This document shows, piece after piece, positions 1-64,000 of a stretch of DNA of 64,000 nt. A program made the position numbers and the translations under genes. Below the pieces are notes generated by a model that did no database searches, was not told the origin of the DNA, and worked only from the letters and a program-made list of their open reading frames with translations. Numbering within the stretch: position 1 is the stretch's first letter; each line of letters opens with the position of its first letter. Origin of the DNA: Thermodesulfovibrio yellowstonii DSM 11347 (GTDB lineage: Bacteria; Nitrospirota; Thermodesulfovibrionia; Thermodesulfovibrionales; Thermodesulfovibrionaceae); NCBI RefSeq assembly GCF_000020985.1, contig NC_011296.1, positions 1,168,001 to 1,232,000 on the forward strand. Reading direction: 5' to 3'.

Positions 1-1403
1 AGCTCCAGTTGACTGACTTTTTTAGATTGGAACTCAATTGGATATTTGCAGTTAAAACAGGCCATGCAGTAAATATCAGAATTAGGAATTACCTTTCTTA
101 ATCCTTCAATACTTAGATAACCAAGAGAGTCCGCTGTTGTGTATTTTCTTATTTCTTCAATTTTATGAGATGAAGCTATCAGTTCCTGTCTTGTTGGAGT
201 ATCTATTCCGTAAAAACAAGGACCTATTGTAGGAGGAGAGCTAATTCTCATATGAACTTCTTTCGCACCCCCAAGTTCTCTAAGCATTTTTACTATTTTT
301 TTTGAAGTTGTTCCTCTAACAATTGAGTCATCTATAACTATAACTCTCTTACCCCTCAAAGCATCTCTCACTGGATTAAGTTTTACTTTAACTCCAAAAT
401 GTCTAATGCTTTGTTTTGGCTCTATGAATGTTCTTCCAACATAGTGATTTCTTATTAATCCAAACTCAAAGGGAATTCCGCTTTCTTCAGCATATCCCAA
501 AGCTGCCGGTACACCTGAATCAGGAACAGGAATAACCAGATCAGCTTCAACCGCATGTTCTCTTGCAAGCTGCCTACCAAGTTCTTTTCTTACTGTGTTT
601 ACACATATATGATCAAAAATATAACTATCTGGTCTGGCAAAATATATAAATTCAAAAACACAGTGAGCTGGTTTAACAGAATTAAATATCTTGATTGAGT
701 TTAATCCATTTTCATTGATTATCAGCATCTCCCCTGGATTAATGTCTCTTATATAATTTGCTCCAATTAAATCAAAAGCACAAGTTTCAGAAGCAACCAC
801 ATAAGAATCTTTAATTTGCCCTAAGGCTAAAGGTCTAATTCCATAAGGATCTCTAATAGCAATTAATTCTGTTTCAGTCATGAGCAAAAGGGAAAAAGCT
901 CCTGATATTTGTCTTACTGCATTTGCAATCCTTTCTCTTGGCTCACCGCTTTTAGCTCGTGCAATAAGATGAAGAATTATCTCGCTATCAGATGTGCTCT
1001 GGAATATAGCTCCGTCTCGTTCAAGCCTTTGTTTCAGAGGGTCAATATCAATCAAATTTCCATTATGGGCAATTGCAATACTTCCAAGACTATATGTAGC
1101 CATTAGCGGCTGAACATTTTCTATAGTGCTTGAACCTGTTGTAGAGTATCTATTGTGACCTATTGCAATGTGTCCAGGTAGTTTTTTTATAACCTTCTCA
1201 TTAAAAATATCCGCAACAAGTCCTAAGGATTTTTCAAGAAAAAGCTTCGTTCCATCAGAAGAGCATATGCCAGCTCCTTCTTGTCCTCTGTGCTGAAGCG
1301 CATAGAGTCCAAGATAAGTTAAATTGGCAGCTTCAGGATGTCCAAAGATGCCAAATACACCACATTCTTCATGGATATTGTGAAAAAGGTTATCGTTATT
1401 CAT
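1..1403 (-). CDS. purF: Amidophosphoribosyltransferase, C-terminus cut by window edge
   Basis: First committed enzyme of purine synthesis: transfers the glutamine amide to PRPP, giving phosphoribosylamine. The start at 1403 gives [18 protein letters not shown]; the Cys of ECGVFG (about residue 14) is the N-terminal nucleophile exposed after propeptide removal in this family. A PRPP-binding motif [12 protein letters not shown] is read on the minus strand around 300-350. There are 467 codons in the window, close to the usual ~470-480, so only a short C-terminus is missing. purH, purD and purC lie elsewhere in the window, so the purine genes are dispersed. The gene is divergent from the PEP-synthase-like gene. 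Confidence 0.95.
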
Positions 1404-1445
1404 TTTATAAAAAACCTTTTATTAAATTTTAACATACAAGAACTT

Positions 1446-1472
1446 TTGATTCCTATAAATTTTTGATATAAT
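1446..1472 (+). promoter_or_regulatory. Promoter of the PEP-synthase-like gene, probably leaderless
   Basis: TTGATT at 1446-1451 and a perfect TATAAT at 1467-1472, with a 15-bp spacer. The -10 ends only 3 nt before ATG 1476 and 9 nt before ATG 1482. There is no Shine-Dalgarno sequence, so transcription would begin at about 1479-1480 and the mRNA would be nearly leaderless. Confidence 0.55.
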
Positions 1473-1481
1473 TAAATGGAA

Positions 1482-4400
1482 ATGAAACAGGTCATCTGGA
1501 GAGAGCTTGAAAAAATAAGCAGTATTTTTTCTTCCTATCCTGGAGTTCTGAAAAATGCCGTAAATTTAATTGAAAAATTAAAGCATTCAACTTATTCTCT
1601 TACAATAGCACAGGAAATAGAAAATCATTATATAAAATACGCAGGCTTTTATTTAAAAAATTCTCATGGATATGAGGCAACTTGCACATTAATTAATTAT
1701 TTAATTCAGGGTTTTCAACAAAGTGATGAAAAACAAGCATTTTTAAAGGCTATTTTGAAAATTATCATGAAACTTCTTGAAGAAGAAGAGGTGGTTAAAA
1801 ACTGCTCTTACAGAAAAATTATTTCAGATATTTTTGAATATTTAAACACCATTGAACTCTACCATTATATCCCTCAACTTGGAGTTTTGAAAAATATAGG
1901 CAAAGAAATCATAAAAAAAGAAATCAAAGATTCTCAATTAATGAATTCCTTTATAAAACTTTATCAAAAGTATATTCAGACATTTTATTCATTGTGTCTG
2001 TCAATTCCTTCCCCTGATGAGTATTTTAAAAAATTCTCTATTGAAGGAATAGATTTAATAAAGCCATTCTGTGAGTCTTTATTTAAGGAAATTAAAACAA
2101 CAGTTGAAGAAATTTCAAAAATTACTGACATTAATAGACTTCTTAGTCTTCCTTCTGATAAAGAAATTTTCAACAAATTCAGAGAAATTCCTAAAAAACT
2201 TTCAGATTCTGGTAATTCTTGGCTTAATCTGAAAGTTACAGCCTATTACTTACTATGGATAATGGAAAATCAACAGTTAAGAGAAATTCACGAGTTTTCT
2301 CTTAGAGAACTTGGAAGAATTATAAAAAATTTCTTACTACAGTCACAAAAACTTGATATTAAAAAATTTCTTACTTTTTTTGATATTGTTTTTTCTCAAT
2401 TTGATAAATTTTTCTATATATTTCCCGATGCTGTAATGTTTTCACTTGAAGATATAGGCGATGCTGTTTATAAATCAAACAATAAAGAAATTCTAAATTC
2501 TTATATAGAACATCTGATATTACTCGGATTTCATGCCCCTCAATTTAAAGGCTTTTATAACAATTACACGATAAATGTTAATCGTTATCATTTAATTAAT
2601 TTAAAATTATGGTTTAATTTAATTTCAAAAAATCCTGTAGACTCAAAAGACCTCATATCAGCCCTGTGTATTTATTTATTTTTTGGAGGTATTCATGTAA
2701 AGGATACAGATCTTTTCCAAAGAGAAATAACAAAATTTCTTAATTCAGATATCTCTCAGATATTTTATTTAGTCAAACCACTTTTAAAAAAAATTCCTGT
2801 TTATTTTAATGAAATAAATGCAGAAGGACACTTAAGAACAGTTTCTACACAGGTTGATGAAATTTTTAAAAGAAAAGATCCTCTTATGCATTTTATAAGA
2901 AAACAAATTCATGTAGAAAGCAGTCCTTTGCTGGTTGATGTAATGGAAAAAATAATAGAATTCTGGATTACAGGTGAAAGAAAAATTTTGGTAGACTATA
3001 TTCCAGAAGAAGTTTTAAGAGAGCTTGATTTTATAGATGAGCATTTCAAGGAACTTCAGCATTTATTTGAAAGGCTTTTGAATTCAAAAGAATTTGGGTC
3101 TATAGAGAAAATTCTTTCAACTTCAATAGATGTAATAGTCAATAAAATAGAATCTTATCCTGTCACAGATATCATTAAAACTAAAGCAGTTTTAGCGATA
3201 AGGCTATATCAGCTACTTTATGCAAAATATAAAACAGACTGCAAAGAAGTTGAAAGTTTCTTAAAAGAAGCTTTTTATCATGGATTACCTGATGCGAGTT
3301 TTTTAATTGAAGTTTTATCAGAACATTCTTTATTCAAAAAAGTGGAATCTACTGTAACATATCTTGAAATCCTGAAAAATATTATAGTTTCACCTGAAAA
3401 ATATGAAGCCTTTGAAGACATAACCCACAAAAGACATATAGTTGCAGGAATCCCTTCTGTATCAGGAAGATATAGCGAAAGAAAATTTAATGCTCTATCT
3501 GTTTATTTACGACTTGAAAGCTTGCTTAATACACTCCTTGATGAGCTTGAACAGTCTATAGACCTTAGCTTCATTACAAGAGCGACTCTTTTCAGAATAG
3601 AAAAATATCTTAAACTTTTCGGAAAAATTCTTGAACTTAATGGGATTTCTTCTCAAAAATACATTAATACTCTTTCAATGCTTTCCGTAGCTCTGGAGAT
3701 AAGGAGATTCACATTTTCGCAATATATGGACATTTTTAGAAATTTTACAGAATCAGTAAGCGACATAGTCAATACTTACTGCACCGCGCCCTATAAAAAA
3801 TGGCTTAAAAAAATAGTGATAAAAATTTCAAAAAATATTAAAAAAACTGAACTTGAAGAGTTTGAGCTAATAAATGCTCTTTCAGAAAAATTTTTAAGAG
3901 AAATGGTGGTCCAGTATCCTGGTTTAAGCCAGCTTGACAGACTTATCAGTAGAATTATAAAAGCTTCATACAATCAGGCAGAAAAACTTGAATACAAAGA
4001 CCTTGACCTTTTAATGACTTATGACCCTAAAAAAATTCTGTGTGACATTTATCATCCGAGAGAAGAAATTAATGATAGAATTCATCTCGGCAACAAAGGA
4101 CATAACTTAATTAAACTTGCATCTAAGGGAATCTCTGTGCCACCAGGATTTATTCTAACAACAGAAGTTTTCAGATGCAAGGAAGCAATAAATAATTTTG
4201 AACCCGTTAAAGAACATTTAAATAAAGAAATTCACTCAGCAATTAAAAGACTGGAGGCATTTACGAAAAAAACTTTTGGTGAAGCATCAAATCCATTATT
4301 GGTCTCTGTAAGAAGTGGTGGAGCAATATCAATGCCTGGAATGATGAACTCTTTCTTAAATGTTGGAATTAATGAAAAAATCATAGAAGGACTTATAAAG

Positions 4401-5567
4401 CAAACAGGTAAACCGTGGTTTGCCTGGGATAGTTATAGAAGATTTTTGCAGTGCTGGGGAATGTCTTTTGGATTGGATAGAGATGAATTTGACAGTATAA
4501 TCAATGAGTTCAAGAAAAAATATAAAGCAGAACTTAAAATTCAATTTGCTCCTTTGCAGATGAAAGAAGTTGCCATAGCATATAGAGACTTTATTTTATC
4601 TAAGGGTATTTACATAGAGGAAGACCCATGGAAGCAGCTTAAAATAGCAATTTCTCAGGTTTTTAACTCATGGTATTCAAATAAGGCTAAAGCTTATAGA
4701 GAAATTCTTGGGATTTCTGAAGACTGGGGAACAGCTGTTGTAGTTCAAAAAATGGTATTTGGCAATCTTGATATAAACGCAGGCTCAGGTGTTTTGTTTA
4801 CAAGAAATCCAAAAGAATCCATGGATAGACTTGTATTATGGGGAGATTATACTACAGGAGCTCAAGGTGAAGATATTGTTTCAGGACTGGTGAAAACTTA
4901 TCCGATTTCAATAGAACAAAAAATAATTGAAGGAAGAATAAATGAAAAATCCCTTGAAGAAGCTTTCCCTGAAATTTATGAATCTTTAATAGAGATTGCG
5001 GAAAGACTGATTTATAAAGAAAGATGGGATCATCAGGAAATAGAGTTTACCTTTGAGGGAAGAGGTAAAAATGATTTATATATTCTTCAAACAAGAGAGA
5101 TGAGTTATGCTAAAAGAGAGCTTATGACAGTGTTTATTCCGACAGAATCGCTGAATGAAAACAGACTTGGAACAGGGATAGGCGTAAGTGGTGGAGCAAC
5201 ATCTGGAAGAATTGTTTTTGATGTGGATGATATAAAAGAGTTTAAACAACAGGATGCGCAAACTCCTGTTATTCTTGTAAGAGCAGATACTGTTCCTGAT
5301 GATATAGTGCATATTGCTTCTGCTGATGGAATACTTACAGCCAGAGGAGGTTCCACATCCCATGCGTCTATAATAGCTACAAAACTTGGCAAAACATGTG
5401 TGGTTGGTTTTTCAAAAATGACAGTATATCAGAGTGATAAAAAGTGTAGAATTGGCAAGAGAATACTTAAAAAGGGAGATTTTATAAGTATTGACGGTAG
5501 AAATGGTATGGTTTATCTTGGTAAACATTTAACACAAACCATTTATCTTTCATCTGAGTATTTTTAA
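1482..5567 (+). CDS. PEP synthase/PPDK-like protein with long N-terminal extension
   Basis: The C-terminal third resembles pyruvate phosphate dikinase/PEP synthase. An ATP-grasp-type domain starts near residue 870 (NKGHNLIKLASKG; then VSVRSGGAISMPGMMNS). A phosphohistidine swivel domain follows (GGSTSHASIIA, His near residue 1295). The protein stops after the swivel, so the TIM-barrel PEP/pyruvate-binding domain of true PPDK is absent. The first ~870 residues are helical and unrecognised apart from HIVAGIPSVSGRYSERKF near 650-670. It may phosphorylate a substrate other than pyruvate, or act with a partner; the function is not known. ATG 1476 is an alternative start, but 1482 fits the promoter better. 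It is followed by a GAPDH-like gene 20 bp downstream, suggesting a link to lower glycolysis. Confidence 0.8.
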   Translation: MKQVIWRELEKISSIFSSYPGVLKNAVNLIEKLKHSTYSLTIAQEIENHYIKYAGFYLKNSHGYEATCTLINYLIQGFQQSDEKQAFLKAILKIIMKLLEEEEVVKNCSYRKIISDIFEYLNTIELYHYIPQLGVLKNIGKEIIKKEIKDSQLMNSFIKLYQKYIQTFYSLCLSIPSPDEYFKKFSIEGIDLIKPFCESLFKEIKTTVEEISKITDINRLLSLPSDKEIFNKFREIPKKLSDSGNSWLNLKVTAYYLLWIMENQQLREIHEFSLRELGRIIKNFLLQSQKLDIKKFLTFFDIVFSQFDKFFYIFPDAVMFSLEDIGDAVYKSNNKEILNSYIEHLILLGFHAPQFKGFYNNYTINVNRYHLINLKLWFNLISKNPVDSKDLISALCIYLFFGGIHVKDTDLFQREITKFLNSDISQIFYLVKPLLKKIPVYFNEINAEGHLRTVSTQVDEIFKRKDPLMHFIRKQIHVESSPLLVDVMEKIIEFWITGERKILVDYIPEEVLRELDFIDEHFKELQHLFERLLNSKEFGSIEKILSTSIDVIVNKIESYPVTDIIKTKAVLAIRLYQLLYAKYKTDCKEVESFLKEAFYHGLPDASFLIEVLSEHSLFKKVESTVTYLEILKNIIVSPEKYEAFEDITHKRHIVAGIPSVSGRYSERKFNALSVYLRLESLLNTLLDELEQSIDLSFITRATLFRIEKYLKLFGKILELNGISSQKYINTLSMLSVALEIRRFTFSQYMDIFRNFTESVSDIVNTYCTAPYKKWLKKIVIKISKNIKKTELEEFELINALSEKFLREMVVQYPGLSQLDRLISRIIKASYNQAEKLEYKDLDLLMTYDPKKILCDIYHPREEINDRIHLGNKGHNLIKLASKGISVPPGFILTTEVFRCKEAINNFEPVKEHLNKEIHSAIKRLEAFTKKTFGEASNPLLVSVRSGGAISMPGMMNSFLNVGINEKIIEGLIKQTGKPWFAWDSYRRFLQCWGMSFGLDRDEFDSIINEFKKKYKAELKIQFAPLQMKEVAIAYRDFILSKGIYIEEDPWKQLKIAISQVFNSWYSNKAKAYREILGISEDWGTAVVVQKMVFGNLDINAGSGVLFTRNPKESMDRLVLWGDYTTGAQGEDIVSGLVKTYPISIEQKIIEGRINEKSLEEAFPEIYESLIEIAERLIYKERWDHQEIEFTFEGRGKNDLYILQTREMSYAKRELMTVFIPTESLNENRLGTGIGVSGGATSGRIVFDVDDIKEFKQQDAQTPVILVRADTVPDDIVHIASADGILTARGGSTSHASIIATKLGKTCVVGFSKMTVYQSDKKCRIGKRILKKGDFISIDGRNGMVYLGKHLTQTIYLSSEYF

Positions 5568-5587
5568 ATTAAACAAGGAGGTTTAAA

Positions 5588-6814
5588 ATGACTGAATCTA
5601 TTCTGGGTATTAATGGATTGGGACGAATTGGTAAACTTACCCTATGGCATCATATTGGTAGAAAGCATTTCTCTCAGATTGTTGTTAATCTTGGTAGAAA
5701 GGTTGGTAAATCATTGCAGGATGTGGCTTTCTATATTGAGCATGACTCTACATATGGCAGGCTTCATAACTATCTTTATGGCTATCATTCAAAATCAGTT
5801 ATAGAAAAAGTAGATGAAGCAAATTCCATAATTGTTATTGATGGAGTTCCAGTAAAGATTCTTACAGAGAATAGAAATCCAAAGGATATAGGATGGGGGA
5901 AATACGGCGTAAGACTTGTGGTTGATACAACAGGAAAATTTCTTGATCCTACGCTGCCATCGGATTTAAAGGAAGGTTCTGTAAGAGGACATCTTGAGTC
6001 AGGAGCATATAAAGTATTGGTTAGCGCACCTTTTAAAATAAAAGATAAAGCTAAGGAAATTCCAGATGATGCAGTAACAGTAATAATGGGAATAAATGAA
6101 GAAATGTATGAAAGTAAAAAACATTTAATCATCTCAGGTGCTTCTTGTACAACAACATGCCTTGCCCATATGATGAAACCACTTCTTGACTATTTCGGTG
6201 CAGAAAGAATTCTCAGTGTTTCAATGGCAACAGTTCATGCAGTAACAGCATCTCAGCAGGTGCTTGATAGGGTACCTAAAACTGATGCAAAGGATTTAAG
6301 AAAAATACGTTCTGCTATGAACAACATAATACTTACAAGCACTGGTGCAGCAAAAACGCTTGCACTTGTTTTACCTGAGATGAAAAATATTGGTTTTATA
6401 GCTCAATCAGTGAGAGTTCCTGTTGTGACAGGTTCATTGATAATACTCGTTGTAGCTTTTAGAGATGAAGAAAGCAATATTATTGATGGAGACCTGATAA
6501 ATAAAATCTATCAGGAGGCTGCTGAAAGAGAAAAAAGAGGATATCTGCTTTTCACTGATGATCAGAAAGTATCCACGGACATAATTGGATTTTTCGGACC
6601 AGCAGCAATAATTGAAGGTAGCGAAACACACACAAGAACCGCCATGATTACACTTGATATATCAAAAATGTGTAACATTGGCTCACCTGTTACTGATAAA
6701 TTACAAATTCCTGTAACCCAGGCAGTGATATATGGCTGGTATGACAATGAACTTGGTAGTTATACAAACATGCTTGGGGACTTAACAGTAAAAGTTTCTG
6801 GAGATGTTTATTAG
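5588..6814 (+). CDS. Divergent glyceraldehyde-3-phosphate dehydrogenase
   Basis: Rossmann motif INGLGRIGKL at residues 8-17, catalytic Cys187 in SGASCTTTC, and catalytic His217 in VHAVTASQQ. The C-terminal WYDNELGSYTN matches the family's WYDNE motif. At 408 aa it is longer than ordinary GAPDH (~335), mainly through insertions before the catalytic Cys. The usual SNASCTTNC is changed to SGASCTTTC. The Asp that normally reads the NAD ribose (in NDL) is replaced by an NLGRK segment, which could favour NADP (inference). A strong Shine-Dalgarno site (AAGGAGG) precedes ATG 5588. It may be a paralogue working with the upstream PEP-synthase-like protein rather than the main glycolytic enzyme. Confidence 0.85.
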   Translation: MTESILGINGLGRIGKLTLWHHIGRKHFSQIVVNLGRKVGKSLQDVAFYIEHDSTYGRLHNYLYGYHSKSVIEKVDEANSIIVIDGVPVKILTENRNPKDIGWGKYGVRLVVDTTGKFLDPTLPSDLKEGSVRGHLESGAYKVLVSAPFKIKDKAKEIPDDAVTVIMGINEEMYESKKHLIISGASCTTTCLAHMMKPLLDYFGAERILSVSMATVHAVTASQQVLDRVPKTDAKDLRKIRSAMNNIILTSTGAAKTLALVLPEMKNIGFIAQSVRVPVVTGSLIILVVAFRDEESNIIDGDLINKIYQEAAEREKRGYLLFTDDQKVSTDIIGFFGPAAIIEGSETHTRTAMITLDISKMCNIGSPVTDKLQIPVTQAVIYGWYDNELGSYTNMLGDLTVKVSGDVY

Positions 6815-6845
6815 GAATATGTTAAAGTTCTAAAGGAGGTAAAAA

Positions 6846-7151
6846 ATGATTGCACAATTTAGTATAATTCCTTTAGGAGTTGGGGTAAGTGTCAGTCAAT
6901 ATGTAGCAAAAGTTATAAAAGTAGTTGATGAAAGCGGACTTCCCTACAGACTTCATGCAATGGGAACAATTATTGAGGGAGAATGGGATGAAGTAATAGG
7001 ACTGATAAAAAAATGTCGGGATATATTAATGAATGAAGTGGAAAGAGTGGTTATTGATATAAAGATTGATGATAGAAAAGGTGCTAAAGGAAGAATTGAA
7101 GCAAAAATTAAGTCAGTTGAAGAAAAGCTTGGGAAGCCTTTGAAAACATGA
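6846..7151 (+). CDS. MTH1187 family thiamine-binding protein
   Basis: Small 101-aa protein matching the MTH1187/YkoF-like (DUF77) family: an N-terminal beta strand IAQFSIIPLG, the segment LHAMGTIIEGEWDEV and the tail IDIKIDDRKG. Family members form ferredoxin-like tetramers, and some bind thiamine or its precursors. Preceded by AAAGGAGG. Its stop overlaps the start of the Usp gene by 4 nt, so the two are translationally coupled. No thiamine gene is adjacent; thiD lies 53 kb away, so a thiamine role is only family knowledge. Confidence 0.85.
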   Translation: MIAQFSIIPLGVGVSVSQYVAKVIKVVDESGLPYRLHAMGTIIEGEWDEVIGLIKKCRDILMNEVERVVIDIKIDDRKGAKGRIEAKIKSVEEKLGKPLKT

Positions 7152-7984
7152 ATATAGAAAGAATTTATGTTGCCATAGATTTTAAATCAGCTACACCTCT
7201 GGTGCTTTCGCATGCAGTATGGCTTTCTCAAACTTTTGATTGCAGGAATCTCTGCCTTTTTCATATTATGGAATATACACTGACTCCACCAGCATATTTA
7301 ACACCTTACATTAATAAAGAAAAGAAAAAAATAGAAGAAAAATTAAAAAAACTGGCAGAACAACTTGTTCCATATATAACTAATATTGACGTCAAAGTTG
7401 TTTTTGGCAGACTAATTGAAAGCATTAAGGAAGTCATAAAGAATGAAAACAGTTTTGCTGTAATAGGGTTTAAAACACATATTACAAGACCTTCTACTTC
7501 TGAAAGAATTCTTAAAGGACTTAAAGTGCCTGTTCTTATTGTAAAAGGAGAAGATTTTAAAGAAATAAATCCAGAATATATCAAAATAAAAAAGATTCTA
7601 TGTCCTATTGATTTTTCTGAACATTCTTTAAGAGCCTTAACTATCGCTCAAACTATAGCGAAAAAATGGCATAGTGAATTGAGAGTTTTACATGTTGTGC
7701 CTGAACAAAAAGTTAAAGGCATTATTGAAGAACCTGAAGAAATAGAAAAATATATTGATTACTTAAAAGAAAACGCTCAGGAACAATTTAAAAAAGTAAA
7801 CAAAACTTTAAATTATGAAATTCTTTCAGGAATTCCTGCAGATGAAATAATCAAGAAATCCAAAGATGTAGACCTTGTTGTAATAGGTTCAAAGGGAAGG
7901 TCTTATACTGAAGCAATTATAATCGGAAGTGTAGCTGAGTCAGTTATAAAGAATTCACTAAAACCTGTTTTGCTTATTCATTAG
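7148..7984 (+). CDS. Tandem universal stress protein
   Basis: Cytoplasmic protein of 278 aa with two UspA domains (about residues 1-138 and 145-278). The second domain carries the nucleotide-binding-type motif VVIGSKGRS followed by GSVAESVIKNS. The first domain has VIGFKTHITRPSTSERIL, a degenerate version, so only the C-terminal half may bind ATP. It overlaps the MTH1187 gene by ATGA, indicating co-expression. Usp proteins respond to starvation and other stress; the specific role is not evident. Confidence 0.88.
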   Translation: MNIERIYVAIDFKSATPLVLSHAVWLSQTFDCRNLCLFHIMEYTLTPPAYLTPYINKEKKKIEEKLKKLAEQLVPYITNIDVKVVFGRLIESIKEVIKNENSFAVIGFKTHITRPSTSERILKGLKVPVLIVKGEDFKEINPEYIKIKKILCPIDFSEHSLRALTIAQTIAKKWHSELRVLHVVPEQKVKGIIEEPEEIEKYIDYLKENAQEQFKKVNKTLNYEILSGIPADEIIKKSKDVDLVVIGSKGRSYTEAIIIGSVAESVIKNSLKPVLLIH

Positions 7985-7999
7985 TTGATATTTTATAAT
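7970..7999 (+). promoter_or_regulatory. Promoter of the MOSC-mog-ccdA operon, leaderless
   Basis: TTGCTT at 7970-7975 and TATAAT at 7994-7999 with an 18-bp spacer. The -10 ends 6 nt before ATG 8006 and no Shine-Dalgarno site is present, so the transcript should start at the start codon. Confidence 0.6.
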
Positions 8000-8005
8000 T
8001 GTGAT

Positions 8006-8440
8006 ATGTCTGCAAAAGTAGTCTCAATAAACATCAGCCAAACAAAAGGCACAACAAAAAAGCCTATTGGAGAAGCCATAGTTGTTGAAAACTATGGAAT
8101 AAAGGAAGATGCCCATGCAGGCTCTCACTGGCATAGACAGATAAGCCTTTTATCTCAGGAAAGTATCCAAAAAATGAAGGATAAGGGCTTAAATCTTAAT
8201 TATGGAGACTTTGCCGAAAACATTACCACCGAAGGTATTGATTTATCAACTCTTCCAGTGGGAACAAAACTCAAGATTGGTGAGATAATTTTAGAGATAA
8301 CTCAGCATGGCAAAAAATGCCACAGCAAATGTGAGATTTTTAAAATAGTGGGAGATTGCATTATGCCAAGAGAAGGAGTATTTGCCAAAGTAATAAAAGG
8401 TGGGAAAATTAAAGTGGGAGATGAAATAATAAAACTATGA
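8006..8440 (+). CDS. MOSC domain protein
   Basis: A 144-aa MOSC-domain protein. MOSC domains occur in molybdenum cofactor sulfurases and in stand-alone proteins that handle sulfur for metal-sulfur cofactors. Visible features are the N-terminal VVSINISQTKGTTKKP, the GDFAENITTEGIDLSTLPVGT core and a Cys at HGKKCHSKC. A start at TTG 7985 is possible, but ATG 8006 gives the normal MOSC N-terminus and lies 6 nt after a TATAAT box. It overlaps mog by 4 nt, which supports a molybdopterin role. Confidence 0.87.
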   Translation: MSAKVVSINISQTKGTTKKPIGEAIVVENYGIKEDAHAGSHWHRQISLLSQESIQKMKDKGLNLNYGDFAENITTEGIDLSTLPVGTKLKIGEIILEITQHGKKCHSKCEIFKIVGDCIMPREGVFAKVIKGGKIKVGDEIIKL

Positions 8441-8919
8441 AATACAAAGTTGCAATTATAACTGTTTCTGACAAAAGTTCAAAAGGACAAAGAGAAGACT
8501 TAAGCGGGAAAGTTATTGAAGACATGGTTTCATCATGGGCAGAAGTTATTTCCTACAAAATTGTTCCTGATGAGAAAGATTTAATAAAAAAGGCAATAAT
8601 TGATGAGCTTGATAAAGTAGACCTCATATTAACTAATGGTGGAACAGGGTTACATCCACGAGATGTTACACCTGATGCAACTCTTGAGATTATTGAGAAA
8701 GAAGTTCCAGGTATTGCTGAGGCAATGAGATTGGTGGGGCTTGCTAAAACAAAAACTGCCATGCTTTCAAGAGCAGTAGCAGGAATTAAAGGAAAAACTT
8801 TGGTAATAAATCTTCCGGGTAGTCCAAAGGCTGTTAGAGAATGCCTTGAAGTTATCATAGATGCCCTTCCCCATGCCATTGACAAACTTAAGGGAGACCC
8901 ATCTGAGTGTAGTAGATGA
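8437..8919 (+). CDS. mog: Molybdopterin adenylyltransferase (MogA/MoaB family)
   Basis: A 160-aa MoaB/Mog fold enzyme that adenylylates molybdopterin before molybdenum insertion. Diagnostic motifs are TNGGTGLHPRDVTPDAT (residues ~66-82), the acidic substrate loop IPGIAEAMR-like segment and INLPGSPKAV. It overlaps both the MOSC gene and ccdA by 4 nt, so three genes form one unit. moaC lies 40 kb away on the other strand. Confidence 0.92.
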   Translation: MKYKVAIITVSDKSSKGQREDLSGKVIEDMVSSWAEVISYKIVPDEKDLIKKAIIDELDKVDLILTNGGTGLHPRDVTPDATLEIIEKEVPGIAEAMRLVGLAKTKTAMLSRAVAGIKGKTLVINLPGSPKAVRECLEVIIDALPHAIDKLKGDPSECSR

Positions 8920-9593
8920 ATGAAGTAACTTTTACAGCTGCTTTCTTAGGTGGCATTATAAGCTTTTTTTCTCCCTGTATTCTCCCATTACTTCCTGTTT
9001 ACATTTCACTTTTTTCAGGACTTTCTACAGCTGAATTGTCAGTGGGCAATTCTCGTTTGCGTATTTTTATTTATACTCTAATATTCATTGCTGGTTTTTC
9101 TACAGTTTATCTTGCTCTTGGAGTCGGAAGTTCTTTCATTGGAACACTTTTTTTTGATTATCAGGATTACTTAAGAATAATAGGTGGAGTTTTTCTTATT
9201 TTATTTGGATTAGTTCTCATAGGTCTAATAAAGTCAGGTTTTTTTGTGAGAGAATTCAGATTAAATGTTAAAGCGCAGAAATTTGGTACTCCCGTAGGAG
9301 CATTTCTTATAGGAGTAGGATTTGCCGCTGGTTGGTCTCCCTGCATTGGTCCTGTGCTTGGCAGCATTCTTATTTATTCAAGCATGAGTGGCAGTATTGT
9401 GTCAGGAATAAAAATGCTGGGAGCTTACTCTATGGGAATAGCCATACCTTTCCTGATTTCTTCATTATTAATTGATACAGTCATGCGATATCTAAGAAAA
9501 TTCATGAAAATTTTTAGGTGGATTAATTATCTCATAGGAGTCTCTCTGATAATTCTTGGATTATTAATGATTTCAGGTATCTTCACTGTTTGA
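8916..9593 (+). CDS. ccdA: Cytochrome c biogenesis protein CcdA (DsbD-type)
   Basis: A 225-aa inner-membrane protein with about six transmembrane segments. The two Cys-Pro motifs FFSPCILPLLPVY (near residue 20) and GWSPCIGPVLG (near residue 145) are the redox pair that moves electrons from cytoplasmic thioredoxin to the periplasm for cytochrome c maturation. It starts by overlapping mog by 4 nt. The partial VKOR-thioredoxin gene at the window end is another membrane thiol-redox gene. Confidence 0.92.
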   Translation: MNEVTFTAAFLGGIISFFSPCILPLLPVYISLFSGLSTAELSVGNSRLRIFIYTLIFIAGFSTVYLALGVGSSFIGTLFFDYQDYLRIIGGVFLILFGLVLIGLIKSGFFVREFRLNVKAQKFGTPVGAFLIGVGFAAGWSPCIGPVLGSILIYSSMSGSIVSGIKMLGAYSMGIAIPFLISSLLIDTVMRYLRKFMKIFRWINYLIGVSLIILGLLMISGIFTV

Positions 9594-9619
9594 ATTTTTG
9601 TGATTTTTCTCTATATAAT
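9590..9619 (+). promoter_or_regulatory. leuS promoter
   Basis: TTGAAT at 9590-9595 overlapping the ccdA stop, and TATAAT at 9614-9619 with an 18-bp spacer. The leader is about 23 nt and contains GGAGG at 9640-9644, 4 nt before ATG 9649. Confidence 0.55.
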
Positions 9620-9648
9620 ACTGCAAATAATACATTTATGGAGGTGTG

Positions 9649-12255
9649 ATGAACCAGAATTACGATTTCAAAAATATAGAGACTAAATGGCAGAATGAAT
9701 GGCTAAAAAATAAACTTTTTGAAGTAAATGAAGATAGCTCAAAACAAAAATTCTACTGCCTTGAGATGTTTCCTTATCCATCAGGAAGAATTCACATGGG
9801 ACACGTTCGTAACTATGCAATTGGTGATGTTATTGCAAGATACAAGAGAATGAAAGGCTTAAAAGTGCTTCATCCGATGGGATGGGATGCTTTCGGACTT
9901 CCTGCAGAAAATGCTGCAATAAAACATGGAGTGCATCCTGCGAAGTGGACATATGAAAACATAGATTATATGAAAAACCAGCTCATAAAACTTGGCTTAA
10001 GCTATGACTGGAGGCGTGAGGTTACTACTTGCAGTCCTGAATACTATAAGTGGAATCAATGGATATTCCTTAAACTTTATGAACGAGGTCTTGCATATAG
10101 AAAATCATCCTTTGTTAACTGGTGTCCTTCTTGTGCAACTGTGCTTGCTAATGAGCAAGTGATTGATGGCGCTTGCTGGAGATGTGAAACTCAGGTTGAG
10201 CAAAAGGAACTTGAGCAGTGGTTTCTGAAAATCACGGCCTATGCTGAAGAACTTCTTAAAGACTGTGATAGACTTACTGGTTGGCCCGAAAAAGTGCTTA
10301 CCATGCAGCGTAACTGGATTGGGAAAAGTGAGGGAGTTGAAGTTGATTTTCCAATTGAAGGCTTGAATGAGGCTTTAAGAATCTTTACAACAAGACCAGA
10401 TACAATTTTTGGTGTAACATTCATGTGTCTGTCTCCAGAGCATCCTTTGGCTGATAGACTCTGTGAAGATAAAGAGGCATTAAGAAGAATAAGGCAGTTA
10501 CAGCGCGAGCCAGAGATAAAAGAAGGAATTTTTACAGGTAAATACGCTATAAATCCTCTAAATGGAGAGAGAGTCCCCATCTGGATTGCCAATTTTGTTC
10601 TTATGGAATACGGAACAGGAGCAATAATGAGTGTTCCAGCCCATGATCAGAGAGACTTTGAGTTTGCTGTAAGATATGGAATTCCAATAAAAGTTGTCAT
10701 AAAACCTAAGGATTCTGAACTTTCAGAGCCTCTTAACGAAGCATTTGAAGATGAAGGTGTAATGGTTAATTCAGGAGAGTTTTCAGGGCTTCCATCCTCT
10801 GAAGGCAAAAAAGCAGTTGCAGATTACATTGAGAAAAAAGGGCTTGGTAAAAAAACTATTAATTACAGACTTCGTGACTGGGGAATTTCAAGACAGCGAT
10901 ATTGGGGTACCCCTATCCCCATAATTTATTGCGAAAAATGCGGAATAGTTCCAGTGCCTGAAAAAGACCTGCCAGTGATTTTGCCAGAGAATATAAGCTT
11001 AACAGGTAAAGGTGAGTCTCCTCTTAAGTATGTTGAGGAGTTTTATAAAACTAAATGCCCCCGTTGTGGTAAAGAGGCAAGAAGAGAAACTGACACTATG
11101 GATACATTTGTTGATTCCTCATGGTATTTTGTAAGATACTGCTCCCTGCAAAATGAAGATGCATTTCACAAAGAAAAAATAAAATACTGGATGCCTGTTG
11201 ACCAATACATTGGTGGAATTGAGCATGCAGTGCTTCATCTACTTTATGCAAGATTTTTTACAAAGGTGCTCAGAGACATTGGTATTGTTCCTTTTGATGA
11301 ACCATTTGAAAGACTTCTTACACAGGGAATGGTTTGCATGGAAAGTTACCGTTGTCCTGAGCATGATTATCTCTTTCCAAAGGAAGTAAAAGATGGAAAA
11401 TGCATTCATTGTGGAAGTTCTGTCACAGTTGGAAGAGTTGAGAAAATGTCCAAATCAAAGAAAAACATTATTGACCCTGATGAAATGATTGAGCAGTATG
11501 GAACAGATACAGTAAGGGTCTTTACCCTCTTTGCAGCACCTCCTGAAAAAGACCTTGAATGGTCTTCTCAGGGAGTTGAAGGTGCTCACAGATTTTTAAA
11601 AAGAGTGTATGCTCTTATTTTTAAACACAATAAATGGATAAGAGAGATACATATAAGTGAGTCAGAGGCAAGCTCCATCGGAATGACAGAGGAAGGTCAT
11701 GCTGAACCTGCTTTTTATTGTCATTCCGAGCCCAAACGTAGTGAGAGCGAGGAATCCCCTATCTCACCTATTATCAGCCTAATCCACCGAACAATTAAGC
11801 GTGTTACTCTTGACATAGAAAAGGAATACCAATTCAACACAGCAATCGCTCGTCTGATGGAATTTGTAAATGAAGTTTATGGATATGAACCAAAAACTGA
11901 GGAAGAACGCAAAGTATTCAAGTTCGCCATAAGAAACTTTCTTATACTTTTAAGTCCCTTCGCTCCTCATATTGCAGAGGAACTCTGGAGAGAAATTGGT
12001 GAGGAGGGTTTTATTTTAAATGAACCCTGGCCCACATATGATGAAGCACTTGCCCGTGAACAGATGATAGAGCTTGTGGTTCAGATAAACGGCAAAGTTC
12101 GTTCAAAAATAATGATTCCTCAAGGTATGAGCGATGAGGAAATAGTGAAAATAGCCCTTGATGACGAAAAAGTAAAACAGTGGGTTAATGGAAAAGAAAT
12201 CCTCAAAGTCATCCCTGTAAAAGGCAAGCTTGTAAACATCGTGGTAGCAAATTGA
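9649..12255 (+). CDS. leuS: Leucyl-tRNA synthetase with in-frame repeat insertion
   Basis: Charges tRNA-Leu. Class I signature HMGH at residues 49-52 (in [14 protein letters not shown]), KMSKS at 599-603, Zn-ribbon-like cysteine pairs (CPSC and CWRC; CEKC), and a CP1 editing domain with TTRPDTIFG. Start ATG 9649 is preferred over GTG 9646 because of GGAGG spacing. Residues about 677-704 are encoded by a copy of the palindromic repeat ([14 protein letters not shown]), inserted in frame just before the anticodon-binding domain. Total length is 868 aa. The C-terminal domain is intact, so the enzyme is presumably functional. It overlaps the DUF4258 gene by TTGA. Confidence 0.97.
11678..11760 (+). 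repeat. Palindromic repeat copy inside leuS
   Basis: Inverted arms TCGGAATGACA (11678-11688) and TGTCATTCCGA (11719-11729) flank 30 bp; the right arm continues into GAGCGAGGAATCCCCT ending at 11760. The pattern is that of the repeats at 15.5, 18.0-18.8, 20.4 and 22.7 kb, but here it stays open in the leuS frame. Confidence 0.85.
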
Positions 12256-12536
12256 AAATTCAATATTCCAAACACGCTCTTGCCAAAATAGAGGAGAGAA
12301 AAATTGATAAAACTTTAATTGAGAGAGTTTTGATTAATGCAGAGCTAACCTTTTATGATATTGTAAATCGTACTTTCGTAGGCATCTCAAAGGTTAAAAT
12401 TCAGGAATTTGAAACTAATCTTGTAGTAGTTTATACTAAAAGTGAAGAGAATTTTAAAATAGTTACTGTTTATCCTTGTAAAAACATAGAGAAAGAGATA
12501 AAAGCTAAGGAGAAAAACAGATGGATAAGAATATAA
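12252..12536 (+). CDS. DUF4258 family protein
   Basis: A 94-aa protein with the DUF4258 pattern: [14 protein letters not shown] at the N-terminus and [10 protein letters not shown] near the C-terminus. The start is TTG 12252, whose TTGA overlaps the leuS stop. It overlaps the DUF2283 gene by 16 nt. Paired small DUF4258 and DUF2283 genes are common and resemble toxin-antitoxin loci, but the biochemical role is unproven. First of four small genes separating leuS from lptE-holA. Confidence 0.75.
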
Positions 12537-12754
12537 AAATATGGTTTGATGAACAAGAGGATATTCTTTATTTATCCCTGAAAGAGGGAATTGCAATAGA
12601 TTCTGAAGAAGTAGCCGAAAATATCAGAATTGAGTATGATGAGAAAGGTAGTATGATAGGTATTGAAATTTTAAATATTTCACGAATGTTAGCAACTTCT
12701 ATTGCGAAACATCTCAAAGACATTATAATAATTAAAGCTGAAAATCCTGTTTGA
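12521..12754 (+). CDS. DUF2283 family protein
   Basis: A 77-aa protein with the DUF2283 pattern: WFDEQEDILYLSLKEG, IRIEYDEKG and IGIEILNIS. Probable partner (antitoxin-like by genomic analogy) of the overlapping DUF4258 protein. AAGGAG upstream lies inside the preceding gene. The ATG at 12521 fits the family N-terminus. Confidence 0.8.
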   Translation: MDKNIKIWFDEQEDILYLSLKEGIAIDSEEVAENIRIEYDEKGSMIGIEILNISRMLATSIAKHLKDIIIIKAENPV

Positions 12755-12758
12755 TTTT

Positions 12759-13205
12759 ATGAAGCTCATTAATGAAATCGCAGAAAAATATAAAATTTCC
12801 TTGATTTATCTTTTCGGTTCACAGGCTGAATTAGGTGAGAGATATCTTCATGGTGAAGATATAAAACCTGAGCCTTATTCTGACCTTGACATAGCAGTGC
12901 TTTTTGAAGAAATTCCTGAAAACATTATAAAAACCTACGGTGAACTCTATCGTGACCTTTGCTTTGTCTTTGAACCCTTTGAGATAGACCTTGTTTTTAT
13001 GCATGAACAGGATTCACTTTTTCAGTATGAAATTATAAAGGGCGTACGCATCTATGCAAAAGATGAAGATTTTGCCGATGAGTATGAGGAGCTTGTAATG
13101 AAAAAGGCTTCTGATTTAAGTTTTAAACAAAAAGAATTCATAAAAGATGTATTAGAGGCAATTGAAGATGGTTATTTCCAGTTTGAATATAAAGCGAATA
13201 GTTGA
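12759..13205 (+). CDS. mntA: MntA-type nucleotidyltransferase antitoxin
   Basis: A 148-aa minimal nucleotidyltransferase. In type VII toxin-antitoxin systems MntA adenylylates and silences HepT. The core LFGSQAELG is followed by SDLDIAVLF, and a third acidic residue sits in FEIDLVFM. The GS-to-DxD distance is 20 residues rather than the usual 10, because ERYLHGEDIKPEP lies between. Catalysis is likely but not certain. It overlaps hepT, the usual arrangement. Confidence 0.85.
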   Translation: MKLINEIAEKYKISLIYLFGSQAELGERYLHGEDIKPEPYSDLDIAVLFEEIPENIIKTYGELYRDLCFVFEPFEIDLVFMHEQDSLFQYEIIKGVRIYAKDEDFADEYEELVMKKASDLSFKQKEFIKDVLEAIEDGYFQFEYKANS

Positions 13206-13620
13206 TTTAATTGGCTTTATAGAGGAATGTCTTAATGAATTGAAAATTTTTCAAAGCATTTCAGAAGAGGAATTTCTCTCTGATAAAAGAAACCCGGCTT
13301 ATGTAGAGAGCTATTTAAGGCGAACCCTTGAGGCTATGTTTGACATTAGCAGACATATCCTTGCTAAAACTTATGGATATAAAGAGCTTGAATACAAAAA
13401 AATCGCCAAAGAATTAGGCAACAAAGGAGTAGTTAATCAGGAACTGTCAGAAAAACTTTTCTTGATGGCAGGTTATCGTAATAGAATGGTACATTTTTAT
13501 AGAGAGATTACTCCATCTGAACTGTTTAATATTGTAAGGAATAATTTAACTGATGTGGAAGAATTTATAAGACAGATAAAACATTTTATAGAGTCATACA
13601 GCAAGGAGATTAAATTATGA
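13168..13620 (+). CDS. hepT: HepT-like ribonuclease toxin (DUF86)
   Basis: About 150 aa, all-helical HEPN protein. The RNase motif R-x4-H-x-Y is present as RNRMVHFY. The family's earlier signature RRTLEAMFDISRHIL is also clear. With MntA it forms a type VII toxin-antitoxin pair. The start is uncertain: ATG 13168, or TTG 13183 giving NIKRIVDLIGF, which looks more like the family N-terminus; TTG 13162 is also open. All overlap mntA. Its stop overlaps the lptE start by 4 nt. Confidence 0.85.
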   Translation: MVISSLNIKRIVDLIGFIEECLNELKIFQSISEEEFLSDKRNPAYVESYLRRTLEAMFDISRHILAKTYGYKELEYKKIAKELGNKGVVNQELSEKLFLMAGYRNRMVHFYREITPSELFNIVRNNLTDVEEFIRQIKHFIESYSKEIKL

Positions 13621-14147
13621 AAAAAATTTTTATCACGGCATTACTATTTTTAAATCTTTTAACACTAAGTTGCGGATATACCATTCACACAAAAGCTGAC
13701 CTGCCTTTTCAGGAAATATATCTGAGAAAAGTTGACAATCTCACCCTTGAGCCAGGGTTACAGGATAAAATGAGAAAGATTGCTTATCAGGCACTTGTTG
13801 ACAATGGTTTTACAATCACTTCTTCCGCTGACAGAGTGCTTGACATCCAGATAAAAAATTATCGTCTGGTTACTCTTTCAGAGATAGGGCTTAATACAGT
13901 TGAATATCAGATTATAATTGATGTTAAAGCAATTCTTTACGAAGGAAAGGAGATAAAGAAAGAATTTGCACCGGCTTCACCATTTACAACATTCTTCAGA
14001 ACAACAAGAGACTTACAAAGCATCATTGCAGACAGAGACCTTGCAATTGAGTCTTTAATAAGGGATATATGCGATGATATGGTAAGAAAACTTATTTTTG
14101 AGACAGAGGAAAACAAAAAAGAAGAAAATCTTCAAGAAATTCAATAA
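13617..14147 (+). CDS. lptE: LPS-assembly lipoprotein LptE
   Basis: A 176-aa lipoprotein with signal peptide MKKIFITALLFLNLL and lipobox LTLSC (Cys near residue 19). After the Cys, GYTIHTKADLPFQEIYL matches LptE, which plugs the LptD barrel and helps insert LPS in the outer membrane. Preceded by AAGGAG. It is followed 5 nt later by holA; leuS-lptE-holA adjacency is common in bacteria, and here four toxin-antitoxin-like genes interrupt it. Confidence 0.85.
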   Translation: MKKIFITALLFLNLLTLSCGYTIHTKADLPFQEIYLRKVDNLTLEPGLQDKMRKIAYQALVDNGFTITSSADRVLDIQIKNYRLVTLSEIGLNTVEYQIIIDVKAILYEGKEIKKEFAPASPFTTFFRTTRDLQSIIADRDLAIESLIRDICDDMVRKLIFETEENKKEENLQEIQ

Positions 14148-14152
14148 AAATT

Positions 14153-15004
14153 ATGCTTGAAATAGAAAAACTTGAACAGGAAATAAAAGAAAAACTCCCA
14201 AAAAGAATGTATTTTTGCTATGCTCAGGATACTTTTCTTCTGTTTGAGGTTACAAGGCTTGTCCGTAAAAACTTTGACCCAGTAGTAATTGAGACCTATG
14301 AATCTCCTGAAGAACTTGATATCACATCTTTCGCCTCACCATCTTTATTTTCTTCAAAAACAGTTCTGCTAATTTACAACTTTGAAAAAATAAAAAAGAC
14401 TGAAAAAAGAATTGAATGGCTCAAAAAAATTACATCACAGGTGCATAGCTCTATCAGTCTTATTCTTCTTTGTAATGCTTCATATAAAGAAATATCTGAT
14501 GAGATAGCCTATTTAAAAAAAGATAAAAACTCTCTCCTTTATAATCTTGATCTAAAGAAAGAAGATTTACCAACATGGATAGCGTATAAGGCAAGTCAGA
14601 ATGGCATCACGCTAAAGCAGGATGCAATTTACTATTTGATAGACATAACAGGAGGGCAGCCGGGTTTAATTTCGTCTGAGATAGAAAAAATATCGCTTTT
14701 GACAGATAAATCTCACATTGGGCTTTTTGATATTAAAGATATTTTGACAGAACTTGGTGAATTCACAGCCTTTGATCTTATTGATGCAATAAAGAAAAAA
14801 GACAAAGAAAGAGCATACAGGTTGATTGATAAACTCCAAAATACAGAGCCAGATATGATTTTGGGTGCATTAAACTGGTATTATACAAACAGAGTTAATG
14901 CAGACCCAAGTGTTTATAATCTGCTTTACAGAACAAATCTTTCATTAAGGCAGGCTCGCTCTTGCAGCCTTGAGATGCTTTTATATGAGTTGCTTAAAGA
15001 TTAA
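14153..15004 (+). CDS. holA: DNA polymerase III delta subunit
   Basis: A 283-aa clamp-loader subunit, shorter than the usual ~330-340 aa. The N-terminus KRMYFCYAQDTFLLFEVTRL and the region TFDLIDAI-like FTAFDLIDAIKKKDKERAY (about 200-218) match HolA. The C-terminal collar domain seems trimmed (ends LRQARSCSLEMLLYELLKD). It opens the beta clamp for replication. It lies directly after lptE. Confidence 0.85.
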   Translation: MLEIEKLEQEIKEKLPKRMYFCYAQDTFLLFEVTRLVRKNFDPVVIETYESPEELDITSFASPSLFSSKTVLLIYNFEKIKKTEKRIEWLKKITSQVHSSISLILLCNASYKEISDEIAYLKKDKNSLLYNLDLKKEDLPTWIAYKASQNGITLKQDAIYYLIDITGGQPGLISSEIEKISLLTDKSHIGLFDIKDILTELGEFTAFDLIDAIKKKDKERAYRLIDKLQNTEPDMILGALNWYYTNRVNADPSVYNLLYRTNLSLRQARSCSLEMLLYELLKD

Positions 15005-15024
15005 GATTTATGCTACTTTAACAC

Positions 15025-15417
15025 ATGGAAATGGAAGCAAAATTAAAAAAAGCGTTTATAAATTTAGAAAACTACCATGATAAACTTCAAATAGAATTCG
15101 CCTATTTATTCGGCTCTTATGCTGAAGGTAATTATGCTCCAACAAGTGACATTGATCTGGCAGTTTATTTTGTTTCAAATCCTTCCTTGGATGAAGAGCT
15201 TTCCTTACATGTTTTTTTAACAAAGCAGCTTAAAACTGACAAAATTGACCTTTTAGTATTAAATCGGACAAAAAATTTGATTCTTCTTGAAGAAATTATA
15301 AGAAAGGGTAAAGTTATTTATGACAGAATTTCAGAATTACGAAAAATGTTTGAATGTAAAGTTATTCACAATTCAATTGATTTTAAAATCCAGAGAAAAG
15401 TTTTTGCAGGAAGATGA
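15025..15417 (+). CDS. MntA-type nucleotidyltransferase without intact partner
   Basis: A 130-aa minimal nucleotidyltransferase with a canonical active site: LFGSYAEGNYAPTSDIDLAV gives GS-x10-DxD, and KIDLLVLNR supplies the third acidic residue. Unlike the 12.8-kb MntA there is no insertion in the loop. The expected overlapping hepT start (ATGA at 15414-15417) is present, but that frame stops after 17 codons in a repeat cluster. This is probably an orphan antitoxin. A start at ATG 15031 is also possible. Confidence 0.85.
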   Translation: MEMEAKLKKAFINLENYHDKLQIEFAYLFGSYAEGNYAPTSDIDLAVYFVSNPSLDEELSLHVFLTKQLKTDKIDLLVLNRTKNLILLEEIIRKGKVIYDRISELRKMFECKVIHNSIDFKIQRKVFAGR

Positions 15418-15799
15418 GAGAATCAATCAGAGTCAAGATTGAAAGAATAGAACGTTCTTCAAAATGACACTTCATTTTGTCATTCTGAGGGGGCTCAACG
15501 CCTCCGAAGAATCTCTGATTTACTCCGTTATAGAAAAAAGAAAAGATTCCTCGGCACGGATGTGCCTCGGAATGACCAAAAAACATAATGATTAGGAAAA
15601 AGGAGAGATTCCTCTTTCCGCGGTCACTCTATTAGGAATGCCCCCTCTTGTCACCCCCAGCGATAGAGAGGGGTCTCCTCATTGGAAACGATGTGGATTT
15701 TGCGCTCCGTTCGGAATAAGAATTTGTGAAGAAATTCTTAAAAAGCTTCCTGATGTAAATAAATATTTAACTTATATTAAAGACTTTATGAATTTCTGA
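15414..15799 (+). pseudogene. Putative hepT remnant broken by repeats
   Basis: ATG 15414 overlaps the mntA-like stop and reads MRESIRVKIERIERSSK before a stop at 15467, resembling a HepT N-terminus. A second open segment, 15719-15799, reads RICEEILKKLPDVNKYLTYI and ends near a plausible C-terminus. Between them lie degenerate copies of the palindromic repeat (15478-15718). The R-x4-H-x-Y core is missing. Identification as hepT rests on position, the ATGA overlap and short similarity only. Confidence 0.5.
15478..15718. repeat. Palindromic repeat cluster A
   Basis: At least three recognisable copies: TGTCATTCTGAGG...CGAAGAATCTC (15478-15516); an inverted copy with arms CTCGGCAC/GTGCCTCGG (15545-15577); and CACCCCCAGCGATAGAGAGG (15651-15670). 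Degenerate pieces lie at 15602-15643 and 15701-15718. The cluster fills the gap inside the hepT remnant. No other gene is seen in 15468-15718. Confidence 0.75.
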
Positions 15800-17105
15800 T
15801 TCTCTCAGCCCACCAGATAGCTTTGTCAATCAGTTCATCCTCATCAATAAACTGATGCCTTCCGTTAAGGATTACTAGAATACCATTAACAAAGACATCT
15901 TCAATGTCTGAAGCTTTTGCAGAGTAAATTATTGTGGAATATATATCATAAACTGGCTGCAAATGAGGTTTTCTAAGATTCATAAGCACCAAATCCGCCC
16001 TTTTACCAGTTTCTATGCTTCCAATTTCTTTTTCAACTCCCAGTGATTCTGCTGCCCATATTGTGAGCATTTTCATGCAGGTTTTTACATCAAGCACAGT
16101 CGGGTCTGCTGTTATTCCCTTTTGCACCTTTGCAGCTATTGAGATTTCTTCAAGGAGGTCAAGGTTGTTATTGCTTGCTGCACCATCTGTCCCCATGCTA
16201 ACTTTCACACCTTTTTTAATCATTTTTGCCACAGGTGCTATCCCACTTGAAAGCTTAAGATTGCTTTCTATGCAGTGGGAAACTCCTATATTTCTCTCTG
16301 CCATAATGTCAATCTCCTCATCATCAAGCCACACTGAATGGGCTGCGGTTATTCTGCCTTCAAGAAATCCTATATTCTTCAGATATTTGACAGGTCTTTT
16401 ACCATTATTTTTAAGGCATTCTTCAACTTCATGAAATGTTTCACTTAAATGAATATGAATGGGCACATTATTTTTCAATGCAAGTTCTTTTGATTTAAGA
16501 AGTGTTTCCCTGCTACACGTATAAATGGCATGAGGTGCAACTGCTGGCAGTATGAGTTCATCACTTTTGTATTTTTCAATGAATTCCTTTGCCTTGGCAA
16601 GATAATCATCAGCACCTTTGCCTGAGGCTGTGGGAAAATCAAGAACCCCCTGCCCTACAACAGCTCTTATTCCAAGCTTTTTTGCTGCCTGAGCAATTGC
16701 CTCAGTGAAGAAATACATATCATTGAAAGTTGTTGTTCCACTTTTTAGCATTTCAATGCATGCCAACGATGTTCCATCATGGACAAACTCAGGACTTAGA
16801 AATTTTGCCTCCTTAGGCCATATATGCTCTGTAAGCCACTGCTTAAGAGGCAGGTCATCGGCAATCCCTCTGAATAAAACCATAGCAGCATGGGTGTGGG
16901 TGTTTATAAATCCTGGCATCAGTGCTGAATAGGAATTGCCATAAACAGGAATTGAAGGGTCTTTATATTTCTTTAAAATTTCTGTAAACTCACCAACATC
17001 CTTAATTCTTCCATCTTCAACAACCAAAGCACCATTTTCAATTACTTCATCTTTCTTATTCATAGTAAGCAGATACTGTGCTCTGACTATAAAGGTTTTT
17101 CCCAC
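15786..17105 (-). CDS. mqnX: Amidohydrolase: aminofutalosine deaminase or MTA/SAH deaminase
   Basis: A 439-aa metal-dependent deaminase of the MtaD/Ssn family. Metal ligands: HTHAAM near residue 68, HIHLSE near 215, AHSVW near 255 and GTDGAASNN near 303. GTG 17105 has AGGAGG upstream. In futalosine-pathway organisms a member of this family deaminates 6-amino-6-deoxyfutalosine (MqnX). The adjacent UbiA-type prenyltransferase and the mqnD gene at 52.5 kb favour that role, but 5-methylthioadenosine/SAH deaminase (mtaD) cannot be excluded from sequence. Confidence 0.8.
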   Translation of the reverse strand: MGKTFIVRAQYLLTMNKKDEVIENGALVVEDGRIKDVGEFTEILKKYKDPSIPVYGNSYSALMPGFINTHTHAAMVLFRGIADDLPLKQWLTEHIWPKEAKFLSPEFVHDGTSLACIEMLKSGTTTFNDMYFFTEAIAQAAKKLGIRAVVGQGVLDFPTASGKGADDYLAKAKEFIEKYKSDELILPAVAPHAIYTCSRETLLKSKELALKNNVPIHIHLSETFHEVEECLKNNGKRPVKYLKNIGFLEGRITAAHSVWLDDEEIDIMAERNIGVSHCIESNLKLSSGIAPVAKMIKKGVKVSMGTDGAASNNNLDLLEEISIAAKVQKGITADPTVLDVKTCMKMLTIWAAESLGVEKEIGSIETGKRADLVLMNLRKPHLQPVYDIYSTIIYSAKASDIEDVFVNGILVILNGRHQFIDEDELIDKAIWWAERIRNS

Positions 17106-17114
17106 ACCAACCTC

Positions 17115-17978
17115 CTAAATTTTTATCAGAATAGCCATTGCAGTAAAGATGAATACAGTTATGCTTATATAGCCATTCATGTTAAAAAAGGCTATGTCAA
17201 GTTTTGAAATATCATGCGGCTTTACAAGAGAATGCTCACGAATAAACAAAAGGGCAACTAAAGCCATTCCAATCCAGTAAAATATGTTAAGCTTAAAAAT
17301 TAAACCTGTTATAGCGAGAAAACCCCACGCAATAAAATGAAATAGCCTTGCAAAGTATATCGCCTTTTTAACACCAAAAATTCGGGGAATTGAATATATC
17401 CCGTATTTTTTATCAAACTCCACATCCCAGAGTGCATAAAGAGTATCAAATCCTGCAAGCCAGAATATTACTGTAAGCACCATTGAAATAATTTCCCAGT
17501 CAAAACTTCCCTTTATGGCAATCCATGCTCCAAGAGGAGCAAGTGCAAGAGCCAAGCCTAAAACAAAATGGCATGCCCATGTAAATCTTTTTGTATAGGA
17601 ATAAATAAAAAGTATAAAGATTGCTACAGGTGAAAGTTTAAAACACAGGGGATTAAGCATCCATGCAGAATATATAAAAACTGCAAGACTGACAACAGTG
17701 AATAAAAAAGCCTCCCAGAGTTTAATTTTTCCTGCTGGAATTTCTCTCTGAGCAGTTCTTGGATTGAGGGCATCAATTTTTCTGTCAATTATCCTGTTAA
17801 ATCCAAAGGCAGATGCCCTTGCTGTAACCATTGCCACAGTAATCCAGAGAACTTTTTCAAGTTCTGGAATTCCTCCTGCAGCAAGCAACGCACCTGCAAA
17901 AGCAAATGGAAGGGCAAAAACACTGTGCTCAATTTTTATCATTCTTAGATATAAAACAGCCTTATTTAGCATTGACAT
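17115..17978 (-). CDS. mqnP: UbiA-family prenyltransferase (probable MqnP)
   Basis: A 287-aa integral membrane protein with 7-9 transmembrane segments. Both Mg-diphosphate motifs are present: FNRIIDRKIDALNPRT (NxxxD type) and LWDVEFDKKYGIYS (DxxxD). It attaches a polyprenyl tail to an aromatic ring; with the neighbouring deaminase and mqnD, the menaquinone-pathway 4-hydroxybenzoate/dihydroxynaphthoate-type enzyme MqnP is likely. The start is set at ATG 17978, immediately after an extended -10; 18011 is an open alternative without a Shine-Dalgarno site. Confidence 0.88.
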   Translation of the reverse strand: MSMLNKAVLYLRMIKIEHSVFALPFAFAGALLAAGGIPELEKVLWITVAMVTARASAFGFNRIIDRKIDALNPRTAQREIPAGKIKLWEAFLFTVVSLAVFIYSAWMLNPLCFKLSPVAIFILFIYSYTKRFTWACHFVLGLALALAPLGAWIAIKGSFDWEIISMVLTVIFWLAGFDTLYALWDVEFDKKYGIYSIPRIFGVKKAIYFARLFHFIAWGFLAITGLIFKLNIFYWIGMALVALLFIREHSLVKPHDISKLDIAFFNMNGYISITVFIFTAMAILIKI

Positions 17979-17984
17979 AAATAA

Positions 17985-17993
17985 ATTATAACA
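17985..17993 (-). promoter_or_regulatory. Extended -10 of ubiA/mqnX unit, leaderless
   Basis: On the minus strand TGTTATAAT, an extended -10 (TGnTATAAT), has its hexamer at 17990-17985 and ends 6 nt before ATG 17978. No -35 or Shine-Dalgarno site is convincing. Confidence 0.55.
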
Positions 17994-18042
17994 TGATTTA
18001 TTTTTTACCACTCACCCACTTTTCCAGTAATGGAACAACTCA

Positions 18043-18825
18043 GAGATTCTGAGGGGTCATTGAGACCCCTCAGAATGACAAAAAGAGAATCCTTCCGTCT
18101 TCTTTTGTCATCCTGTTAATGCCCCTCCCGCGCATTATTCTGAGTGCATCCAATTTCCTATTATTCCGCCTGTTCCTGTTATTCCGAGGAACCCTTTTTC
18201 TGTCATTGCAAAGAGCGTTCCCTTTTCTGTCATTCCAAGGATTGTTTTTTCTTGTCATTCCGAACGGAGTGAGGAATCTCCTCCTCTATGTCTCTATAAT
18301 TCAACAAAGTGTATTCAAAAGGATACATTCAACCAGAACAAAAATCCTTAAAATTCAATACTCGCCCTCTGGCAGAAAAATTGCATAGTACATTAATGTT
18401 GTTCTTTAACAGTTTTTTCTGTCATTCCGAGGCACGAAGTGCCGAGGAATCTCCTCCCTCTGAGCAGAAGAGACTCCTCGCTATCGCTCGGAGTGACAAA
18501 ATGCGCTGTCATTCCGAGGAGCGACAGCGACGAGGAATCCCCTCTTGACAGGGGAGGAGAAGTGTGATAAACTATTCAAAAACTTACTCAAAAAGGAGGT
18601 GAGAGGTAAACACGGTGCAAGCAGTAGGGAGACTCTTCGGGACGATGTCCCTCAGAGTGACAGAAAATAGAGTAATTCCGAAATGAGTTACCTATCCTGT
18701 CATTCCGAGGAACGACGAGGAATCTCCTGCAGGAGTCATCCCGAGCGATAGCGAGGGAACTCCTAAGCGTCCTTGTGAGACGATAGGCAGTTTGTCATTC
18801 CTAGGGCTTTAGCCCGAGGAATCTC
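18043..18825. repeat. Palindromic repeat cluster B
   Basis: An 870-bp gene-free region (18012-18880) packed with 30-38-bp palindromes of form TGTCATTCCGAGG-N-CGAGGAATCTC in both orientations. Clear copies lie at 18043-18080, 18253-18280, 18420-18453, 18470-18498, 18507-18540, 18629-18662, 18698-18727, 18734-18763 and 18793-18825; weaker ones lie in 18110-18250. The inner parts vary but remain self-complementary (for example GGCACGAAGTGCC). Spacing is irregular, so this is not CRISPR. Open frames here are repeat translations. Confidence 0.9.
18606..18619 (+). repeat. Left arm of inverted repeat flanking the porin
   Basis: GTAAACACGGTGCA lies upstream of the porin gene. The reverse complement, TGCACCGTGTTTGC, lies downstream at 20410-20423. 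They match over 12-13 bp and are 1.8 kb apart. Confidence 0.55.
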
Positions 18826-18834
18826 TTGTCTTAC

Positions 18835-18851
18835 CACCGTCTTTGACGGTG
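18835..18851 (+). promoter_or_regulatory. 5' UTR hairpin before porin
   Basis: CACCGTC-TTT-GACGGTG forms a perfect 7-bp stem with a 3-nt loop, ending 18 nt before the GGAGG that precedes GTG 18881. It could protect a long-lived porin mRNA or control its translation; there is no U-tract, so it is not a terminator. Confidence 0.45.
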
Positions 18852-18880
18852 TAACTGAACTAACCGATGGAGGTTAGGAA

Positions 18881-20344
18881 GTGAAAAAATATGCAAGTAT
18901 TTTAGCTGTATTGGTTCTTATTCTTGGCTTTGCAGCCATTTCTTACTCTGCACCAGCAGAAATTCCCTCAGACACAACAGCAGTAATCGCAAAAGGCAAA
19001 ACCCAGATAACCCTCGGCGGTGAGTTGAGATTCAGAGGAATGTATGGAAGCAATTTAGCAGTTGTTGATGACAAAGAGGCAAAAGAAGGGACAGGTACAA
19101 AGAATGGTGTTGAAACAGGCAACACTTCTTACTATGATTACCGCGTAAGACTCAATCTTGAAGCAAAGGTATCTCCTAATACAACAGGATATGTAGAAAT
19201 TGAAAGTAACAGAACATCAGATAACAAGAGTGAAAATGTTAATTGGGGTTCTGGAGCTAATGGACCAAGGGGTGTTTATGGTGTTGGTAACTGGCATGAT
19301 GAAAGCAATCTCTACATTCGTCAGGCATGGATTCAGTATCAGGGTAGTGGACTTCTTGGTGTTCCAGCCGGTGTAAAGGTCGGAAAACAGCTCATTAAGC
19401 TTGGTTATGGACTCTTCTTTGACCACACCTACTATGGTGACGACGCTATTCTTGCATTCGTTCAGCCAGTAAAAGAGCTCACCATTGCCGCTCACACAAT
19501 AAAATTTAAAGAAGGAACAATCAACTATAATGATGATGCCACTGCATATGGAATTCTTGCAGCCTATGCAGGAAAAGGCTGGGGCTTAAGCGCTGATATT
19601 ACCTACATTGATCATCAACAGTACGGAAATACTCTTAGTTCTCCGAGTGATAATACCCCACTTCATCTATGGAATTTTGGTTTAAGAGGAAACTATGATG
19701 ATATTGCAGGAACAGGTCTTGGCTTCAGAGCAGATGTTGAGTTTCAGACCGGTAAAGTTGATTATCCTACAGTAGATGATACAAAACTCAAAGGCTGGGC
19801 AGCATTAGCAGGTCTTGACTACAAATTCAAGAGTATTCCATTAACTCTTACAGCTGAGTACGCAATTGGTAGTGGTGATAAGAAGGAAGGTAGCAATGAT
19901 AATAAAAATCAAGCATTCATCACAGCACTCGGACCAGAACAGCACTACACATTTGTTTACGAATATTTAACTCCATCAGCATGTAATTTTGGTTCTTCTT
20001 ATAGTAAGTTAAATGGTCTCTGCAATACTCAGTATGTAAAACTTGGCGGTGCCTATGACATTACAAAGGACCTCAAAGCTGAGCTTTATGGTTACTGGTT
20101 AAGAGCTCATAAGGCAGTTGCTATCAATGGAGCAACTGACGCAAGTGGTAACGCTCTTACAGACAAAGATCTTGGCTGGGAAGTTGATGCAAAGGTAACC
20201 TATAAGATTGACAAAGGTCTCACTTACTGGGTAGAAGGTGGATACTTCTGGGCTGGTGATGCTTACAAGCTCGGCACAGGTGGAAACAACAGAGACGCTG
20301 ATGATGCCTGGGCAGTAAGACACGGTATCCAGCTCAACTTCTAA
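18881..20344 (+). CDS. Outer-membrane porin-like beta-barrel protein
   Basis: 487 aa with a clear Sec signal peptide (MKKYASILAVLVLILGFAA, cleavage near SYSA-PAEI). The mature part has alternating strands and aromatic girdles (LGGELRFRGMY; YDYRVRLNLEAKV; GWGLSADITYID) and ends in phenylalanine (VRHGIQLNF), the outer-membrane barrel signature. Best fit is an alginate-export/porin type channel; the substrate is unknown. GTG start with GGAGG 6 nt upstream. Codon use looks more optimised than in its neighbours, suggesting high expression. It is flanked by repeats and by inverted 12-13-mers. Confidence 0.8.
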   Translation: MKKYASILAVLVLILGFAAISYSAPAEIPSDTTAVIAKGKTQITLGGELRFRGMYGSNLAVVDDKEAKEGTGTKNGVETGNTSYYDYRVRLNLEAKVSPNTTGYVEIESNRTSDNKSENVNWGSGANGPRGVYGVGNWHDESNLYIRQAWIQYQGSGLLGVPAGVKVGKQLIKLGYGLFFDHTYYGDDAILAFVQPVKELTIAAHTIKFKEGTINYNDDATAYGILAAYAGKGWGLSADITYIDHQQYGNTLSSPSDNTPLHLWNFGLRGNYDDIAGTGLGFRADVEFQTGKVDYPTVDDTKLKGWAALAGLDYKFKSIPLTLTAEYAIGSGDKKEGSNDNKNQAFITALGPEQHYTFVYEYLTPSACNFGSSYSKLNGLCNTQYVKLGGAYDITKDLKAELYGYWLRAHKAVAINGATDASGNALTDKDLGWEVDAKVTYKIDKGLTYWVEGGYFWAGDAYKLGTGGNNRDADDAWAVRHGIQLNF

Positions 20345-20346
20345 TT

Positions 20347-20376
20347 GACTTAAAGAGGGGCTTCCCTCTTTAAGTC
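20347..20376 (+). terminator. Strong hairpin after porin
   Basis: GACTTAAAGAGGG-GCTT-CCCTCTTTAAGTC, a perfect 13-bp stem just after the porin stop. No U-tract follows, so it may protect the 3' end while termination occurs at the next hairpin. Confidence 0.6.
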
Positions 20377-20403
20377 ATCCCGAGGCGTAAGCCGAGGGAT
20401 CTC
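20372..20403. repeat. Palindromic repeat copy after porin
   Basis: AGTCATCCCGAGGCGTAAGC followed by CGAGGGATCTC, matching the cluster B consensus. Its first bases overlap the hairpin above. Confidence 0.8.
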
Positions 20404-20409
20404 AAACAC

Positions 20410-20423
20410 TGCACCGTGTTTGC
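20410..20423 (-). repeat. Right arm of inverted repeat flanking the porin
   Basis: TGCACCGTGTTTGC, complementary to 18606-18619 (12-13 bp). Confidence 0.55.
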
Positions 20424-20430
20424 CAACCAT

Positions 20431-20459
20431 AAAGGCGGGGAATTCACCCCGCCTTTTTT
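20431..20459 (+). terminator. Rho-independent terminator of porin
   Basis: AAAGGCGGGG-AATTCA-CCCCGCCTTTTTT: a 10-bp GC-rich stem followed by a T-run, about 90 bp after the porin stop. Confidence 0.88.
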
Positions 20460-20499
20460 ATTTGCTCTTTTTCCTTTTTCATTCCAGTCACTTATTTTT

Positions 20500-20524
20500 T
20501 GTCATTCCGAGGGGCTCAATGCCC
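20500..20524. repeat. Palindromic repeat truncated by IS element
   Basis: TGTCATTCCGAGGGGCTCAA then TGCCC is the left half of a standard repeat. The right half (expected GAGGAATCTC-like end) is missing, because the IS3-family end starts at 20525. Confidence 0.7.
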
Positions 20525-20577
20525 TGTACTGCACCCCATTTTTGAGGACACTTTTTAGTCTTCCAATTTATAGAGCC

Positions 20578-21438
20578 TCATGCAACATTTCTCTGCTGCT
20601 CCCTGTAGTATTTTAACTCATACTCCTCTGGTGATAAATATCCTAAAGCACTGTGCACATAAAGCCTGTTGTAACAATTCTTTATCCAATACTTTATTAT
20701 TTTTCTTGCTTAATCAAGGCTTCTAAACTCATTTAGCCATATCAATTCCTCTTTTATCGTCCTTATTACCCTCTCAGTGTCAGCATTCCCTTTAGGATTG
20801 TCATAAGATGTAAATATTTGCTCTATTCCAAGCACTGCCATTTCCTTCATAAATGCTCGGCTTGTTGGTTGACTGCCATTATCACTAACAAGCTTTAATC
20901 CTCTGCTTCTTACCCCGTCTTGAAATTCAGCCTGTAATGCCTTATCCAATGCAGCCATCCATTCAGCCGTCCTTCCCCTTAATGATACTTCCCAACCCAC
21001 TATTTTCTTCGTATACCAGTCAAGCACCACTACTAAATATGCCCGTCCAATACAAGGTATCATAAATTTGGTCATGTCAATTCCCCAGATTTCTTTCGGT
21101 CTTTGAGCTCTGGGCTTTCTTCCCTCAGATTTCCTTTTAGCTTTATGAACTGTCTGGCTTGCAAGTAATCCATGCTCCTTCATTATCTTGCTTACTGTCT
21201 TATGATTAATCAGAACTCCTTCCCTGTGCCTTAACCATGCTGTCACTCTCCTGTATCCCCAAAATGGATGCTCACTTTTTATAGCTTTTATTTCCTCTAA
21301 TATCTCTAACTCATTTATTTTATTAGATTTTTCAATCTCTCTGAGATTAATAAAACTATAATACCTGCTTCTTGATAATCCCGATGCTTTACAAGACTCT
21401 TTCACTGTATAGCCTTCTTTGAGTAATTGCTTAACCAA
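20578..21438 (-). pseudogene. IS3 transposase OrfB with nonsense mutation
   Basis: DDE integrase-core protein. Catalytic D in WGIDMTKF, D in LVSDNGSQPTSR and E in NADTERVIRTIKEE. TAA at 20712-20710 interrupts after FRSLD, but the frame continues with ARKIIKYWIKNCYNRLYVHS and the family ending to TGA 20580-20578 (43 codons). The lost tail makes the transposase probably inactive. It is normally expressed by -1 frameshift from orfA: the OrfB frame is open upstream of its ATG to the A8 run at 21467-21474. Confidence 0.88.
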
Positions 21439-21440
21439 TT

Positions 21441-21728
21441 CTATTTTCTCCCTAACAGTTCTTCTGTTTTTTTTAATATCTCTATCTGGATTGCCTGTTT
21501 CCCTATGATTCTCTGAAGCTTGTCTATCTCTGCTCTGTAAATGCTTTCATCAGCACTACCACTGTTAAGAGCTTTTTTTCCACCTTCCAAAAATTTGTCT
21601 CTCCAGCGATAATAAAGTCCTTGACTTATTTTGTGCTCCATGCAGATGTCAGCTACAGATTTGACTCCTTTAATTCCTTCCAAAACTATCGCCATTTTTT
21701 CTTCTGCTGTCCACTTCCTTTGTTTCAT
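21441..21728 (-). CDS. IS3 transposase OrfA
   Basis: 95 aa: helix-turn-helix (VADICMEHKISQGLYYRWRD) and a C-terminal leucine-zipper-like coiled coil, typical of IS3 OrfA. Near its end an A8 run (minus strand, 21474-21467) is the likely -1 slippage site giving an OrfAB fusion. It binds the element ends. It remains intact but cannot transpose without a full OrfB. Confidence 0.88.
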   Translation of the reverse strand: MKQRKWTAEEKMAIVLEGIKGVKSVADICMEHKISQGLYYRWRDKFLEGGKKALNSGSADESIYRAEIDKLQRIIGKQAIQIEILKKTEELLGRK

Positions 21729-21824
21729 TTATACTGCCCCCCTATAAAGTCTTTTCTTTCTGCTTATGCAGAAAGTTTAACCTCTACTAATTGACCGTGT
21801 CCACTTTTGAAGGGGTTCAGTATA

Positions 21825-22381
21825 TGTAATTCAGCATAGACCCACCCAGAGGCATCATCAACCATCGCTACAAGCCACCAAGGCTCACTTACTCCCTCAA
21901 TCCAACGGTGTTGTGATGAATCCATCTGGACAAGCATTCCCTCTCTTGGCATCCTTCTACGTCTCCTGTACATCCTCTTTCTCTTGTTCTCTTCATGTAA
22001 TCCTGCATCAATCAGTATCTTCCTTACTGTCTCATAACTTAGGTCAATTTCATGATTCTCCTTAAGTTTATCCTTAAAGTGGAGTATGTTAAAGTCCCAA
22101 TAGAGTTTCTCTCTCAAATTCAGAATACTTTGTCTTAGTTCCCCAGTAACTTTAAGAGCATTTGCATGAGGAGTACTCTTACGAAATAGTCCTTCAAATC
22201 CTTCATTCTGAAATCTCTCCTTCAATCTCAAACATTGTCTGTAACTAAGTCCAAGAATCTCTGATGCTTGCCTAAGAGTGATACAGCCTCTTAGAGCTTG
22301 AGTTAAAACTTCATATCTTTTCAACTCTTCCTCCGAGATTAAATAATACTTTTTCACTTTTTCTTCCTCCTTTAGTGTCAA
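21825..22381 (-). pseudogene. Truncated ISNCY-like transposase
   Basis: N-terminal helix-turn-helix (LRQASEILGLSYRQCLRLKE, residues ~36-55), an Arg-rich stretch, then the start of a DDE domain (VQMDSSQHRWIEG; MVDDASGWVYAE). The native sequence ends at the IS3 boundary; the open frame runs on 20 codons into the IS (to 21764). The rest of the gene is not found beyond the IS, so it was deleted. The family is related to ISNCY/IS481 transposases. Function is lost. Confidence 0.8.
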
Positions 22382-22408
22382 ATCCTAAAAGAGGAAGAAT
22401 AACACTAA

Positions 22409-22446
22409 TGTGACATTTTAATTTAGTAATAACGTGTGACATTTTA
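22409..22446 (+). repeat. Direct repeats at the end of the ISNCY-like element
   Basis: TGTGACATTTTA occurs at 22409-22420 and 22435-22446, 26 bp apart, just upstream of the truncated transposase start. They are probably the transposase-binding end of the element; a partner end is absent. Confidence 0.5.
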
Positions 22447-22517
22447 TTATTGTAACCACAATGACAGAGAAAAAGGTTGACAAAATAAAGAGAAAACAGT
22501 TATATTGCAAAAGTTTT

Positions 22518-22589
22518 AGGCGCGTAGCTCAGTGGGAGAGCGCTTCCTTGACGCGGAAGAGGTCGTGGGTTCGATCCCCTCCGCGCCTA
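22518..22589 (+). tRNA. tRNA-Val(GAC)
   Basis: Cloverleaf of 72 nt: acceptor AGGCGCG/CGCGCCT, anticodon stem CTTCC/GGAAG with loop TTGACGC (anticodon GAC), and T-loop TTCGATC. Discriminator A at 22589. CCA is not encoded. One mismatch (T-T) occurs in the T stem. The gene lies next to the ISNCY-like element end, a common insertion target. Confidence 0.92.
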
Positions 22590-22701
22590 CTCAGTAAAAT
22601 AAAAGCTTCCTCTGTTCTCTCAGAATTTAACAGCTTTTATGTGCAAAAATTGAAATCCTCTCCAAGTTTACAAATTGAGAAATTTCAATGGTATATCGGA
22701 T

Positions 22702-22806
22702 GAGATTCCTCACTTTGTTCGGAATGACACCCCCTTTCTGTAACCCAAAACAATAGCAAGGGGGACTACTAAAAGGAGTAAATTCCTCGCTGCATATTGG
22801 AATGAG
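22702..22806. repeat. Palindromic repeat cluster C
   Basis: GAGATTCCTCACTTTGTTCG ending ATGACA (22702-22729) is a clear copy. Weaker copies lie at 22738-22768 and 22781-22806. The rest of 22590-22967 contains no gene; a Shine-Dalgarno site GAAAGGAGAAG precedes the next CDS. Confidence 0.7.
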
Positions 22807-22967
22807 AAGAAAGGCGTCGCCCCGTATTACATAGCAATATCACTGCTCTCTGAACTATTCACCCCTGAAAATTTTAAACACACCTTTAGCATATTGAACC
22901 ACAAAAGAATTTGCTTAAAATTTTTGTTTAATGTTAAATTAAAGAAATTTTTGAAAGGAGAAGAAGC

Positions 22968-23846
22968 ATGAAGTATTTAAAAATTTTTGTTATCTTTACA
23001 ATTTTTTCACTTTTTTTTGCATGCAGTAAAAGTGATGAAGTAGTTGTAAAAGCAGGCTCATCAAAACTTACAAAAAAAGAACTTCAGGAAGATATTAAAA
23101 GTCTTCCACCACAGACAAAAGCATTTCTTGCCTCACCTGAAGGCGTTAATCGTCTGAAAGACGAACTGATTAAAAGAGAAGTTTTATATGAAGAAGCAAA
23201 GAAAAAAAATCTGGCCAAATCAGAAGAATTTAAAAGAAGAATGGAAGAATTCAAAAAGATTACATTAATCAATATGTTACTTGAGCAGGAAATTAAAACA
23301 CTCCAGCAGGTCACTGAACAGGATGCTAAGGAATACTATGAAAAAAATAAAGACATGTTTATTAAGCCGGTTGAAGTCAGATTAAGTCAAATTGTAGTAA
23401 AAAATGAAGATGAAGCTAAGAAAGTTTATGAAAGAATAGATAAAGGTGAAGAATTTAGCAAAATAGCAAAAGAACTTTCAAGAGATGAGAAAACAAAAGC
23501 ATCTGGTGGAGATATTGGATTTTTTAAAAAAGGTCAACTTAATCCCCAGATTGAAAATGTTGCATTCAGCCTAAGAAAAGGACAGGTCAGCATGCCTCTT
23601 ACTTTCAAGGGAGAGCTTTATATTTTTAAAATTACAGATGTCAAGGGTAATCCAATTGATTTTGAACAAATAAAAGGACAACTCATTGAACAACTTAAAG
23701 CAAAAAAACAGCAGGATTGGTTTAACACTTATATTGATGATTTGAAAAAGAAACATAAAGTAGAGATTAATGAAAAAGCTTTACAAGAAATACTTAATCA
23801 GTCCTTAATTGGAGGGAAATCTATACAACCACAGCAAAATAAATAA
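22968..23846 (+). CDS. Parvulin-type peptidyl-prolyl isomerase lipoprotein
   Basis: 292 aa with lipoprotein signal (MKYLKIFVIFTIFSLFFAC, lipobox FFAC, Cys 19). A SurA_N-like helical region (about 35-115) is followed by a PpiC parvulin domain (about 130-225: VRLSQIVV; ASGGDIGFFKKGQL; LRKGQVSMPL). It assists folding of outer-membrane proteins in the periplasm. GAAAGGAG gives a good Shine-Dalgarno site. It is convergent with mnmE with no bases between the stops. Confidence 0.88.
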   Translation: MKYLKIFVIFTIFSLFFACSKSDEVVVKAGSSKLTKKELQEDIKSLPPQTKAFLASPEGVNRLKDELIKREVLYEEAKKKNLAKSEEFKRRMEEFKKITLINMLLEQEIKTLQQVTEQDAKEYYEKNKDMFIKPVEVRLSQIVVKNEDEAKKVYERIDKGEEFSKIAKELSRDEKTKASGGDIGFFKKGQLNPQIENVAFSLRKGQVSMPLTFKGELYIFKITDVKGNPIDFEQIKGQLIEQLKAKKQQDWFNTYIDDLKKKHKVEINEKALQEILNQSLIGGKSIQPQQNK

Positions 23847-25229
23847 TTATTTTCCAATGCAAAACTCACTAAAAATTAAATTTAGAATTTCTTCAGTAGT
23901 AACAACTCCAATAATCTGACCCAGAAAGCCAAGAGCCTCTCTGAGAAACATAGCAGTAATCTCAAGAGGCTCTTTATTTTTAAAACTTTGAAATGCGTTT
24001 TCTAAAGCATTCAATGCACTATCAAGGGCTAATTTGTGCCTTAGTTTTGTTACCACTAATCCCTCTTGCTCATACTTGCCTGAAATGGTTGTCTTAAAAA
24101 TAAGCTCTTTTAATTCTTCTATTCCTTCTCCTTTTAAAGCAGAAATTTCCACAGTTGGCTTATTTTTAAGAAAATCAGGCAATTGAAACTCTTTGTTTTT
24201 TATGTCTTTTTTGTTTATTACAACAATTAATCTTTTTTGAGTAATCCTGCTTATTATCTCTTCATCAAGACTATCAATAGGTCTACTTGCATCAAGAACA
24301 AGCAAAACAAGCTCAGCTAACTCAACGGCTCTTAATGTTCTTTTAATTCCTTCAGCCTCTACAAGGTCATGAGCTTGCCTTATACCTGCTGTATCAACAA
24401 TCTTGAGCGGCATTCCTTTAATATTCACATATTCTTCAATAATATCCCTCGTTGTTCCAGGAACCTCTGTCACAATTGCTCTGTCTTTCATTAAAAGAGC
24501 ATTTAAAAGCGATGATTTACCAACATTGGGTTTCCCAACAATTGCAGTTGTAAGTCCTTCTCTATAAATCTTACCTTCTTCATATCCTTCAATAAGTTTT
24601 TTTATCTCATCTTTTATATGGGTTATTTCCTTTATAATTTCTTCTTCTGTGAATCCATCAATATCTTCTTCCGGAAAATCAATGTATGCTTCAATATGCG
24701 CACAAACTCTCATGAGAGCATCTCTCAACTCATTTATTTTTATTGAAAGTCTTCCACTAAGATGTTCCAGTGCAATCTTTTGTGCCTGTTCAGTTTTAGC
24801 TCTAATGAGGTCAATCACAGATTCAGCCTGACTTAAATCTATTCTGCCTCTTAAAAAAGCTCGTTTTGTAAATTCACCTGGTTCAGCAAGTCTTGCACCT
24901 TCATATAAAACTATGTCAAGAATTCTTTTTAATGTAATATATCCTGCATGACAGTTTATCTCTACAATATCTTCTCTTGTGTAAGTATTTGGGGCTCGCA
25001 TAACAGTAACCAGTACTTCATCAACTCTTTCTTGGGTAGAAGGATCAATTATGAAACCGTAATGAATTGTATGTGTTTTTACATTTTGCAAATTGATTCC
25101 TTTAGGAGAATGAAAAATTTTGCTTGCAATTGAAATAGCCTGTCTGCCACTTATGCGAATTATTCCAATACCTCCTTCTCCTAAAGGAGTGCTTATAGCA
25201 GCAATTGTGTCAAATTCAGATGAGATCAC
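23847..25229 (-). CDS. mnmE: tRNA modification GTPase MnmE
   Basis: 460 aa. N-terminal THF-binding domain (DTIAAISTPLGEGGIGIIR), helical domain, G domain with GKPNVGKSSLLN (P-loop, about 222), DTAGIR (G3) and NKKD (G4), and C-terminal CIGK (catalytic Cys). With MnmG it modifies U34 of tRNAs to xm5U. It overlaps yidC by 4 nt. khpB/jag, often found between yidC and mnmE, is absent. Confidence 0.95.
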   Translation of the reverse strand: MISSEFDTIAAISTPLGEGGIGIIRISGRQAISIASKIFHSPKGINLQNVKTHTIHYGFIIDPSTQERVDEVLVTVMRAPNTYTREDIVEINCHAGYITLKRILDIVLYEGARLAEPGEFTKRAFLRGRIDLSQAESVIDLIRAKTEQAQKIALEHLSGRLSIKINELRDALMRVCAHIEAYIDFPEEDIDGFTEEEIIKEITHIKDEIKKLIEGYEEGKIYREGLTTAIVGKPNVGKSSLLNALLMKDRAIVTEVPGTTRDIIEEYVNIKGMPLKIVDTAGIRQAHDLVEAEGIKRTLRAVELAELVLLVLDASRPIDSLDEEIISRITQKRLIVVINKKDIKNKEFQLPDFLKNKPTVEISALKGEGIEELKELIFKTTISGKYEQEGLVVTKLRHKLALDSALNALENAFQSFKNKEPLEITAMFLREALGFLGQIIGVVTTEEILNLIFSEFCIGK

Positions 25230-26767
25230 ACGGATTTTTTGATTTTTTTATTAATGTAAAACTGTTGAGCAATTCCAAACAAGTTATTTATAAGCCAGTA
25301 AAGAACAAGTCCTGAAGGAAAGCTCAGGAATAAAAATGTAAATACTACTGGCAAAAGTAACATTATCTTTTGCTGCGTAGGATCTGCAGTTGATGGAGTC
25401 ATTTTTTGTTGAATCAACATTGTAGCACCCATAATAATAGGAAGCACATAATAAGGGTCTTTTGCTGAAAGGTCATGTATCCAGAACATAAAAGGTGCTT
25501 GCCTTAATTCTATAGCTATTGTGAGAATCTTATATAAAGCAAAAAATACAGGAATCTGAAGAAGCATTGGGAGACATCCGCTCATTGGATTAATTTTGTA
25601 TTTTTTATAAAGCTCCATCATCTCTTTTTGAAGTCGCTGAGGGTCATTCTTGTATTGTTCTTTTAACTGCATTAATTTTGGTTGAAGTTCGCTAAGTTTT
25701 TGCATTGACTTCTGCCCACGATTCACTATAGGTATAAAAGGAATTCTTACAAGAATTGTAAGTATTATTATTGCTATACCATAATTCCCTATCAAGCTAT
25801 ATAAAAGTTTTAGAAACCAGAAAAGAGGACGAGCAATAATTGAAAAAAATCCAAAATCAACTATATGTTCAAGCCCTACATTAAATTTTTTGAGATAATC
25901 GTACTCCTTTGGAGCGGCAAATACTCTATAGCTATTAATACCATCATTAAATTCTACTCCTGTAAGAGCATCGCCATTATAAGGCAAAACAACAAATTGA
26001 TTTGCCTTGGTTACAGGCACAATAGCTGAAAAGAAGTATTTATCTTCTTGGGCAATCCATTTTACACCTTCTTTGTATGTGTTAGTTTCTTTTATTTTTG
26101 AAGGATTCAACTCAATCCTGTCAGCTTCTTTCAAAATTACAGGTCCCCAGTGAGGTGAGTCTTCTTTTTCAAAAATTCCAAAATCTTTCCCAAGTGTCAC
26201 ATAGTAACTGCCAAAGCCTTTAACTTCCTCCTTTATGTCTATTACATAATCAGTTTTGTTAAAAAAGAACGTTCTTTTTAAAAAAATATTGCTGTCATTA
26301 TAGGTGAATACAACAACCGCCTGATTAGAGTTTTTAAAAGAGACATTTGAATCATCTATATTAAACATGACTTTTGAATAATTGAACTTACCATCTTTTG
26401 AAATTGAAAGTGGAAGAATATCAGATGAAGTTAAAATAATAGGTTTACCACTGTTGTCTTTATATTTCTTAAGTTCTACAGATTTGATGGTTGCGCCCTC
26501 ATTTGAAAGAATTACTTTAAAAACATCATTTTCAATAGAAACTTCTCTATATTTTATATCCTTAGAAATCTGCTTTGGTTCTTCTTTTTTTAAAGGCTCA
26601 GGTTGGACTGATTGAGGAATTTGTTTCTTATCTTCTTTTTTTACTTCCACAGGTTGTTGTTGAACTTCTGAAGGTTTGTAGTACTTTGTATATAAATACT
26701 GACTACCAAATAAAATAGCCATACTTAAAATAACTGCTAAAAATGCTCTTAATCCTGTTTTTTCCAT
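25226..26767 (-). CDS. yidC: Membrane protein insertase YidC
   Basis: 513 aa. N-terminal TM anchor (MEKTGLRAFLAVILSMAILF), a Lys/Glu/Pro-rich linker, a large periplasmic beta domain (about 65-315), then the conserved C-terminal five-TM core (GNYGIAIIILTILVRIPFIP; LQIPVFFALYKIL). It inserts proteins into the inner membrane with or without Sec. It follows yidD by 4 bp and overlaps mnmE. Confidence 0.95.
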   Translation of the reverse strand: MEKTGLRAFLAVILSMAILFGSQYLYTKYYKPSEVQQQPVEVKKEDKKQIPQSVQPEPLKKEEPKQISKDIKYREVSIENDVFKVILSNEGATIKSVELKKYKDNSGKPIILTSSDILPLSISKDGKFNYSKVMFNIDDSNVSFKNSNQAVVVFTYNDSNIFLKRTFFFNKTDYVIDIKEEVKGFGSYYVTLGKDFGIFEKEDSPHWGPVILKEADRIELNPSKIKETNTYKEGVKWIAQEDKYFFSAIVPVTKANQFVVLPYNGDALTGVEFNDGINSYRVFAAPKEYDYLKKFNVGLEHIVDFGFFSIIARPLFWFLKLLYSLIGNYGIAIIILTILVRIPFIPIVNRGQKSMQKLSELQPKLMQLKEQYKNDPQRLQKEMMELYKKYKINPMSGCLPMLLQIPVFFALYKILTIAIELRQAPFMFWIHDLSAKDPYYVLPIIMGATMLIQQKMTPSTADPTQQKIMLLLPVVFTFLFLSFPSGLVLYWLINNLFGIAQQFYINKKIKKSV

Positions 26768-26771
26768 AACC

Positions 26772-26996
26772 TCACCTTAATGGATCATATCCTCCTGGAT
26801 GAAAAGGATGACATTTAAGTATTCGTTTTATTGCAAGAAAAATACCCTTTATCCCATATTTTTTTATAGCTTGTTCAGCATAATCTGAACATGTTGGAAT
26901 AAATCTACATGTAGGAGGCATAAATGGAGAGACAAACCTCCTGTATATTTTTATCAGAATTAATAAAATTTTAGAGATTATGGAGTTAATCTCCAT
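26772..26996 (-). CDS. yidD: Membrane protein insertion efficiency factor YidD
   Basis: 74 aa. The family signature [20 protein letters not shown] followed by [12 protein letters not shown] and ending CHPFHPGG matches YidD, a small membrane-associated helper of YidC. Its start lies inside the 3' end of rpmH (19-nt overlap), so rnpA, normally between rpmH and yidD, is missing. Confidence 0.93.
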
Positions 26997-27118
26997 CTAC
27001 CCTTTGCTCTTCTTCTTTTTATAACTCTTCTTCCACCCGGAGTGCTCATTCTTTTAAGAAAACCATGTGTTCTTTTCTTTTTAAGCTTATGTGGATGATA
27101 AGTTGTATACGCTCCCAA
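26978..27118 (-). CDS. rpmH: 50S ribosomal protein L34
   Basis: 46-aa basic protein. Core [20 protein letters not shown] then [12 protein letters not shown] is the L34 signature. The start is TTG 27118 with AGGAGG 6 nt upstream. The tail WRLTP extends past the usual end and overlaps yidD. It lies 14 bp downstream of rpmI, an unusual pairing that places L34 in the thrS-infC-rpmI transcript. Confidence 0.92.
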
Positions 27119-27131
27119 TTTTTACCTCCTG

Positions 27132-27332
27132 TTAAAACTTATATGGAATAAGCATTCTTATTGCCTTATATTGAGTCTCATCAACTTGAGCAATCTGTCT
27201 TAAATGTCTTGTTCTTTTTGAAGGCTTCCCTGTAAGCAAGTGACTTTTATTGGCTCTTCTTCGCATAATTTTTCCTGTTCCTGTAACTTTAAATCTTTTC
27301 GCTGCTCCTCTGTGAGTTTTAAGTTTTGGCAT
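27132..27332 (-). CDS. rpmI: 50S ribosomal protein L35
   Basis: 66 aa: [20 protein letters not shown] and [20 protein letters not shown] are the L35 signature. It follows infC as in most bacteria, but rplT (L20), the normal next gene, is absent and rpmH follows. Confidence 0.95.
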
Positions 27333-27388
27333 AAATAACCCCCTTCACAAGTTTAGACAACTATTTTAATAAATTTTATCCAAAATTA

Positions 27389-27895
27389 TCAATCTTTACC
27401 GGGAGCTATAATCATACTCATACTGTTGCCTTCAAGACGGGGCTCTTGTTCAATTTTATGTGCAAATCCTACAAGAAGGGCTTTTATTTTATCAAAAACT
27501 TTCATTCCCATTTCAGAGTGAACAATTTCTCTGCCTCTGAAAAAAAGAGTTATCCTTGCTTTATCCCCATCTTCAAGAAATCTTTTAATATGTTTGACTT
27601 TAAGCTGAAGATCATGGTCTGAAATCTGAGGTCTTATTTTTATTTCCTTTACAGTAGAAGGCTTTTTAGAAGAACCTTTTTTTTCAAGTTGATACTTATA
27701 TTTTCCATAATCCATTATTCTGCAAACTGGAGGACTTACATTTGGTGCTACTTCTACAAGATCATAACCTCTTTCACGAGCTATTTGAATAGCTTCTTTT
27801 GTATTTACTACTCCTATTTGCTTACCATTTTCATCAACAAGTCTTACTTCCTTTGCCTTAATTGCTTCATTTACTCTGATATCCTTTGTTGCTAT
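27389..27895 (-). CDS. infC: Translation initiation factor IF-3, ATA start
   Basis: 168 aa. N-domain DIRVNEAIKAKEVRLVDENG, linker MDYGKYKYQLEKK, C-domain to MSMIIAPGKD. No ATG, GTG or TTG occurs in frame before the linker Met at 27715, which would delete the whole N-domain. ATA 27895 lies 7 nt after a perfect GGAGG (27907-27903) and gives a full-length IF3. IF3 rejects non-canonical starts, and E. coli infC uses AUU for autoregulation, so ATA is functionally sensible. It lies 17 bp after the thrS stop. Confidence 0.93.
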   Translation of the reverse strand: MATKDIRVNEAIKAKEVRLVDENGKQIGVVNTKEAIQIARERGYDLVEVAPNVSPPVCRIMDYGKYKYQLEKKGSSKKPSTVKEIKIRPQISDHDLQLKVKHIKRFLEDGDKARITLFFRGREIVHSEMGMKVFDKIKALLVGFAHKIEQEPRLEGNSMSMIIAPGKD

Positions 27896-27912
27896 TTTCC
27901 CACCTCCTTGAA

Positions 27913-29802
27913 TTATTTTTTATCTTTTATATCGTTAACAAGAAACTCTATAAATTTTTCAAATTTTATAAGTTCAAAATTTTCTCCATCTCTTTTACGA
28001 ACAGTTATAGCATTATTTTCAATTTCTTTATCGCCAATTATTACCATATAAGGAACTTTGTTCAAGGTTGCATTTCTTATCTTGTATCCTATTTTTTCAT
28101 TGTCAATATTTAACTTAACTCTGAAATCATTATTTATCAGTTGTCTATAAACTCTGGCTGCATAATCAGCATGTTTTTCAGAAATAGACATCACTTCAAT
28201 CTGCACAGGAGCAAGCCATAGGGGGAAAGCACCCGCATAGTGCTCAATCAACACTCCCATAAATCTTTCAAGTGAGCCCATCAGAGCTCTATGTATCATA
28301 ATTGGCCTGTGTTCTTTGCCATCTTTTCCTCTATATGTGATGTCAAATCTTTCTGGAATATTAAAATCAACTTGAATTGTGCTACATTGCCATGACCTAT
28401 TAAGAACATCTTTTATTTTTATATCAATTTTGGGTCCATAAAAAACTCCTTCACCTGGGTCAATCTGATATGGAAGATTTCTTGTTTTAAGTGCTTCTTC
28501 TAAAGCAAATGTTGCTTTTTCCCAATTCTCAATGCTTCCAACATATTTTTCAGGTCTTGTGGAAATATATATATCATAAGCAGTGAAACCAAATGTTGAA
28601 AGAATGAACACAGTAAAATCAAGAACTTTTTGAATCTCTTCTTCCAGCTGTTCTTCTGTACAGAATATATGAGCATCGTCTTGTGTAAAACCTCTCACTC
28701 TTAAAAGTCCATGAAGAACTCCTGACCTTTCATATCTGTAAACTGTTCCAAGTTCTGCAAATCTTAATGGAAGTTCTCTATAACTCCGAAGTTCGGATTT
28801 ATAAACCTGAATATGAAATGGGCAATTCATAGGCTTAAGCTGATACGCAATTTCGTCAATTTCCATAGGTGAATACATGTTTTCTCTATAAAAATCTAAA
28901 TGTCCACTTTTTCTCCATAAATCAAGCCTTGCAATATGTGGGGTATAAAGAAGTTGATATCCTGCTTTTAAATGTTCGTCCTTCCAGAAATCCTCTATTA
29001 TCTTTCTAACGATTGCTCCATTAGGAAGCCAGATTATAAGACCAGGACCAACTTCTTCACTTATTTCAAAAAGTCTGAGTTGTTTACCAAGTCTTCTATG
29101 GTCTCTCTTTTTAACTTCCTCAAGAAAATTAAGATAGTCCTGTAACTCTTCTTTAGTGGGAAAAGCAGTGCCATATATCCTCTGAAGCATCTTGTTTCTT
29201 TCATCCCCTCTCCAGTAAGCTCCAGCAACACTTAAAAGCTTGAATGCCTTAACAATACCTGTATGAGGGATATGAGGACCTCTACATAAATCTATGAATC
29301 CACCTTCTTCATATATGGAAACTTTCTCATCCTCTATTTCATTTATTATTTCAATTTTATAAGATTCACCAAGACTTTCAAAAAGCTTTATTGCTTCATC
29401 TTTTGATATTTCTTTTCTTATAAATGGCTGCCTTGATTTAATTATTTCATGCATTCTTTTTTCTATTTTTTGAAGGTCTTCTTCTGTAAAAGGAGTATCT
29501 CTATCAAAATCATAATAAAATCCATCTTCAATTGCTGGTCCTATGGTAACTTTCACATCTGGGAATAAATCTTTTACAGCATGAGCCATTATGTGAGCTA
29601 CCGAATGTCTAAGTATTTCAAGCCCTTCTTTGCTTTGAGGAGTAATTATTTCAATTTCTTCATCTTCATTAAGAGAAGATATGAATGATAGATCTTTTAT
29701 TTCTCTATTTATTTTGAGGGCTATTGCCTGATTTTCTTTCAATAGTTTCTTTAGTTCTTCAGGCATCAACTCAACAATATTGTCTTTAATTTTTACTTTT
29801 AT
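27913..29802 (-). CDS. thrS: Threonyl-tRNA synthetase, ATA start
   Basis: 629 aa. TGS domain (about 1-60), editing/SAD domain ([11 protein letters not shown] with HxxxH), class II catalytic core (motif 2 [18 protein letters not shown]; Zn Cys in PMNCPFH) and anticodon-binding domain. The first conventional starts, TTG 29769 and ATG 29766, cut off the first TGS strand and have no Shine-Dalgarno site. ATA 29802 restores [11 protein letters not shown] and lies 6 nt after GGAGG (29813-29809). Shares the unusual start with infC immediately downstream. Confidence 0.93.
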
Positions 29803-29818
29803 GCCTAACCTCCTTAAA

Positions 29819-29847
29819 ATTTTAAATCTATATTAATCTAAAAGCAA
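29819..29847 (-). promoter_or_regulatory. Possible thrS-infC-rpmI-rpmH promoter
   Basis: On the minus strand TTGCTT (29847-29842) and TAAAAT (29824-29819) with a 17-bp spacer. The predicted transcript would begin near the GGAGG before ATA 29802, so the leader is very short. Confidence 0.4.
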
Positions 29848-29863
29848 TACAATAATCAATATC

Positions 29864-30565
29864 TTATACTAAAACTCCATCAATCATTCTCAGTTTTCTT
29901 GTGCATTGCTGTGCAAGAGATTCATTATGAGTAACAATTATAAAAGTTGTGCCAATTTCTGAATTAATTTTTTTAAAAAGCTCAAAAAGTTCCTTGGCAG
30001 AGCTTGAATCAAGATTTCCTGTGGGCTCATCAGTAAGTATAAGAGGAGGATTTTTAAATAAAGCTCTTGCAATTGCAACTCTTTGCTGCTCTCCTCCTGA
30101 GAGTTCACCTGGACGATGAAAAGCTCTTTCTGCTATCCCTAATTTTTTTAGTATTTCAAGAGCCTTTTCCTTGAGTGATTCATAAGTTTGTCTCGCCCTT
30201 TTATGTTCATTTGCAATTAATTCAGGCATTACAATATTTTCAATAACATTAAATTCAGGTAAAAGATAGTGAAACTGAAATACAAAACCAATATTTCTAT
30301 TACGAAACTCTGAAAGGGCATCTCTTGAAAGATTGAAAGGATTTATTTCACCATCAAATTTATACAAAATTTCACCTGATGTTGGAATATCAAGAGTGCC
30401 AATTACATGAAGAAATGTGCTTTTGCCAACTCCACTTGCTCCTGTAATTGCAACAATTTCACCATGATAGGCTATAAAATCAATTCCCTTTAATACTTCT
30501 ATTGAGCCAGCCTTTGTCCAGTAAGTTTTTTTAAGGTTTTTTGTTATTAGTATCTCTTTTTTCAT
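29864..30565 (-). CDS. lolD: Lipoprotein-releasing ABC transporter ATPase LolD
   Basis: About 233 aa. Walker A GASGVGKST, Q-loop FQFHYLLPEFN, ABC signature LSGGEQQRVAIARAL, Walker B LILTDEPTGNLD and switch His in VTHNE. LolD powers release of outer-membrane lipoproteins to LolA. The start is set at ATG 30565 (MKKEILITKNLKKTYW); TTG 30583 is open but extends further into the preceding gene. It follows the permease gene and a small membrane protein. Confidence 0.9.
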   Translation of the reverse strand: MKKEILITKNLKKTYWTKAGSIEVLKGIDFIAYHGEIVAITGASGVGKSTFLHVIGTLDIPTSGEILYKFDGEINPFNLSRDALSEFRNRNIGFVFQFHYLLPEFNVIENIVMPELIANEHKRARQTYESLKEKALEILKKLGIAERAFHRPGELSGGEQQRVAIARALFKNPPLILTDEPTGNLDSSSAKELFELFKKINSEIGTTFIIVTHNESLAQQCTRKLRMIDGVLV

Positions 30566-30782
30566 CACGAAAAGGTTTTCCAAACTCTTCTATTTTCTTC
30601 AATATAAATTGATGAATACTGTCTGCTTTATCTGCAGCATAGTGAAATCCTTTTTTAACAATTCCTGTTGTTTTATCTCCAGCTTGTCTAATTTTTTCTC
30701 CACCAAAAAACAATGCTACAACAAAAAAAATAATAAAAACAATTATACTCAGACATCCGATATTTCTTATGAATTTAAACAC
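30531..30782 (-). CDS. Small membrane protein between lolC/E and lolD
   Basis: 83 aa, not recognised. One N-terminal transmembrane helix (IGCLSIIVFIIFFVVALFF, about 8-27) and a soluble charged, helical tail. It abuts the permease stop and overlaps lolD by about 35 nt, so it is co-translated with the Lol genes. It may be an accessory subunit (inference). Confidence 0.65.
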   Translation of the reverse strand: MFKFIRNIGCLSIIVFIIFFVVALFFGGEKIRQAGDKTTGIVKKGFHYAADKADSIHQFILKKIEEFGKPFRDEKRDTNNKKP

Positions 30783-31988
30783 CTATTCATACCTCAAAAT
30801 CTCAACAGGATTTATTTTTGAAGCTCTGTGAGCAGGATATATAGTGGAGACAAGGCTGATAAATAAAGCACTTGCACATATCAAAACAATATCAAGAACC
30901 TTAACCTTAACAGGTAATTTACTCAGATAGTAAACATCTGCTGGAAGTTTAACAATATCATAAGACCTAACAATTTCGCATAAAATAAGACCTCCTGTTA
31001 AACCCACCAAAATTCCAATTAACCCAATAATAAGTCCCTGACACATGAAAATTAGTTTTATCAACCTGTCGGTTGCACCCATTGATTTAAGTATAGCAAT
31101 ATCTCTCTGTTTTTCAGTTACATTTACCATTAACATGCTTATTATATTAAATGAAGCAACAAGAACAATCAATATTAGAATAATGAACATTGCGAACTTT
31201 TCAAGTTTAAGAGCAGAAAAAAGATTTTTATTCATCTGCATCCAATCTTTAACATAAAACTCTCCATCAAGCTCCTTAGTAATAGCCTGACTGATAAAGT
31301 TTGCTTTGTAAACATCTTTAAGTCTAAGCTGAATACCTGTTACTTTGTTTCCATATTCAAAAAAATCTTGGGCTATCTTCAGGTCTGTTATAACAAGATT
31401 CATATCATATTCAAACATTCCTATCTCAAAAATCCCAGTAACAATAAATTTTTTAACCTTAGGAATTATGCCAAGCGGACCCATTGTTCCCATTGGAGAT
31501 ATAACTGTAATTGTATCGCCAGGCAATACTCCGAGCATGTTAGCAAGCTCTTTGCCTATTATTATCCATGGTAACTCTGTATAATTTTCGTATTTATATT
31601 TGATATATTTGAATATTTCTGTAGTCTTTCTATCATATTCTGGAATAATACCCCTAAGATAAACTCCATGAGCCCTTTTACCTGATGAAATCAATACCTG
31701 TCCCATTATAAAGGGAGAGCATGCTTGAATTTCATTTTTTTTTGATAAAAAATCCATCATAGTTTTATAATCACTGATACCTCCAGAGTAACTCAAAAGC
31801 ACAGCATGCGCTTGGGTGCCAAGAATTTTTTTCTGTAAATCCTCATGGAATCCACTTACTACAGATATAACAACTATCAGAGCCATAACACCAAGCGCAA
31901 TCCCGCTTATAGAAATTACTGCCCCGAATGAAAGCCCTTTTTTTCTACTTTTCAAATATCTTAAAGCAATAAAAAAGGGAAGTCTCAT
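30783..31988 (-). CDS. lolC: Lipoprotein-releasing ABC permease LolC/LolE
   Basis: 401 aa FtsX-like permease with four TM segments: one N-terminal (about 24-47), a periplasmic domain, and three C-terminal (about 270-400). ALRYLKSRKKGLSFGAVISI and RDIAILKSMGATDRLI are typical of LolC/E. Only one permease gene is present, suggesting a homodimeric LolF-like transporter (inference). It overlaps lysS by 4 nt. Confidence 0.9.
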   Translation of the reverse strand: MRLPFFIALRYLKSRKKGLSFGAVISISGIALGVMALIVVISVVSGFHEDLQKKILGTQAHAVLLSYSGGISDYKTMMDFLSKKNEIQACSPFIMGQVLISSGKRAHGVYLRGIIPEYDRKTTEIFKYIKYKYENYTELPWIIIGKELANMLGVLPGDTITVISPMGTMGPLGIIPKVKKFIVTGIFEIGMFEYDMNLVITDLKIAQDFFEYGNKVTGIQLRLKDVYKANFISQAITKELDGEFYVKDWMQMNKNLFSALKLEKFAMFIILILIVLVASFNIISMLMVNVTEKQRDIAILKSMGATDRLIKLIFMCQGLIIGLIGILVGLTGGLILCEIVRSYDIVKLPADVYYLSKLPVKVKVLDIVLICASALFISLVSTIYPAHRASKINPVEILRYE

Positions 31989-33469
31989 TTTGTCTCTGGT
32001 CTTAAAAGAGGAAAGAGAATAACATCTCTTATTGATTGATTGTTAGTCAAAATCATGACAAGTCTATCTATTCCAATGCCTTCACCTGCTGCTGGAGGCA
32101 TACCAATTTCAAGTGCTCTTACAAAATCTTCATCCATTTCTGGAACTTCTTCATCACCCTTAAGTCTTTCTTCAAGTTGGCGTAGAAATCTCTCTTTTTG
32201 GTCAAGAGGATCATTCAACTCTGAGAAGGCATTAGCCATTTCTCTGCCTGCGATAAAAAGTTCAAATCTTTCAACAAGTTCTGGATTATCCTTTTTCCTC
32301 TTTGCCAATGGCGAAAGCTCAACAGGATAATCAATAATAAATGTTGGTTGAATCAACTCTGGTTCAACGACTTCCTTAAATATCTCATCAAGCACCTTAC
32401 TAAGACTACTTCCTTCAGGAATCTCTATACCTTTTGCCTTAGCCCATTTAAAAGCAAGATTGCAATCTTTCATCACTTCTTCAGGTACACCTTTATTCTT
32501 CAATGCATCAAACATGGTAATTCTTTTAAAGGGCGGAGTAAAATCAATTATATAATCTCCATATTTTACCTGAAGACTTCCACAAACTTTCTGAGTAATG
32601 TAACTTAAAAGTTTTTCTGTAAAATCCATAAGCCAGTTGTAATCTTTATAGGCTACATAAAACTCTATCATTGTGAATTCAGGATTATGTTTTGTTGAGA
32701 TTCCCTCATTACGAAAGTTTTTTCCTATTTCAAAAACTCTTTCAAAGCCTCCAACCAAGAGTCTCTTCAAATAAAGTTCAGGAGCGATTCTTAAATAAAG
32801 CTCCATATCAAGAGCTTCATGATATGTTTTAAAAGGCTTTGCTCTTGCTCCACCAGCTATTGTATGCATCATAGGAGTTTCAACCTCAAGAAAACCCTCA
32901 TTTTCAAGGAACTCTCTTAAATACTTTATAATTAGCTGTCTCTTTACAAATGTTTCTTTTACTGATGGATTTACAATAAGGTCAACATATCTTTGCCTGT
33001 ACCGTGCCTCAATATCTTTAAGACCATGCCATTTTTCTGGAAGAGGTCTCAAAGACTTGCTTAAAAATACAAAATTATGAACTTCTATGGTTAATTCATT
33101 AGTTTTTGTTCTAAAAAGCCTTCCTTCAACTCCTACAATATCTCCAATATCAAGATTTTTAATTAATGAAAACTTTTCTCCTAATATATCTTTTCTTAAA
33201 TAAATCTGAATTTTCCCCTTTGAATCCTGAACATGAGCAAAAGCTGCTTTACCAAAATCTCTTAACAGAATTACTCTTCCAGCAACTGATATGGTTATAT
33301 TTTCATTTTCTAAATGTTCTTTCTCAAATTCTCCAAATTTTTTAAAAATATCTTCAGTGCTATCTGAAGGTTCAAATGTTCCATTATAAGGCTCTATACC
33401 AAGACTTCTTAATGCGGTAAGTTTTTTAATCCTCTGTTGAATCAACTCTGAAAGCGGCGTTTCCTGCAT
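31985..33469 (-). CDS. lysS: Lysyl-tRNA synthetase, class II
   Basis: 494 aa. OB-fold anticodon domain (about 55-150), then the class II core: motif 2 RNEGISTKHNPEFTMIEFY and motif 3 GIGIDRLVMILTN near the C-terminus. It charges tRNA-Lys. Preceded by tRNA-Pro and overlapping the lol permease gene, so it is the first gene of that operon. Confidence 0.96.
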   Translation of the reverse strand: MQETPLSELIQQRIKKLTALRSLGIEPYNGTFEPSDSTEDIFKKFGEFEKEHLENENITISVAGRVILLRDFGKAAFAHVQDSKGKIQIYLRKDILGEKFSLIKNLDIGDIVGVEGRLFRTKTNELTIEVHNFVFLSKSLRPLPEKWHGLKDIEARYRQRYVDLIVNPSVKETFVKRQLIIKYLREFLENEGFLEVETPMMHTIAGGARAKPFKTYHEALDMELYLRIAPELYLKRLLVGGFERVFEIGKNFRNEGISTKHNPEFTMIEFYVAYKDYNWLMDFTEKLLSYITQKVCGSLQVKYGDYIIDFTPPFKRITMFDALKNKGVPEEVMKDCNLAFKWAKAKGIEIPEGSSLSKVLDEIFKEVVEPELIQPTFIIDYPVELSPLAKRKKDNPELVERFELFIAGREMANAFSELNDPLDQKERFLRQLEERLKGDEEVPEMDEDFVRALEIGMPPAAGEGIGIDRLVMILTNNQSIRDVILFPLLRPETK

Positions 33470-33512
33470 AGTTATAAGTTATACCCCCTTCAATTTTTAT
33501 TTCATTAAAAAA

Positions 33513-33587
33513 TCGGGGCGAGCCGATTTGAACGGCCGACCACTCGCACCCCAAGCGAGTGCGCTAACCAGGCTGCGCTACGCCCCG
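33513..33587 (-). tRNA. tRNA-Pro(GGG)
   Basis: 75-nt cloverleaf on the minus strand: acceptor CGGGGCG/CGCCCCG, anticodon stem CTCGC/GCGAG with loop TTGGGGT (anticodon GGG), discriminator A. CCA is not encoded. It starts 3 nt after the merR-type gene stop, so it is probably co-transcribed with ihfA-merR. Confidence 0.93.
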
Positions 33588-33589
33588 AT

Positions 33590-33931
33590 TCAGGAAAGCA
33601 TCCTCAAAATCTCTTTAAGCTTATATCTTATTTTTTCTATTATATCTTCCCTTGAAAATCTTTCACAGGGAATTAATCTATTTCCCAATTTCTGTCTTAC
33701 ACCTTCTACTGTGTATCTATCTTCATAAAGCATCTTTTTTATTAACAAAATAATTTCAATATCTTTTTTAGTATACAATCTTTGTCCAGTCTTTGTCTTC
33801 TTAGGCTTTAAAAAAGGAAATTCTGTTTCCCAATATCTTAAAACATAAGGCTCTACACCAACAATTCTACTTGTCTCGCCAATTTTATAAAAAATTTTAA
33901 AAGGTAATTCTTTTTGTAATGCTTCCCCCAT
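33590..33931 (-). CDS. MerR-family transcriptional regulator
   Basis: 113 aa: winged HTH at the N-terminus (YKIGETSRIVGVEPYVLRYW; KTGQRLYTKKDIEII) and a short helical tail without a metal-binding loop. This small MerR next to an IHF-type gene is a conserved bacterial pair. No targets can be read from the sequence. Confidence 0.88.
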   Translation of the reverse strand: MGEALQKELPFKIFYKIGETSRIVGVEPYVLRYWETEFPFLKPKKTKTGQRLYTKKDIEIILLIKKMLYEDRYTVEGVRQKLGNRLIPCERFSREDIIEKIRYKLKEILRMLS

Positions 33932-33932
33932 T

Positions 33933-34217
33933 TCAGCTTATGTTTTTCTGAATGGACTGCTTCAACTGTTCACTTGGTCTAAAAGTCACTACCTTTCTGG
34001 GCTTGATCTCAACAATCTGCATAGTTTTTGGATTTCTACCTATCCTACTTCCTTTCCTTCTTACTGTAAAAACCCCAAAACCTGATATTTTTACTACCTC
34101 TTCTTCCTGTAAAGCCTCCTTCATTGTCTCAAACACTGTTTCCACAATCTTGTGTATCTCTGTTCTCGGCAATCCCACTCTTTCAAAAATAAAATTAACA
34201 AGGTCTGCTTTGGTCAT
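33933..34217 (-). CDS. ihfA: Integration host factor alpha-like (HU family) protein
   Basis: 94 aa DNA-bending protein: MTKADLVNFIFERVGLPRTE, the hydrophobic core GFGVFTVRRKGSRIGRNP and VTFRPSEQLK. Arm residues (GRNPKTM) insert in the DNA minor groove. AGGAGG precedes ATG 34217. It is followed 1 nt later by the merR-type gene. Confidence 0.9.
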   Translation of the reverse strand: MTKADLVNFIFERVGLPRTEIHKIVETVFETMKEALQEEEVVKISGFGVFTVRRKGSRIGRNPKTMQIVEIKPRKVVTFRPSEQLKQSIQKNIS

Positions 34218-34248
34218 TACTGCCTCCTGTCTACTTGTAATTCATTGA

Positions 34249-34279
34249 ATTTTATCCTATTATATTGCAATATTGTCAA
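34249..34279 (-). promoter_or_regulatory. ihfA promoter
   Basis: Perfect TTGACA (34279-34274) and TAAAAT (34254-34249) on the minus strand; spacer 19 bp, slightly long. The leader carries AGGAGG at 34228-34223. This contrasts with the leaderless neighbours. Confidence 0.6.
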
Positions 34280-34402
34280 GTTATTATAGGTTCTTCTGAA
34301 AATCAAAAAACTAAAGAGTTGTTATATTAACCAACAAAAGTGAAATGCTATATTTATTTAAAAGAGCTTAAAAGTTTTATAGAAAAATTTTTCAAAATCG
34401 TG

Positions 34403-34430
34403 TATAATTTAATGATTTTAGGTTTATAAT
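34403..34430 (+). promoter_or_regulatory. Tandem -10 boxes before pyrR, short or no leader
   Basis: TATAAT occurs at 34403-34408 and again at 34425-34430. The second ends 8 nt before ATG 34439, giving a leaderless mRNA; the first would give ~24 nt. Neither leaves room for a PyrR-type attenuator. Confidence 0.5.
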
Positions 34431-34438
34431 CTCTCACT

Positions 34439-34969
34439 ATGGAAAAAGAACTTCTCAATGAACAGGAAATAGAAAGAATCCTTAACAGGATTACCCACGA
34501 AATATTAGAAAGGAACAAGGGAGCTGAAAATATATGTTTGATAGGTATTGTAACAGGTGGTGTATATCTTGCTGAAAGAATCAAAAAAAAGATAGAACAA
34601 ATAGAAAGTATGAATGTTCCATTAGGAAGCCTTGATATATCTTTTTACAGAGATGATATAAATCTTTCAAAAAAGCGTAAGGCAATAAAACCTACTCATA
34701 TTCCTTTTAGTATTGATGAAAAGAAGGTCATACTTGTAGATGATGTTCTCTATACAGGGAGGTCAACCAGAGCTGCAATGGATGCATTGATGGATTTTGG
34801 AAGACCAGCCGAAATTCAACTTGCTGTTTTAATTGACAGAGGGCACAGAGAATTACCAATAATGGCTAACTATACAGGTAAATACATACCTACCTCAAGA
34901 AATGAGAAAATTAAAGTATATCTCAAAGAAATTAAGGGGAAGGATTCAGTAGTTTTGATTACACAATGA
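34439..34969 (+). CDS. pyrR: PyrR bifunctional regulator / uracil phosphoribosyltransferase
   Basis: 176 aa. PRPP motif VILVDDVLYTGRSTRAAMDA (about 98-117) and family N-terminus MEKELLNEQEIERIL. PyrR elsewhere binds pyr leader RNA and also makes UMP from uracil. Here it opens the pyr cluster, yet no leader with antiterminator structures exists upstream. It overlaps pyrB by 4 nt. Confidence 0.93.
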   Translation: MEKELLNEQEIERILNRITHEILERNKGAENICLIGIVTGGVYLAERIKKKIEQIESMNVPLGSLDISFYRDDINLSKKRKAIKPTHIPFSIDEKKVILVDDVLYTGRSTRAAMDALMDFGRPAEIQLAVLIDRGHRELPIMANYTGKYIPTSRNEKIKVYLKEIKGKDSVVLITQ

Positions 34970-35874
34970 AAGACCTTATTGGAATAAAAGAGCTTTCAAG
35001 GCAGAATATTGAGGAAATTCTCAATACAGCTAAAGCTTTTAAAGAAGTTCTTAGCAGAGATATCAAAAAAGTTCCTACACTACGTGGAAAAACAGCCATT
35101 AATCTTTTCTTTGAACCATCAACAAGAACAAGAACATCCTTTGAACTTGCTGAAAAACGTCTTAGCCTTGATGTGCTTAATTTCTCAATAAGTACAAGCA
35201 GTGTTGTAAAAGGAGAAACTCTTTATGATACCCTGAAAACCATTGAGGCATATAATGTTGACTATATTGTAATTAGACATTCCTCTTCAGGAGCAGCCAA
35301 GTTTGTTGCAGAACATACGCCTGCTTCTGTCATAAATGCTGGAGATGGCACAAATGAACATCCAACTCAAGCTTTGCTTGATGCTTTCAGTATTCTTGAA
35401 GTAAAGGGCAGACTTGATGGGCTTAAAATAGCTATTGTAGGAGATATAATTCATAGTAGAGTTGCTCGTTCAAATCTCTATCTTTTAAGCAAATTTGATA
35501 CTGATATAAGATTTGTAGGTCCACCTACTCTTCTACCAGAAGATGCACCTGATAATGTGAAAATTTTTTATGACCTAAAAAAAGGTATTAAAGATGCTGA
35601 TGTAGTAATGCTTCTTAGAATTCAACTTGAAAGGCAAAAAGGTGCTTTTATTCCCTCCTTAAAAGAGTATTTTCATGTTTGGGGGTTGAAGAAAGAAGCA
35701 TTCTCCTATTTAAAAAATGATGTAATTATAATGCATCCAGGACCTATGAATAGAGGGGTGGAAATTTCAACAGAGGTTGCAGATAGTTCTCGTTCAATAA
35801 TCCTCAGACAGGTAACAAATGGCATTGCTACAAGAATGGCTGTAATTTATCTTTTAACACCAAAGGAGGCTTAG
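34966..35874 (+). CDS. pyrB: Aspartate carbamoyltransferase catalytic subunit
   Basis: 302 aa. Carbamoyl-phosphate motif FFEPSTRTRTSFELAEKRL (about 45-63), HPTQALLDAF (about 131) and HPGPMNRG near the C-terminus. It makes carbamoyl aspartate. No pyrI lies nearby. It overlaps pyrR and abuts pyrC. Confidence 0.96.
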   Translation: MKDLIGIKELSRQNIEEILNTAKAFKEVLSRDIKKVPTLRGKTAINLFFEPSTRTRTSFELAEKRLSLDVLNFSISTSSVVKGETLYDTLKTIEAYNVDYIVIRHSSSGAAKFVAEHTPASVINAGDGTNEHPTQALLDAFSILEVKGRLDGLKIAIVGDIIHSRVARSNLYLLSKFDTDIRFVGPPTLLPEDAPDNVKIFYDLKKGIKDADVVMLLRIQLERQKGAFIPSLKEYFHVWGLKKEAFSYLKNDVIIMHPGPMNRGVEISTEVADSSRSIILRQVTNGIATRMAVIYLLTPKEA

Positions 35875-37182
35875 TTGTTTATAAAAATTTACAATGCATA
35901 TATAATTGACCCTTTTACAAATAAAGAAGGCATTGCTGACATATTTATTGATGACGGCATTATTTCAAAAGTTAAGTTCAAAAGGAAAATCACACCTATT
36001 GCCTTAAGTCTTCAACCTTCAGTCTCTATTTTAGAGATAGATGCGTCTGGACTCTATGTGTTCCCAGGTCTTATAGATATGCATACTCATTTGAGAGAAC
36101 CTGGATATGAATATAAAGAAACTATTCGCACAGGAACACTCGCTGCAGTAAGAGGCGGATTTACTTCAGTTTGTTGCATGGCAAATACAAATCCTGTAAA
36201 TGACAACCCTGAGGTCACATATTACATTCTTGCAAAAGCCAAAGAAGAAGGTAGTTGCGATGTATATCCAATAGGAGCTATTACAAAAGGGCTTAAAGGT
36301 GAGGAACTTTCAGAAATGGCAATGTTAAGGGAAGCAGGATGTGTTGCCTTTTCAGATGATGGAATGCCAGTTATGAATTCTCTAATTATGAGAAGAGCCC
36401 TTGAGTATTCAAAAGCAGTTGGTGCACCGATTATATCCCATTGTGAAGATCTCTCATTAAGCGAAGATGGAGTAATGAATGAAGGGAAGCTCTCTTTCTA
36501 TCTTGGCTTAAAAGGAATTCCTAAAGCATCAGAAGAAGTAATGGTTTCAAGAGATGTGATACTGAGTAAACATTTTAAAACATCCGTTCATATTGCCCAT
36601 GTATCAACAAAAGGTTCAGTAGAAATAATAAAAAAAGCAAAGGAAGAAGGAGTATCTGTCACAGCTGAAACTTGTCCACACTATTTTACACTTACAGAAG
36701 AAGCGGTTTCAGGCTATAACACAAATGCGAAGGTAAATCCTCCTTTGCGATCTGAAGAAGACCGTGAAGCTATCAAAAATGCTTTGAGCGATGGAATAAT
36801 TGATGTTATTGCGACAGATCACGCGCCCCACCACATTGATGAGAAAAAAGTTCCGTTTCAGGAAGCTCTAAATGGAATTTCAGGACTTGAAACAGCCTTT
36901 GCCATTAGTCTTAAACTTGTGCATGATAAAATCTTAAATTTAAGGAAACTCATTGAAAAATTAACACTTAATCCTTCAAAAATACTAAACCTCAAAAAAG
37001 AGGGAATAAAAGAAGGTGCTCAGGGTGACTTAATTCTTGTGGATATAAATAAAAATTGGACAGTAAAAAAAGATAAATTTGTATCACTTGGTAAAAATAC
37101 ACCTTTTGATGGCTGGAAACTAAAAGGAAAAGTCTTATTTACAGTTAAAGGTAAGAAAATTTTTGATATGAGGGATCAGTAA
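35875..37182 (+). CDS. pyrC: Dihydroorotase with short in-frame insertion
   Basis: 435 aa. Metal motif DMHTHLREPG (about 67), SHCED, HIAHVST and DHAPHH match the class I amidohydrolase fold; it cyclises carbamoyl aspartate. TTG start with AAAGGAGG upstream. Residues 43-48 (ALSLQP, DNA 36001-36018) sit in a loop extended by about ten residues relative to the family; the same peptide occurs in carB. Its last base is the first base of carA. Confidence 0.94.
   Translation: MFIKIYNAYIIDPFTNKEGIADIFIDDGIISKVKFKRKITPIALSLQPSVSILEIDASGLYVFPGLIDMHTHLREPGYEYKETIRTGTLAAVRGGFTSVCCMANTNPVNDNPEVTYYILAKAKEEGSCDVYPIGAITKGLKGEELSEMAMLREAGCVAFSDDGMPVMNSLIMRRALEYSKAVGAPIISHCEDLSLSEDGVMNEGKLSFYLGLKGIPKASEEVMVSRDVILSKHFKTSVHIAHVSTKGSVEIIKKAKEEGVSVTAETCPHYFTLTEEAVSGYNTNAKVNPPLRSEEDREAIKNALSDGIIDVIATDHAPHHIDEKKVPFQEALNGISGLETAFAISLKLVHDKILNLRKLIEKLTLNPSKILNLKKEGIKEGAQGDLILVDINKNWTVKKDKFVSLGKNTPFDGWKLKGKVLFTVKGKKIFDMRDQ
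36001..36022 (+). repeat. ALSLQP-coding short repeat in pyrC
   Basis: GCCTTAAGTCTTCAACCT (36001-36018) followed by TCAG. It matches carB 40271-40288 with 2 differences in 18 and shares CTTCAACCTTCAG with purH 42229-42241. Confidence 0.6.
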
Positions 37183-38273
37183 TGAAAAAAGCTATTTTAG
37201 TTCTTAAAGACGGAACTGTCTTTGAAGGTTTTTCCTTTGGAGCAGAAGGAGAGTCCATAGGAGAAGTAGTATTTAATACCTCAATTACTGGATATCAGGA
37301 AATATTGACAGACCCTTCATATAAGGGACAAATTGTTGTTATGACCTATACACAGATGGGAAACTATGGAGTAAATGAAGAAGATGTTGAATCTTTCGGC
37401 GGACCCAAGGTAGAAGGATTCATTGTAAAGGAATATAAAAACTATCCAAGCAATTGGCGATCAAAAGGAAGTCTCGGAGATTATCTAAAAAATTATGGAA
37501 TTGTTGGCATACATGGTATTGACACCCGTGCACTTACAAAACATTTAAGAGATAAGGGAGCTCAGATGGGAATTATTTCTACCTTAAACCATGACCCTGT
37601 AAGTTTACATAAAAAAGTTCTTGCCCATCCAGATATTTCAGAGATAGATCATGTGAGCGATATGATGTGTAAGGAGCCTTATTGGTATCACAATGGAAAA
37701 GATTTACCACTATGCATAGTCTATGACTATGGTGTTAAATTAAACATTTTAAGAAATCTTAAAAGAGTCGGATTTTCAGTCTATGTTGTTCCTGGCAAAA
37801 CACCCGCTGAGAGTTTGCTTGAGATGAATCCTTCGTGTATAATGCTTAGTAATGGTCCTGGTGACCCTCAGATTTTAAATTATGCAGTGAAAAACATTAA
37901 AAAGCTTATTGGTAAAAAACCTCTTTTTGGAATATGTCTTGGGCATCAACTCTTAGGACTTGCCTTAGGAGGAAAAACATATAAACTTAAATTTGGACAT
38001 CACGGAGGTAATCATCCTGTTAAGGACTTAAAAACAGGAAGGATTTCAATTACAGCACAGAACCATAACTATTGTGTTGATATTTCATCTCTTAAAGGAC
38101 AAGTAAGGCTTACCCATAAAAACCTTTATGATGGAACAGAAGAAGGAATGGAACATGTAGAGTATCCAATTTTTTCAGTTCAACATCATCCAGAGGCAGG
38201 ACCAGGTCCTAATGATGCTTTAGATGTTTTTGAGAGATTTAGAGAAATTGTTAGGGAATATGAAAATGTTTGA
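37182..38273 (+). CDS. carA: Carbamoyl-phosphate synthase small (glutaminase) subunit
   Basis: 363 aa class I glutamine amidotransferase. N-terminal CarA domain (LKDGTVFEGFSFGAEGE), catalytic Cys in GICLGHQLLGLALGG (about 250) and His-Glu in QHHPEAGPGP near the C-terminus. It supplies ammonia to CarB. It is separated from carB by a small coiled-coil gene. Confidence 0.96.
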   Translation: MKKAILVLKDGTVFEGFSFGAEGESIGEVVFNTSITGYQEILTDPSYKGQIVVMTYTQMGNYGVNEEDVESFGGPKVEGFIVKEYKNYPSNWRSKGSLGDYLKNYGIVGIHGIDTRALTKHLRDKGAQMGIISTLNHDPVSLHKKVLAHPDISEIDHVSDMMCKEPYWYHNGKDLPLCIVYDYGVKLNILRNLKRVGFSVYVVPGKTPAESLLEMNPSCIMLSNGPGDPQILNYAVKNIKKLIGKKPLFGICLGHQLLGLALGGKTYKLKFGHHGGNHPVKDLKTGRISITAQNHNYCVDISSLKGQVRLTHKNLYDGTEEGMEHVEYPIFSVQHHPEAGPGPNDALDVFERFREIVREYENV

Positions 38274-38325
38274 TCTTTCTATTAACTTAAAGCGCTGAAA
38301 TAACGAAAAGGTTGGAGGTAGTTGA

Positions 38326-38565
38326 ATGGCTATAACTTACGATGAAGTATGGATATCTACAATGAGAGAGATAAATATCTGCAAGGATTACATTAGGAAT
38401 TATGAAAAAAAGATTCTGTCTCTTGAGAAGGAGCTTGGAATCAAGGCTTCTCAATTGAATGAGGATATGTTGAAAGATAAAAAAATAAGAAAACTTTATG
38501 AGACTAAACTTGCCCTTGAAAGAGAACAAGAAAGACTTAAAGGATTGGAGGAACTTTTAAAATAG
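38326..38565 (+). CDS. Small coiled-coil protein between carA and carB
   Basis: 79 aa, not recognised. Highly charged and predicted almost wholly helical, with heptad-like Leu/Ile spacing ([20 protein letters not shown]). ATG 38326 has GGAGG upstream (TTGGAGGTAG). It ends 1 nt before carB, so it is co-translated with it. A role in assembling or regulating the CarA-CarB complex is pure inference. Confidence 0.75.
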
Positions 38566-38566
38566 T

Positions 38567-41500
38567 ATGCCAAAGAGAACTGATATTAAAAAAATACTCA
38601 TTATAGGCTCAGGACCCATAATTATTGGTCAGGCTTGTGAGTTTGACTATTCAGGAGCACAGGCTTGTAAAGCTTTAAAACAGGAAGGTTACCAGGTTGT
38701 TTTAGTCAATTCTAATCCCGCCACTATCATGACAGATCCATCAATGGCAGATAGTACTTATATTGAACCTCTAACTGCAGAGATTCTTGAACTTATCATA
38801 AAAAAAGAAAGACCAGATGCGCTACTTCCTACACTTGGTGGACAGACTGCTTTAAATCTTGCTGTCCAGCTCGGTGAGGCAGGTATTCTTGATAGGTACT
38901 CCGTTGAACTTATTGGAGCGAACCTCCACGCTATAAAAAAAGCGGAAGATAGAGAGCTTTTTAAACAGGCAATGACAAAAATAGGACTTGAAGTCCCTCG
39001 TTCAGCTGCAGTTCATAGTCTAAAAGAAGGACTTGAAGCAATTGATTATATTGGCTTTCCTGCGATTCTGAGACCTGCCTTTACCTTAGGAGGAACAGGA
39101 GGGGGTGTAGCATATAACATTGAAGAATTTAAAGAACTTCTTGAAAGAGGACTTAAACTAAGCCCTGTAAGTCAAGTTCTTATAGAAGAAAGTCTTCTTG
39201 GATGGAAAGAGTTTGAGCTTGAAGTAATGAGAGATAAATCAGACAATGTTGTTATTGTTTGTTCAATTGAAAATTTTGATCCTATGGGTGTTCATACAGG
39301 AGACTCTATTACAGTTGCACCAGTTCAAACTCTTACAGACAGAGAATATCAAATTATGCGTGATAACGCAATCAAAGCAATCAGAGAAATTGGTGTTGAT
39401 ACAGGTGGAAGTAACATTCAGTTTGCTGTAAATCCTAAAAATGGACGTATGGTTATAATAGAAATGAATCCAAGAGTATCCAGAAGTTCAGCTTTAGCAA
39501 GTAAAGCTACAGGATTTCCTATAGCAAAGATAGCTGCAAAACTTGCTGTTGGATACACCCTTGAAGAGATTCCTAATGACATAACAAAGGTAACACCTGC
39601 AAGTTTTGAACCCACTCTTGATTATGTTGTGATTAAAATTCCTCGTTTCACTTTTGAGAAATTTCCTGAAGCTAATCCAATTCTTACCACTCAAATGAAG
39701 TCTGTGGGAGAGGTTATGGCTATAGGAAGAACTTTCAAAGAAGCTCTTGGTAAGGCAATTCGTTCTCTTGAGATAGGTTCTTACGGACTTGAAGAAATCA
39801 ATGCAAGCGAAGATGACATAAGATGGCATATTAAAAATCCAACTGCTGAAAGACTTTGGTATATTGCGGAAGCGTTCCGTAAAGGTTTCACTATAGAAGA
39901 AATATATGAATTAAGCGGGATAGACCCATGGTTTTTAAATAATATAAAAGAAATTATTGAAATTGAGGAAAATCTCAGATTTGCACAAAACTTAAAACTA
40001 AAAGACAAAGAACTTAAAGAAATTATTTTCAATGCAAAACAGAATGGCTTTTCAGACAGAAGAATTGGTATTCTTCTTAAGAAAAAAGAGGAAGAAATAA
40101 GAAGTCTAAGGAACAAGTTAAATATTAAGCCTGTCTATAAACTTGTTGATACATGTGCAGCTGAATTTATTGCCTACACTCCTTATATGTATTCTTGCTA
40201 TGAAAGGGAATTCTATGTGTTGGAAGGTTCTTCTTTGTTTCAGAATGAAAAATCAGATATTAAAACTTCAGCCTTAAGCCTTCAGCCTAAACCCTGTTGG
40301 GACTCTGATGCTCCACCTACTGAAAATAAAAATAAGGTTATTATTCTTGGCTCTGGACCAAACAGAATAGGTCAAGGAATTGAGTTTGATTATTGTTGTG
40401 TGCATTCAGTCTTTGGTTTGAGAGAACTTGGCTATGAAACAATTATGATAAACTGTAATCCTGAAACAGTAAGTACAGATTATGACACATCAGACAGACT
40501 ATATTTTGAACCACTTACCCTTGAAGATGTCTTACACATTGTAGAAAGAGAAAAGCCTCTTGGAGTGATACTGCAGTTTGGAGGACAAACACCTCTAAAA
40601 CTTGCAAAAGCTTTGGAGTCTCATGGAGTAAACATTCTTGGGACCAGTGCAGATGCTATTGACAGAGCAGAAGACAGAAAACGATTCAAAGAATTAGTAG
40701 ACAAGCTAAACCTGAAACAGCCTCCAAGCGAAACAGCCACATCACTTGAAGAAGCATTGAAAATAGCTGATACTCTTGGCTATCCAATTCTTGTAAGACC
40801 TTCCTATGTTCTTGGTGGAAGGGCTATGGAGATTGTTTACGATGAAGAATCTTTGCGTAGATATATGAGAGAGGCAGTCAAAGCCTCTGAAGACCATCCT
40901 GTGCTAATTGACAGATATCTTGAGGATGCGATAGAAGTTGATGTTGATGCAATCTCTGATGGTGCAGATGTAGTTGTTGCAGGTATCATGCAGCATATTG
41001 AGGAAGCAGGAATTCATTCAGGAGACTCCGCTTGTTCTTTACCACCCTATTCCCTTTCACAGGAAATAATTCAAAAAATTAAGGAAGAAACAATATCAAT
41101 TGCGAAAGAGCTTAAAGTTAAAGGACTGATGAATGTTCAATATGCTGTAAAAGACTCTGAGATTTATGTTCTTGAGGTAAATCCTCGTGCATCAAGAACC
41201 ATTCCCTATGTTAGTAAAAGCATAGGAGTACCTTTAGCTCAGATGGCATCAAAGATTATGGTAGGAAAAACTTTAAAAGAACTTGGATTAACAAATAACA
41301 TAAAACTACCATATGTTACAGTTAAAGAAGCCATCTTCCCGTTTGATAAATTTCCTGAAGTAGATGTGATACTTGGTCCAGAAATGAAATCAACAGGTGA
41401 AGTAATGGGCATAGATGAAGATTTTGGGCTTGCCTATGCTAAAGCACAAATGAGTGCAATGGGTAAAATTCCATTAAGTGGAAAGGTTTTTATAAGTGTG

Positions 41501-41884
41501 AAAGATAAAGACAAAGCCCATGTGTTTCCAATTGCAAAAGAGTTTATAGACCTTGGATTTACGATTATAGCTACACGTGGAACCGCAAAATATTTAATAG
41601 AACATGGCTTAAATGTAGAAATAGTTAACAAACTTCAGGAAGGAAGACCAAATGTCCTTGATTTAATCAAAAATAAACAGGTTAGCTTTATAATAAATAC
41701 AGTATTTGGCAAAAGAGCGCAAAGAGACTCCATGTACATAAGAAGAGGAGCATTGCATTACAAAATTCCTTACACAACAACTATTTCAGGAGCAAATGCT
41801 ATTGTTAAGGCTATAAGAAGACTAAAAGAAATGCCTTTAAAAATTAAATCTATTCAAGAATACCATAGGGAGGTGTCAGGGTGA
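38567..41884 (+). CDS. carB: Carbamoyl-phosphate synthase large subunit with insertion
   Basis: 1105 aa: two ATP-grasp halves (about 1-540 and 590-940) and a C-terminal MGS allosteric domain ([20 protein letters not shown]). Repeated [17 protein letters not shown] and [15 protein letters not shown] mark the two half starts. Between them, about 35 additional residues (about 550-585) include ALSLQP at 569-574, encoded by a short repeat shared with pyrC. It overlaps purH by 4 nt. Confidence 0.96.
40271..40288 (+). repeat. ALSLQP-coding short repeat in carB
   Basis: GCCTTAAGCCTTCAGCCT, in the linker between CarB halves; same reading frame as the pyrC copy. Confidence 0.6.
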
Positions 41885-43449
41885 TAAAAAGAGCATTAAT
41901 AAGTGTATCGGATAAAAGAGGTTTGGTGGATTTTGCAAAAGAGCTTGATAAATTGGGTGTTGAGATTCTTTCAACAGGTGGAACTGCAAAAACATTAAGA
42001 GATTCAGGAATTAAGGTAATAGATGTATCCCAGTATACGGGTTTCCCTGAAATTATGGATGGTAGAGTAAAAACTCTTCATCCTCTAATACATGGAGGAA
42101 TTCTTGCAAGAAGGGATAATAAAGAGGATATTGAGGCAATGGAAAGACTTGGAATAAAACCTATTGACATGGTGGTAGTTAATCTCTATCCCTTTGAGTC
42201 TGTTGCAAAAAAACATTTATCTCAAATTCTTCAACCTTCAGACCTCAACCTTCAGGCTTTCTTAGAAGAAGCTATTGAAAACATTGATATTGGTGGACCT
42301 ACACTTTTAAGAGCCTCGGCAAAAAACTATAAAGATGTAATTGTAATTGTTGATCCTGATGATTATTCTTCTATAATTGAAGATATTAAGAAAGGTAGCG
42401 TATCCATTGAAAAAAAATTTGAACTCGCAAAAAAAGTTTTTTCTCATACCGCAAGATATGATGCATTAATTGCAGATTATTTTGAAAAAATCAGTCCTTC
42501 AGGCTTTAAAAAAGATTGGACATTGCCTTTAAAGATGACAAGAACACTGAGATATGGAGAAAATCCTCATCAGAAAGCAGCACTTTATGCTCTCAATGAA
42601 AGCCCTTCTTTAATAGATGCAGATGTGCTTCAAGGAAAAGAGATGTCCTTCAACAACTATCTTGATACCCACTCTGCTGTTCTTCTGGCAACTGAATTCA
42701 GCGAGCCTGTATGCGTAATTGTAAAACACAATAATCCATGCGGGGTTGCCATAGGAGAAAATATTCATACTGCCTATAAAAAAGCCTTTGAATGTGATCC
42801 TGTAAGCGCATTCGGTGGAATAATTGCATTTAACAGAGTTGTTGATAAAGAAACAGCTTCGGAGATTATCAATACTTTTTATGAAGTAATTGTCGCACCA
42901 GATTTTGACAAAGATGCACTTGAGGTTTTTGAAACAAAGAAAAATCTCAGACTGTTGAGATTCCCCTCTCTATCTGATAAAATTCAACCGTCAGGATTTG
43001 ATCTGAAAAGAATTCTTGGAGGGTTTATAGTGCAGGAGTGGGATAAGGTTGATAATGAATTTTCTCAAGCAAAAGTGGTAACCAAAAGACAACCAACAGA
43101 TGAGGAATGGAAGGCTTTGAAGTTTGCATGGAAGGTTTGCAAACATATAAAATCAAATGCCGTAGTTTATGCTAAAGAAGACAGAACAGTAGGACTTGGC
43201 ATTGGTCAAACAAGCAGAGTATTTTCAGCAAAAATAGGTGCAATGCATGCATTAAGTTCGCTAAAGGGCACTGTTGTAGCATCTGATGGATTTTTCCCAT
43301 TCAGAGATAACATTGATGTTCTTGCTCAAAATGGAGTGACTTCTATTATTCAGCCAGGTGGTTCTGTTAGGGACCAGGAAGTAATAGATGCGGCAAATCA
43401 GTATAATATAGCTATGGTATTTACAGGAATAAGGCATTTCAGACATTAA
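41881..43449 (+). CDS. purH: Bifunctional AICAR transformylase/IMP cyclohydrolase
   Basis: 522 aa. MGS-like IMP cyclohydrolase domain (about 1-200) then AICARFT domain ([39 protein letters not shown]-like). It carries out the last two steps to IMP. GTG start with GGGAGG upstream. Residues about 108-125 contain [12 protein letters not shown], about 15 residues not expected between VNLYPFE and the [11 protein letters not shown] motif. Confidence 0.95.
42229..42258 (+). repeat. Related short repeat in purH
   Basis: CTTCAACCTTCAG at 42229-42241 is identical to the pyrC copy, and a second version CTCAACCTTCAGGCT follows at 42244-42258. Confidence 0.5.
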
Positions 43450-43450
43450 A

Positions 43451-44341
43451 ATGAGACCATTTAAAGAAATAAAGGCAAATTATTATTTTACAAAAGAAGA
43501 TGAAGCAAGACTTATAGAGCTTAAACCTCTTATGGAAAAAAGAGCTGAGAAAGTAGTAGGAGCTCTTTATCAATGGATCATTCAAACAGAGTCGGCAAAA
43601 AGAGTTTTTAAGAACGAATCATTAATAAAGCATGTAATGAGACTTGTAAGAACATGGTTTATAGCTCTTTTTTCAGGTAAATATGATAACTACTTTTATG
43701 ATTTTCTTATTAGAATTGGGCAAAGACATGAAAGAGTCGGAGTTGACCCTCATTTTATGACAAGAGCAATAAATATTATAAGAAATGCTTGTGTTGACAT
43801 ACTTTGCGAGGAAATAGAAAAAGACAGAGAAAAATATATAATTTCCATAAATAAAATACTTGATATAAATCTTGATATTATAACCTCCTCCTATCTTGAG
43901 GAAGAAATAAAAGGTTATTCCCCAGCCTATAGAATAAAAATCCAACTTGTAAGATACGGTGAAATATTTTCTCAGCTTGTAAGCCTTGTCCTTATAGTTG
44001 GATTAAGCATTCTTACTTTTGCTGTAATTTATCTTTGCGGAAAAGATATATATGAAATATTATCAGGTAAACTTGAACAGACAATTGTAACTGCCCTTGG
44101 TTCAGTACTTATTCTGTGGGTTATGCTTGAACTTTTAAATACTGAGATTGCCCATCTTAAGGGAGGAAAATTCAGAATAAGCGTTTTTGTTGGAGTTGCT
44201 CTTGTTACTGTAATAAGAGAGACTATGATAGCAACACTAAAACATGAAACAATTGATTTTATAATCTCACTTATAGCTGCCATTCTCATAATTGGTATAG
44301 TATACTGGTTGGTTAAAAGAACAGAGGAGGAAAAAAGATGA
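43451..44341 (+). CDS. Membrane-anchored protoglobin-PsiE fusion
   Basis: 296 aa. Residues 1-155 are a protoglobin/globin-sensor domain; proximal haem ligand His93 in IGQRHERVGVDP. Residues ~170-290 hold four transmembrane helices resembling the phosphate-starvation PsiE family. It probably senses O2, NO or CO at the membrane or scavenges it; there is no kinase or cyclase output domain. It lies between purH and purD: 1 nt after purH and a 4-nt ATGA overlap with purD, so co-transcribed with purine genes. Confidence 0.78.
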   Translation: MRPFKEIKANYYFTKEDEARLIELKPLMEKRAEKVVGALYQWIIQTESAKRVFKNESLIKHVMRLVRTWFIALFSGKYDNYFYDFLIRIGQRHERVGVDPHFMTRAINIIRNACVDILCEEIEKDREKYIISINKILDINLDIITSSYLEEEIKGYSPAYRIKIQLVRYGEIFSQLVSLVLIVGLSILTFAVIYLCGKDIYEILSGKLEQTIVTALGSVLILWVMLELLNTEIAHLKGGKFRISVFVGVALVTVIRETMIATLKHETIDFIISLIAAILIIGIVYWLVKRTEEEKR

Positions 44342-45603
44342 AAGTTCTTGTTATAGGTTCAGGAGGAAGAGAACATGCTATTGTATGGAAACTTGCTCAA
44401 TCAAAAGTGGTAGACAAAATTTATTGTGCTCCTGGAAATGCAGGAATTTCTGAAATTGCTGAATGTGTAGAAGTTGAAAGCAAGAATTTCTCTGCTCTTT
44501 TAGACTTTGTAAAATACGAATGGATTGATCTCACAGTTGTAGGACCGGAAGAGCCTCTTGCTAAAGGAATTGTTGATATATTTCAGAAAGAGGGAAGAAA
44601 AATAATAGGTCCTACAAAAGCTGGGGCACAAATTGAAAGCAGTAAAGTATTTGCAAAGGATTTCATGAAAAGACATAAAATTCCGACATCAGAATATAAA
44701 GTTTTCACATCTTATACACATGCAGAAGAATATATCAGGTTAAAAGGAACACCCATTGTAATCAAAGCAGATGGACTTGCTGCAGGCAAAGGAGTTTTTG
44801 TGTGCCAAAGTTATGACGAAGCGGTTGATGCTCTAAAACTAATTATGAAAGAAAAAGCTTTTGGCTCTGCTGGAGACAGAGTTGTAATTGAAGAGTGTCT
44901 TCAAGGTAAAGAAGTTTCCTATCTTGTTTTTACTGATGGCAAAACCATTATACCAATGGTTACATCTAAGGATCATAAAAGACTTTTAGATAACGATGAA
45001 GGTCCAAATACTGGCGGCATGGGAACATTCAGCCCTAACCCAATAATTACTCCAGAACTTGAATATGAAATTCTTGAAACTGTAATAAAGCCAACTATTA
45101 AAGGATTAAAGCAAGAAGGAATAGTTTACAAAGGAATTCTCTATGCAGGGCTTATGATTATTAACAACAAACCCTATGTGCTTGAATTTAACTGTAGATT
45201 TGGAGATCCTGAAACTCAGGTAATTCTTCCAAGACTTGAAACTGATATTATGGACATCTTTATGGCAATAGCAGAACAAAAATTAAATAAAGTAGATGTG
45301 AAATGGAAAAATGAAGCCTCTCTATGTGTTATTCTGGCATCAGAGGGATATCCAGGAAAGTATAAAAAAGGGATACCTATTTATGGACTTGAAATGTTCA
45401 AAGGATTAAAGGATATTACAGTATTTCATGCAGGCACTAAATTTGATGATGATGGAAAAATTGTAACTAATGGCGGAAGAGTTTTAGGAATAACGGCTTT
45501 GGGCAAAGATATAAAAGAAGCAAGGCAAAAAGCGTACTCTGCTGTTGAGTTTATAAAATTTGAAGGAATGCAATATAGAAAAGACATTGGATTGAATCTT
45601 TAA
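44338..45603 (+). CDS. purD: Phosphoribosylamine-glycine ligase
   Basis: 421 aa ATP-grasp ligase. N-terminal GSGGREHAIVWKLAQS, core ADGLAAGKGVFVC (about 143) and FNCRFGDPETQVILPRL (about 280). It joins glycine to phosphoribosylamine, the product of PurF. GGAGG precedes the ATG, which overlaps the protoglobin gene. Confidence 0.96.
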   Translation: MKVLVIGSGGREHAIVWKLAQSKVVDKIYCAPGNAGISEIAECVEVESKNFSALLDFVKYEWIDLTVVGPEEPLAKGIVDIFQKEGRKIIGPTKAGAQIESSKVFAKDFMKRHKIPTSEYKVFTSYTHAEEYIRLKGTPIVIKADGLAAGKGVFVCQSYDEAVDALKLIMKEKAFGSAGDRVVIEECLQGKEVSYLVFTDGKTIIPMVTSKDHKRLLDNDEGPNTGGMGTFSPNPIITPELEYEILETVIKPTIKGLKQEGIVYKGILYAGLMIINNKPYVLEFNCRFGDPETQVILPRLETDIMDIFMAIAEQKLNKVDVKWKNEASLCVILASEGYPGKYKKGIPIYGLEMFKGLKDITVFHAGTKFDDDGKIVTNGGRVLGITALGKDIKEARQKAYSAVEFIKFEGMQYRKDIGLNL

Positions 45604-45625
45604 AATTCTTTTAAAATAAAATATT

Positions 45626-45706
45626 GCGAGAGTGGCGGAATGGCAGACGCGCTGGACTTAGAATCCAGTGGGGAGACCCGTGAGGGTTCAAATCCCTCCT
45701 CTCGCA
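45626..45706 (+). tRNA. tRNA-Leu(TAG)
   Basis: 81-nt class II tRNA: acceptor GCGAGAG/CTCTCGC, anticodon stem CTGGA/TCCAG with loop CTTAGAA (anticodon TAG), long variable arm, discriminator A. CCA is not encoded. Its 3' end overlaps the histidine-kinase gene end on the opposite strand by 19 nt. Confidence 0.93.
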
Positions 45707-47029
45707 TTTGAGTTTTCTTGCAGGATTTCAAAAACAGGGAAATATATTTCAAAAGTTGTGCCTTTTTGCAGTTCACTATAGACATTTATATAGCCATTAT
45801 GTTGTTGGACTATATTGTATACAACCGATAAACCAAGTCCTGTTCCTTTATCTCCCTTTGTTGTAAAAAATGGTTCAAATATTCTCTGTTTGACCTCTTC
45901 ATCCATACCATGACCTGTATCACTAATTGAAAGTAGCACATACCTACCTGGTTTACCATAGCCATGTGTATTAACGAATGTTTCATCAATTTCTATTAAT
46001 GATGTTGATATCTTTAAAATCCCACCTTCTGGCATAGCGTCTTTCGCATTAGTTACAAGATTCATTATTACCTGTTCAATCAAGTTTTTATCAGCAAAAA
46101 TTTGAATAGTGCCAACATTTAAATCTGTTATTATTTTAATATCCTTTCGCAGAATAGGATGAATAAATTCTAAAAAATCTTTCAGTAAATCATCCAAATA
46201 CAAAGGTTTAAATTCAGTAGTATCTTTTCTACTGAAAGAAAGAAGTCTTTTTATAAGCTCTTTTGCTTTCTCTGCGGATGAATGGATATGTTCAACATAA
46301 GGATACAAAGGATGATTTGCGCCAAGCTTAGATTCAACTAATCCTGAAAAACCTAAGATTGGAGTCAATAAATTATTAAAGTCATGAGCAATTCCATTGG
46401 CTAACAAAGCTGCTGCTTCTATCTTCTGCGCTTGAATTAATTGTTCCTCTGTTTTTTTTCTGTTTTGTAACATCTCTGATTAAAACCATAACCTTTGAAA
46501 CCTTATGATATTCATCAAATATGGGCACAGCTCTTATGTTGAAAATTGATCCTGAAAGATAAGTTATAGTTTCCTCTACAAGACAAACATTTTCAAAGGC
46601 TTTCTTTACAGGACATACTTCGCAGATAACATTTTTTTTATAAAAAATCTCATAACAGTGCATATTAATTCCTTCATGAATTTTTTTATCCAACAGTTTT
46701 TCAACTACTGTATTCATCCATAAAATTTTAAAATCCTGTGAAATAATAACAATGCCATCTGGTATTAATTGGATAAAGGAATTGAGCTCACTATAAAGTT
46801 CTTTTATTCTTCTCTGAGAGTTTATTAACTTCCACGTGTATCCCTTTATCAAGAAATAAAGTAATAATCCTGTGATAGAAACATAAAACCATCCTTTATA
46901 GGTCTGAAATTTGGTCAATTCAGAAACATCTTTGATAAAATATGAAAGTATCGTATCGGAAAATAGTATCCACATACTTCCAATAAACAGATAAATCAAA
47001 ACTATGCCTGAAATTCCTTTAATTATCAC
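45688..47029 (-). pseudogene. PAS-sensor histidine kinase with A8 frameshift
   Basis: Two TM helices (about 5-27, 44-63), a PAS domain (SFIQLIPDGIVIISQDF; Cys-rich CEVCP), HisKA with H-box AHDFNNLLTPI and HATPase (SDTGHGMDEEV; GTGLGLSVVY). The reading frame shifts at an A8 run (plus T8, 46452-46459): the N-part reads TKQKKNRG, while deleting one A gives TKQKKTEEQLIQAQKIEA and joins both halves. GTG start at 47029. No response regulator adjoins. Could be slippage, real inactivation or a sequencing error. The stop lies in tRNA-Leu. Confidence 0.82.
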
Positions 47030-47037
47030 GCTGATAA

Positions 47038-47046
47038 ATTATAGCA
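47038..47046 (-). promoter_or_regulatory. Extended -10 of histidine kinase, leaderless GTG
   Basis: TGCTATAAT (minus strand), an extended -10 whose hexamer spans 47043-47038, ends 8 nt before GTG 47029. No Shine-Dalgarno site. Confidence 0.5.
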
Positions 47047-47102
47047 AAAAAAATTCACGCTCATTCAAATTTTTTATAATTTCAAATAACTTTAAGTAAA
47101 AA

Positions 47103-47861
47103 TCACAAAACATAACGTTTCTTTAACAAAATAAACGGAAATGGAGCGAGAACAAATAGATAAATAACAATCACTATTAAATCATAAATAAAACTATATG
47201 GAATCTTCCCATAGCAAAATGCCCTTGAAATATTTACAAGATGCATCAAGGGATTTGCCTGAGATAGTTTAATTACAATCTCAGGCATGTCTTCAAGAGG
47301 GAAAAAAATTCCTGAAAATAAAAAAAGAGGAGTCAGAATAAGAGTATAAAAGTAATTAAACGAATCAATTCCTGGAACTATAGCTGTTGCAATTAAAGAT
47401 AAACTGGCAAATATTAAGCCACACATAAGAATTAATGGAATAAGAAAAACTACATAAGAAGATTTGACCAGTCCAAACAATGAAATAACAAGAATTATAA
47501 CAGTACCATAAATCAGGCTTTTTGTTGCTCCCCATAGGAGTTCTCCAAGTATAAGTTCATTAAAAGTTATTGGAGTTGCTAAGATTGCGTCAAATGTTTT
47601 TTGATAAACCATTCTAACATAAGTTCCGTAAGTGCATTCATAACAAGCAGCAAACATGGCTGAAGACATTATAATTCCAGGAGCAATAAACTCAATATAT
47701 GTCATTCCATTTATCTCTTTTATAAATCCTCCAAGCCCGTAACCAAGAGCGATTAAATAAAGCATAGGTTCAAAAAAATTAAGTGTAAGACTTGAACGAT
47801 AAAGTTTTTTATAAACTGTTGCATTCCTTTGCCATACCCTAAATGCTCTTTTAAAGTCCAT
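47103..47861 (-). CDS. ABC-2 type exporter permease
   Basis: 252 aa with six TM helices, ABC-2 fold (NodJ/DrrB-like: FLFSGIFFPLEDMPEIVIKL; MVYQKTFDAILATPITFNEL). It works with the ATPase encoded immediately upstream. Substrate unknown; this group moves drugs, oligosaccharides or polysaccharide precursors. Confidence 0.88.
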   Translation of the reverse strand: MDFKRAFRVWQRNATVYKKLYRSSLTLNFFEPMLYLIALGYGLGGFIKEINGMTYIEFIAPGIIMSSAMFAACYECTYGTYVRMVYQKTFDAILATPITFNELILGELLWGATKSLIYGTVIILVISLFGLVKSSYVVFLIPLILMCGLIFASLSLIATAIVPGIDSFNYFYTLILTPLFLFSGIFFPLEDMPEIVIKLSQANPLMHLVNISRAFCYGKIPYSFIYDLIVIVIYLFVLAPFPFILLKKRYVL

Positions 47862-47862
47862 T

Positions 47863-48585
47863 TTATCCCTCAGTCATATTTAAATAAACATGCTCAAGAT
47901 TTCCACCAAATTTAATTGAAAGGTTCTGGGGGGTATCAATAATCAATATTTTACCTTTGTCCATAATTGCAAGCCTGTCACAGAGTTTTTCAGCTTCTTC
48001 CATGTAATGAGTTGTAAGGATAAGTGTTTTACCAGAATGCTTTAAAACTTCAATTTTATCCCATATCTGTCTTCTGCTACGAGGGTCAAGACCTGTTGTG
48101 GGTTCATCAAGAATTATTATGTCTGGGTCATTTATTAAACCTCTTGCAAATATAAGCTTTCTTTGCATCCCTCCTGAAAGTTTCCTAACATTGATTTTGC
48201 TCCATTCCTCAAGTTTTACAAATTTAAGAAGTTCCTTGGCTCTTCTAATAGCTTCGTTCTTAGATATATCAAAGTATCTTGCATAAACGATCAGATTTTC
48301 AAGGACATTGAGATCAGGGTCAAGATTGTTGTCCTGAGGAATAACTCCAATTCTTCTTTTAAGTTTTGGAAGGGTTTTTTCGTCTATTTTTATACCAAAT
48401 ATTTTTATCTCCCCTTCAGACAGAGTAATAAACCCGTAAATCATTCCCATTATTGTTGTTTTTCCAGCACCATTTGGACCAAGAAATCCGAAGCATTCAC
48501 CTTCTTTTATCTCAAAATTGGCTGAATCAAGGGCTTTAAATTTTTTGTAATATTTTGTTAAATTTTTTCCTACAACTACATCCAC
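47863..48585 (-). CDS. ABC-2 exporter ATP-binding protein
   Basis: About 240 aa. Walker A GPNGAGKTT, ABC signature LSGGMQRKLIFARGL, Walker B IIILDEPTTGLDP, switch His in TTHYMEEAEKL: drug-type (NodI/DrrA) ATPase. GTG 48585 is preferred (MDVVVGKNLTKYYKKF), 7 nt after TATACT; the longer frame to 48693 runs through the divergent promoter. It abuts the permease gene. Confidence 0.9.
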   Translation of the reverse strand: MDVVVGKNLTKYYKKFKALDSANFEIKEGECFGFLGPNGAGKTTIMGMIYGFITLSEGEIKIFGIKIDEKTLPKLKRRIGVIPQDNNLDPDLNVLENLIVYARYFDISKNEAIRRAKELLKFVKLEEWSKINVRKLSGGMQRKLIFARGLINDPDIIILDEPTTGLDPRSRRQIWDKIEVLKHSGKTLILTTHYMEEAEKLCDRLAIMDKGKILIIDTPQNLSIKFGGNLEHVYLNMTEG

Positions 48586-48592
48586 AATTTTT

Positions 48593-48600
48593 AGTATAAT
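48593..48600. promoter_or_regulatory. Shared -10 region of divergent leaderless promoters
   Basis: AGTATAAT reads TATAAT on plus (48595-48600), 7 nt before ATG 48608, and TATACT on minus (48598-48593), 7 nt before GTG 48585. Two opposing -10 boxes overlap by 4 bp, so the two promoters exclude each other. Confidence 0.55.
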
Positions 48601-48607
48601 ATTTTTT

Positions 48608-49114
48608 ATGAAGTTGACTAAAATATTAATATTTTTAACACTGCTTATTATGCCGATAAATCTGCAAGCAGAGGTATCTCTTAAGCAATGCAATGAGGCA
48701 GATATAAAGGGAGTCTTTAACTTAATTATTTACTCAAATTCATTTATAAATGATCCTGAAACATTCATCATTCTTGATAAAGTTGATGATAAAATCAAAA
48801 TAGTTCCCTATGCACCAGCTTTTAAATACAGAATAATTGAAAATTTGAATGAAAAAGAAGCACTAAAAATTGTAAATGAGATTTTAAGGAACCCTTCATT
48901 TGTTAGTTCTATAAAATGTTCTGTGATAGATGAGGGAGAAAATATTCTGGGTTACGAGCTAAAACCATTATATTTTCCATGGATATTTGGAATTTTAGAG
49001 CCTGTTGAAACTGTTTATAAAAAAGAGGGCAATTCCATTATTATTTTTATAAGACTTAATCCTATGGTGGAAAGGCAGCTTAATTCTGGAGGAGATTCAA
49101 ATAAAGAGGATTAG
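48608..49114 (+). CDS. Secreted hypothetical protein
   Basis: 168 aa, not recognised. Signal peptide [21 protein letters not shown] (cleavage after QA). The mature part is a compact alpha/beta protein with one Cys pair (Cys28 and about Cys103: [17 protein letters not shown]). A single-gene leaderless unit, convergent with moaC and overlapping it by 4 nt. No function can be assigned. Confidence 0.7.
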
Positions 49115-49581
49115 GTTCTAACAAACTCACCGCTTTTACCTCCTGCTTTATAAACAAGCTTTATATCTCCAATTATCATTTCTTTATCAACAGCCTTGCA
49201 CATGTCATATACTGTAAGAGATGCCAAAGATGTTGCAACCATTGCTTCCATTTCAACTCCTGTTTGAGCAGTTGTCTTTACAGTAGTTTTTATTTTTACC
49301 TGAGAGTTATCTTCATCTGGTTCAAAATCAATTTCAATAGACGTAATTGGAAGAGGATGGCAAAGTGGAATAAGATGAGGTGTCATTTTTGCAGCCATAA
49401 TTCCAGCAAGGCGGGCAACCTGAAAAACATCGCCCTTTACAATTTTTTTGTTTAAAATCATTTTCAAAGTTTCTGGTTTCATTTTTACAATACCTTCAGC
49501 AATAGCAATCCTTTCTGTTACAGGTTTGCCTGTAACATCAACCATCCTTGCCTGTCCTTTTTCATCAAAATGAGTAAACAT
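49111..49581 (-). CDS. moaC: Cyclic pyranopterin monophosphate synthase MoaC
   Basis: 156 aa. [19 protein letters not shown] at the N-terminus, [11 protein letters not shown] (active-site His) and [20 protein letters not shown] are MoaC signatures. It makes cPMP in molybdenum cofactor synthesis. Start set at ATG 49581 (MFTHFDE), with AAGGAGG 11 nt upstream; the frame is open to TTG 49608. It follows the SDR gene. Confidence 0.92.
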
Positions 49582-49610
49582 TTTCTTGAAAACCTCCTTA
49601 GACATCAAAA

Positions 49611-50345
49611 TTATCTTTCCTGTTCTGTTGGTCTTATAAGCAATTCATTTATAGAAACATGCTCAGGTTGAGTTACAACATAGTATATTGCCTCTGCAAC
49701 ATCTTCAGCCTTTAAAGCTTTCATTGCACCCCTACTTTTTATCCATTCTTCAGGCATATTTTCGCCCCACTGTGTTGCCACGACTCCTGGCTCTATTACT
49801 GTAACACGGATATTGTATTTTATCAATTCTTTGCGAATTGATTCAGAAAATCCTACAACTGCCCATTTTGTAGCACAGTAAACTGACCATCCTGGAATTC
49901 CAACCCTTCCAGCTACTGAAGAAATATTAACAATATGACCACTTCTTTGCAAAATCATCATTTTTGCAGCTAAATGGGTACAGTGAATAAGTCCTGTAAG
50001 ATTTAAATCAATAACCTCTTTCCACTCTTTTGATGAACCGTTCTCAATATAGTTAAAAATTCCTCTTCCTGCATTATTAACTAAAATATCAAGTTTACCA
50101 AAATGAGATTTCAATGTTTCAAATACTCTTTCAACTTCGTCAGTTTTGGAAATGTCAGCAGGTATACTTAAAACATTCACGCCAAACTGCTTTTTAATTT
50201 TCTCCGCAATGCTGTTTAATAATTCTTCAGACCTTGATACAAGAGCAAGTTGAGCTCCTTGATTTGCGAATTTCTGAGCAGTTGCTAATCCTATACCTTT
50301 TGATGCACCTGTTATAAGTGCAATCTTTCCTTTAATGGACTGCAC
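49611..50345 (-). CDS. Short-chain dehydrogenase/reductase
   Basis: About 244 aa classical SDR. Cofactor motif [12 protein letters not shown] (about 12-23), NNAGRG, catalytic Ser in ISSVAGRVG and YxxxK (YCATK). The basic SRSEE after strand 2 suggests NADP(H). GTG 50345 has ideal spacing from GGAGG; ATG 50351 is only 2 nt from it. It overlaps the MFS gene 3' end. Substrate unknown. Confidence 0.88.
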
Positions 50346-51858
50346 CAGCATTTCCTCCTTTCTTTTTATAAATCGGCTTACGGAAAAACATGATGGTCAC
50401 AATCATTGAAATCATTGCAATACTTAAAATCCAGAATGCTTCATTAAAAGCTATTGTCTGAGCCTGCCTTATAAGTTCTCTGTATATCGGGTTTTCTGGT
50501 GGAAGAAATGTCCTTATAGATAAATATTCATTTAATTTTTCAATTATAATCTGATAAGGAATGTCATAGGGAGTAAGATTTTCTACAAGTCTTGCCTGAT
50601 GAAACTGTGTTCTCTGCGATACAATCGTTGTAACTATCGCTGTGCCAACAGAGCCTCCAATGTTTCTTATAACACCATTTAATGGAGTAGCGTCCTGCAT
50701 TTTTTCTTTTGGAATATACGCTACTGTCATTGCCGCTAAAGGAGTTATAACAAAAGCCATACCAAGAGCTAAAACTGCTCTCGGATAAACAAAATCCCAG
50801 AATCCTGCTTGAAGATTAAATAAACTCATAAGATGAGTTGAATATGCACACATTATGATACCGAATGCAAGAGGTATTTTAGGATTTATCCTATCAACTA
50901 TTTTACCACTTATGGGAAAAGCTATAAACTGAACAATTCCAGCAGGACCAAGAACTAATCCTGCCAAAAATGCTGTGTATCCCATTAAATTCTGAACATA
51001 GATTGGTAAGAGAATAATACTTCCAAAAAGATTAACAAAAGTAAAAAACATCACAAGATTACCAAAAAAGAAATTTCTATCTTTAAAAAGCCTGAAATTA
51101 ACAATTGGATGTTCTGCTCGCTTTAGTTCCCACCATAAAAGAGTTGCAAGGCTTAAAATGCTTATGACAAAAAGAGTTATTATAAACTTTGATTCAAACC
51201 AATCTTCCCTCTCGCCCTTATCCAGCATTATTTGAAGACATCCGATACCTAAGGCTAAAAAAATTATTCCCGGATAATCAATGCGTAGTTTTTCTCTCTT
51301 TAAATAGTGAGGGTCCTCTATAATAAGATAAGTCATTAAAATAGATATGATTCCAACTGGGATATTTATGTAGTATATCCATCTCCACGAGAAATTATCA
51401 GCAATCCATCCTCCAACTATCGGACCAAGTATTGGTGCCATAATTATACCCATTCCATAAATTGCCATTGCTGTGCCATACTTTTCTTTTGGAAATGTCT
51501 CAAGAAGTATACTCTGACTTAAAGGCTGTAACCCTCCTCCCCCAATTCCTTGAAGAACTCTGAAAAATATCAAAGATGTAAGACTCCAAGCCATACCACA
51601 TAAAAAGGAAGAAATTGTAAAAACTGTTATAGAAAAAATTAAATAATTTTTTCTCCCAAAAATCTTGCTCAACCATCCAGCCATTGGAATTACTATGGCA
51701 TTTGAAACAAGATAAGAAGTAATAATCCATGTTGATTCATCAACTCCTGCTGAAAGACTTCCCTGAATATGTCTCAATGCAACATTATTTATGGTTGTAT
51801 CAAGAATCTCAATAAAAGTAGGAAGCATTACAGTTAAAACAATCCAGAACCGTTTCAT
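50332..51858 (-). CDS. DHA2-family MFS efflux pump (EmrB-like)
   Basis: 508 aa with 14 predicted TM helices, motif A-like GWLSKIFGRKNYL and motif C GPIVGGWIADNFSWRWIYYI, typical of the EmrB/QacA drug:H+ antiporter group. No emrA membrane-fusion gene adjoins. The next gene is an SDR, overlapping by 14 nt. Promoter TATAAT at 51870-51865 ends 6 nt before ATG 51858; no Shine-Dalgarno site. Confidence 0.9.
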   Translation of the reverse strand: MKRFWIVLTVMLPTFIEILDTTINNVALRHIQGSLSAGVDESTWIITSYLVSNAIVIPMAGWLSKIFGRKNYLIFSITVFTISSFLCGMAWSLTSLIFFRVLQGIGGGGLQPLSQSILLETFPKEKYGTAMAIYGMGIIMAPILGPIVGGWIADNFSWRWIYYINIPVGIISILMTYLIIEDPHYLKREKLRIDYPGIIFLALGIGCLQIMLDKGEREDWFESKFIITLFVISILSLATLLWWELKRAEHPIVNFRLFKDRNFFFGNLVMFFTFVNLFGSIILLPIYVQNLMGYTAFLAGLVLGPAGIVQFIAFPISGKIVDRINPKIPLAFGIIMCAYSTHLMSLFNLQAGFWDFVYPRAVLALGMAFVITPLAAMTVAYIPKEKMQDATPLNGVIRNIGGSVGTAIVTTIVSQRTQFHQARLVENLTPYDIPYQIIIEKLNEYLSIRTFLPPENPIYRELIRQAQTIAFNEAFWILSIAMISMIVTIMFFRKPIYKKKGGNAGAVH

Positions 51859-51864
51859 TCAAAT

Positions 51865-51870
51865 ATTATA
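51865..51870 (-). promoter_or_regulatory. -10 of MFS-SDR-moaC unit, leaderless
   Basis: TATAAT on the minus strand, 6 nt before ATG 51858. A possible -35 TTGCTA at 51895-51890 gives a 19-bp spacer. Confidence 0.5.
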
Positions 51871-51923
51871 TAAAAAATAAAGTGTAAGTTAGCAATAACT
51901 TTATTAATAGAGCCTTAAAAATA

Positions 51924-51957
51924 AAAAAGAGTTCAGGTATTGTCCTGAACTCTTTTT
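51924..51957 (-). terminator. Rho-independent terminator of rpsT
   Basis: 14-bp perfect stem AAAAAGAGTTCAGG / CCTGAACTCTTTTT with a 6-nt loop, 30 bp past the rpsT stop. The minus-strand transcript ends in a long U-rich run. It isolates rpsT from the MFS gene. Confidence 0.9.
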
Positions 51958-51986
51958 AGCTAAAAAGAAGCAGATAACAGATTAAA

Positions 51987-52295
51987 TTAGTTCATAGAAC
52001 TTGAAGAAATTAAAACAGTATTAGCTTTTTTGGTCAATCTTGATATTTTTCTGGATGCTGTATTTTTATGAATAATCCCTTTTGATGCAGCTTTGCTGAT
52101 CACTTTTATTGCCTCATTTAATACTGCTTGAATTGAATCTTTATTATTTTGGGCAATAGTTTCTTCAACTTTTTTTATACATGTCTTTATTTTTGTTTTC
52201 CATGCCTGATTTCTTAATCTTCTTTTTGCATCCTGCCTTATTCTTTTTAATACTGATTTACTTCTTTTTTTTACTGTTGATCTTTTAGTTGCCAA
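51987..52295 (-). CDS. rpsT: 30S ribosomal protein S20
   Basis: 102-aa basic helical protein. MATKRSTVKKRSKSVLKRIR, SKAASKGIIHKNTASRKISR and LTKKAN match S20. TTG start with AGGAGGG 7 nt upstream. A monocistronic gene, ended by a strong terminator. The stretch 52296-52477 upstream holds only promoter sequence for rpsT and, divergently, mqnD. Confidence 0.94.
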   Translation of the reverse strand: MATKRSTVKKRSKSVLKRIRQDAKRRLRNQAWKTKIKTCIKKVEETIAQNNKDSIQAVLNEAIKVISKAASKGIIHKNTASRKISRLTKKANTVLISSSSMN

Positions 52296-52461
52296 CTTTA
52301 TTCCCTCCTATATAAAAGTATTCATTTTTAAGCCTACTCAAAAACTTACAATTTATTGAAAATCAATGAATTACAAATTAATTTAATTTTCAATCACTAC
52401 AAATATATCTCAAAACCTTAGTTTTTTAAATTAGCATAGTTTCCATAAATGTTTCAATATC

Positions 52462-52470
52462 TGGTAAAAT
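52462..52470 (+). promoter_or_regulatory. Extended -10 of mqnD-glgP, leaderless
   Basis: TGGTAAAAT (extended TGn plus TAAAAT at 52465-52470) ends 7 nt before ATG 52478. No Shine-Dalgarno site. Confidence 0.5.
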
Positions 52471-52477
52471 TATTTCT

Positions 52478-53284
52478 ATGTTAAAGTTTGGAATATCTCC
52501 ATGTCCCAATGATATATTCATATTTTTTGGAATAATAGAAAAAAAGATAAAAACTGAAGGATTGGACTTTGATTTTGTCATTGAAGATGTAGAAACTCTA
52601 AATAATCTGTGCATGGAAAAGGCTCTTGATATCTCAAAAATTTCAGCTCATGCCTTTTATTATCTTCAAAATGATTATATTATGCTGTCCTCAGGTGGAG
52701 CTTTATCAGAATATGGACCTGTGGTGATAACAAAAAACTTAGAAAAACTTAAAAATCTTTCAAATATTAAAATTGCTCTACCTGGCAGATTAACAACCGC
52801 TTCTGCTCTCATGTGGTTTTACTGGCAAAAAAATTTCCCCAATAAAAAATATATAGTTGAGTTTATGCCTTTTTATAAAATTATTGATAAGATTATTAAA
52901 GAAGAGGCAGATATAGGAGTCGTTATTCACGAGGGAAGGTTTATATATTCCTTAAAAGGACTTGAATTAGTTGAAGATCTTGGGAAATTTTGGATACAAG
53001 AAACTTCATTGCCAATTCCTCTCGGTTTAATCATATCCCAAAAATCATTGAATATAAAAAAAGCTCTTGAAAAAATTATCCAAGAAAGTCTCAATTATGC
53101 CTATTCTCACTTTGATGAAGCCATGAAGTTTATTAAAAAATATTCTCAGGAACTTGATGAAGATGTTATAAAATCCCATATTCAATGCTATGTAAATAAA
53201 TTTACTTTTGATATGGGTGAAAAAGGTATACAGGCAATAGATGAATTAATCAAGAGGATAGAGAGGCATGCCATATGGTCATAG
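52478..53284 (+). CDS. mqnD: 1,4-dihydroxy-6-naphthoate synthase MqnD
   Basis: 268 aa periplasmic-binding-like fold. N-terminal FGISPCPNDIFIFFGI, LSSGGALSEYGPVV and ALPGRLTTASALMWF are the MqnD pattern (MqnA lacks SPCPND). It converts cyclic dehypoxanthine futalosine to dihydroxynaphthoate in the futalosine menaquinone route. It overlaps glgP by 10 nt, an unrelated gene. Links with the mqnX/mtaD-ubiA pair at 15.8-18.0 kb. Confidence 0.88.
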   Translation: MLKFGISPCPNDIFIFFGIIEKKIKTEGLDFDFVIEDVETLNNLCMEKALDISKISAHAFYYLQNDYIMLSSGGALSEYGPVVITKNLEKLKNLSNIKIALPGRLTTASALMWFYWQKNFPNKKYIVEFMPFYKIIDKIIKEEADIGVVIHEGRFIYSLKGLELVEDLGKFWIQETSLPIPLGLIISQKSLNIKKALEKIIQESLNYAYSHFDEAMKFIKKYSQELDEDVIKSHIQCYVNKFTFDMGEKGIQAIDELIKRIERHAIWS

Positions 53285-54969
53285 ATGAATTTATTAAAGA
53301 GCCAAGAATTGCTTACTTTTCAATGGAAATAGGAATAATACCAGAAATGCACACATATAGTGGTGGACTTGGTATTTTAGCTGGAGATACTTTAAAATCA
53401 GCAGCTGATTTAAGAATTCCAATGATTGGTATTACACTAATTCATAGAATGGGATACTTTAGACAGGAACTTGATCCATTTGGAAGACAGATTGAACATC
53501 CAGATCCATGGGACATTGAAAAATATTTAAATAAACTTGATGTAATGGTTGAAGTAAAAATAGAAAATAAACCTGTTTATGTAACTGCTTGGCTATATGT
53601 TATACAGAGCACAACAGGCGGGAAACTTCCTATCTTATTTCTTGATACAGACATTCCGGAAAATGATCCTCAATATAGAACTCTTACTCACTATCTTTAT
53701 GGCGGAGATTTAGAATATCGTCTTAAGCAAGAAATTGTTCTTGGTATTGGAGGCATAAAAATTCTTAATGAACTTGGTTTTGAAATCAAAAAATATCATA
53801 TGAATGAAGGACATTCAAGTTTTTTAACTCTGGAACTTCTTCAGAGATTTAAAAGACCAATTGAAGAAGTCTGGTCTGAGGAACTTGTATGGAATATTGA
53901 AAAAGTAAAAAATTTATGTGTTTTTACAACTCATACTCCAGTTGCTGCAGGACATGACAGATTTCCATATGAACTTATTCAAAAAATAGCTGGAGAAATA
54001 GTTCCACTATGGCTTTTAAAAAAGCTCGCTGGAGACGGAATGTTAAATATGACTTTGCTGGGATTTAATTTGAGCGAATTTATCAATGGAGTCTCTAAAA
54101 AACATGAGGAAGTCTCTGAAAAAATGTTTCCTGGTTATGAAATACATGCAATAACAAATGGAATACACTCCTATACATGGGTATCAGAGCCTTTCAAAAC
54201 TCTTTATAATAAATATCTACCAGGATGGGCAAATGAGCCTGAAATATTTGTAAGAGCATGGAGAATTCCTGAGGATGAACTCTGGGATGCACATATTCAG
54301 GCAAAGAAACATTTAATTGACTTTGTTAACAGAATAACGGGTGCTAATTTAAACTATGATACCTTCACAATAGGTTTTGCAAGAAGAGCAACTCCTTATA
54401 AAAGAGCAGATTTATTGATTTCGGATATTGAAAGACTTGCGATGATTGGAGAAGGAAAAATTCAAATAATATATGCTGGTAAGGCTCATCCAAGAGATGA
54501 AGGTGGGAAAAAACTTATTCAGAAAATTTTTGAAGTCAAAGAAAAATTAAAAAATAAGGTCAAAATAGTTTATTTACCAAATTATGACATGGCAATGGCA
54601 ATGAAACTTGTTGCAGGAGTTGATATCTGGCTTAATAATCCTCTAAAACCATATGAGGCATCAGGTACATCTGGAATGAAAGCCTCTCATAATGGTGTCC
54701 CTAATTTAAGCGTTCTTGATGGATGGTGGATAGAAGGATGGATTGAAGGTTATACAGGCTGGGCTATTGGAACTCTTGAAGAAACTTCAGATCCCAAGAA
54801 AGATGCGGAAGACCTCTATTATAAACTTTCAAGTGAAATCTTACCTTTATTTTATGAAAACCGTCATATATGGATAAAAATAATGAAAAATGCCATAGCA
54901 ATGAATGCCTATTATTTCAACACTCATAGAATGGTCAGATTTTATGTAACTGAAGCTTATATAAGATAA
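53275..54969 (+). CDS. glgP: Alpha-glucan (glycogen) phosphorylase, short type
   Basis: 564 aa. RIAYFSMEIGI and YSGGLGILAGDTLKSAADL at the N-terminus, HMNEGHSSF, and PLP site EASGTSGMKASHNGV (about 461-475; Lys binds PLP). Short bacterial/archaeal GlgP lacking the long N-terminal of E. coli type. It releases glucose-1-phosphate from glycogen. Convergent with the prepilin peptidase gene 3 nt away. Confidence 0.94.
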   Translation: MVIDEFIKEPRIAYFSMEIGIIPEMHTYSGGLGILAGDTLKSAADLRIPMIGITLIHRMGYFRQELDPFGRQIEHPDPWDIEKYLNKLDVMVEVKIENKPVYVTAWLYVIQSTTGGKLPILFLDTDIPENDPQYRTLTHYLYGGDLEYRLKQEIVLGIGGIKILNELGFEIKKYHMNEGHSSFLTLELLQRFKRPIEEVWSEELVWNIEKVKNLCVFTTHTPVAAGHDRFPYELIQKIAGEIVPLWLLKKLAGDGMLNMTLLGFNLSEFINGVSKKHEEVSEKMFPGYEIHAITNGIHSYTWVSEPFKTLYNKYLPGWANEPEIFVRAWRIPEDELWDAHIQAKKHLIDFVNRITGANLNYDTFTIGFARRATPYKRADLLISDIERLAMIGEGKIQIIYAGKAHPRDEGGKKLIQKIFEVKEKLKNKVKIVYLPNYDMAMAMKLVAGVDIWLNNPLKPYEASGTSGMKASHNGVPNLSVLDGWWIEGWIEGYTGWAIGTLEETSDPKKDAEDLYYKLSSEILPLFYENRHIWIKIMKNAIAMNAYYFNTHRMVRFYVTEAYIR

Positions 54970-54972
54970 TTT

Positions 54973-55716
54973 CTATCCAAAATACCAATTCAATATTTTT
55001 TCACCTAAAAATAAACATATCAAGGCACCAATTGAAAGAAACGGACCAAATGGGATCTTGCGGTTTCCTGTTTTTTTAAAAATTATAATACCAACTATTG
55101 AACCTATTAAACTTCCTATAAAAATTGTGAGTAAAGCTGCTTTCCATCCAAGAAATGCCCCAACCGCTGCATTCAATTTTATATCTCCTCCTCCCATGCC
55201 TCCTTTGCTTATTATTGAAACAATCAAAAGACTTCCTCCACCAACAACTATGCCAATCAAAGATTCTTTAAAATCTGAGACAAACCCTGTATAACCATGT
55301 GAAAACAGAGAAAAAATAAAACCGATAAAAATCAAAGGGACTGAAATTTGATCAGGAATAATTTGAAAATCAATGTCAATAAATGAAACAACTATCATGG
55401 CTGAAATAAAAATTAGAATGAATAACAAATATGGTGTTAAACCAAAACTTAAATATGCTAAAACATAAAGAATACCATTTAATATCTCAACAAATGGATA
55501 TCTGAATGAAATTCTCGAGCCACAGTAAGCGCATTTGCCTTTAAGCAATATAAAGCTTAAAACTGGAATATTATGCCATAGTTTAATTGAATTTCCACAG
55601 CCAGGACAAAATGATGCAGGCTTGATTATAGAGATTTTTCTTGGGATTCTATAAATACACACATTAAGAAATGAGCCAACAATTAGACCAAGAACAAGAA
55701 ATATCAGAACTTCCAC
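54973..55716 (-). CDS. pilD: Prepilin peptidase (A24 family)
   Basis: 247 aa polytopic membrane aspartyl protease. N-terminal methylase domain with paired Zn cysteines (FCPGCGNS...CAYCGSR), then VSFIDIDFQIIPDQIS and GGMGGGDIKLNAAVGAFLG (both catalytic Asp). It cleaves and N-methylates type IV prepilins or pseudopilins. GTG start overlapping a small coiled-coil gene. No pilin genes are in the window. Confidence 0.93.
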   Translation of the reverse strand: MEVLIFLVLGLIVGSFLNVCIYRIPRKISIIKPASFCPGCGNSIKLWHNIPVLSFILLKGKCAYCGSRISFRYPFVEILNGILYVLAYLSFGLTPYLLFILIFISAMIVVSFIDIDFQIIPDQISVPLIFIGFIFSLFSHGYTGFVSDFKESLIGIVVGGGSLLIVSIISKGGMGGGDIKLNAAVGAFLGWKAALLTIFIGSLIGSIVGIIIFKKTGNRKIPFGPFLSIGALICLFLGEKILNWYFG

Positions 55717-56024
55717 TGACTCATATCCTCAAGTTCTTTAAATTTATTTCTTTTGTCTTCTATTTCTATTTCTATTTCTCTTATCTGTCTTACTAAACTT
55801 GATATTTTTTCATTTTCTTTAACTTCTAAATCTCTGTCCCATGAATCATATATTTCTTTGCCAATAGATTTAAGAAGTTCATCTTTTTTTAGATTAAGTT
55901 TATTCATTTCTCTGATAAGTTTTAAAACATTTATCTCAATCTTGATTCTTTCAGAAATAACTGTAGACCAGAATTTAAAAGTTTTAAGCCCTTGCAAAAA
56001 ATCTCTTTTAATTATTTCAAGCAT
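55704..56024 (-). CDS. Coiled-coil hypothetical protein
   Basis: 106 aa, not recognised. Strongly helical and charged with a long heptad-like region (LVRQIREIEIEIEDKRNKFK). It abuts the TatD-radical SAM gene and overlaps the prepilin peptidase start by 13 nt, so it belongs to that operon. A role as a structural adaptor is possible but unproven. Confidence 0.7.
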   Translation of the reverse strand: MLEIIKRDFLQGLKTFKFWSTVISERIKIEINVLKLIREMNKLNLKKDELLKSIGKEIYDSWDRDLEVKENEKISSLVRQIREIEIEIEDKRNKFKELEDMSQWKF

Positions 56025-57374
56025 TTACCCAACCTCATCAAGATGTCTTACTTTAAACTTAACACCCAATGAATTGGCAATCTCCTCACACTTTTTAATA
56101 TCAACTTCTTTAAGATTAACCACTGTTATCTGCACAAAGGGAACATATTTTTTAGCATCCTTGATAAATTCTATAACTGCCTCAAAGGCATTTGGCTTAA
56201 CAGGATTACAAATTTTGTTGTAGGTTTCACTATCATGTGCATTAAGACTTATTGACATTGAATCAATGAGTCCAGCAAGTTCTGGAAGTATCTTTCTTTC
56301 ATGAATTAGATTTCCCTGTCCATTTGTGTTGACTCTCACCCTACCACCTTGTTCTTTTATCCATTTTGCCACTTCTTTAATTAAATCAAGTCTTAGAAAG
56401 GGTTCTCCATAACCACAAAAAACAATCTCTTTATAATTTTTAGGATCGCCTATTGTTTGTATTAAATCCTCTGCCGAAGGTTCTTTTTCAAGCCTTAAAT
56501 TATGTCCTTTAACATAATCAGTATGAAATCTAACACAGAATCTGCATACATTTGTGCATCTATTTGTTACATTTAAATAAAGAGTATCCCTGATTTTATA
56601 AGCAATCTCACCTTTTGGAAGGTCCCCAATACGAAAAAGCCTATTTACATTTACAGTAGTTATTCTATCAATGTCTTCAATAGTTACCCCCCTTAAGTCT
56701 GCTAAAGCCTTAGCTGTGTAAATTAAAAAAGAAGGCTCATTTCTTTTACCCCGCATTGGTTCAGGTGCAAGATATGGAGCATCTGTCTCAATCATCAAAT
56801 ATTCATCTGGAACAAACCGAGCAACTTCTTTAATAGTTTTTGCATTTTTGAATGTAACAACGCCTGATATTGATATAAAAAATCCAAGTTCAATAGCTTT
56901 CTTTGCCTGAGATAAGTTTCCGCTGAAACAATGCATAACTCCTTTATGAACATTTTGTTCTTTTAGAATTTTTATTGTATCATCAAAGGCTTCTCTTGAA
57001 TGAATAACTACTGGCAGTCCTATATCACGGGCAAGTTTAAGTTGTAAGGCAAAAGCTTCACGCTGAACTTCTTTCGGTGAATGTTCATAATGATAGTCAA
57101 GTCCTATCTCACCTATACCAACTACTTTTGGATGTCTACTCAGTTCAAAAAGCTTTTTTAATACCTCGCTGTTTAACTCCTTTACATCATGCGGATGGAT
57201 ACCAACAGTTGCATAAACCATCGGATATTGCTCAGTTATTTTCATGATTTCATCAATACTTGCAATATCTGAGCTAATTGTGATAATAGTACTTATTCCT
57301 GCATCATAGGCACGTTTTAATACTTCTGAAATTTCTTCTTCAAACATTTCAAGATGACAGTGGCTATCAATCAT
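56025..57374 (-). CDS. TatD hydrolase fused to radical SAM domain
   Basis: 449 aa. TatD DNase-like TIM barrel (about 1-255: MIDSHCHLEM, GIHPHD, GEIGLDYHYEHS, ETDAPYLAPEP). Linker, then radical SAM domain with the 4Fe-4S motif CTNVCRFC (about 281-288) and CGYGEPFLRLD. This matches the known TatD-associated radical SAM family. Probably processes nucleic acid or nucleotide substrate; the reaction is unknown. It overlaps apgM by 4 nt. Confidence 0.9.
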   Translation of the reverse strand: MIDSHCHLEMFEEEISEVLKRAYDAGISTIITISSDIASIDEIMKITEQYPMVYATVGIHPHDVKELNSEVLKKLFELSRHPKVVGIGEIGLDYHYEHSPKEVQREAFALQLKLARDIGLPVVIHSREAFDDTIKILKEQNVHKGVMHCFSGNLSQAKKAIELGFFISISGVVTFKNAKTIKEVARFVPDEYLMIETDAPYLAPEPMRGKRNEPSFLIYTAKALADLRGVTIEDIDRITTVNVNRLFRIGDLPKGEIAYKIRDTLYLNVTNRCTNVCRFCVRFHTDYVKGHNLRLEKEPSAEDLIQTIGDPKNYKEIVFCGYGEPFLRLDLIKEVAKWIKEQGGRVRVNTNGQGNLIHERKILPELAGLIDSMSISLNAHDSETYNKICNPVKPNAFEAVIEFIKDAKKYVPFVQITVVNLKEVDIKKCEEIANSLGVKFKVRHLDEVG

Positions 57375-58573
57375 GCCCCAAACTTCCTTAATCTCAAAGT
57401 ATTTGCCAGAACAAGTGGCATAATTGATGTAGCATGAATTATTCCAAGTTCTCCCTTAAGACACTCCCTTTCTGTGAAGGAATTAACCGTAGCACCAAAA
57501 ACATAGGGTGATTTAATAAGCAATGGAACAGGATGCCAGCTATGTGTTTTAAGAAGACATGGAGTGCTGTGGTCACCTGTAATAACCAATGTATCAGGAT
57601 TTAATGAAAGAATCTCTGGTATAAAACTATCAAATTCTTCAATTTTTTTTATTTTACCTTCAAAATTCCCGTCTTCACCAAAGGAATCAATCTTTTTTAT
57701 GTGAAGAAAAACAAAATCATAATCTTTGTAAACCTTTTTAAGTAACTCCATTTCCTCTTTAATATCACCCTCTACAGGCAATATATCCATACCAAGTAAT
57801 TTTGTAATACCACGATACATTGGATATACTGCTATGGAACATGCTTTAAGACCATATTTCTGCTCAAAAGAAGGTATATCTGGTAACGCAGAAAAACCCC
57901 TTAAAAGAACATAATTGGCTTTTTCCTCATTTTTTAAGATTTCTTCTGCTTTTTTAATAAATTTTTTAGCTATTTCTGCAACCTCAATAGACTCCTTATT
58001 TAAAGCAATGGGCTCAGCAGGTGGTTTTCCTTCTTTTTGAGGGTCTGTATCTGTAACCATCGCCTGTTTTTCTGTAATATTTTTTGAAAATCTCATTACA
58101 AGACAAAATCTGTGTTCCTTTCCAGGTTTCAGAATAATTTTTACTCCGTCAATCTCCTTTATATTTTCTGAAAGCATATTGGTAAGCTCTATATTTTTTT
58201 CTGTAGGTATTCTTCCTGCTCTTCTATCAACTATCAAACCATTTTTAATAGTGGCATAGTTACACCTTAAAGCTACATCAGTTTTTTGAAGTTCTATATC
58301 AAGCCCTAATGCCTCAAGAACACCTCTACCAATCTCATACTGAAGAGGATCATATCCAAAGACTCCAAAATGACCAGGTCCGCTTCCTGGCGTAATCCCA
58401 TAATCTACAGGAATATGCAATCCACATGCTGATACTCTTGCAAGACTGTCAAGATTTGGTTTATTTGCCATCTCAAGCTCTGTTTTTCCATTAATAGGAA
58501 GCCCACCAAGTCCATCAAGAATTACAAAAATTATTTTTGTATTATTTTTTTGAATCAAAGAAGACAAATCCAT
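57371..58573 (-). CDS. apgM: 2,3-bisphosphoglycerate-independent phosphoglycerate mutase (archaeal type)
   Basis: About 400 aa of the alkaline-phosphatase superfamily: IIFVILDGLGGLPI (metal Asp), nucleophile Ser in GSGPGHFGVFGYDP (about 63), DTDPQKEGKP and GDHSTP. Interconverts 3- and 2-phosphoglycerate. Start ATG 58573 has GAGGTG upstream; the frame is open to 58636 but runs through promoter sequence. It is divergent from the amidohydrolase gene. Confidence 0.93.
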   Translation of the reverse strand: MDLSSLIQKNNTKIIFVILDGLGGLPINGKTELEMANKPNLDSLARVSACGLHIPVDYGITPGSGPGHFGVFGYDPLQYEIGRGVLEALGLDIELQKTDVALRCNYATIKNGLIVDRRAGRIPTEKNIELTNMLSENIKEIDGVKIILKPGKEHRFCLVMRFSKNITEKQAMVTDTDPQKEGKPPAEPIALNKESIEVAEIAKKFIKKAEEILKNEEKANYVLLRGFSALPDIPSFEQKYGLKACSIAVYPMYRGITKLLGMDILPVEGDIKEEMELLKKVYKDYDFVFLHIKKIDSFGEDGNFEGKIKKIEEFDSFIPEILSLNPDTLVITGDHSTPCLLKTHSWHPVPLLIKSPYVFGATVNSFTERECLKGELGIIHATSIMPLVLANTLRLRKFGA

Positions 58574-58654
58574 AAATGCACCTCTTAAAATCAGAATAAG
58601 TGAATAATAAACAATTAAATAATAACAAAAAAACATTTAAAAATAGAACAATAA

Positions 58655-58689
58655 TTGATAAATTGAAATTTTTATGGATAAAATATAAT
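58655..58689 (+). promoter_or_regulatory. Promoter of amidohydrolase-YihY-thiD, leaderless
   Basis: TTGATA 58655-58660 and TAAAAT 58679-58684 (spacer 18); the -10 ends 7 nt before ATG 58692. An overlapping TATAAT lies at 58684-58689 but ends only 2 nt before the ATG. No Shine-Dalgarno site. Confidence 0.5.
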
Positions 58690-58691
58690 TT

Positions 58692-59486
58692 ATGCAAATA
58701 ATTGATTTTCATACTCATGCTTTCCCAGATGAAATTGCAGAAAGAGCAATAAAGAAACTGGAAGAAAAAAGTCAGGTCAAAGCTTGTCTTAATGGAACAC
58801 TTGATAATCTCCTTCGTTCAATGGACAAAAGTCAGATTGCAAAGTCTGTATTATGCAATATTGCGACAAAACCAGAACAGTTTAACTCAATTATTAAATG
58901 GAGTGATAAAATCCGCTCTGAAAGAATTATTCCTTTACCATCAGTCCATCCTGATGATAAAGAGGCCAAAGAACATATTAAATTGATTAAAAAATCAGGT
59001 TTTTATGGGATAAAAATGCATCCATTCTATCAAGATTTTTCAATTGATGATGAAAAGATTTACCCAATATATGAAGCACTTATTGAAAATGATATGCTGA
59101 TTGTTATGCACTGTGGCTATGATATAGCCTTCCCTGAGTGGGATATTGCTTCCCCCAAAAGAATAATAAATGTCATAAATAGGTTTCCAGAGCTCAAGTT
59201 TATTGCAACTCATCTTGGGGCATGGAAAGAGTGGGATAAGGTAGAACAATTAATGATCGGTAAAAATATTTTTATGGAAATATCTTTTTCATTTGGATGG
59301 ATGCCCGATGAAAAAATTAAAGAACTAATTCTTAAACATCCATCAGACTATATTCTTTTTGGAACTGACTCTCCATGGGCAGACCAAGGCAAGGAAATAG
59401 AAAACCTTAAAAAACTTGGTCTTTCAGGAGATTTTATGGAAAAAATATTTCATCGTAATGCAGAAAAGTTGCTCCGATGCTCATAA
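58692..59486 (+). CDS. Amidohydrolase-family protein (metal-dependent)
   Basis: 264 aa TIM-barrel hydrolase of the amidohydrolase_2 group. Metal residues: IIDFHTHAF (7-15), GIKMHPFYQDF, MHCGYD, ATHLGAWKEWD and FGTDSPWA. The natural substrate (possibly a decarboxylation or lactone-type substrate) cannot be told. It opens an operon; its end overlaps the YihY gene by 10 nt. Confidence 0.82.
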   Translation: MQIIDFHTHAFPDEIAERAIKKLEEKSQVKACLNGTLDNLLRSMDKSQIAKSVLCNIATKPEQFNSIIKWSDKIRSERIIPLPSVHPDDKEAKEHIKLIKKSGFYGIKMHPFYQDFSIDDEKIYPIYEALIENDMLIVMHCGYDIAFPEWDIASPKRIINVINRFPELKFIATHLGAWKEWDKVEQLMIGKNIFMEISFSFGWMPDEKIKELILKHPSDYILFGTDSPWADQGKEIENLKKLGLSGDFMEKIFHRNAEKLLRCS

Positions 59487-60274
59487 AGCTTCCGAAGGCT
59501 TTTATTATAAGTTTAAAAGATTTTTATAATGATGAAGGAGTTTTTTTAAGCTCTTCACTTGCCTTTTTTTCAATTTTATCAATTATTCCCCTGAGCATGT
59601 TTATTGTTAACATTCTGATGAATATACTACAAGAAGAAAGAGTTGTAAAATTTGTATATTCAAAATTAATCACATTTTTTCCTGCAATAGAACTACATAT
59701 GATTAAAGAACTCCGAAAAATTTTGGCATCAAAAGAAATAAGCAGTATTTCATTAATTCTTTATGGTGTCTTTTCTTTACAACTTTTTACAGCAATTGAA
59801 TTTTCACTTAACAAAATTTTTAAAACTGCAAAAAAGAGACATTTTATAATGTCACTTCTGATGTCATTTTTTATAATTCTTCTTATAACATTTACAGTAG
59901 CAGCCTCATTTGCTTTTACCTATCTTATAAGAATTTTTCAACCCATGATATTTTCTGAACTAAGTATTCTATTAGGCTTTTTTCTGAAGTATCTTCTGCC
60001 TTTTGTATTGATGTTTGTTATTACAACCTTGCTTTATAAAATTTTACCAAACAAAAAAATTAAACTTAGTTCAATTTTAATAGGAGCTTTAATTACAACA
60101 GTACTAATTGAGATTGCCAAATATGTTTTTGCTTTTTATGTTGTCAAAATAATCAAAATAAATACTCTTTATGGTTCTTTATCAACCTTTCTTGCGCTTC
60201 TTATGTGGCTTTTTTATGGTTGGGCAGTTTTTATTTACGGAGCAGAATTAATAAAAAATATTGAAAAAAAATGA
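59477..60274 (+). CDS. YihY/BrkB family membrane protein
   Basis: 265 aa with about six TM helices. N-terminal FLSSSLAFFSILSIIPLSMF and C-terminal YGSLSTFLALLMWLFYGWAV match YihY/virulence factor BrkB (once misnamed RNase BN). Transport or envelope role uncertain. It overlaps both neighbours by 10 and 4 nt. Confidence 0.88.
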   Translation: MLIKLPKAFIISLKDFYNDEGVFLSSSLAFFSILSIIPLSMFIVNILMNILQEERVVKFVYSKLITFFPAIELHMIKELRKILASKEISSISLILYGVFSLQLFTAIEFSLNKIFKTAKKRHFIMSLLMSFFIILLITFTVAASFAFTYLIRIFQPMIFSELSILLGFFLKYLLPFVLMFVITTLLYKILPNKKIKLSSILIGALITTVLIEIAKYVFAFYVVKIIKINTLYGSLSTFLALLMWLFYGWAVFIYGAELIKNIEKK

Positions 60275-61035
60275 AAATAGCTTTAACTATAGGAGCCTCA
60301 GACCCAACATCTGGAGCAGGAATCCAGATGGATTTAAAAGTTTTTCATTCTTTAGAAGTCTATGGATTAAGTATTCTAACTGCTGTTACTGCTCAAAGTA
60401 CAATAGAATTTTCCTCTGTTTTCCCTCTACCAGAAGAAATTATAAATAGTCAGTTTGAAACTCTCTTAAAAGATTTAAAACCTCATGGAACAAAAATAGG
60501 TATGATTTACAGTAAAGAGGCTTTTCAGTGTGTAATCAGCAATATTAAAAACTTAAATATAAAAAACCTTGTGATTGACCCTGTAATGACTTCTACATTA
60601 GGAGCTAAATTATTAGAAAATAATGCCCTAAAAACTCTAAAAGAAGAACTTATTCCTCTTTCAATGGCTGTTACAGCAAATATTCCTGAAGCAGAAGCAC
60701 TCACAGAACTAAAGATTGAAAGAATTGAAGACTTATATGAAGCTTCAAAGCAACTCTATCAGATGGGAACAAAGTTTGCTATAATTAAAGGTGGACATTT
60801 TGAAAAAAAAGCAATTGATATACTTTATGATGGGAAAAATTTTTACAAAATAGATGGGAAAAAAATTCCTGGACAATTTCATGGAACAGGATGCGCTTTT
60901 TCATCAGCTTTTGTTTGTTTTTTATGTAAAGGATATAATCCATTGGAGGCATTTAAGGCATCTAAGGACTTTGTAAGAAAAGCAATTGAAAATTCTTTAA
61001 AATTAGGGCAAGGAATAAATCTATTAATAATTTAA
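60271..61035 (+). CDS. thiD: Hydroxymethylpyrimidine/phosphomethylpyrimidine kinase
   Basis: 254 aa ribokinase fold. TIGASDPTSGAGIQMDLKVF (about 6-25) and HGTGCAFSSAFVCFLCKG (about 208) with catalytic Cys/Gly anion hole. It phosphorylates HMP twice to HMP-PP for thiamine. No TPP riboswitch is visible upstream; it is the third gene of the operon. Confidence 0.94.
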   Translation: MKIALTIGASDPTSGAGIQMDLKVFHSLEVYGLSILTAVTAQSTIEFSSVFPLPEEIINSQFETLLKDLKPHGTKIGMIYSKEAFQCVISNIKNLNIKNLVIDPVMTSTLGAKLLENNALKTLKEELIPLSMAVTANIPEAEALTELKIERIEDLYEASKQLYQMGTKFAIIKGGHFEKKAIDILYDGKNFYKIDGKKIPGQFHGTGCAFSSAFVCFLCKGYNPLEAFKASKDFVRKAIENSLKLGQGINLLII

Positions 61036-61047
61036 GGGAGGAGACAC

Positions 61048-61926
61048 GTGAAAAATGTGGTTCTTGAAACAAATCTTAAAGGAGTAAAACTCCTCAGAAG
61101 AGGTAAGGTCAGAGATATTTATGAAATTGAAGACTATTTACTCATTGTTGCAACAGATAGAGTTTCTGCTTTTGATGTTGTATTGCCAACAGGAATTCCT
61201 GAAAAAGGAAAAATACTAACTCAGATATCTTTATTCTGGTTTGATAAAGTAAAAGATATTGTTGAAAACCATCTTGTTTCAGCAAATGCAGACGAATTTC
61301 CTGAGCCTTTACCTGCTTATAAAGAAATTCTTGAAGGAAGAAGTATGCTTGTAAAAAAAGCTAAACCTCTTCCTGTTGAATGCATTGTTCGTGGATATCT
61401 AAGTGGTTCAGGATGGAAAGATTATCAAAAAACAGGAATGATTTGCGGAATAAAACTTCCTGAAGGACTTGTTGAATCTGCCAAACTGCCAGAACCTGTT
61501 TTCACCCCAAGCACAAAAGCAGAACAAGGACATGATATAAATATAAGTTTTGAAGAAACTATTCAAATTCTCGGAGAAGAAACTGCTCAAAAAGTTAAAG
61601 AGCTTTCATTATCTATTTACAAAAAAGCTGCTCAGATTGCTGAAAAAAAAGGTATTATAATTGCTGACACAAAAATGGAATTTGGATTTTACAATGGAAA
61701 ACTTATTCTTATTGATGAGTTATTAACGCCGGATTCTTCTCGTTTCTGGTCATTAGAAAATTATAGGATAGGCTATCCTCAAGACAGCTATGATAAGCAG
61801 ATTGTAAGAGATTATCTCCTTTCAATAAAATGGGATAAAAAACCACCAGCACCACAACTACCTGAAGATATAGTTAATAAAACTGCTGAAAGATATAAAG
61901 AAATCTTCAGGATTCTAACTTCTTAA
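61048..61926 (+). CDS. purC: SAICAR synthase
   Basis: 292 aa, eukaryote/yeast-like long type. [46 protein letters not shown] and [10 protein letters not shown] are typical. It joins aspartate to CAIR in purine synthesis. GTG start preceded by GGGAGGAG. Convergent with nfo; their 3' ends overlap by 20 nt. Confidence 0.95.
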
Positions 61927-62749
61927 GAATTTCTCTTACAGCAGTAAGATTTTTTATATCATCTTGAGGAGATTTTTTTGGGGTCTCAAGAATTAATGGG
62001 ACATGGGATATCTCTTTTATTTTAAAAAAATTTTCAAATCCTTTAATGCCAATATTTCCTCTACCTATATGCTCATGTCTGTCTATTCCTGAGCCAACAG
62101 ATGCCTTTGAATCATTTAAATGAATGAGTTTTATGAGATTAAAATCTCCAAAATTTTTAACTTCTTCAATAAATTCTGAAATTACCTTTTCATTAGAAAT
62201 ATCGTAACCCGCGGCAAACAAGTGACAGGTATCAATACAAACTCCACTAACATTTTCTGTATTAATATTTTTAAATGTGTCAAAAAGATCTGAAATTCTG
62301 GCAGTTATTTTGCTTTTTGCTGTATTTTCAATAAGAATTTTACATTTTTGAAGTTTTCCAATTTTACTGAAAGCTTCTCTGACTTTGTCAAAAATTTCTT
62401 CATTTTGCATTTCCCGATTATCCTTTAAGTGGATTACATAATAATCAGCACCAAGCAAATCTGACATTAAAACTTCTCTTTTAAGAAGATATTTTGAGGA
62501 GTTTATAGTTTTTGGATTAGATGAAATAAGATTTATTAGATAAGACGCATGAACAACAAAAGGACTGAGGTTGTTTTCCTGAATCTTTTTTTTAAATTTT
62601 TCAATAATCTCTTCTTCAAATTCAGGAATCTTCCATATTCTTGGACTATGAAGAAAAATTTGGAATGTTTCACATTGAAGATTTTTTGCCTCTTCAATTG
62701 CATTAAGAATACTTTCTTTTATTGAAGTATGAACACCTAATGGCCTCAT
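61907..62749 (-). CDS. nfo: Deoxyribonuclease IV (AP endonuclease)
   Basis: 280 aa, Zn-dependent TIM barrel. Metal motifs: GVHTSIKES at the N-terminus, ENTA (Glu ligand), [35 protein letters not shown] and PLILETPK. It cuts at abasic sites in base excision repair. No upstream operon partner; tRNA-Cys lies 165 bp away. Confidence 0.95.
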
Positions 62750-62914
62750 TTTCCTCTCGGATTGAGTTTGATTTTTTTATTATTCTGAAAAGCGATGCGA
62801 AAAATTTGTTCATTTTTATTATGAATATATCGTTCTAAGATACTCAATTAACAGAAAGAATCTTTGAATTTTGATAAAAGTTAAGGGAGAAAATATCTAT
62901 AAACCTATTACAAA

Positions 62915-62987
62915 AGGCGACGGCCGGATTCGAACCGGCGAATGGCGGTTTTGCAGACCGCTCCCTTAGCCACTTGGGTACGTCGCC
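62915..62987 (-). tRNA. tRNA-Cys(GCA)
   Basis: 73-nt cloverleaf on the minus strand: acceptor GGCGACG/CGTCGCC, anticodon stem GCGGT/ACCGC with loop CTGCAAA (anticodon GCA), and discriminator U (U73, the tRNA-Cys identity base). CCA is not encoded. It lies 8 bp downstream of tRNA-Gly. Confidence 0.94.
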
Positions 62988-62995
62988 AATAAAAA

Positions 62996-63068
62996 AGCGG
63001 GCGACGGGATTTGAACCCGCGACCCCAACCTTGGCAAGGTTGTGCTCTACCAGCTGAGCTACACCCGC
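62996..63068 (-). tRNA. tRNA-Gly(GCC)
   Basis: 73-nt cloverleaf: acceptor GCGGGTG/CGCCCGC (one G-T pair), anticodon stem CAACC/GGTTG with loop TTGCCAA (anticodon GCC), discriminator U. CCA is not encoded. It begins 1 nt after the stop of the coiled-coil gene and forms a tRNA pair with tRNA-Cys. Confidence 0.94.
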
Positions 63069-63069
63069 A

Positions 63070-63330
63070 TTAATTGATTCTTTTCTTAGGATCAAGTGAA
63101 TCTACAACTTTCTCAAAGACCGCCAATTGCTCTTCCATATAATTTATTTTTAATTCTAACTCTTTTATCCTTCTATTTGCAAATTCCTCAAGTACCTCTG
63201 CCCTTTTTAATAAATTTTCACGCATTTCTTCAAAATCTTTTATTAGTTTATTAAATTTTTTTAATTGTCTTTTCTTTCTCCATTTTCTTAAAAATGACAA
63301 CATGTAAAAAATTATCATAAAAGCTTTATA
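63070..63330 (-). CDS. Small coiled-coil, possibly membrane-anchored protein
   Basis: 86 aa from ATG 63330 (open to TTG 63360). Short hydrophobic N-terminus (AFMIIFYMLSFL), a Lys/Arg stretch, then a long charged coiled coil (NRRIKELELKINYMEEQLAV). Not recognised. No clear Shine-Dalgarno site. It is immediately upstream of, and probably co-transcribed with, tRNA-Gly and tRNA-Cys. Confidence 0.6.
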   Translation of the reverse strand, partial: YKAFMIIFYMLSFLRKWRKKRQLKKFNKLIKDFEEMRENLLKRAEVLEEFANRRIKELELKINYMEEQLAVFEKVVDSLDPKKRIN

Positions 63331-63424
63331 CATGTCAATCTTTAGACCTTTTCTATTCAAGACAGATTGAGCTACATTAGAGATTTGGAATTTTCAACTC
63401 TTCAGAAAACAATTGAAGTGATGT

Positions 63425-63430
63425 TATATT
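63425..63430 (+). promoter_or_regulatory. -10 of VKOR-like gene, leaderless
   Basis: TATATT ends 6 nt before ATG 63437; no Shine-Dalgarno site. No good -35 is seen. Confidence 0.4.
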
Positions 63431-63436
63431 AAATAC

Positions 63437-64000
63437 ATGTCTAAAATTAAGAAAATAAAGATAAGCTCTTTGTTTTATCTATCTGGTTTCTTATTTATAT
63501 TAGCTGAAACCATTCTTCATATTTATGGGAAAAGTGTTTGCTCAACCGAAGGATGCAAAGTTGTAGAAAGCTTCGTCAAAGGTGGAAATCTTGTCCTTCT
63601 TATTGCAGGCTTAATTTTATTCGGAACACTGTTTTTTATTTCATTTCATAAATTTTCTGAATCATTAATTAGTTTTGTTGAAAAAGTTCATTCAGGCATT
63701 CTTATTATAGCTTTATCAATAGAAGGTTATTTATTAGGATTCCAGACTTTCATAATAAAAGAATTTTGTGTTTTTTGCTTTACTGTATTTGGAATCCTCT
63801 TTCTAAGTAGTTTATTTAGAATTTTTGAGAGGCGATTTGAAATAATTCTTGCATTTGCTGGTTTTATCTCTGTATTTTTCATGACTTATATTATAAATCC
63901 TGAAATTAATCAAATACCTTCTAACCAGTATGTCCTTGTTTACTCTAAAGGATGTCCTCACTGTGAGGAAGTAATTCAATTTTGCAAAAGTCATTCAATT
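63437..64000 (+). CDS. VKOR-thioredoxin fusion, C-terminus cut by window edge
   Basis: 188 codons in frame to the window end. Four or five TM helices with the VKOR cysteine pairs: loop pair CSTEGC (about 36-41) and active-site CVFC (about 112-115). Then a thioredoxin-like start, YSKGCPHCEEV with CPHC (about 176-179). This is the bacterial vitamin K epoxide reductase/DsbB-like fusion that makes disulfides using quinone; menaquinone made via the futalosine pathway could be the electron acceptor (inference). Confidence 0.85.
   Translation, partial: MSKIKKIKISSLFYLSGFLFILAETILHIYGKSVCSTEGCKVVESFVKGGNLVLLIAGLILFGTLFFISFHKFSESLISFVEKVHSGILIIALSIEGYLLGFQTFIIKEFCVFCFTVFGILFLSSLFRIFERRFEIILAFAGFISVFFMTYIINPEINQIPSNQYVLVYSKGCPHCEEVIQFCKSHSI

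Follow-up and report, generated by a model that had tools for sequence, protein, structure and literature searches.

Very probably, a HepT/MntA toxin–antitoxin module is decaying on the chromosome of Thermodesulfovibrio yellowstonii DSM 11347. The toxin gene hepT has lost its core, where genome-wide palindromic repeats now stand, while the antitoxin gene mntA would have been spared because prior loss of the toxin does no harm and prior loss of the antitoxin does. The result is an orphan antitoxin gene, here called mntA2, that is itself expected to decay. The locus lies in a 64,000-nucleotide stretch of DNA (the window) of a genome that consists of a single contig of 2,003,803 bases. It is bounded by a holA-like gene and a convergent amidohydrolase gene, whose 3′ end overlaps the tail of hepT by 14 nt (Table 1). 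For the genes that we call holA (DNA polymerase III delta), lptE and acsB, these names are our own assumption. An initial annotation of the DNA had proposed a hepT gene destroyed by repeat insertion next to an orphan antitoxin. The reading of a dead hepT and an orphan antitoxin is right; the system is already known, and the locus is a clear further case of its decay, an ordinary loss of a toxin–antitoxin pair at an unusually readable stage.

Table 1. Position and supporting evidence of the features discussed in the text; coordinates are those of the window unless a separate locus (L) is given.
Feature	Position	Strand	Evidence
Repeat unit within open leuS frame (leuS 9646-12255)	11718..11763	+	35.4 bits, model built without this unit
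Intact mntA–hepT pair, distant relative, contrast case (hepT open frame 13162-13620)	12759..13620	+	Polbeta 2e-14; HepT-like 1.9e-24
holA-like gene, left flank	14153..15004	+	Matches in 10 of 16 genus genomes
mntA2 (antitoxin), complete MNT-type nucleotidyltransferase	15025..15417	+	Pfam Polbeta 3.8e-21, NTP_transf_2 1.1e-11
hepT N-terminal remnant, 13 codons	15414..15452	+	HepT column 0; ATGA junction as in relatives
Palindromic repeat cluster, 266 nt, in place of about 97 HepT codons	15453..15718	.	Covariance-model units and partial units
Partial repeat unit	about 15453-15473		Seen by eye
Repeat unit	15477-15520	+	Covariance model; among its training rows
Repeat unit	15538-15578	-	Covariance model; among its training rows
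Repeat unit, weak	15600-15644	-	Covariance model
Repeat unit	15648-15682	+	Covariance model; among its training rows
Partial repeat unit	about 15696-15722		Seen by eye
hepT C-terminal remnant, 26 codons and stop	15719..15799	+	HepT columns 111-136
Amidohydrolase, right flank, convergent	15786..17105	-	Pfam Amidohydro_1 7.5e-83; adjoins holA in six other genus genomes
Heptosyltransferase-like frame with repeat	L141 262-1305		Pfam
CODH/acetyl-CoA synthase subunit-like frame with repeat	L143 1-1059		Pfam
HypF-like frame with repeat	L144 2-1501		Pfam

Both ends of hepT are present and its core is absent

The ATG at 15414 overlaps the mntA2 stop codon (15415-15417) as ATGA, a junction already pointed out in the initial annotation and found in relatives as well. 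The frame that it opens runs for 17 codons to a stop. All 17 had been taken as HepT-like; about 13 of them are, and the rest is already repeat. We scored the two remnants with a position-specific matrix built from nine full-length HepT relatives, against all six-frame peptides of the window. The N-terminal peptide, MRESIRVKIERIE, ranks first of 61,801 13-mers, with 1 of 3000 permutations reaching its score, and the C-terminal peptide, RICEEILKKLPDVNKYLTYIKDFMNF, ranks first of 37,205 26-mers, with 0 of 3000. The segment previously described as C-terminus-like is the best match in the window to its own end of HepT, as is the N-terminal one to the other end. In agreement with this, a whole-genome search with the HepT of a relative matched 15719-15793 (residues 112-136, 52% identity, E = 0.19).

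HepT columns 13-110, about 97 codons, are absent. They include the RNase/AMP-acceptor motif RX4HXY, which reads RNFLAHDY or similar in relatives; only columns 0-12 and 111-136 are left, and no HepT with this motif neighbours mntA2. The two hepT ends, the ATGA junction and the identity of mntA2 with the mntA of intact pairs show that the locus descends from an mntA–hepT pair. Judging from its sequence, the locus is a remnant and not a working HepT/MntA module. A chimeric open reading frame at 15638-15799 (53 aa) is spurious, with its start inside a repeat.

The C-terminal remnant is no more diverged than expected from the divergence of mntA. Compared with nine intact systems, the residuals range from -2.0 to +0.8 sd, eight of the nine being positive, which suggests that the loss of hepT is recent.

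Repeats replace the toxin core

The hepT core is replaced by repeats, not merely interrupted. A simple insertion is rejected by the balance of the locus, from which about 97 codons are gone while 266 nt stand in their stead. The initial annotation correctly placed repeat copies in the middle of the gene, where we find four covariance-model units and two partial units. Its phrase "destroyed by repeat insertion" holds in that hepT is dead and its gap carries repeats, but the missing codons make this a replacement and not a split gene.

Within the decay scenario, a repeat insertion might have been the first hit on hepT, with recombination between units or a later deletion removing the middle. Repeats are found at the same position in another genome of the genus (G007), and the same repeat type occurs inside the open frames of other genes. 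In G032, from another family, hepT breaks off at about codon 81, and repeat-like TGTCACCCTGAG heads come after it (L009 1830-2346). However, the stretch 3′ of the G032 hepT scores only 13.5 bits (E = 0.29), and the model has zero matches in the stretches searched at nine further sites of the order where hepT is broken or gone (L093, L094, L099, L101, L014, L107, L112, L125, and L049). With a single sequence of the locus to judge from, we lean slightly against a repeat as the first hit; the repeats may instead have colonised the debris of hepT later. The G032 locus also shows strong repeat matches upstream of its open mntA.

The retained antitoxin gene

mntA2 is whole and retains GSX10DXD as GSYAEGNYAPTSDID, and its partner is absent at the locus, so that the earlier description of an orphan antitoxin stands. 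The motif definitions, GSX10DXD for MntA and RX4HXY for HepT, are those in the available text of PMC7641770. Measured against the Class I HepT/MntA systems as presented there, the locus is alike in its upstream mntA, its ATGA-linked hepT (here a remnant) and the GSX10DXD of mntA. It is unlike them in that RX4HXY and most of HepT are gone, and the toxin would not work.

mntA2 is 62% identical to a relative that is trailed by a hepT start. Close MntA relatives (E ≤ 1e-15) are present in 6 of 61 genomes, its own included, and in none of the other 15 genus genomes; a scan of genome contigs for relatives returned only L015, which is distant. In most cases hepT lies directly 3′ of the closest MntA relatives, often with the same ATGA junction. 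A plasmid or phage source was considered and rejected, as no relative was found among 72,556 plasmid and 50,697 phage records at E ≤ 1e-5.

The orphan might be kept by selection, for example by neutralising HepT toxins that come from other modules or from incoming DNA (anti-addiction), or by modifying another protein. This would be in line with the conservation of mntA2, which keeps 31 of 33 near-invariant columns (11 relatives), with both changes conservative and a branch that is not long. The genome also contains at least nine other MNT/HEPN pairs in which RX4-6HXY is present, two of them identical copies, and the mntA genes of the order that lack an intact hepT are mostly still open (10 of 11). 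However, a recent loss of hepT explains the same data, the C-terminal fragment of this one strain being no more diverged than intact relatives predict. Moreover, only a relic of the mntA2 orthologue survives in G007 and almost nothing of it in G012, and no relative was found among the plasmid and phage records. Selection for the orphan seems unlikely to us. Under the preferred decay scenario, mntA2 would be an orphan without a local substrate, expected to follow the path already taken in G007 and G012.

The same junction in other Thermodesulfovibrio genomes

The holA matches in ten genus genomes include the window genome, and the junction was compared in the nine others. The amidohydrolase directly follows holA in six of them (G014, G009, G012, G001, G011, and G004); in G003, G013, and G007 it was not found in the flanking stretch examined. 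An intact mntA–hepT pair at this exact site is found in none of the genomes examined. The search of relatives proposed in the initial annotation thus recovers intact, ATGA-linked pairs in related families but none at this location, and no unrelated intact gene was found to stand in their place.

Two junctions retain traces of mntA. In G007, an mntA relic (ends kept, core deleted and shifted) leads through an ATGA junction into four repeat units, and the downstream neighbour differs from that in the window. G012 carries an mntA scar of ~50 nt, with an alignment score of 62, whereas the best of 300 shuffles reaches 31. Its sister G009 has no scar in the junction, and the match in G014 is not significant, 34 of 300 shuffles being as good; in shuffle-tested junction alignments, a scar is unsupported in G014, G009, G001, and G003. 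In the tree of locus proteins G007, G014, G009, and G012 group together with the window genome next to them, the deep nodes having bootstrap values of 51-62. Given the junctions of G009 and G014, the placement of a pair in the ancestor of these genomes rests on this tree. In an alignment of the repeat clusters of G007 and the window, 34 of 598 control stretches did equally well, so that a shared origin of the two clusters is no more than possible.

We infer from the relic and the scar that an intact mntA–hepT pair would once have stood between holA and the convergent amidohydrolase. Part of the genus probably inherited it from a common ancestor, and it then decayed several times. Independent arrivals at the same spot could produce a similar pattern, but the holA–mntA spacer of the window can be aligned with that of G007, and one arrival followed by several decays is the simplest reading. 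That the fragments are chance matches or belong to a different gene, in a stretch of mere intergenic repeat, has a negligible probability: they are short (13 and 26 codons) and Pfam assigns 0 families to the C-terminal one by itself, but both are the top-ranked six-frame peptides of the window, each at its proper HepT end, and they start at the ATGA position of the relatives.

Since the junctions of relatives are empty or hold a relic or a scar, the loss belongs to a clade-wide decay and not only to this genome. The stages form a series for one toxin–antitoxin module, from intact pairs elsewhere in the order, through a gutted hepT beside a whole mntA (window) and an mntA gutted too (G007), to a scar (G012) and the empty junctions of the others. 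A similar course is reportedly known from the chromosomal ccdO157 module of E. coli, for which Mine et al. are said to have described in 2009 an inactivated toxin, a persisting antitoxin and stepwise loss at the site in relatives. The present module differs in toxin–antitoxin family and phylum, and in the replacement of its lost part by repeats. The idea that toxin–antitoxin systems decay and lose toxin function is already present in the available text of PMC7167474 and PMC2701414. The latter, in the same portion, presents solo toxins and antitoxins as abundant and describes syntenic sites in Thermus and Deinococcus that may or may not carry a HEPN–MNT system. Unlike those solo antitoxins, mntA2 is accompanied by remnants that reveal which half went first.

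A further mntA–hepT pair lies at 12.8-13.6 kb, between leuS and lptE, and its HepT is intact, as had been noted initially. G007 has a counterpart at 78-79% identity. In G003 and G013 leuS is close to lptE, which makes this a second site of gain or loss within a few kb of the 15-kb locus.

Toxin and antitoxin loss across the order

In 176 genomes of the order, MntA2 has matches (E ≤ 1e-10) at 52 sites spread over 40 genomes, and all of these sites were examined. After three at contig edges were dropped and G096, with a frameshifted mntA, was set aside, 48 open mntA genes remained. Ten of the 48 lack an intact hepT: those of the window, G032, G094, G095, G078, G158, G043:C29, G022:C61, G011, and G019, the downstream DNA being assessed over only 158 nt for G095 and 298 nt for G022:C61. 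The corresponding search with HepT (E ≤ 1e-12) gave 40 sites spread over 32 genomes. Three sites were dropped, two because hepT is itself broken and one because it lies at a contig start. Of the 37 open hepT genes that remained, 36 have an mntA neighbour on one side or the other, and one (G082) lacks its own.

The asymmetry (10/48 versus 1/37) gives a Fisher p of 0.020, or 0.037 with lineages collapsed (9 versus 1), for rows that are not independent, as both searches share pairs, and for classes assigned by motif, open frame and eye. The count favours loss of the toxin before the antitoxin and fits toxin-first decay, in which mntA would be the half that is spared. The intact hepT of G082 (L117 1171-1608) lies among other HEPN and MNT genes and is the only case against toxin-first loss.

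A palindromic repeat family within and between genes

Based on 14 window units, the repeat is a palindrome of ~40 nt with a GTC head, a 5-bp stem that is interrupted by GA on each side (a tandem-GA break), and an inner stem that varies. Variants of the 5-bp stem include ATTCC/GGAAT, ACTCC/GGAGT, ACCCC/GGGGT, and others. The paired columns covary (score 0.446, compared with 0.204 for shuffled data, none of 500 shuffles scoring as high), in part by construction, as the structure was drawn from the same sequences. With 150 of 721 candidates scored, the genome contains at least 135 matches at E ≤ 0.01 and at least 154 at E ≤ 1. All 16 genus genomes have matches to the model, from 3 to at least 154 each.

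As a short palindromic repeat in many copies, the family falls under the description of REP sequences. A REP/RAYT origin was rejected, since a search of the genome for the Y1-type transposase (PF01797) gave 0 matches; the control search matched 5 of 14 known genomes. A 2025 survey of REPs tabulates 873 of them for T. yellowstonii DSM 11347, and its available text gives no motif for this strain. In a literature search with the letters of the repeat head, none of the best 20 of 61 papers is about such repeats, judged by title, and a search with peptides of the repeat frames found no paper.

Members of the family also lie in frame within protein genes. The leuS loop that contains the repeat-derived residues is shorter in G013, which has no insert, and G003 has a related insert. 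We sampled 20 top-scoring units from outside the window, and five of them sit in a frame that runs for 120 codons or more without a stop; three of these frames have Pfam assignments (Table 1), and the remaining two (L148 and L154) look repeat-rich or uncharacterised. The repeat in the acetyl-CoA synthase subunit is located in a loop of varying length (11 genus orthologues) and causes no net insertion, so it may have replaced loop residues instead of adding any.

The in-frame position within conserved genes (leuS and three of the 20 sampled top-scoring repeats) is reminiscent of the Rickettsia palindromic elements, which the available text of PMC10969869 describes as palindromic repeats of about 150 bp in frame inside protein genes. 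Compared by description only, the units here differ in their length of about 40 nt and their tandem-GA stem break. In-frame repeats inside essential enzymes may be of more interest to the selfish-DNA field than the orphan mntA2. A broader proposal, which we regard as improbable when taken as a whole, is that this ~40-nt family with its tandem-GA break is spreading in Thermodesulfovibrio with no Y1 transposase encoded in the genome and enters genes in frame (leuS, the CODH/acetyl-CoA synthase subunit, hypF, and the heptosyltransferase) like Rickettsia palindromic elements. By entering toxin genes, it would drive toxin-first decay of HEPN/MNT systems and leave orphan MntA proteins that are possibly antidotes to other HepT.

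Repeats are also dense elsewhere in the window, with nine units in both orientations between two genes at 18020-18860. The two identical mntA–hepT copies of this genome (L002 and L003, G000:C1 at about 1508 kb and 1560 kb) are 51,203 bases apart, and repeat matches recur at the same spacing, making a large duplication likely.

Follow-up and report, generated by a model that had tools for sequence, protein, structure and literature searches.

Between purH and purD, the window (the whole 64,000-nt stretch of Thermodesulfovibrio yellowstonii DNA analysed here) carries a gene whose product joins an N-terminal globin of the protoglobin/globin-coupled sensor (GCS) lineage to a C-terminal membrane domain of the PsiE family. 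Because this gene has long been kept between the pur genes and its relatives elsewhere often lie beside NO or nitrite reductase genes, the fusion is probably a membrane sensor of NO or O2 that borrows the purine operon. We hold with moderate confidence that it is membrane-anchored, uses the PsiE domain as its output and is co-expressed with purH and purD. A more far-reaching form of the idea, in which the haem globin signals through PsiE as a gas-gated module of transport or partner control and stays in the purine operon since gas exposure and nucleotide synthesis are linked, appears unlikely; if true, it would represent a new kind of membrane signalling through PsiE, a widespread membrane domain for which we know of no function.

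Architecture of the fusion protein

The gene, its domains and its immediate neighbours are as follows:

41881..43449, plus strand: purH, upstream neighbour, 1 nt away (NCBIfam PRK00881/TIGR00355)
43451..44341, plus strand: protoglobin/GCS-PsiE fusion gene, an ORF of 296 amino acids with intact orthologues in relatives
43463..43906, plus strand: globin sensor domain, residues 5-152 (Pfam Protoglobin, 94.8 bits against a cut-off of 25; model match 2w31_A)
43568..43570, plus strand: Tyr40 (B10 position) of the distal pocket, aligning to AfGcHK Tyr45
43646..43648, plus strand: Val66 (E11 position), where the Geobacter GCS has its sixth ligand, His66
43727..43729, plus strand: His93 (F8), predicted proximal haem ligand, invariant in 64/64 family members and aligned to the proximal His of 2w31, which bears the same number
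43892..43906, plus strand: junction Y148-L-E-E-E152, from the end of helix H towards TM1, conserved in the family and shared with 2w31
43979..44326, plus strand: PsiE-family four-helix membrane domain, residues 177-292 (Pfam PsiE, PF06146, 83 bits against a cut-off of 23.9; four model helices)
44129..44131, plus strand: Glu227 in TM2, Glu in 75/75 PsiE-type sequences and also in E. coli PsiE
44216..44218, plus strand: Arg256 in TM3, Arg in 75/75 PsiE-type sequences and also in E. coli PsiE
44338..45603, plus strand: purD, downstream neighbour, 4-nt overlap (NCBIfam TIGR00877)

The original prediction had placed a haem-ligand histidine, His93, in a protoglobin domain followed by four PsiE-like transmembrane (TM) helices, and both halves of that description are borne out by the Pfam scores, by the alignment of His93 and, for the membrane half, by four hydrophobic stretches in the sequence that correspond in number to the helices of the structure model. 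It had also noted the absence of a kinase, cyclase or methyl-accepting output, in agreement with a Pfam scan of the ORF in which no such domain rose above its cut-off (His_kinase reached 14.2 against 25.2 bits); nor did the domain scan return a DNA- or enzyme-binding domain. The gene is the only one of protoglobin type in the window's genome.

A structure model was calculated with AlphaFold2, as a monomer, from 59 family members. The globin is modelled confidently (block means 85-97 over residues 1-150), and the membrane part is helical and less certain, with a pLDDT of 77 when the PsiE part is modelled alone. The globin model superimposes on 2w31, the solved globin domain of the Geobacter sensor GsGCS, with a Z score of 23.1 and an rmsd of 1.3 over 149 residues, followed by the cyanobacterial globin domain 8h17, AfGcHK and HemAT; across GCS and protoglobin structures overall, Z ranges from 17 to 23. 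The family profile agrees with this ranking, matching 2w31 end to end over residues 1-160 with 172.8 bits, its junction SYREEE included, whereas the next-best solved structure, AfGcHK, reaches 74 bits; the Geobacter globin therefore belongs to the same subfamily as that of the window. With an N-terminal globin of the GCS/protoglobin lineage, a histidine at F8 and a non-globin domain at the C-terminus, the window protein has the make-up of a GCS, and its globin and Y-x-E-E-E junction place it in the GsGCS-type subfamily. The bis-His haem of GsGCS, held by His66 (E11) and His93 (F8), is not expected here, position 66 being valine.

The membrane half is assigned to PF06146 on its score, its four TM helices and its conserved Glu in TM2 and Arg in TM3, but it falls well short of the NCBIfam equivalog for the E. 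coli orthologue (NF002763; 21.1 versus 138 bits). Glu227 and Arg256 are invariant among the 75 PsiE-type sequences, stand-alone PsiE proteins included. The PsiE half is the better conserved of the two in 57 of 63 comparisons, and the TM2-TM3 region is the most conserved part of all, with a mean identity of 73% to the window protein. From the distribution of charges (positive-inside rule), both ends of the protein and the TM2-TM3 loop are predicted to be cytosolic. A search for a solved fold of the PsiE part gave a best Foldseek E value of 2.9, and a PDB profile search returned no match; weak matches to Orai channels and to helical bundles were discounted as fortuitous. As the PsiE part has no counterpart among solved structures, any mechanism for it is a guess.

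In the model, a helix runs from the end of the globin through the conserved junction into the first PsiE helix, and we propose the following sequence of events. The N-terminal globin would bind haem b, and capture of NO (or O2) by this haem would shift helix H within a GCS-type dimer. This shift would be passed through the Y-x-E-E-E junction to TM1 and the conserved cytosolic TM2-TM3 loop, where the Glu227/Arg256 site would change; the PsiE domain would then influence either membrane transport or a partner protein in the membrane.

Conservation within the globin bears on whether haem is bound at all. Besides His93, the residues Trp69, His101, Tyr11, Tyr148, Glu151 and Glu152 are invariant across the family and Glu150 nearly so, and the distal residues vary. 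Tyr occupies B10 in most of the window's genus and is replaced by Ser, Asn, His, Glu or Asp in other lineages. Across the window's genus the B10/E11 pair is mostly Tyr/Val; most of family f3 has His/Gln, family f19 Ser or Asn with Gln, and family f8 Glu/His66; family f22 combines Tyr at B10 with His62, and His66 is confined to f8, f11 and part of f12. Such variability might be expected of a degenerate or non-haem globin acting solely as a protein-protein module, like RsbR, but the proximal histidine never changes, and 2w31, the closest relative with a solved structure, is a globin whose haem is ligated by histidines, the sixth ligand being His66 at E11 (PMC4476040); we consider a non-haem module highly improbable. 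Since the distal pocket differs among lineages, the ligand need not be identical in all of them. The window pocket, with Tyr at B10, Val at E11 and no distal histidine, could also bind O2, for which the B10 tyrosine makes the window protein a possible candidate. The switching of distal residues over a fixed proximal histidine offers natural variants for the study of ligand tuning.

Position between purH and purD

The spacings given in the original prediction are exact: the purH stop at 43449 is separated by 1 nt from the start of the fusion ORF at 43451, and the fusion ORF, which ends with TGA at 44339-44341, shares its last 4 nt with purD, whose ATG is at 44338. Upstream of purH lie pyrC, carA and carB, as identified by reading their translations, so that the fusion gene sits in a row of pyrimidine and purine genes. 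A promoter and terminator scan of the operon gave counts no higher than those in shuffled sequences, and for this reason we do not claim an internal promoter. On the minus strand of the window at 45688-47029, two overlapping ORFs in different frames, one resembling the PAS half and the other the kinase half of a single membrane sensor histidine kinase, are likely a frameshifted gene.

The fusion is a real family, with 64 distinct full-length members in the phylum and full-length copies in about 50 genomes of the phylum sample. Conservation of both the fusion and its synteny, whose absence from relatives was to have counted against the original prediction, was found at two levels. Within the genus and family, purH-fusion-purD is intact in 16/16 genomes. 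An order-wide survey covered 149 genomes, 54 of them with a match, position being judged by contig distance to purD and from fetched stretches; the purH-purD locus holds the fusion in 40 of the 54, counting one member just before purH (G285) and one without the globin (G121), and this position spans at least six families. On a quick gene tree with SH-aLRT support only and some long branches, the pur position requires 3 changes compared with 20.7 in shuffles, and the position is therefore old and mostly inherited. Chance was ruled out as its explanation by the 16/16 genomes and the tree label test. A phage or plasmid origin and a role in defence were also dismissed: no relatives were found in phages, plasmids or viral contigs, and there was no PADLOC match to a defence system.

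Two variants of the locus were seen in passing. In G121 (family f3; L082:5155-5650, minus strand), approximately residues 23-173 are lost in frame, leaving the first globin residues attached directly to PsiE, so that the purH-purD slot encodes a 144-aa PsiE-type protein; this is one draft genome and may reflect an assembly fault. In some families (loci L066, L070, L071 and L072), the PurH upstream of the fusion is only about 200 amino acids long, comprising the MGS domain and the start of AICARFT, so the second activity has to come from a gene at another site or from a substitute.

Such a persistent address raises the question of whether the protein regulates purine synthesis, coupling O2 or NO to PurH/PurD activity or to expression of the operon, for instance by recruiting the enzymes to the membrane. 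That the gene is translationally coupled to both pur genes in the genus is in keeping with this, as is retention of the position in those six or more families even where the C-terminal part of PurH has been lost. However, many of the order's purH-purD pairs lack the fusion gene (those gaps that were read held no other convincing gene), 27 of the orthologues sampled are located elsewhere than at pur, often next to genes of NO or nitrite reduction, and the protein lacks a domain with which to bind DNA or enzymes. The suggestion in the original prediction of a link between O2 or NO and purine synthesis is thus not supported, and we judge a purine regulator quite improbable. Because many purH-purD operons do without the fusion and orthologues elsewhere adjoin other genes, it is not necessarily a purine device, and location between purH and purD does not by itself make it one. 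The slot is best understood as an expression address for the membrane sensor, one that would provide steady, growth-linked and translationally coupled expression.

Gene neighbourhoods away from the purine genes

The 27 orthologues outside the pur locus have neighbours of a different kind. NorB was recognised in six of these loci by similarity to the solved NorB of cNOR (E 4e-114), NrfHA in four (three of family f19 and one of f10), NirB in four (that of f22 matching TIGR02374 with 878 bits) and hemerythrin genes in three. At least one of NorB, NrfA, NirB and hemerythrin occurs in 14/27 of these loci as against 0/40 control purD loci (309 kb), although the 14 share ancestry and amount to about three independent events, in f19, f10 and f22. 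In 13/13 f19 loci (e.g., L050:882-2041), genes for a CBS-domain protein and an HPP membrane protein (Pfam names) lie beside or near the fusion; the window's genome has no HPP gene. In f22 the fusion is accompanied by genes for a universal-stress protein, a P-type ATPase, NirB and alanine dehydrogenase, the names of those not scanned coming from reading of the sequence.

From these neighbourhoods, NO or nitrite stress is a likelier signal across the family than O2. No NO, nitrite or hemerythrin genes were found near the pur-linked copies, that of the window included, within the stretches examined, and across the order, once the window's genus was set aside, carrying the fusion was not significantly associated with having a full NrfA (8/38 versus 14/95, p = 0.44). 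The window's genome does contain nrfHA with a divergent hcp, followed by a gene for a Crp/Fnr-type regulator (L175:3275-7724; G000:C1, about 197.3-201.7 kb); this is a locus of nitrosative stress and nitrite ammonification, about 1 Mb from the fusion gene.

The same neighbours would suit an enzyme rather than a sensor, that is, a globin held at the membrane that would clear NO or O2 as a dioxygenase or reductase, with PsiE as an anchor or electron conduit. Single-domain protoglobins bind O2, CO and NO, which lends this some credence. Nevertheless, the protein has no reductase domain or partner fused to it or conserved in its vicinity, GCS sensor domains are its best matches in fold, and a membrane half that is the better conserved and bears invariant charged residues is unlike a mere anchor. 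We therefore regard an enzymatic role as unlikely.

Another set of neighbours touches on the PsiE domain itself. In the window's genome, a gene for a stand-alone PsiE (L154:6141-6551; G000:C1, about 562.1-562.6 kb) is followed on the same strand, after 2 nt, by one for a P-type cation ATPase; this pairing recurs in relatives, a P-type ATPase adjoining stand-alone PsiE in 5/20 loci. Together with the P-type ATPase and universal-stress protein near the f22 fusion genes, it would fit a PsiE domain that works as an ion or small-molecule channel or as a pump modulator, gated by the haem globin and associated with the P-type cation ATPase. Apart from one case, however, no such gene is found near the pur-linked or f19 copies, and there is no solved structure akin to the PsiE fold that would back a pore; this too seems a doubtful account of the family. 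The reading of the fusion as a membrane gas sensor brings a readable input, the binding of gas to haem, to PsiE, making the roles of PsiE and of the Geobacter-type sensor testable in one protein.

Relation to known globin sensors and PsiE proteins

According to the original prediction, a haem gas sensor signalling through its TM region had not been described. The part of this concerning a haem-type globin fused to a PsiE-like membrane region, with no enzymatic output, stands; "not described" was too strong and only partly right, because the window globin shares its subfamily with the solved Geobacter GCS globin. A GCS with a membrane C-terminus is already known from Geobacter, its globin domain having been solved, and the full GsGCS is about 300 amino acids long, with a C-terminal TM domain that has not been given a function. 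We know of no output for this sensor. As far as the literature searched shows, most subscription papers being outside the search and the negative result accordingly weak, no globin-PsiE fusion has been named; what is apparently new is that the output is a PsiE domain, that the place in the purine operon is old, that NO/nitrite genes are neighbours in other lineages and that the distal pocket varies.

Among known systems, GsGCS (2w31) is closest, sharing the globin subfamily, a score of 98 bits to the window protein and the Y-x-E-E-E junction, and differing in its distal ligand, His66 at E11 in place of Val66. AfGcHK, HemAT and DosC/BpeGReg have the same GCS globin fold and proximal histidine, AfGcHK also the Tyr at B10, but their kinase, MCP or GGDEF outputs set these proteins apart from that of the window, which has none and lies outside that class. 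Archaeal protoglobins, such as Methanosarcina acetivorans Pgb (2veb), share the superfamily and fold with the window globin (Z 18), although they are soluble single-domain proteins of marginal sequence similarity. E. coli PsiE, in turn, is a stand-alone protein of 136 amino acids without a globin and is only weakly similar (15.8 bits to the family profile), yet it has the same four-TM domain as the window's PsiE half, with the same invariant Glu, Arg and final Trp.
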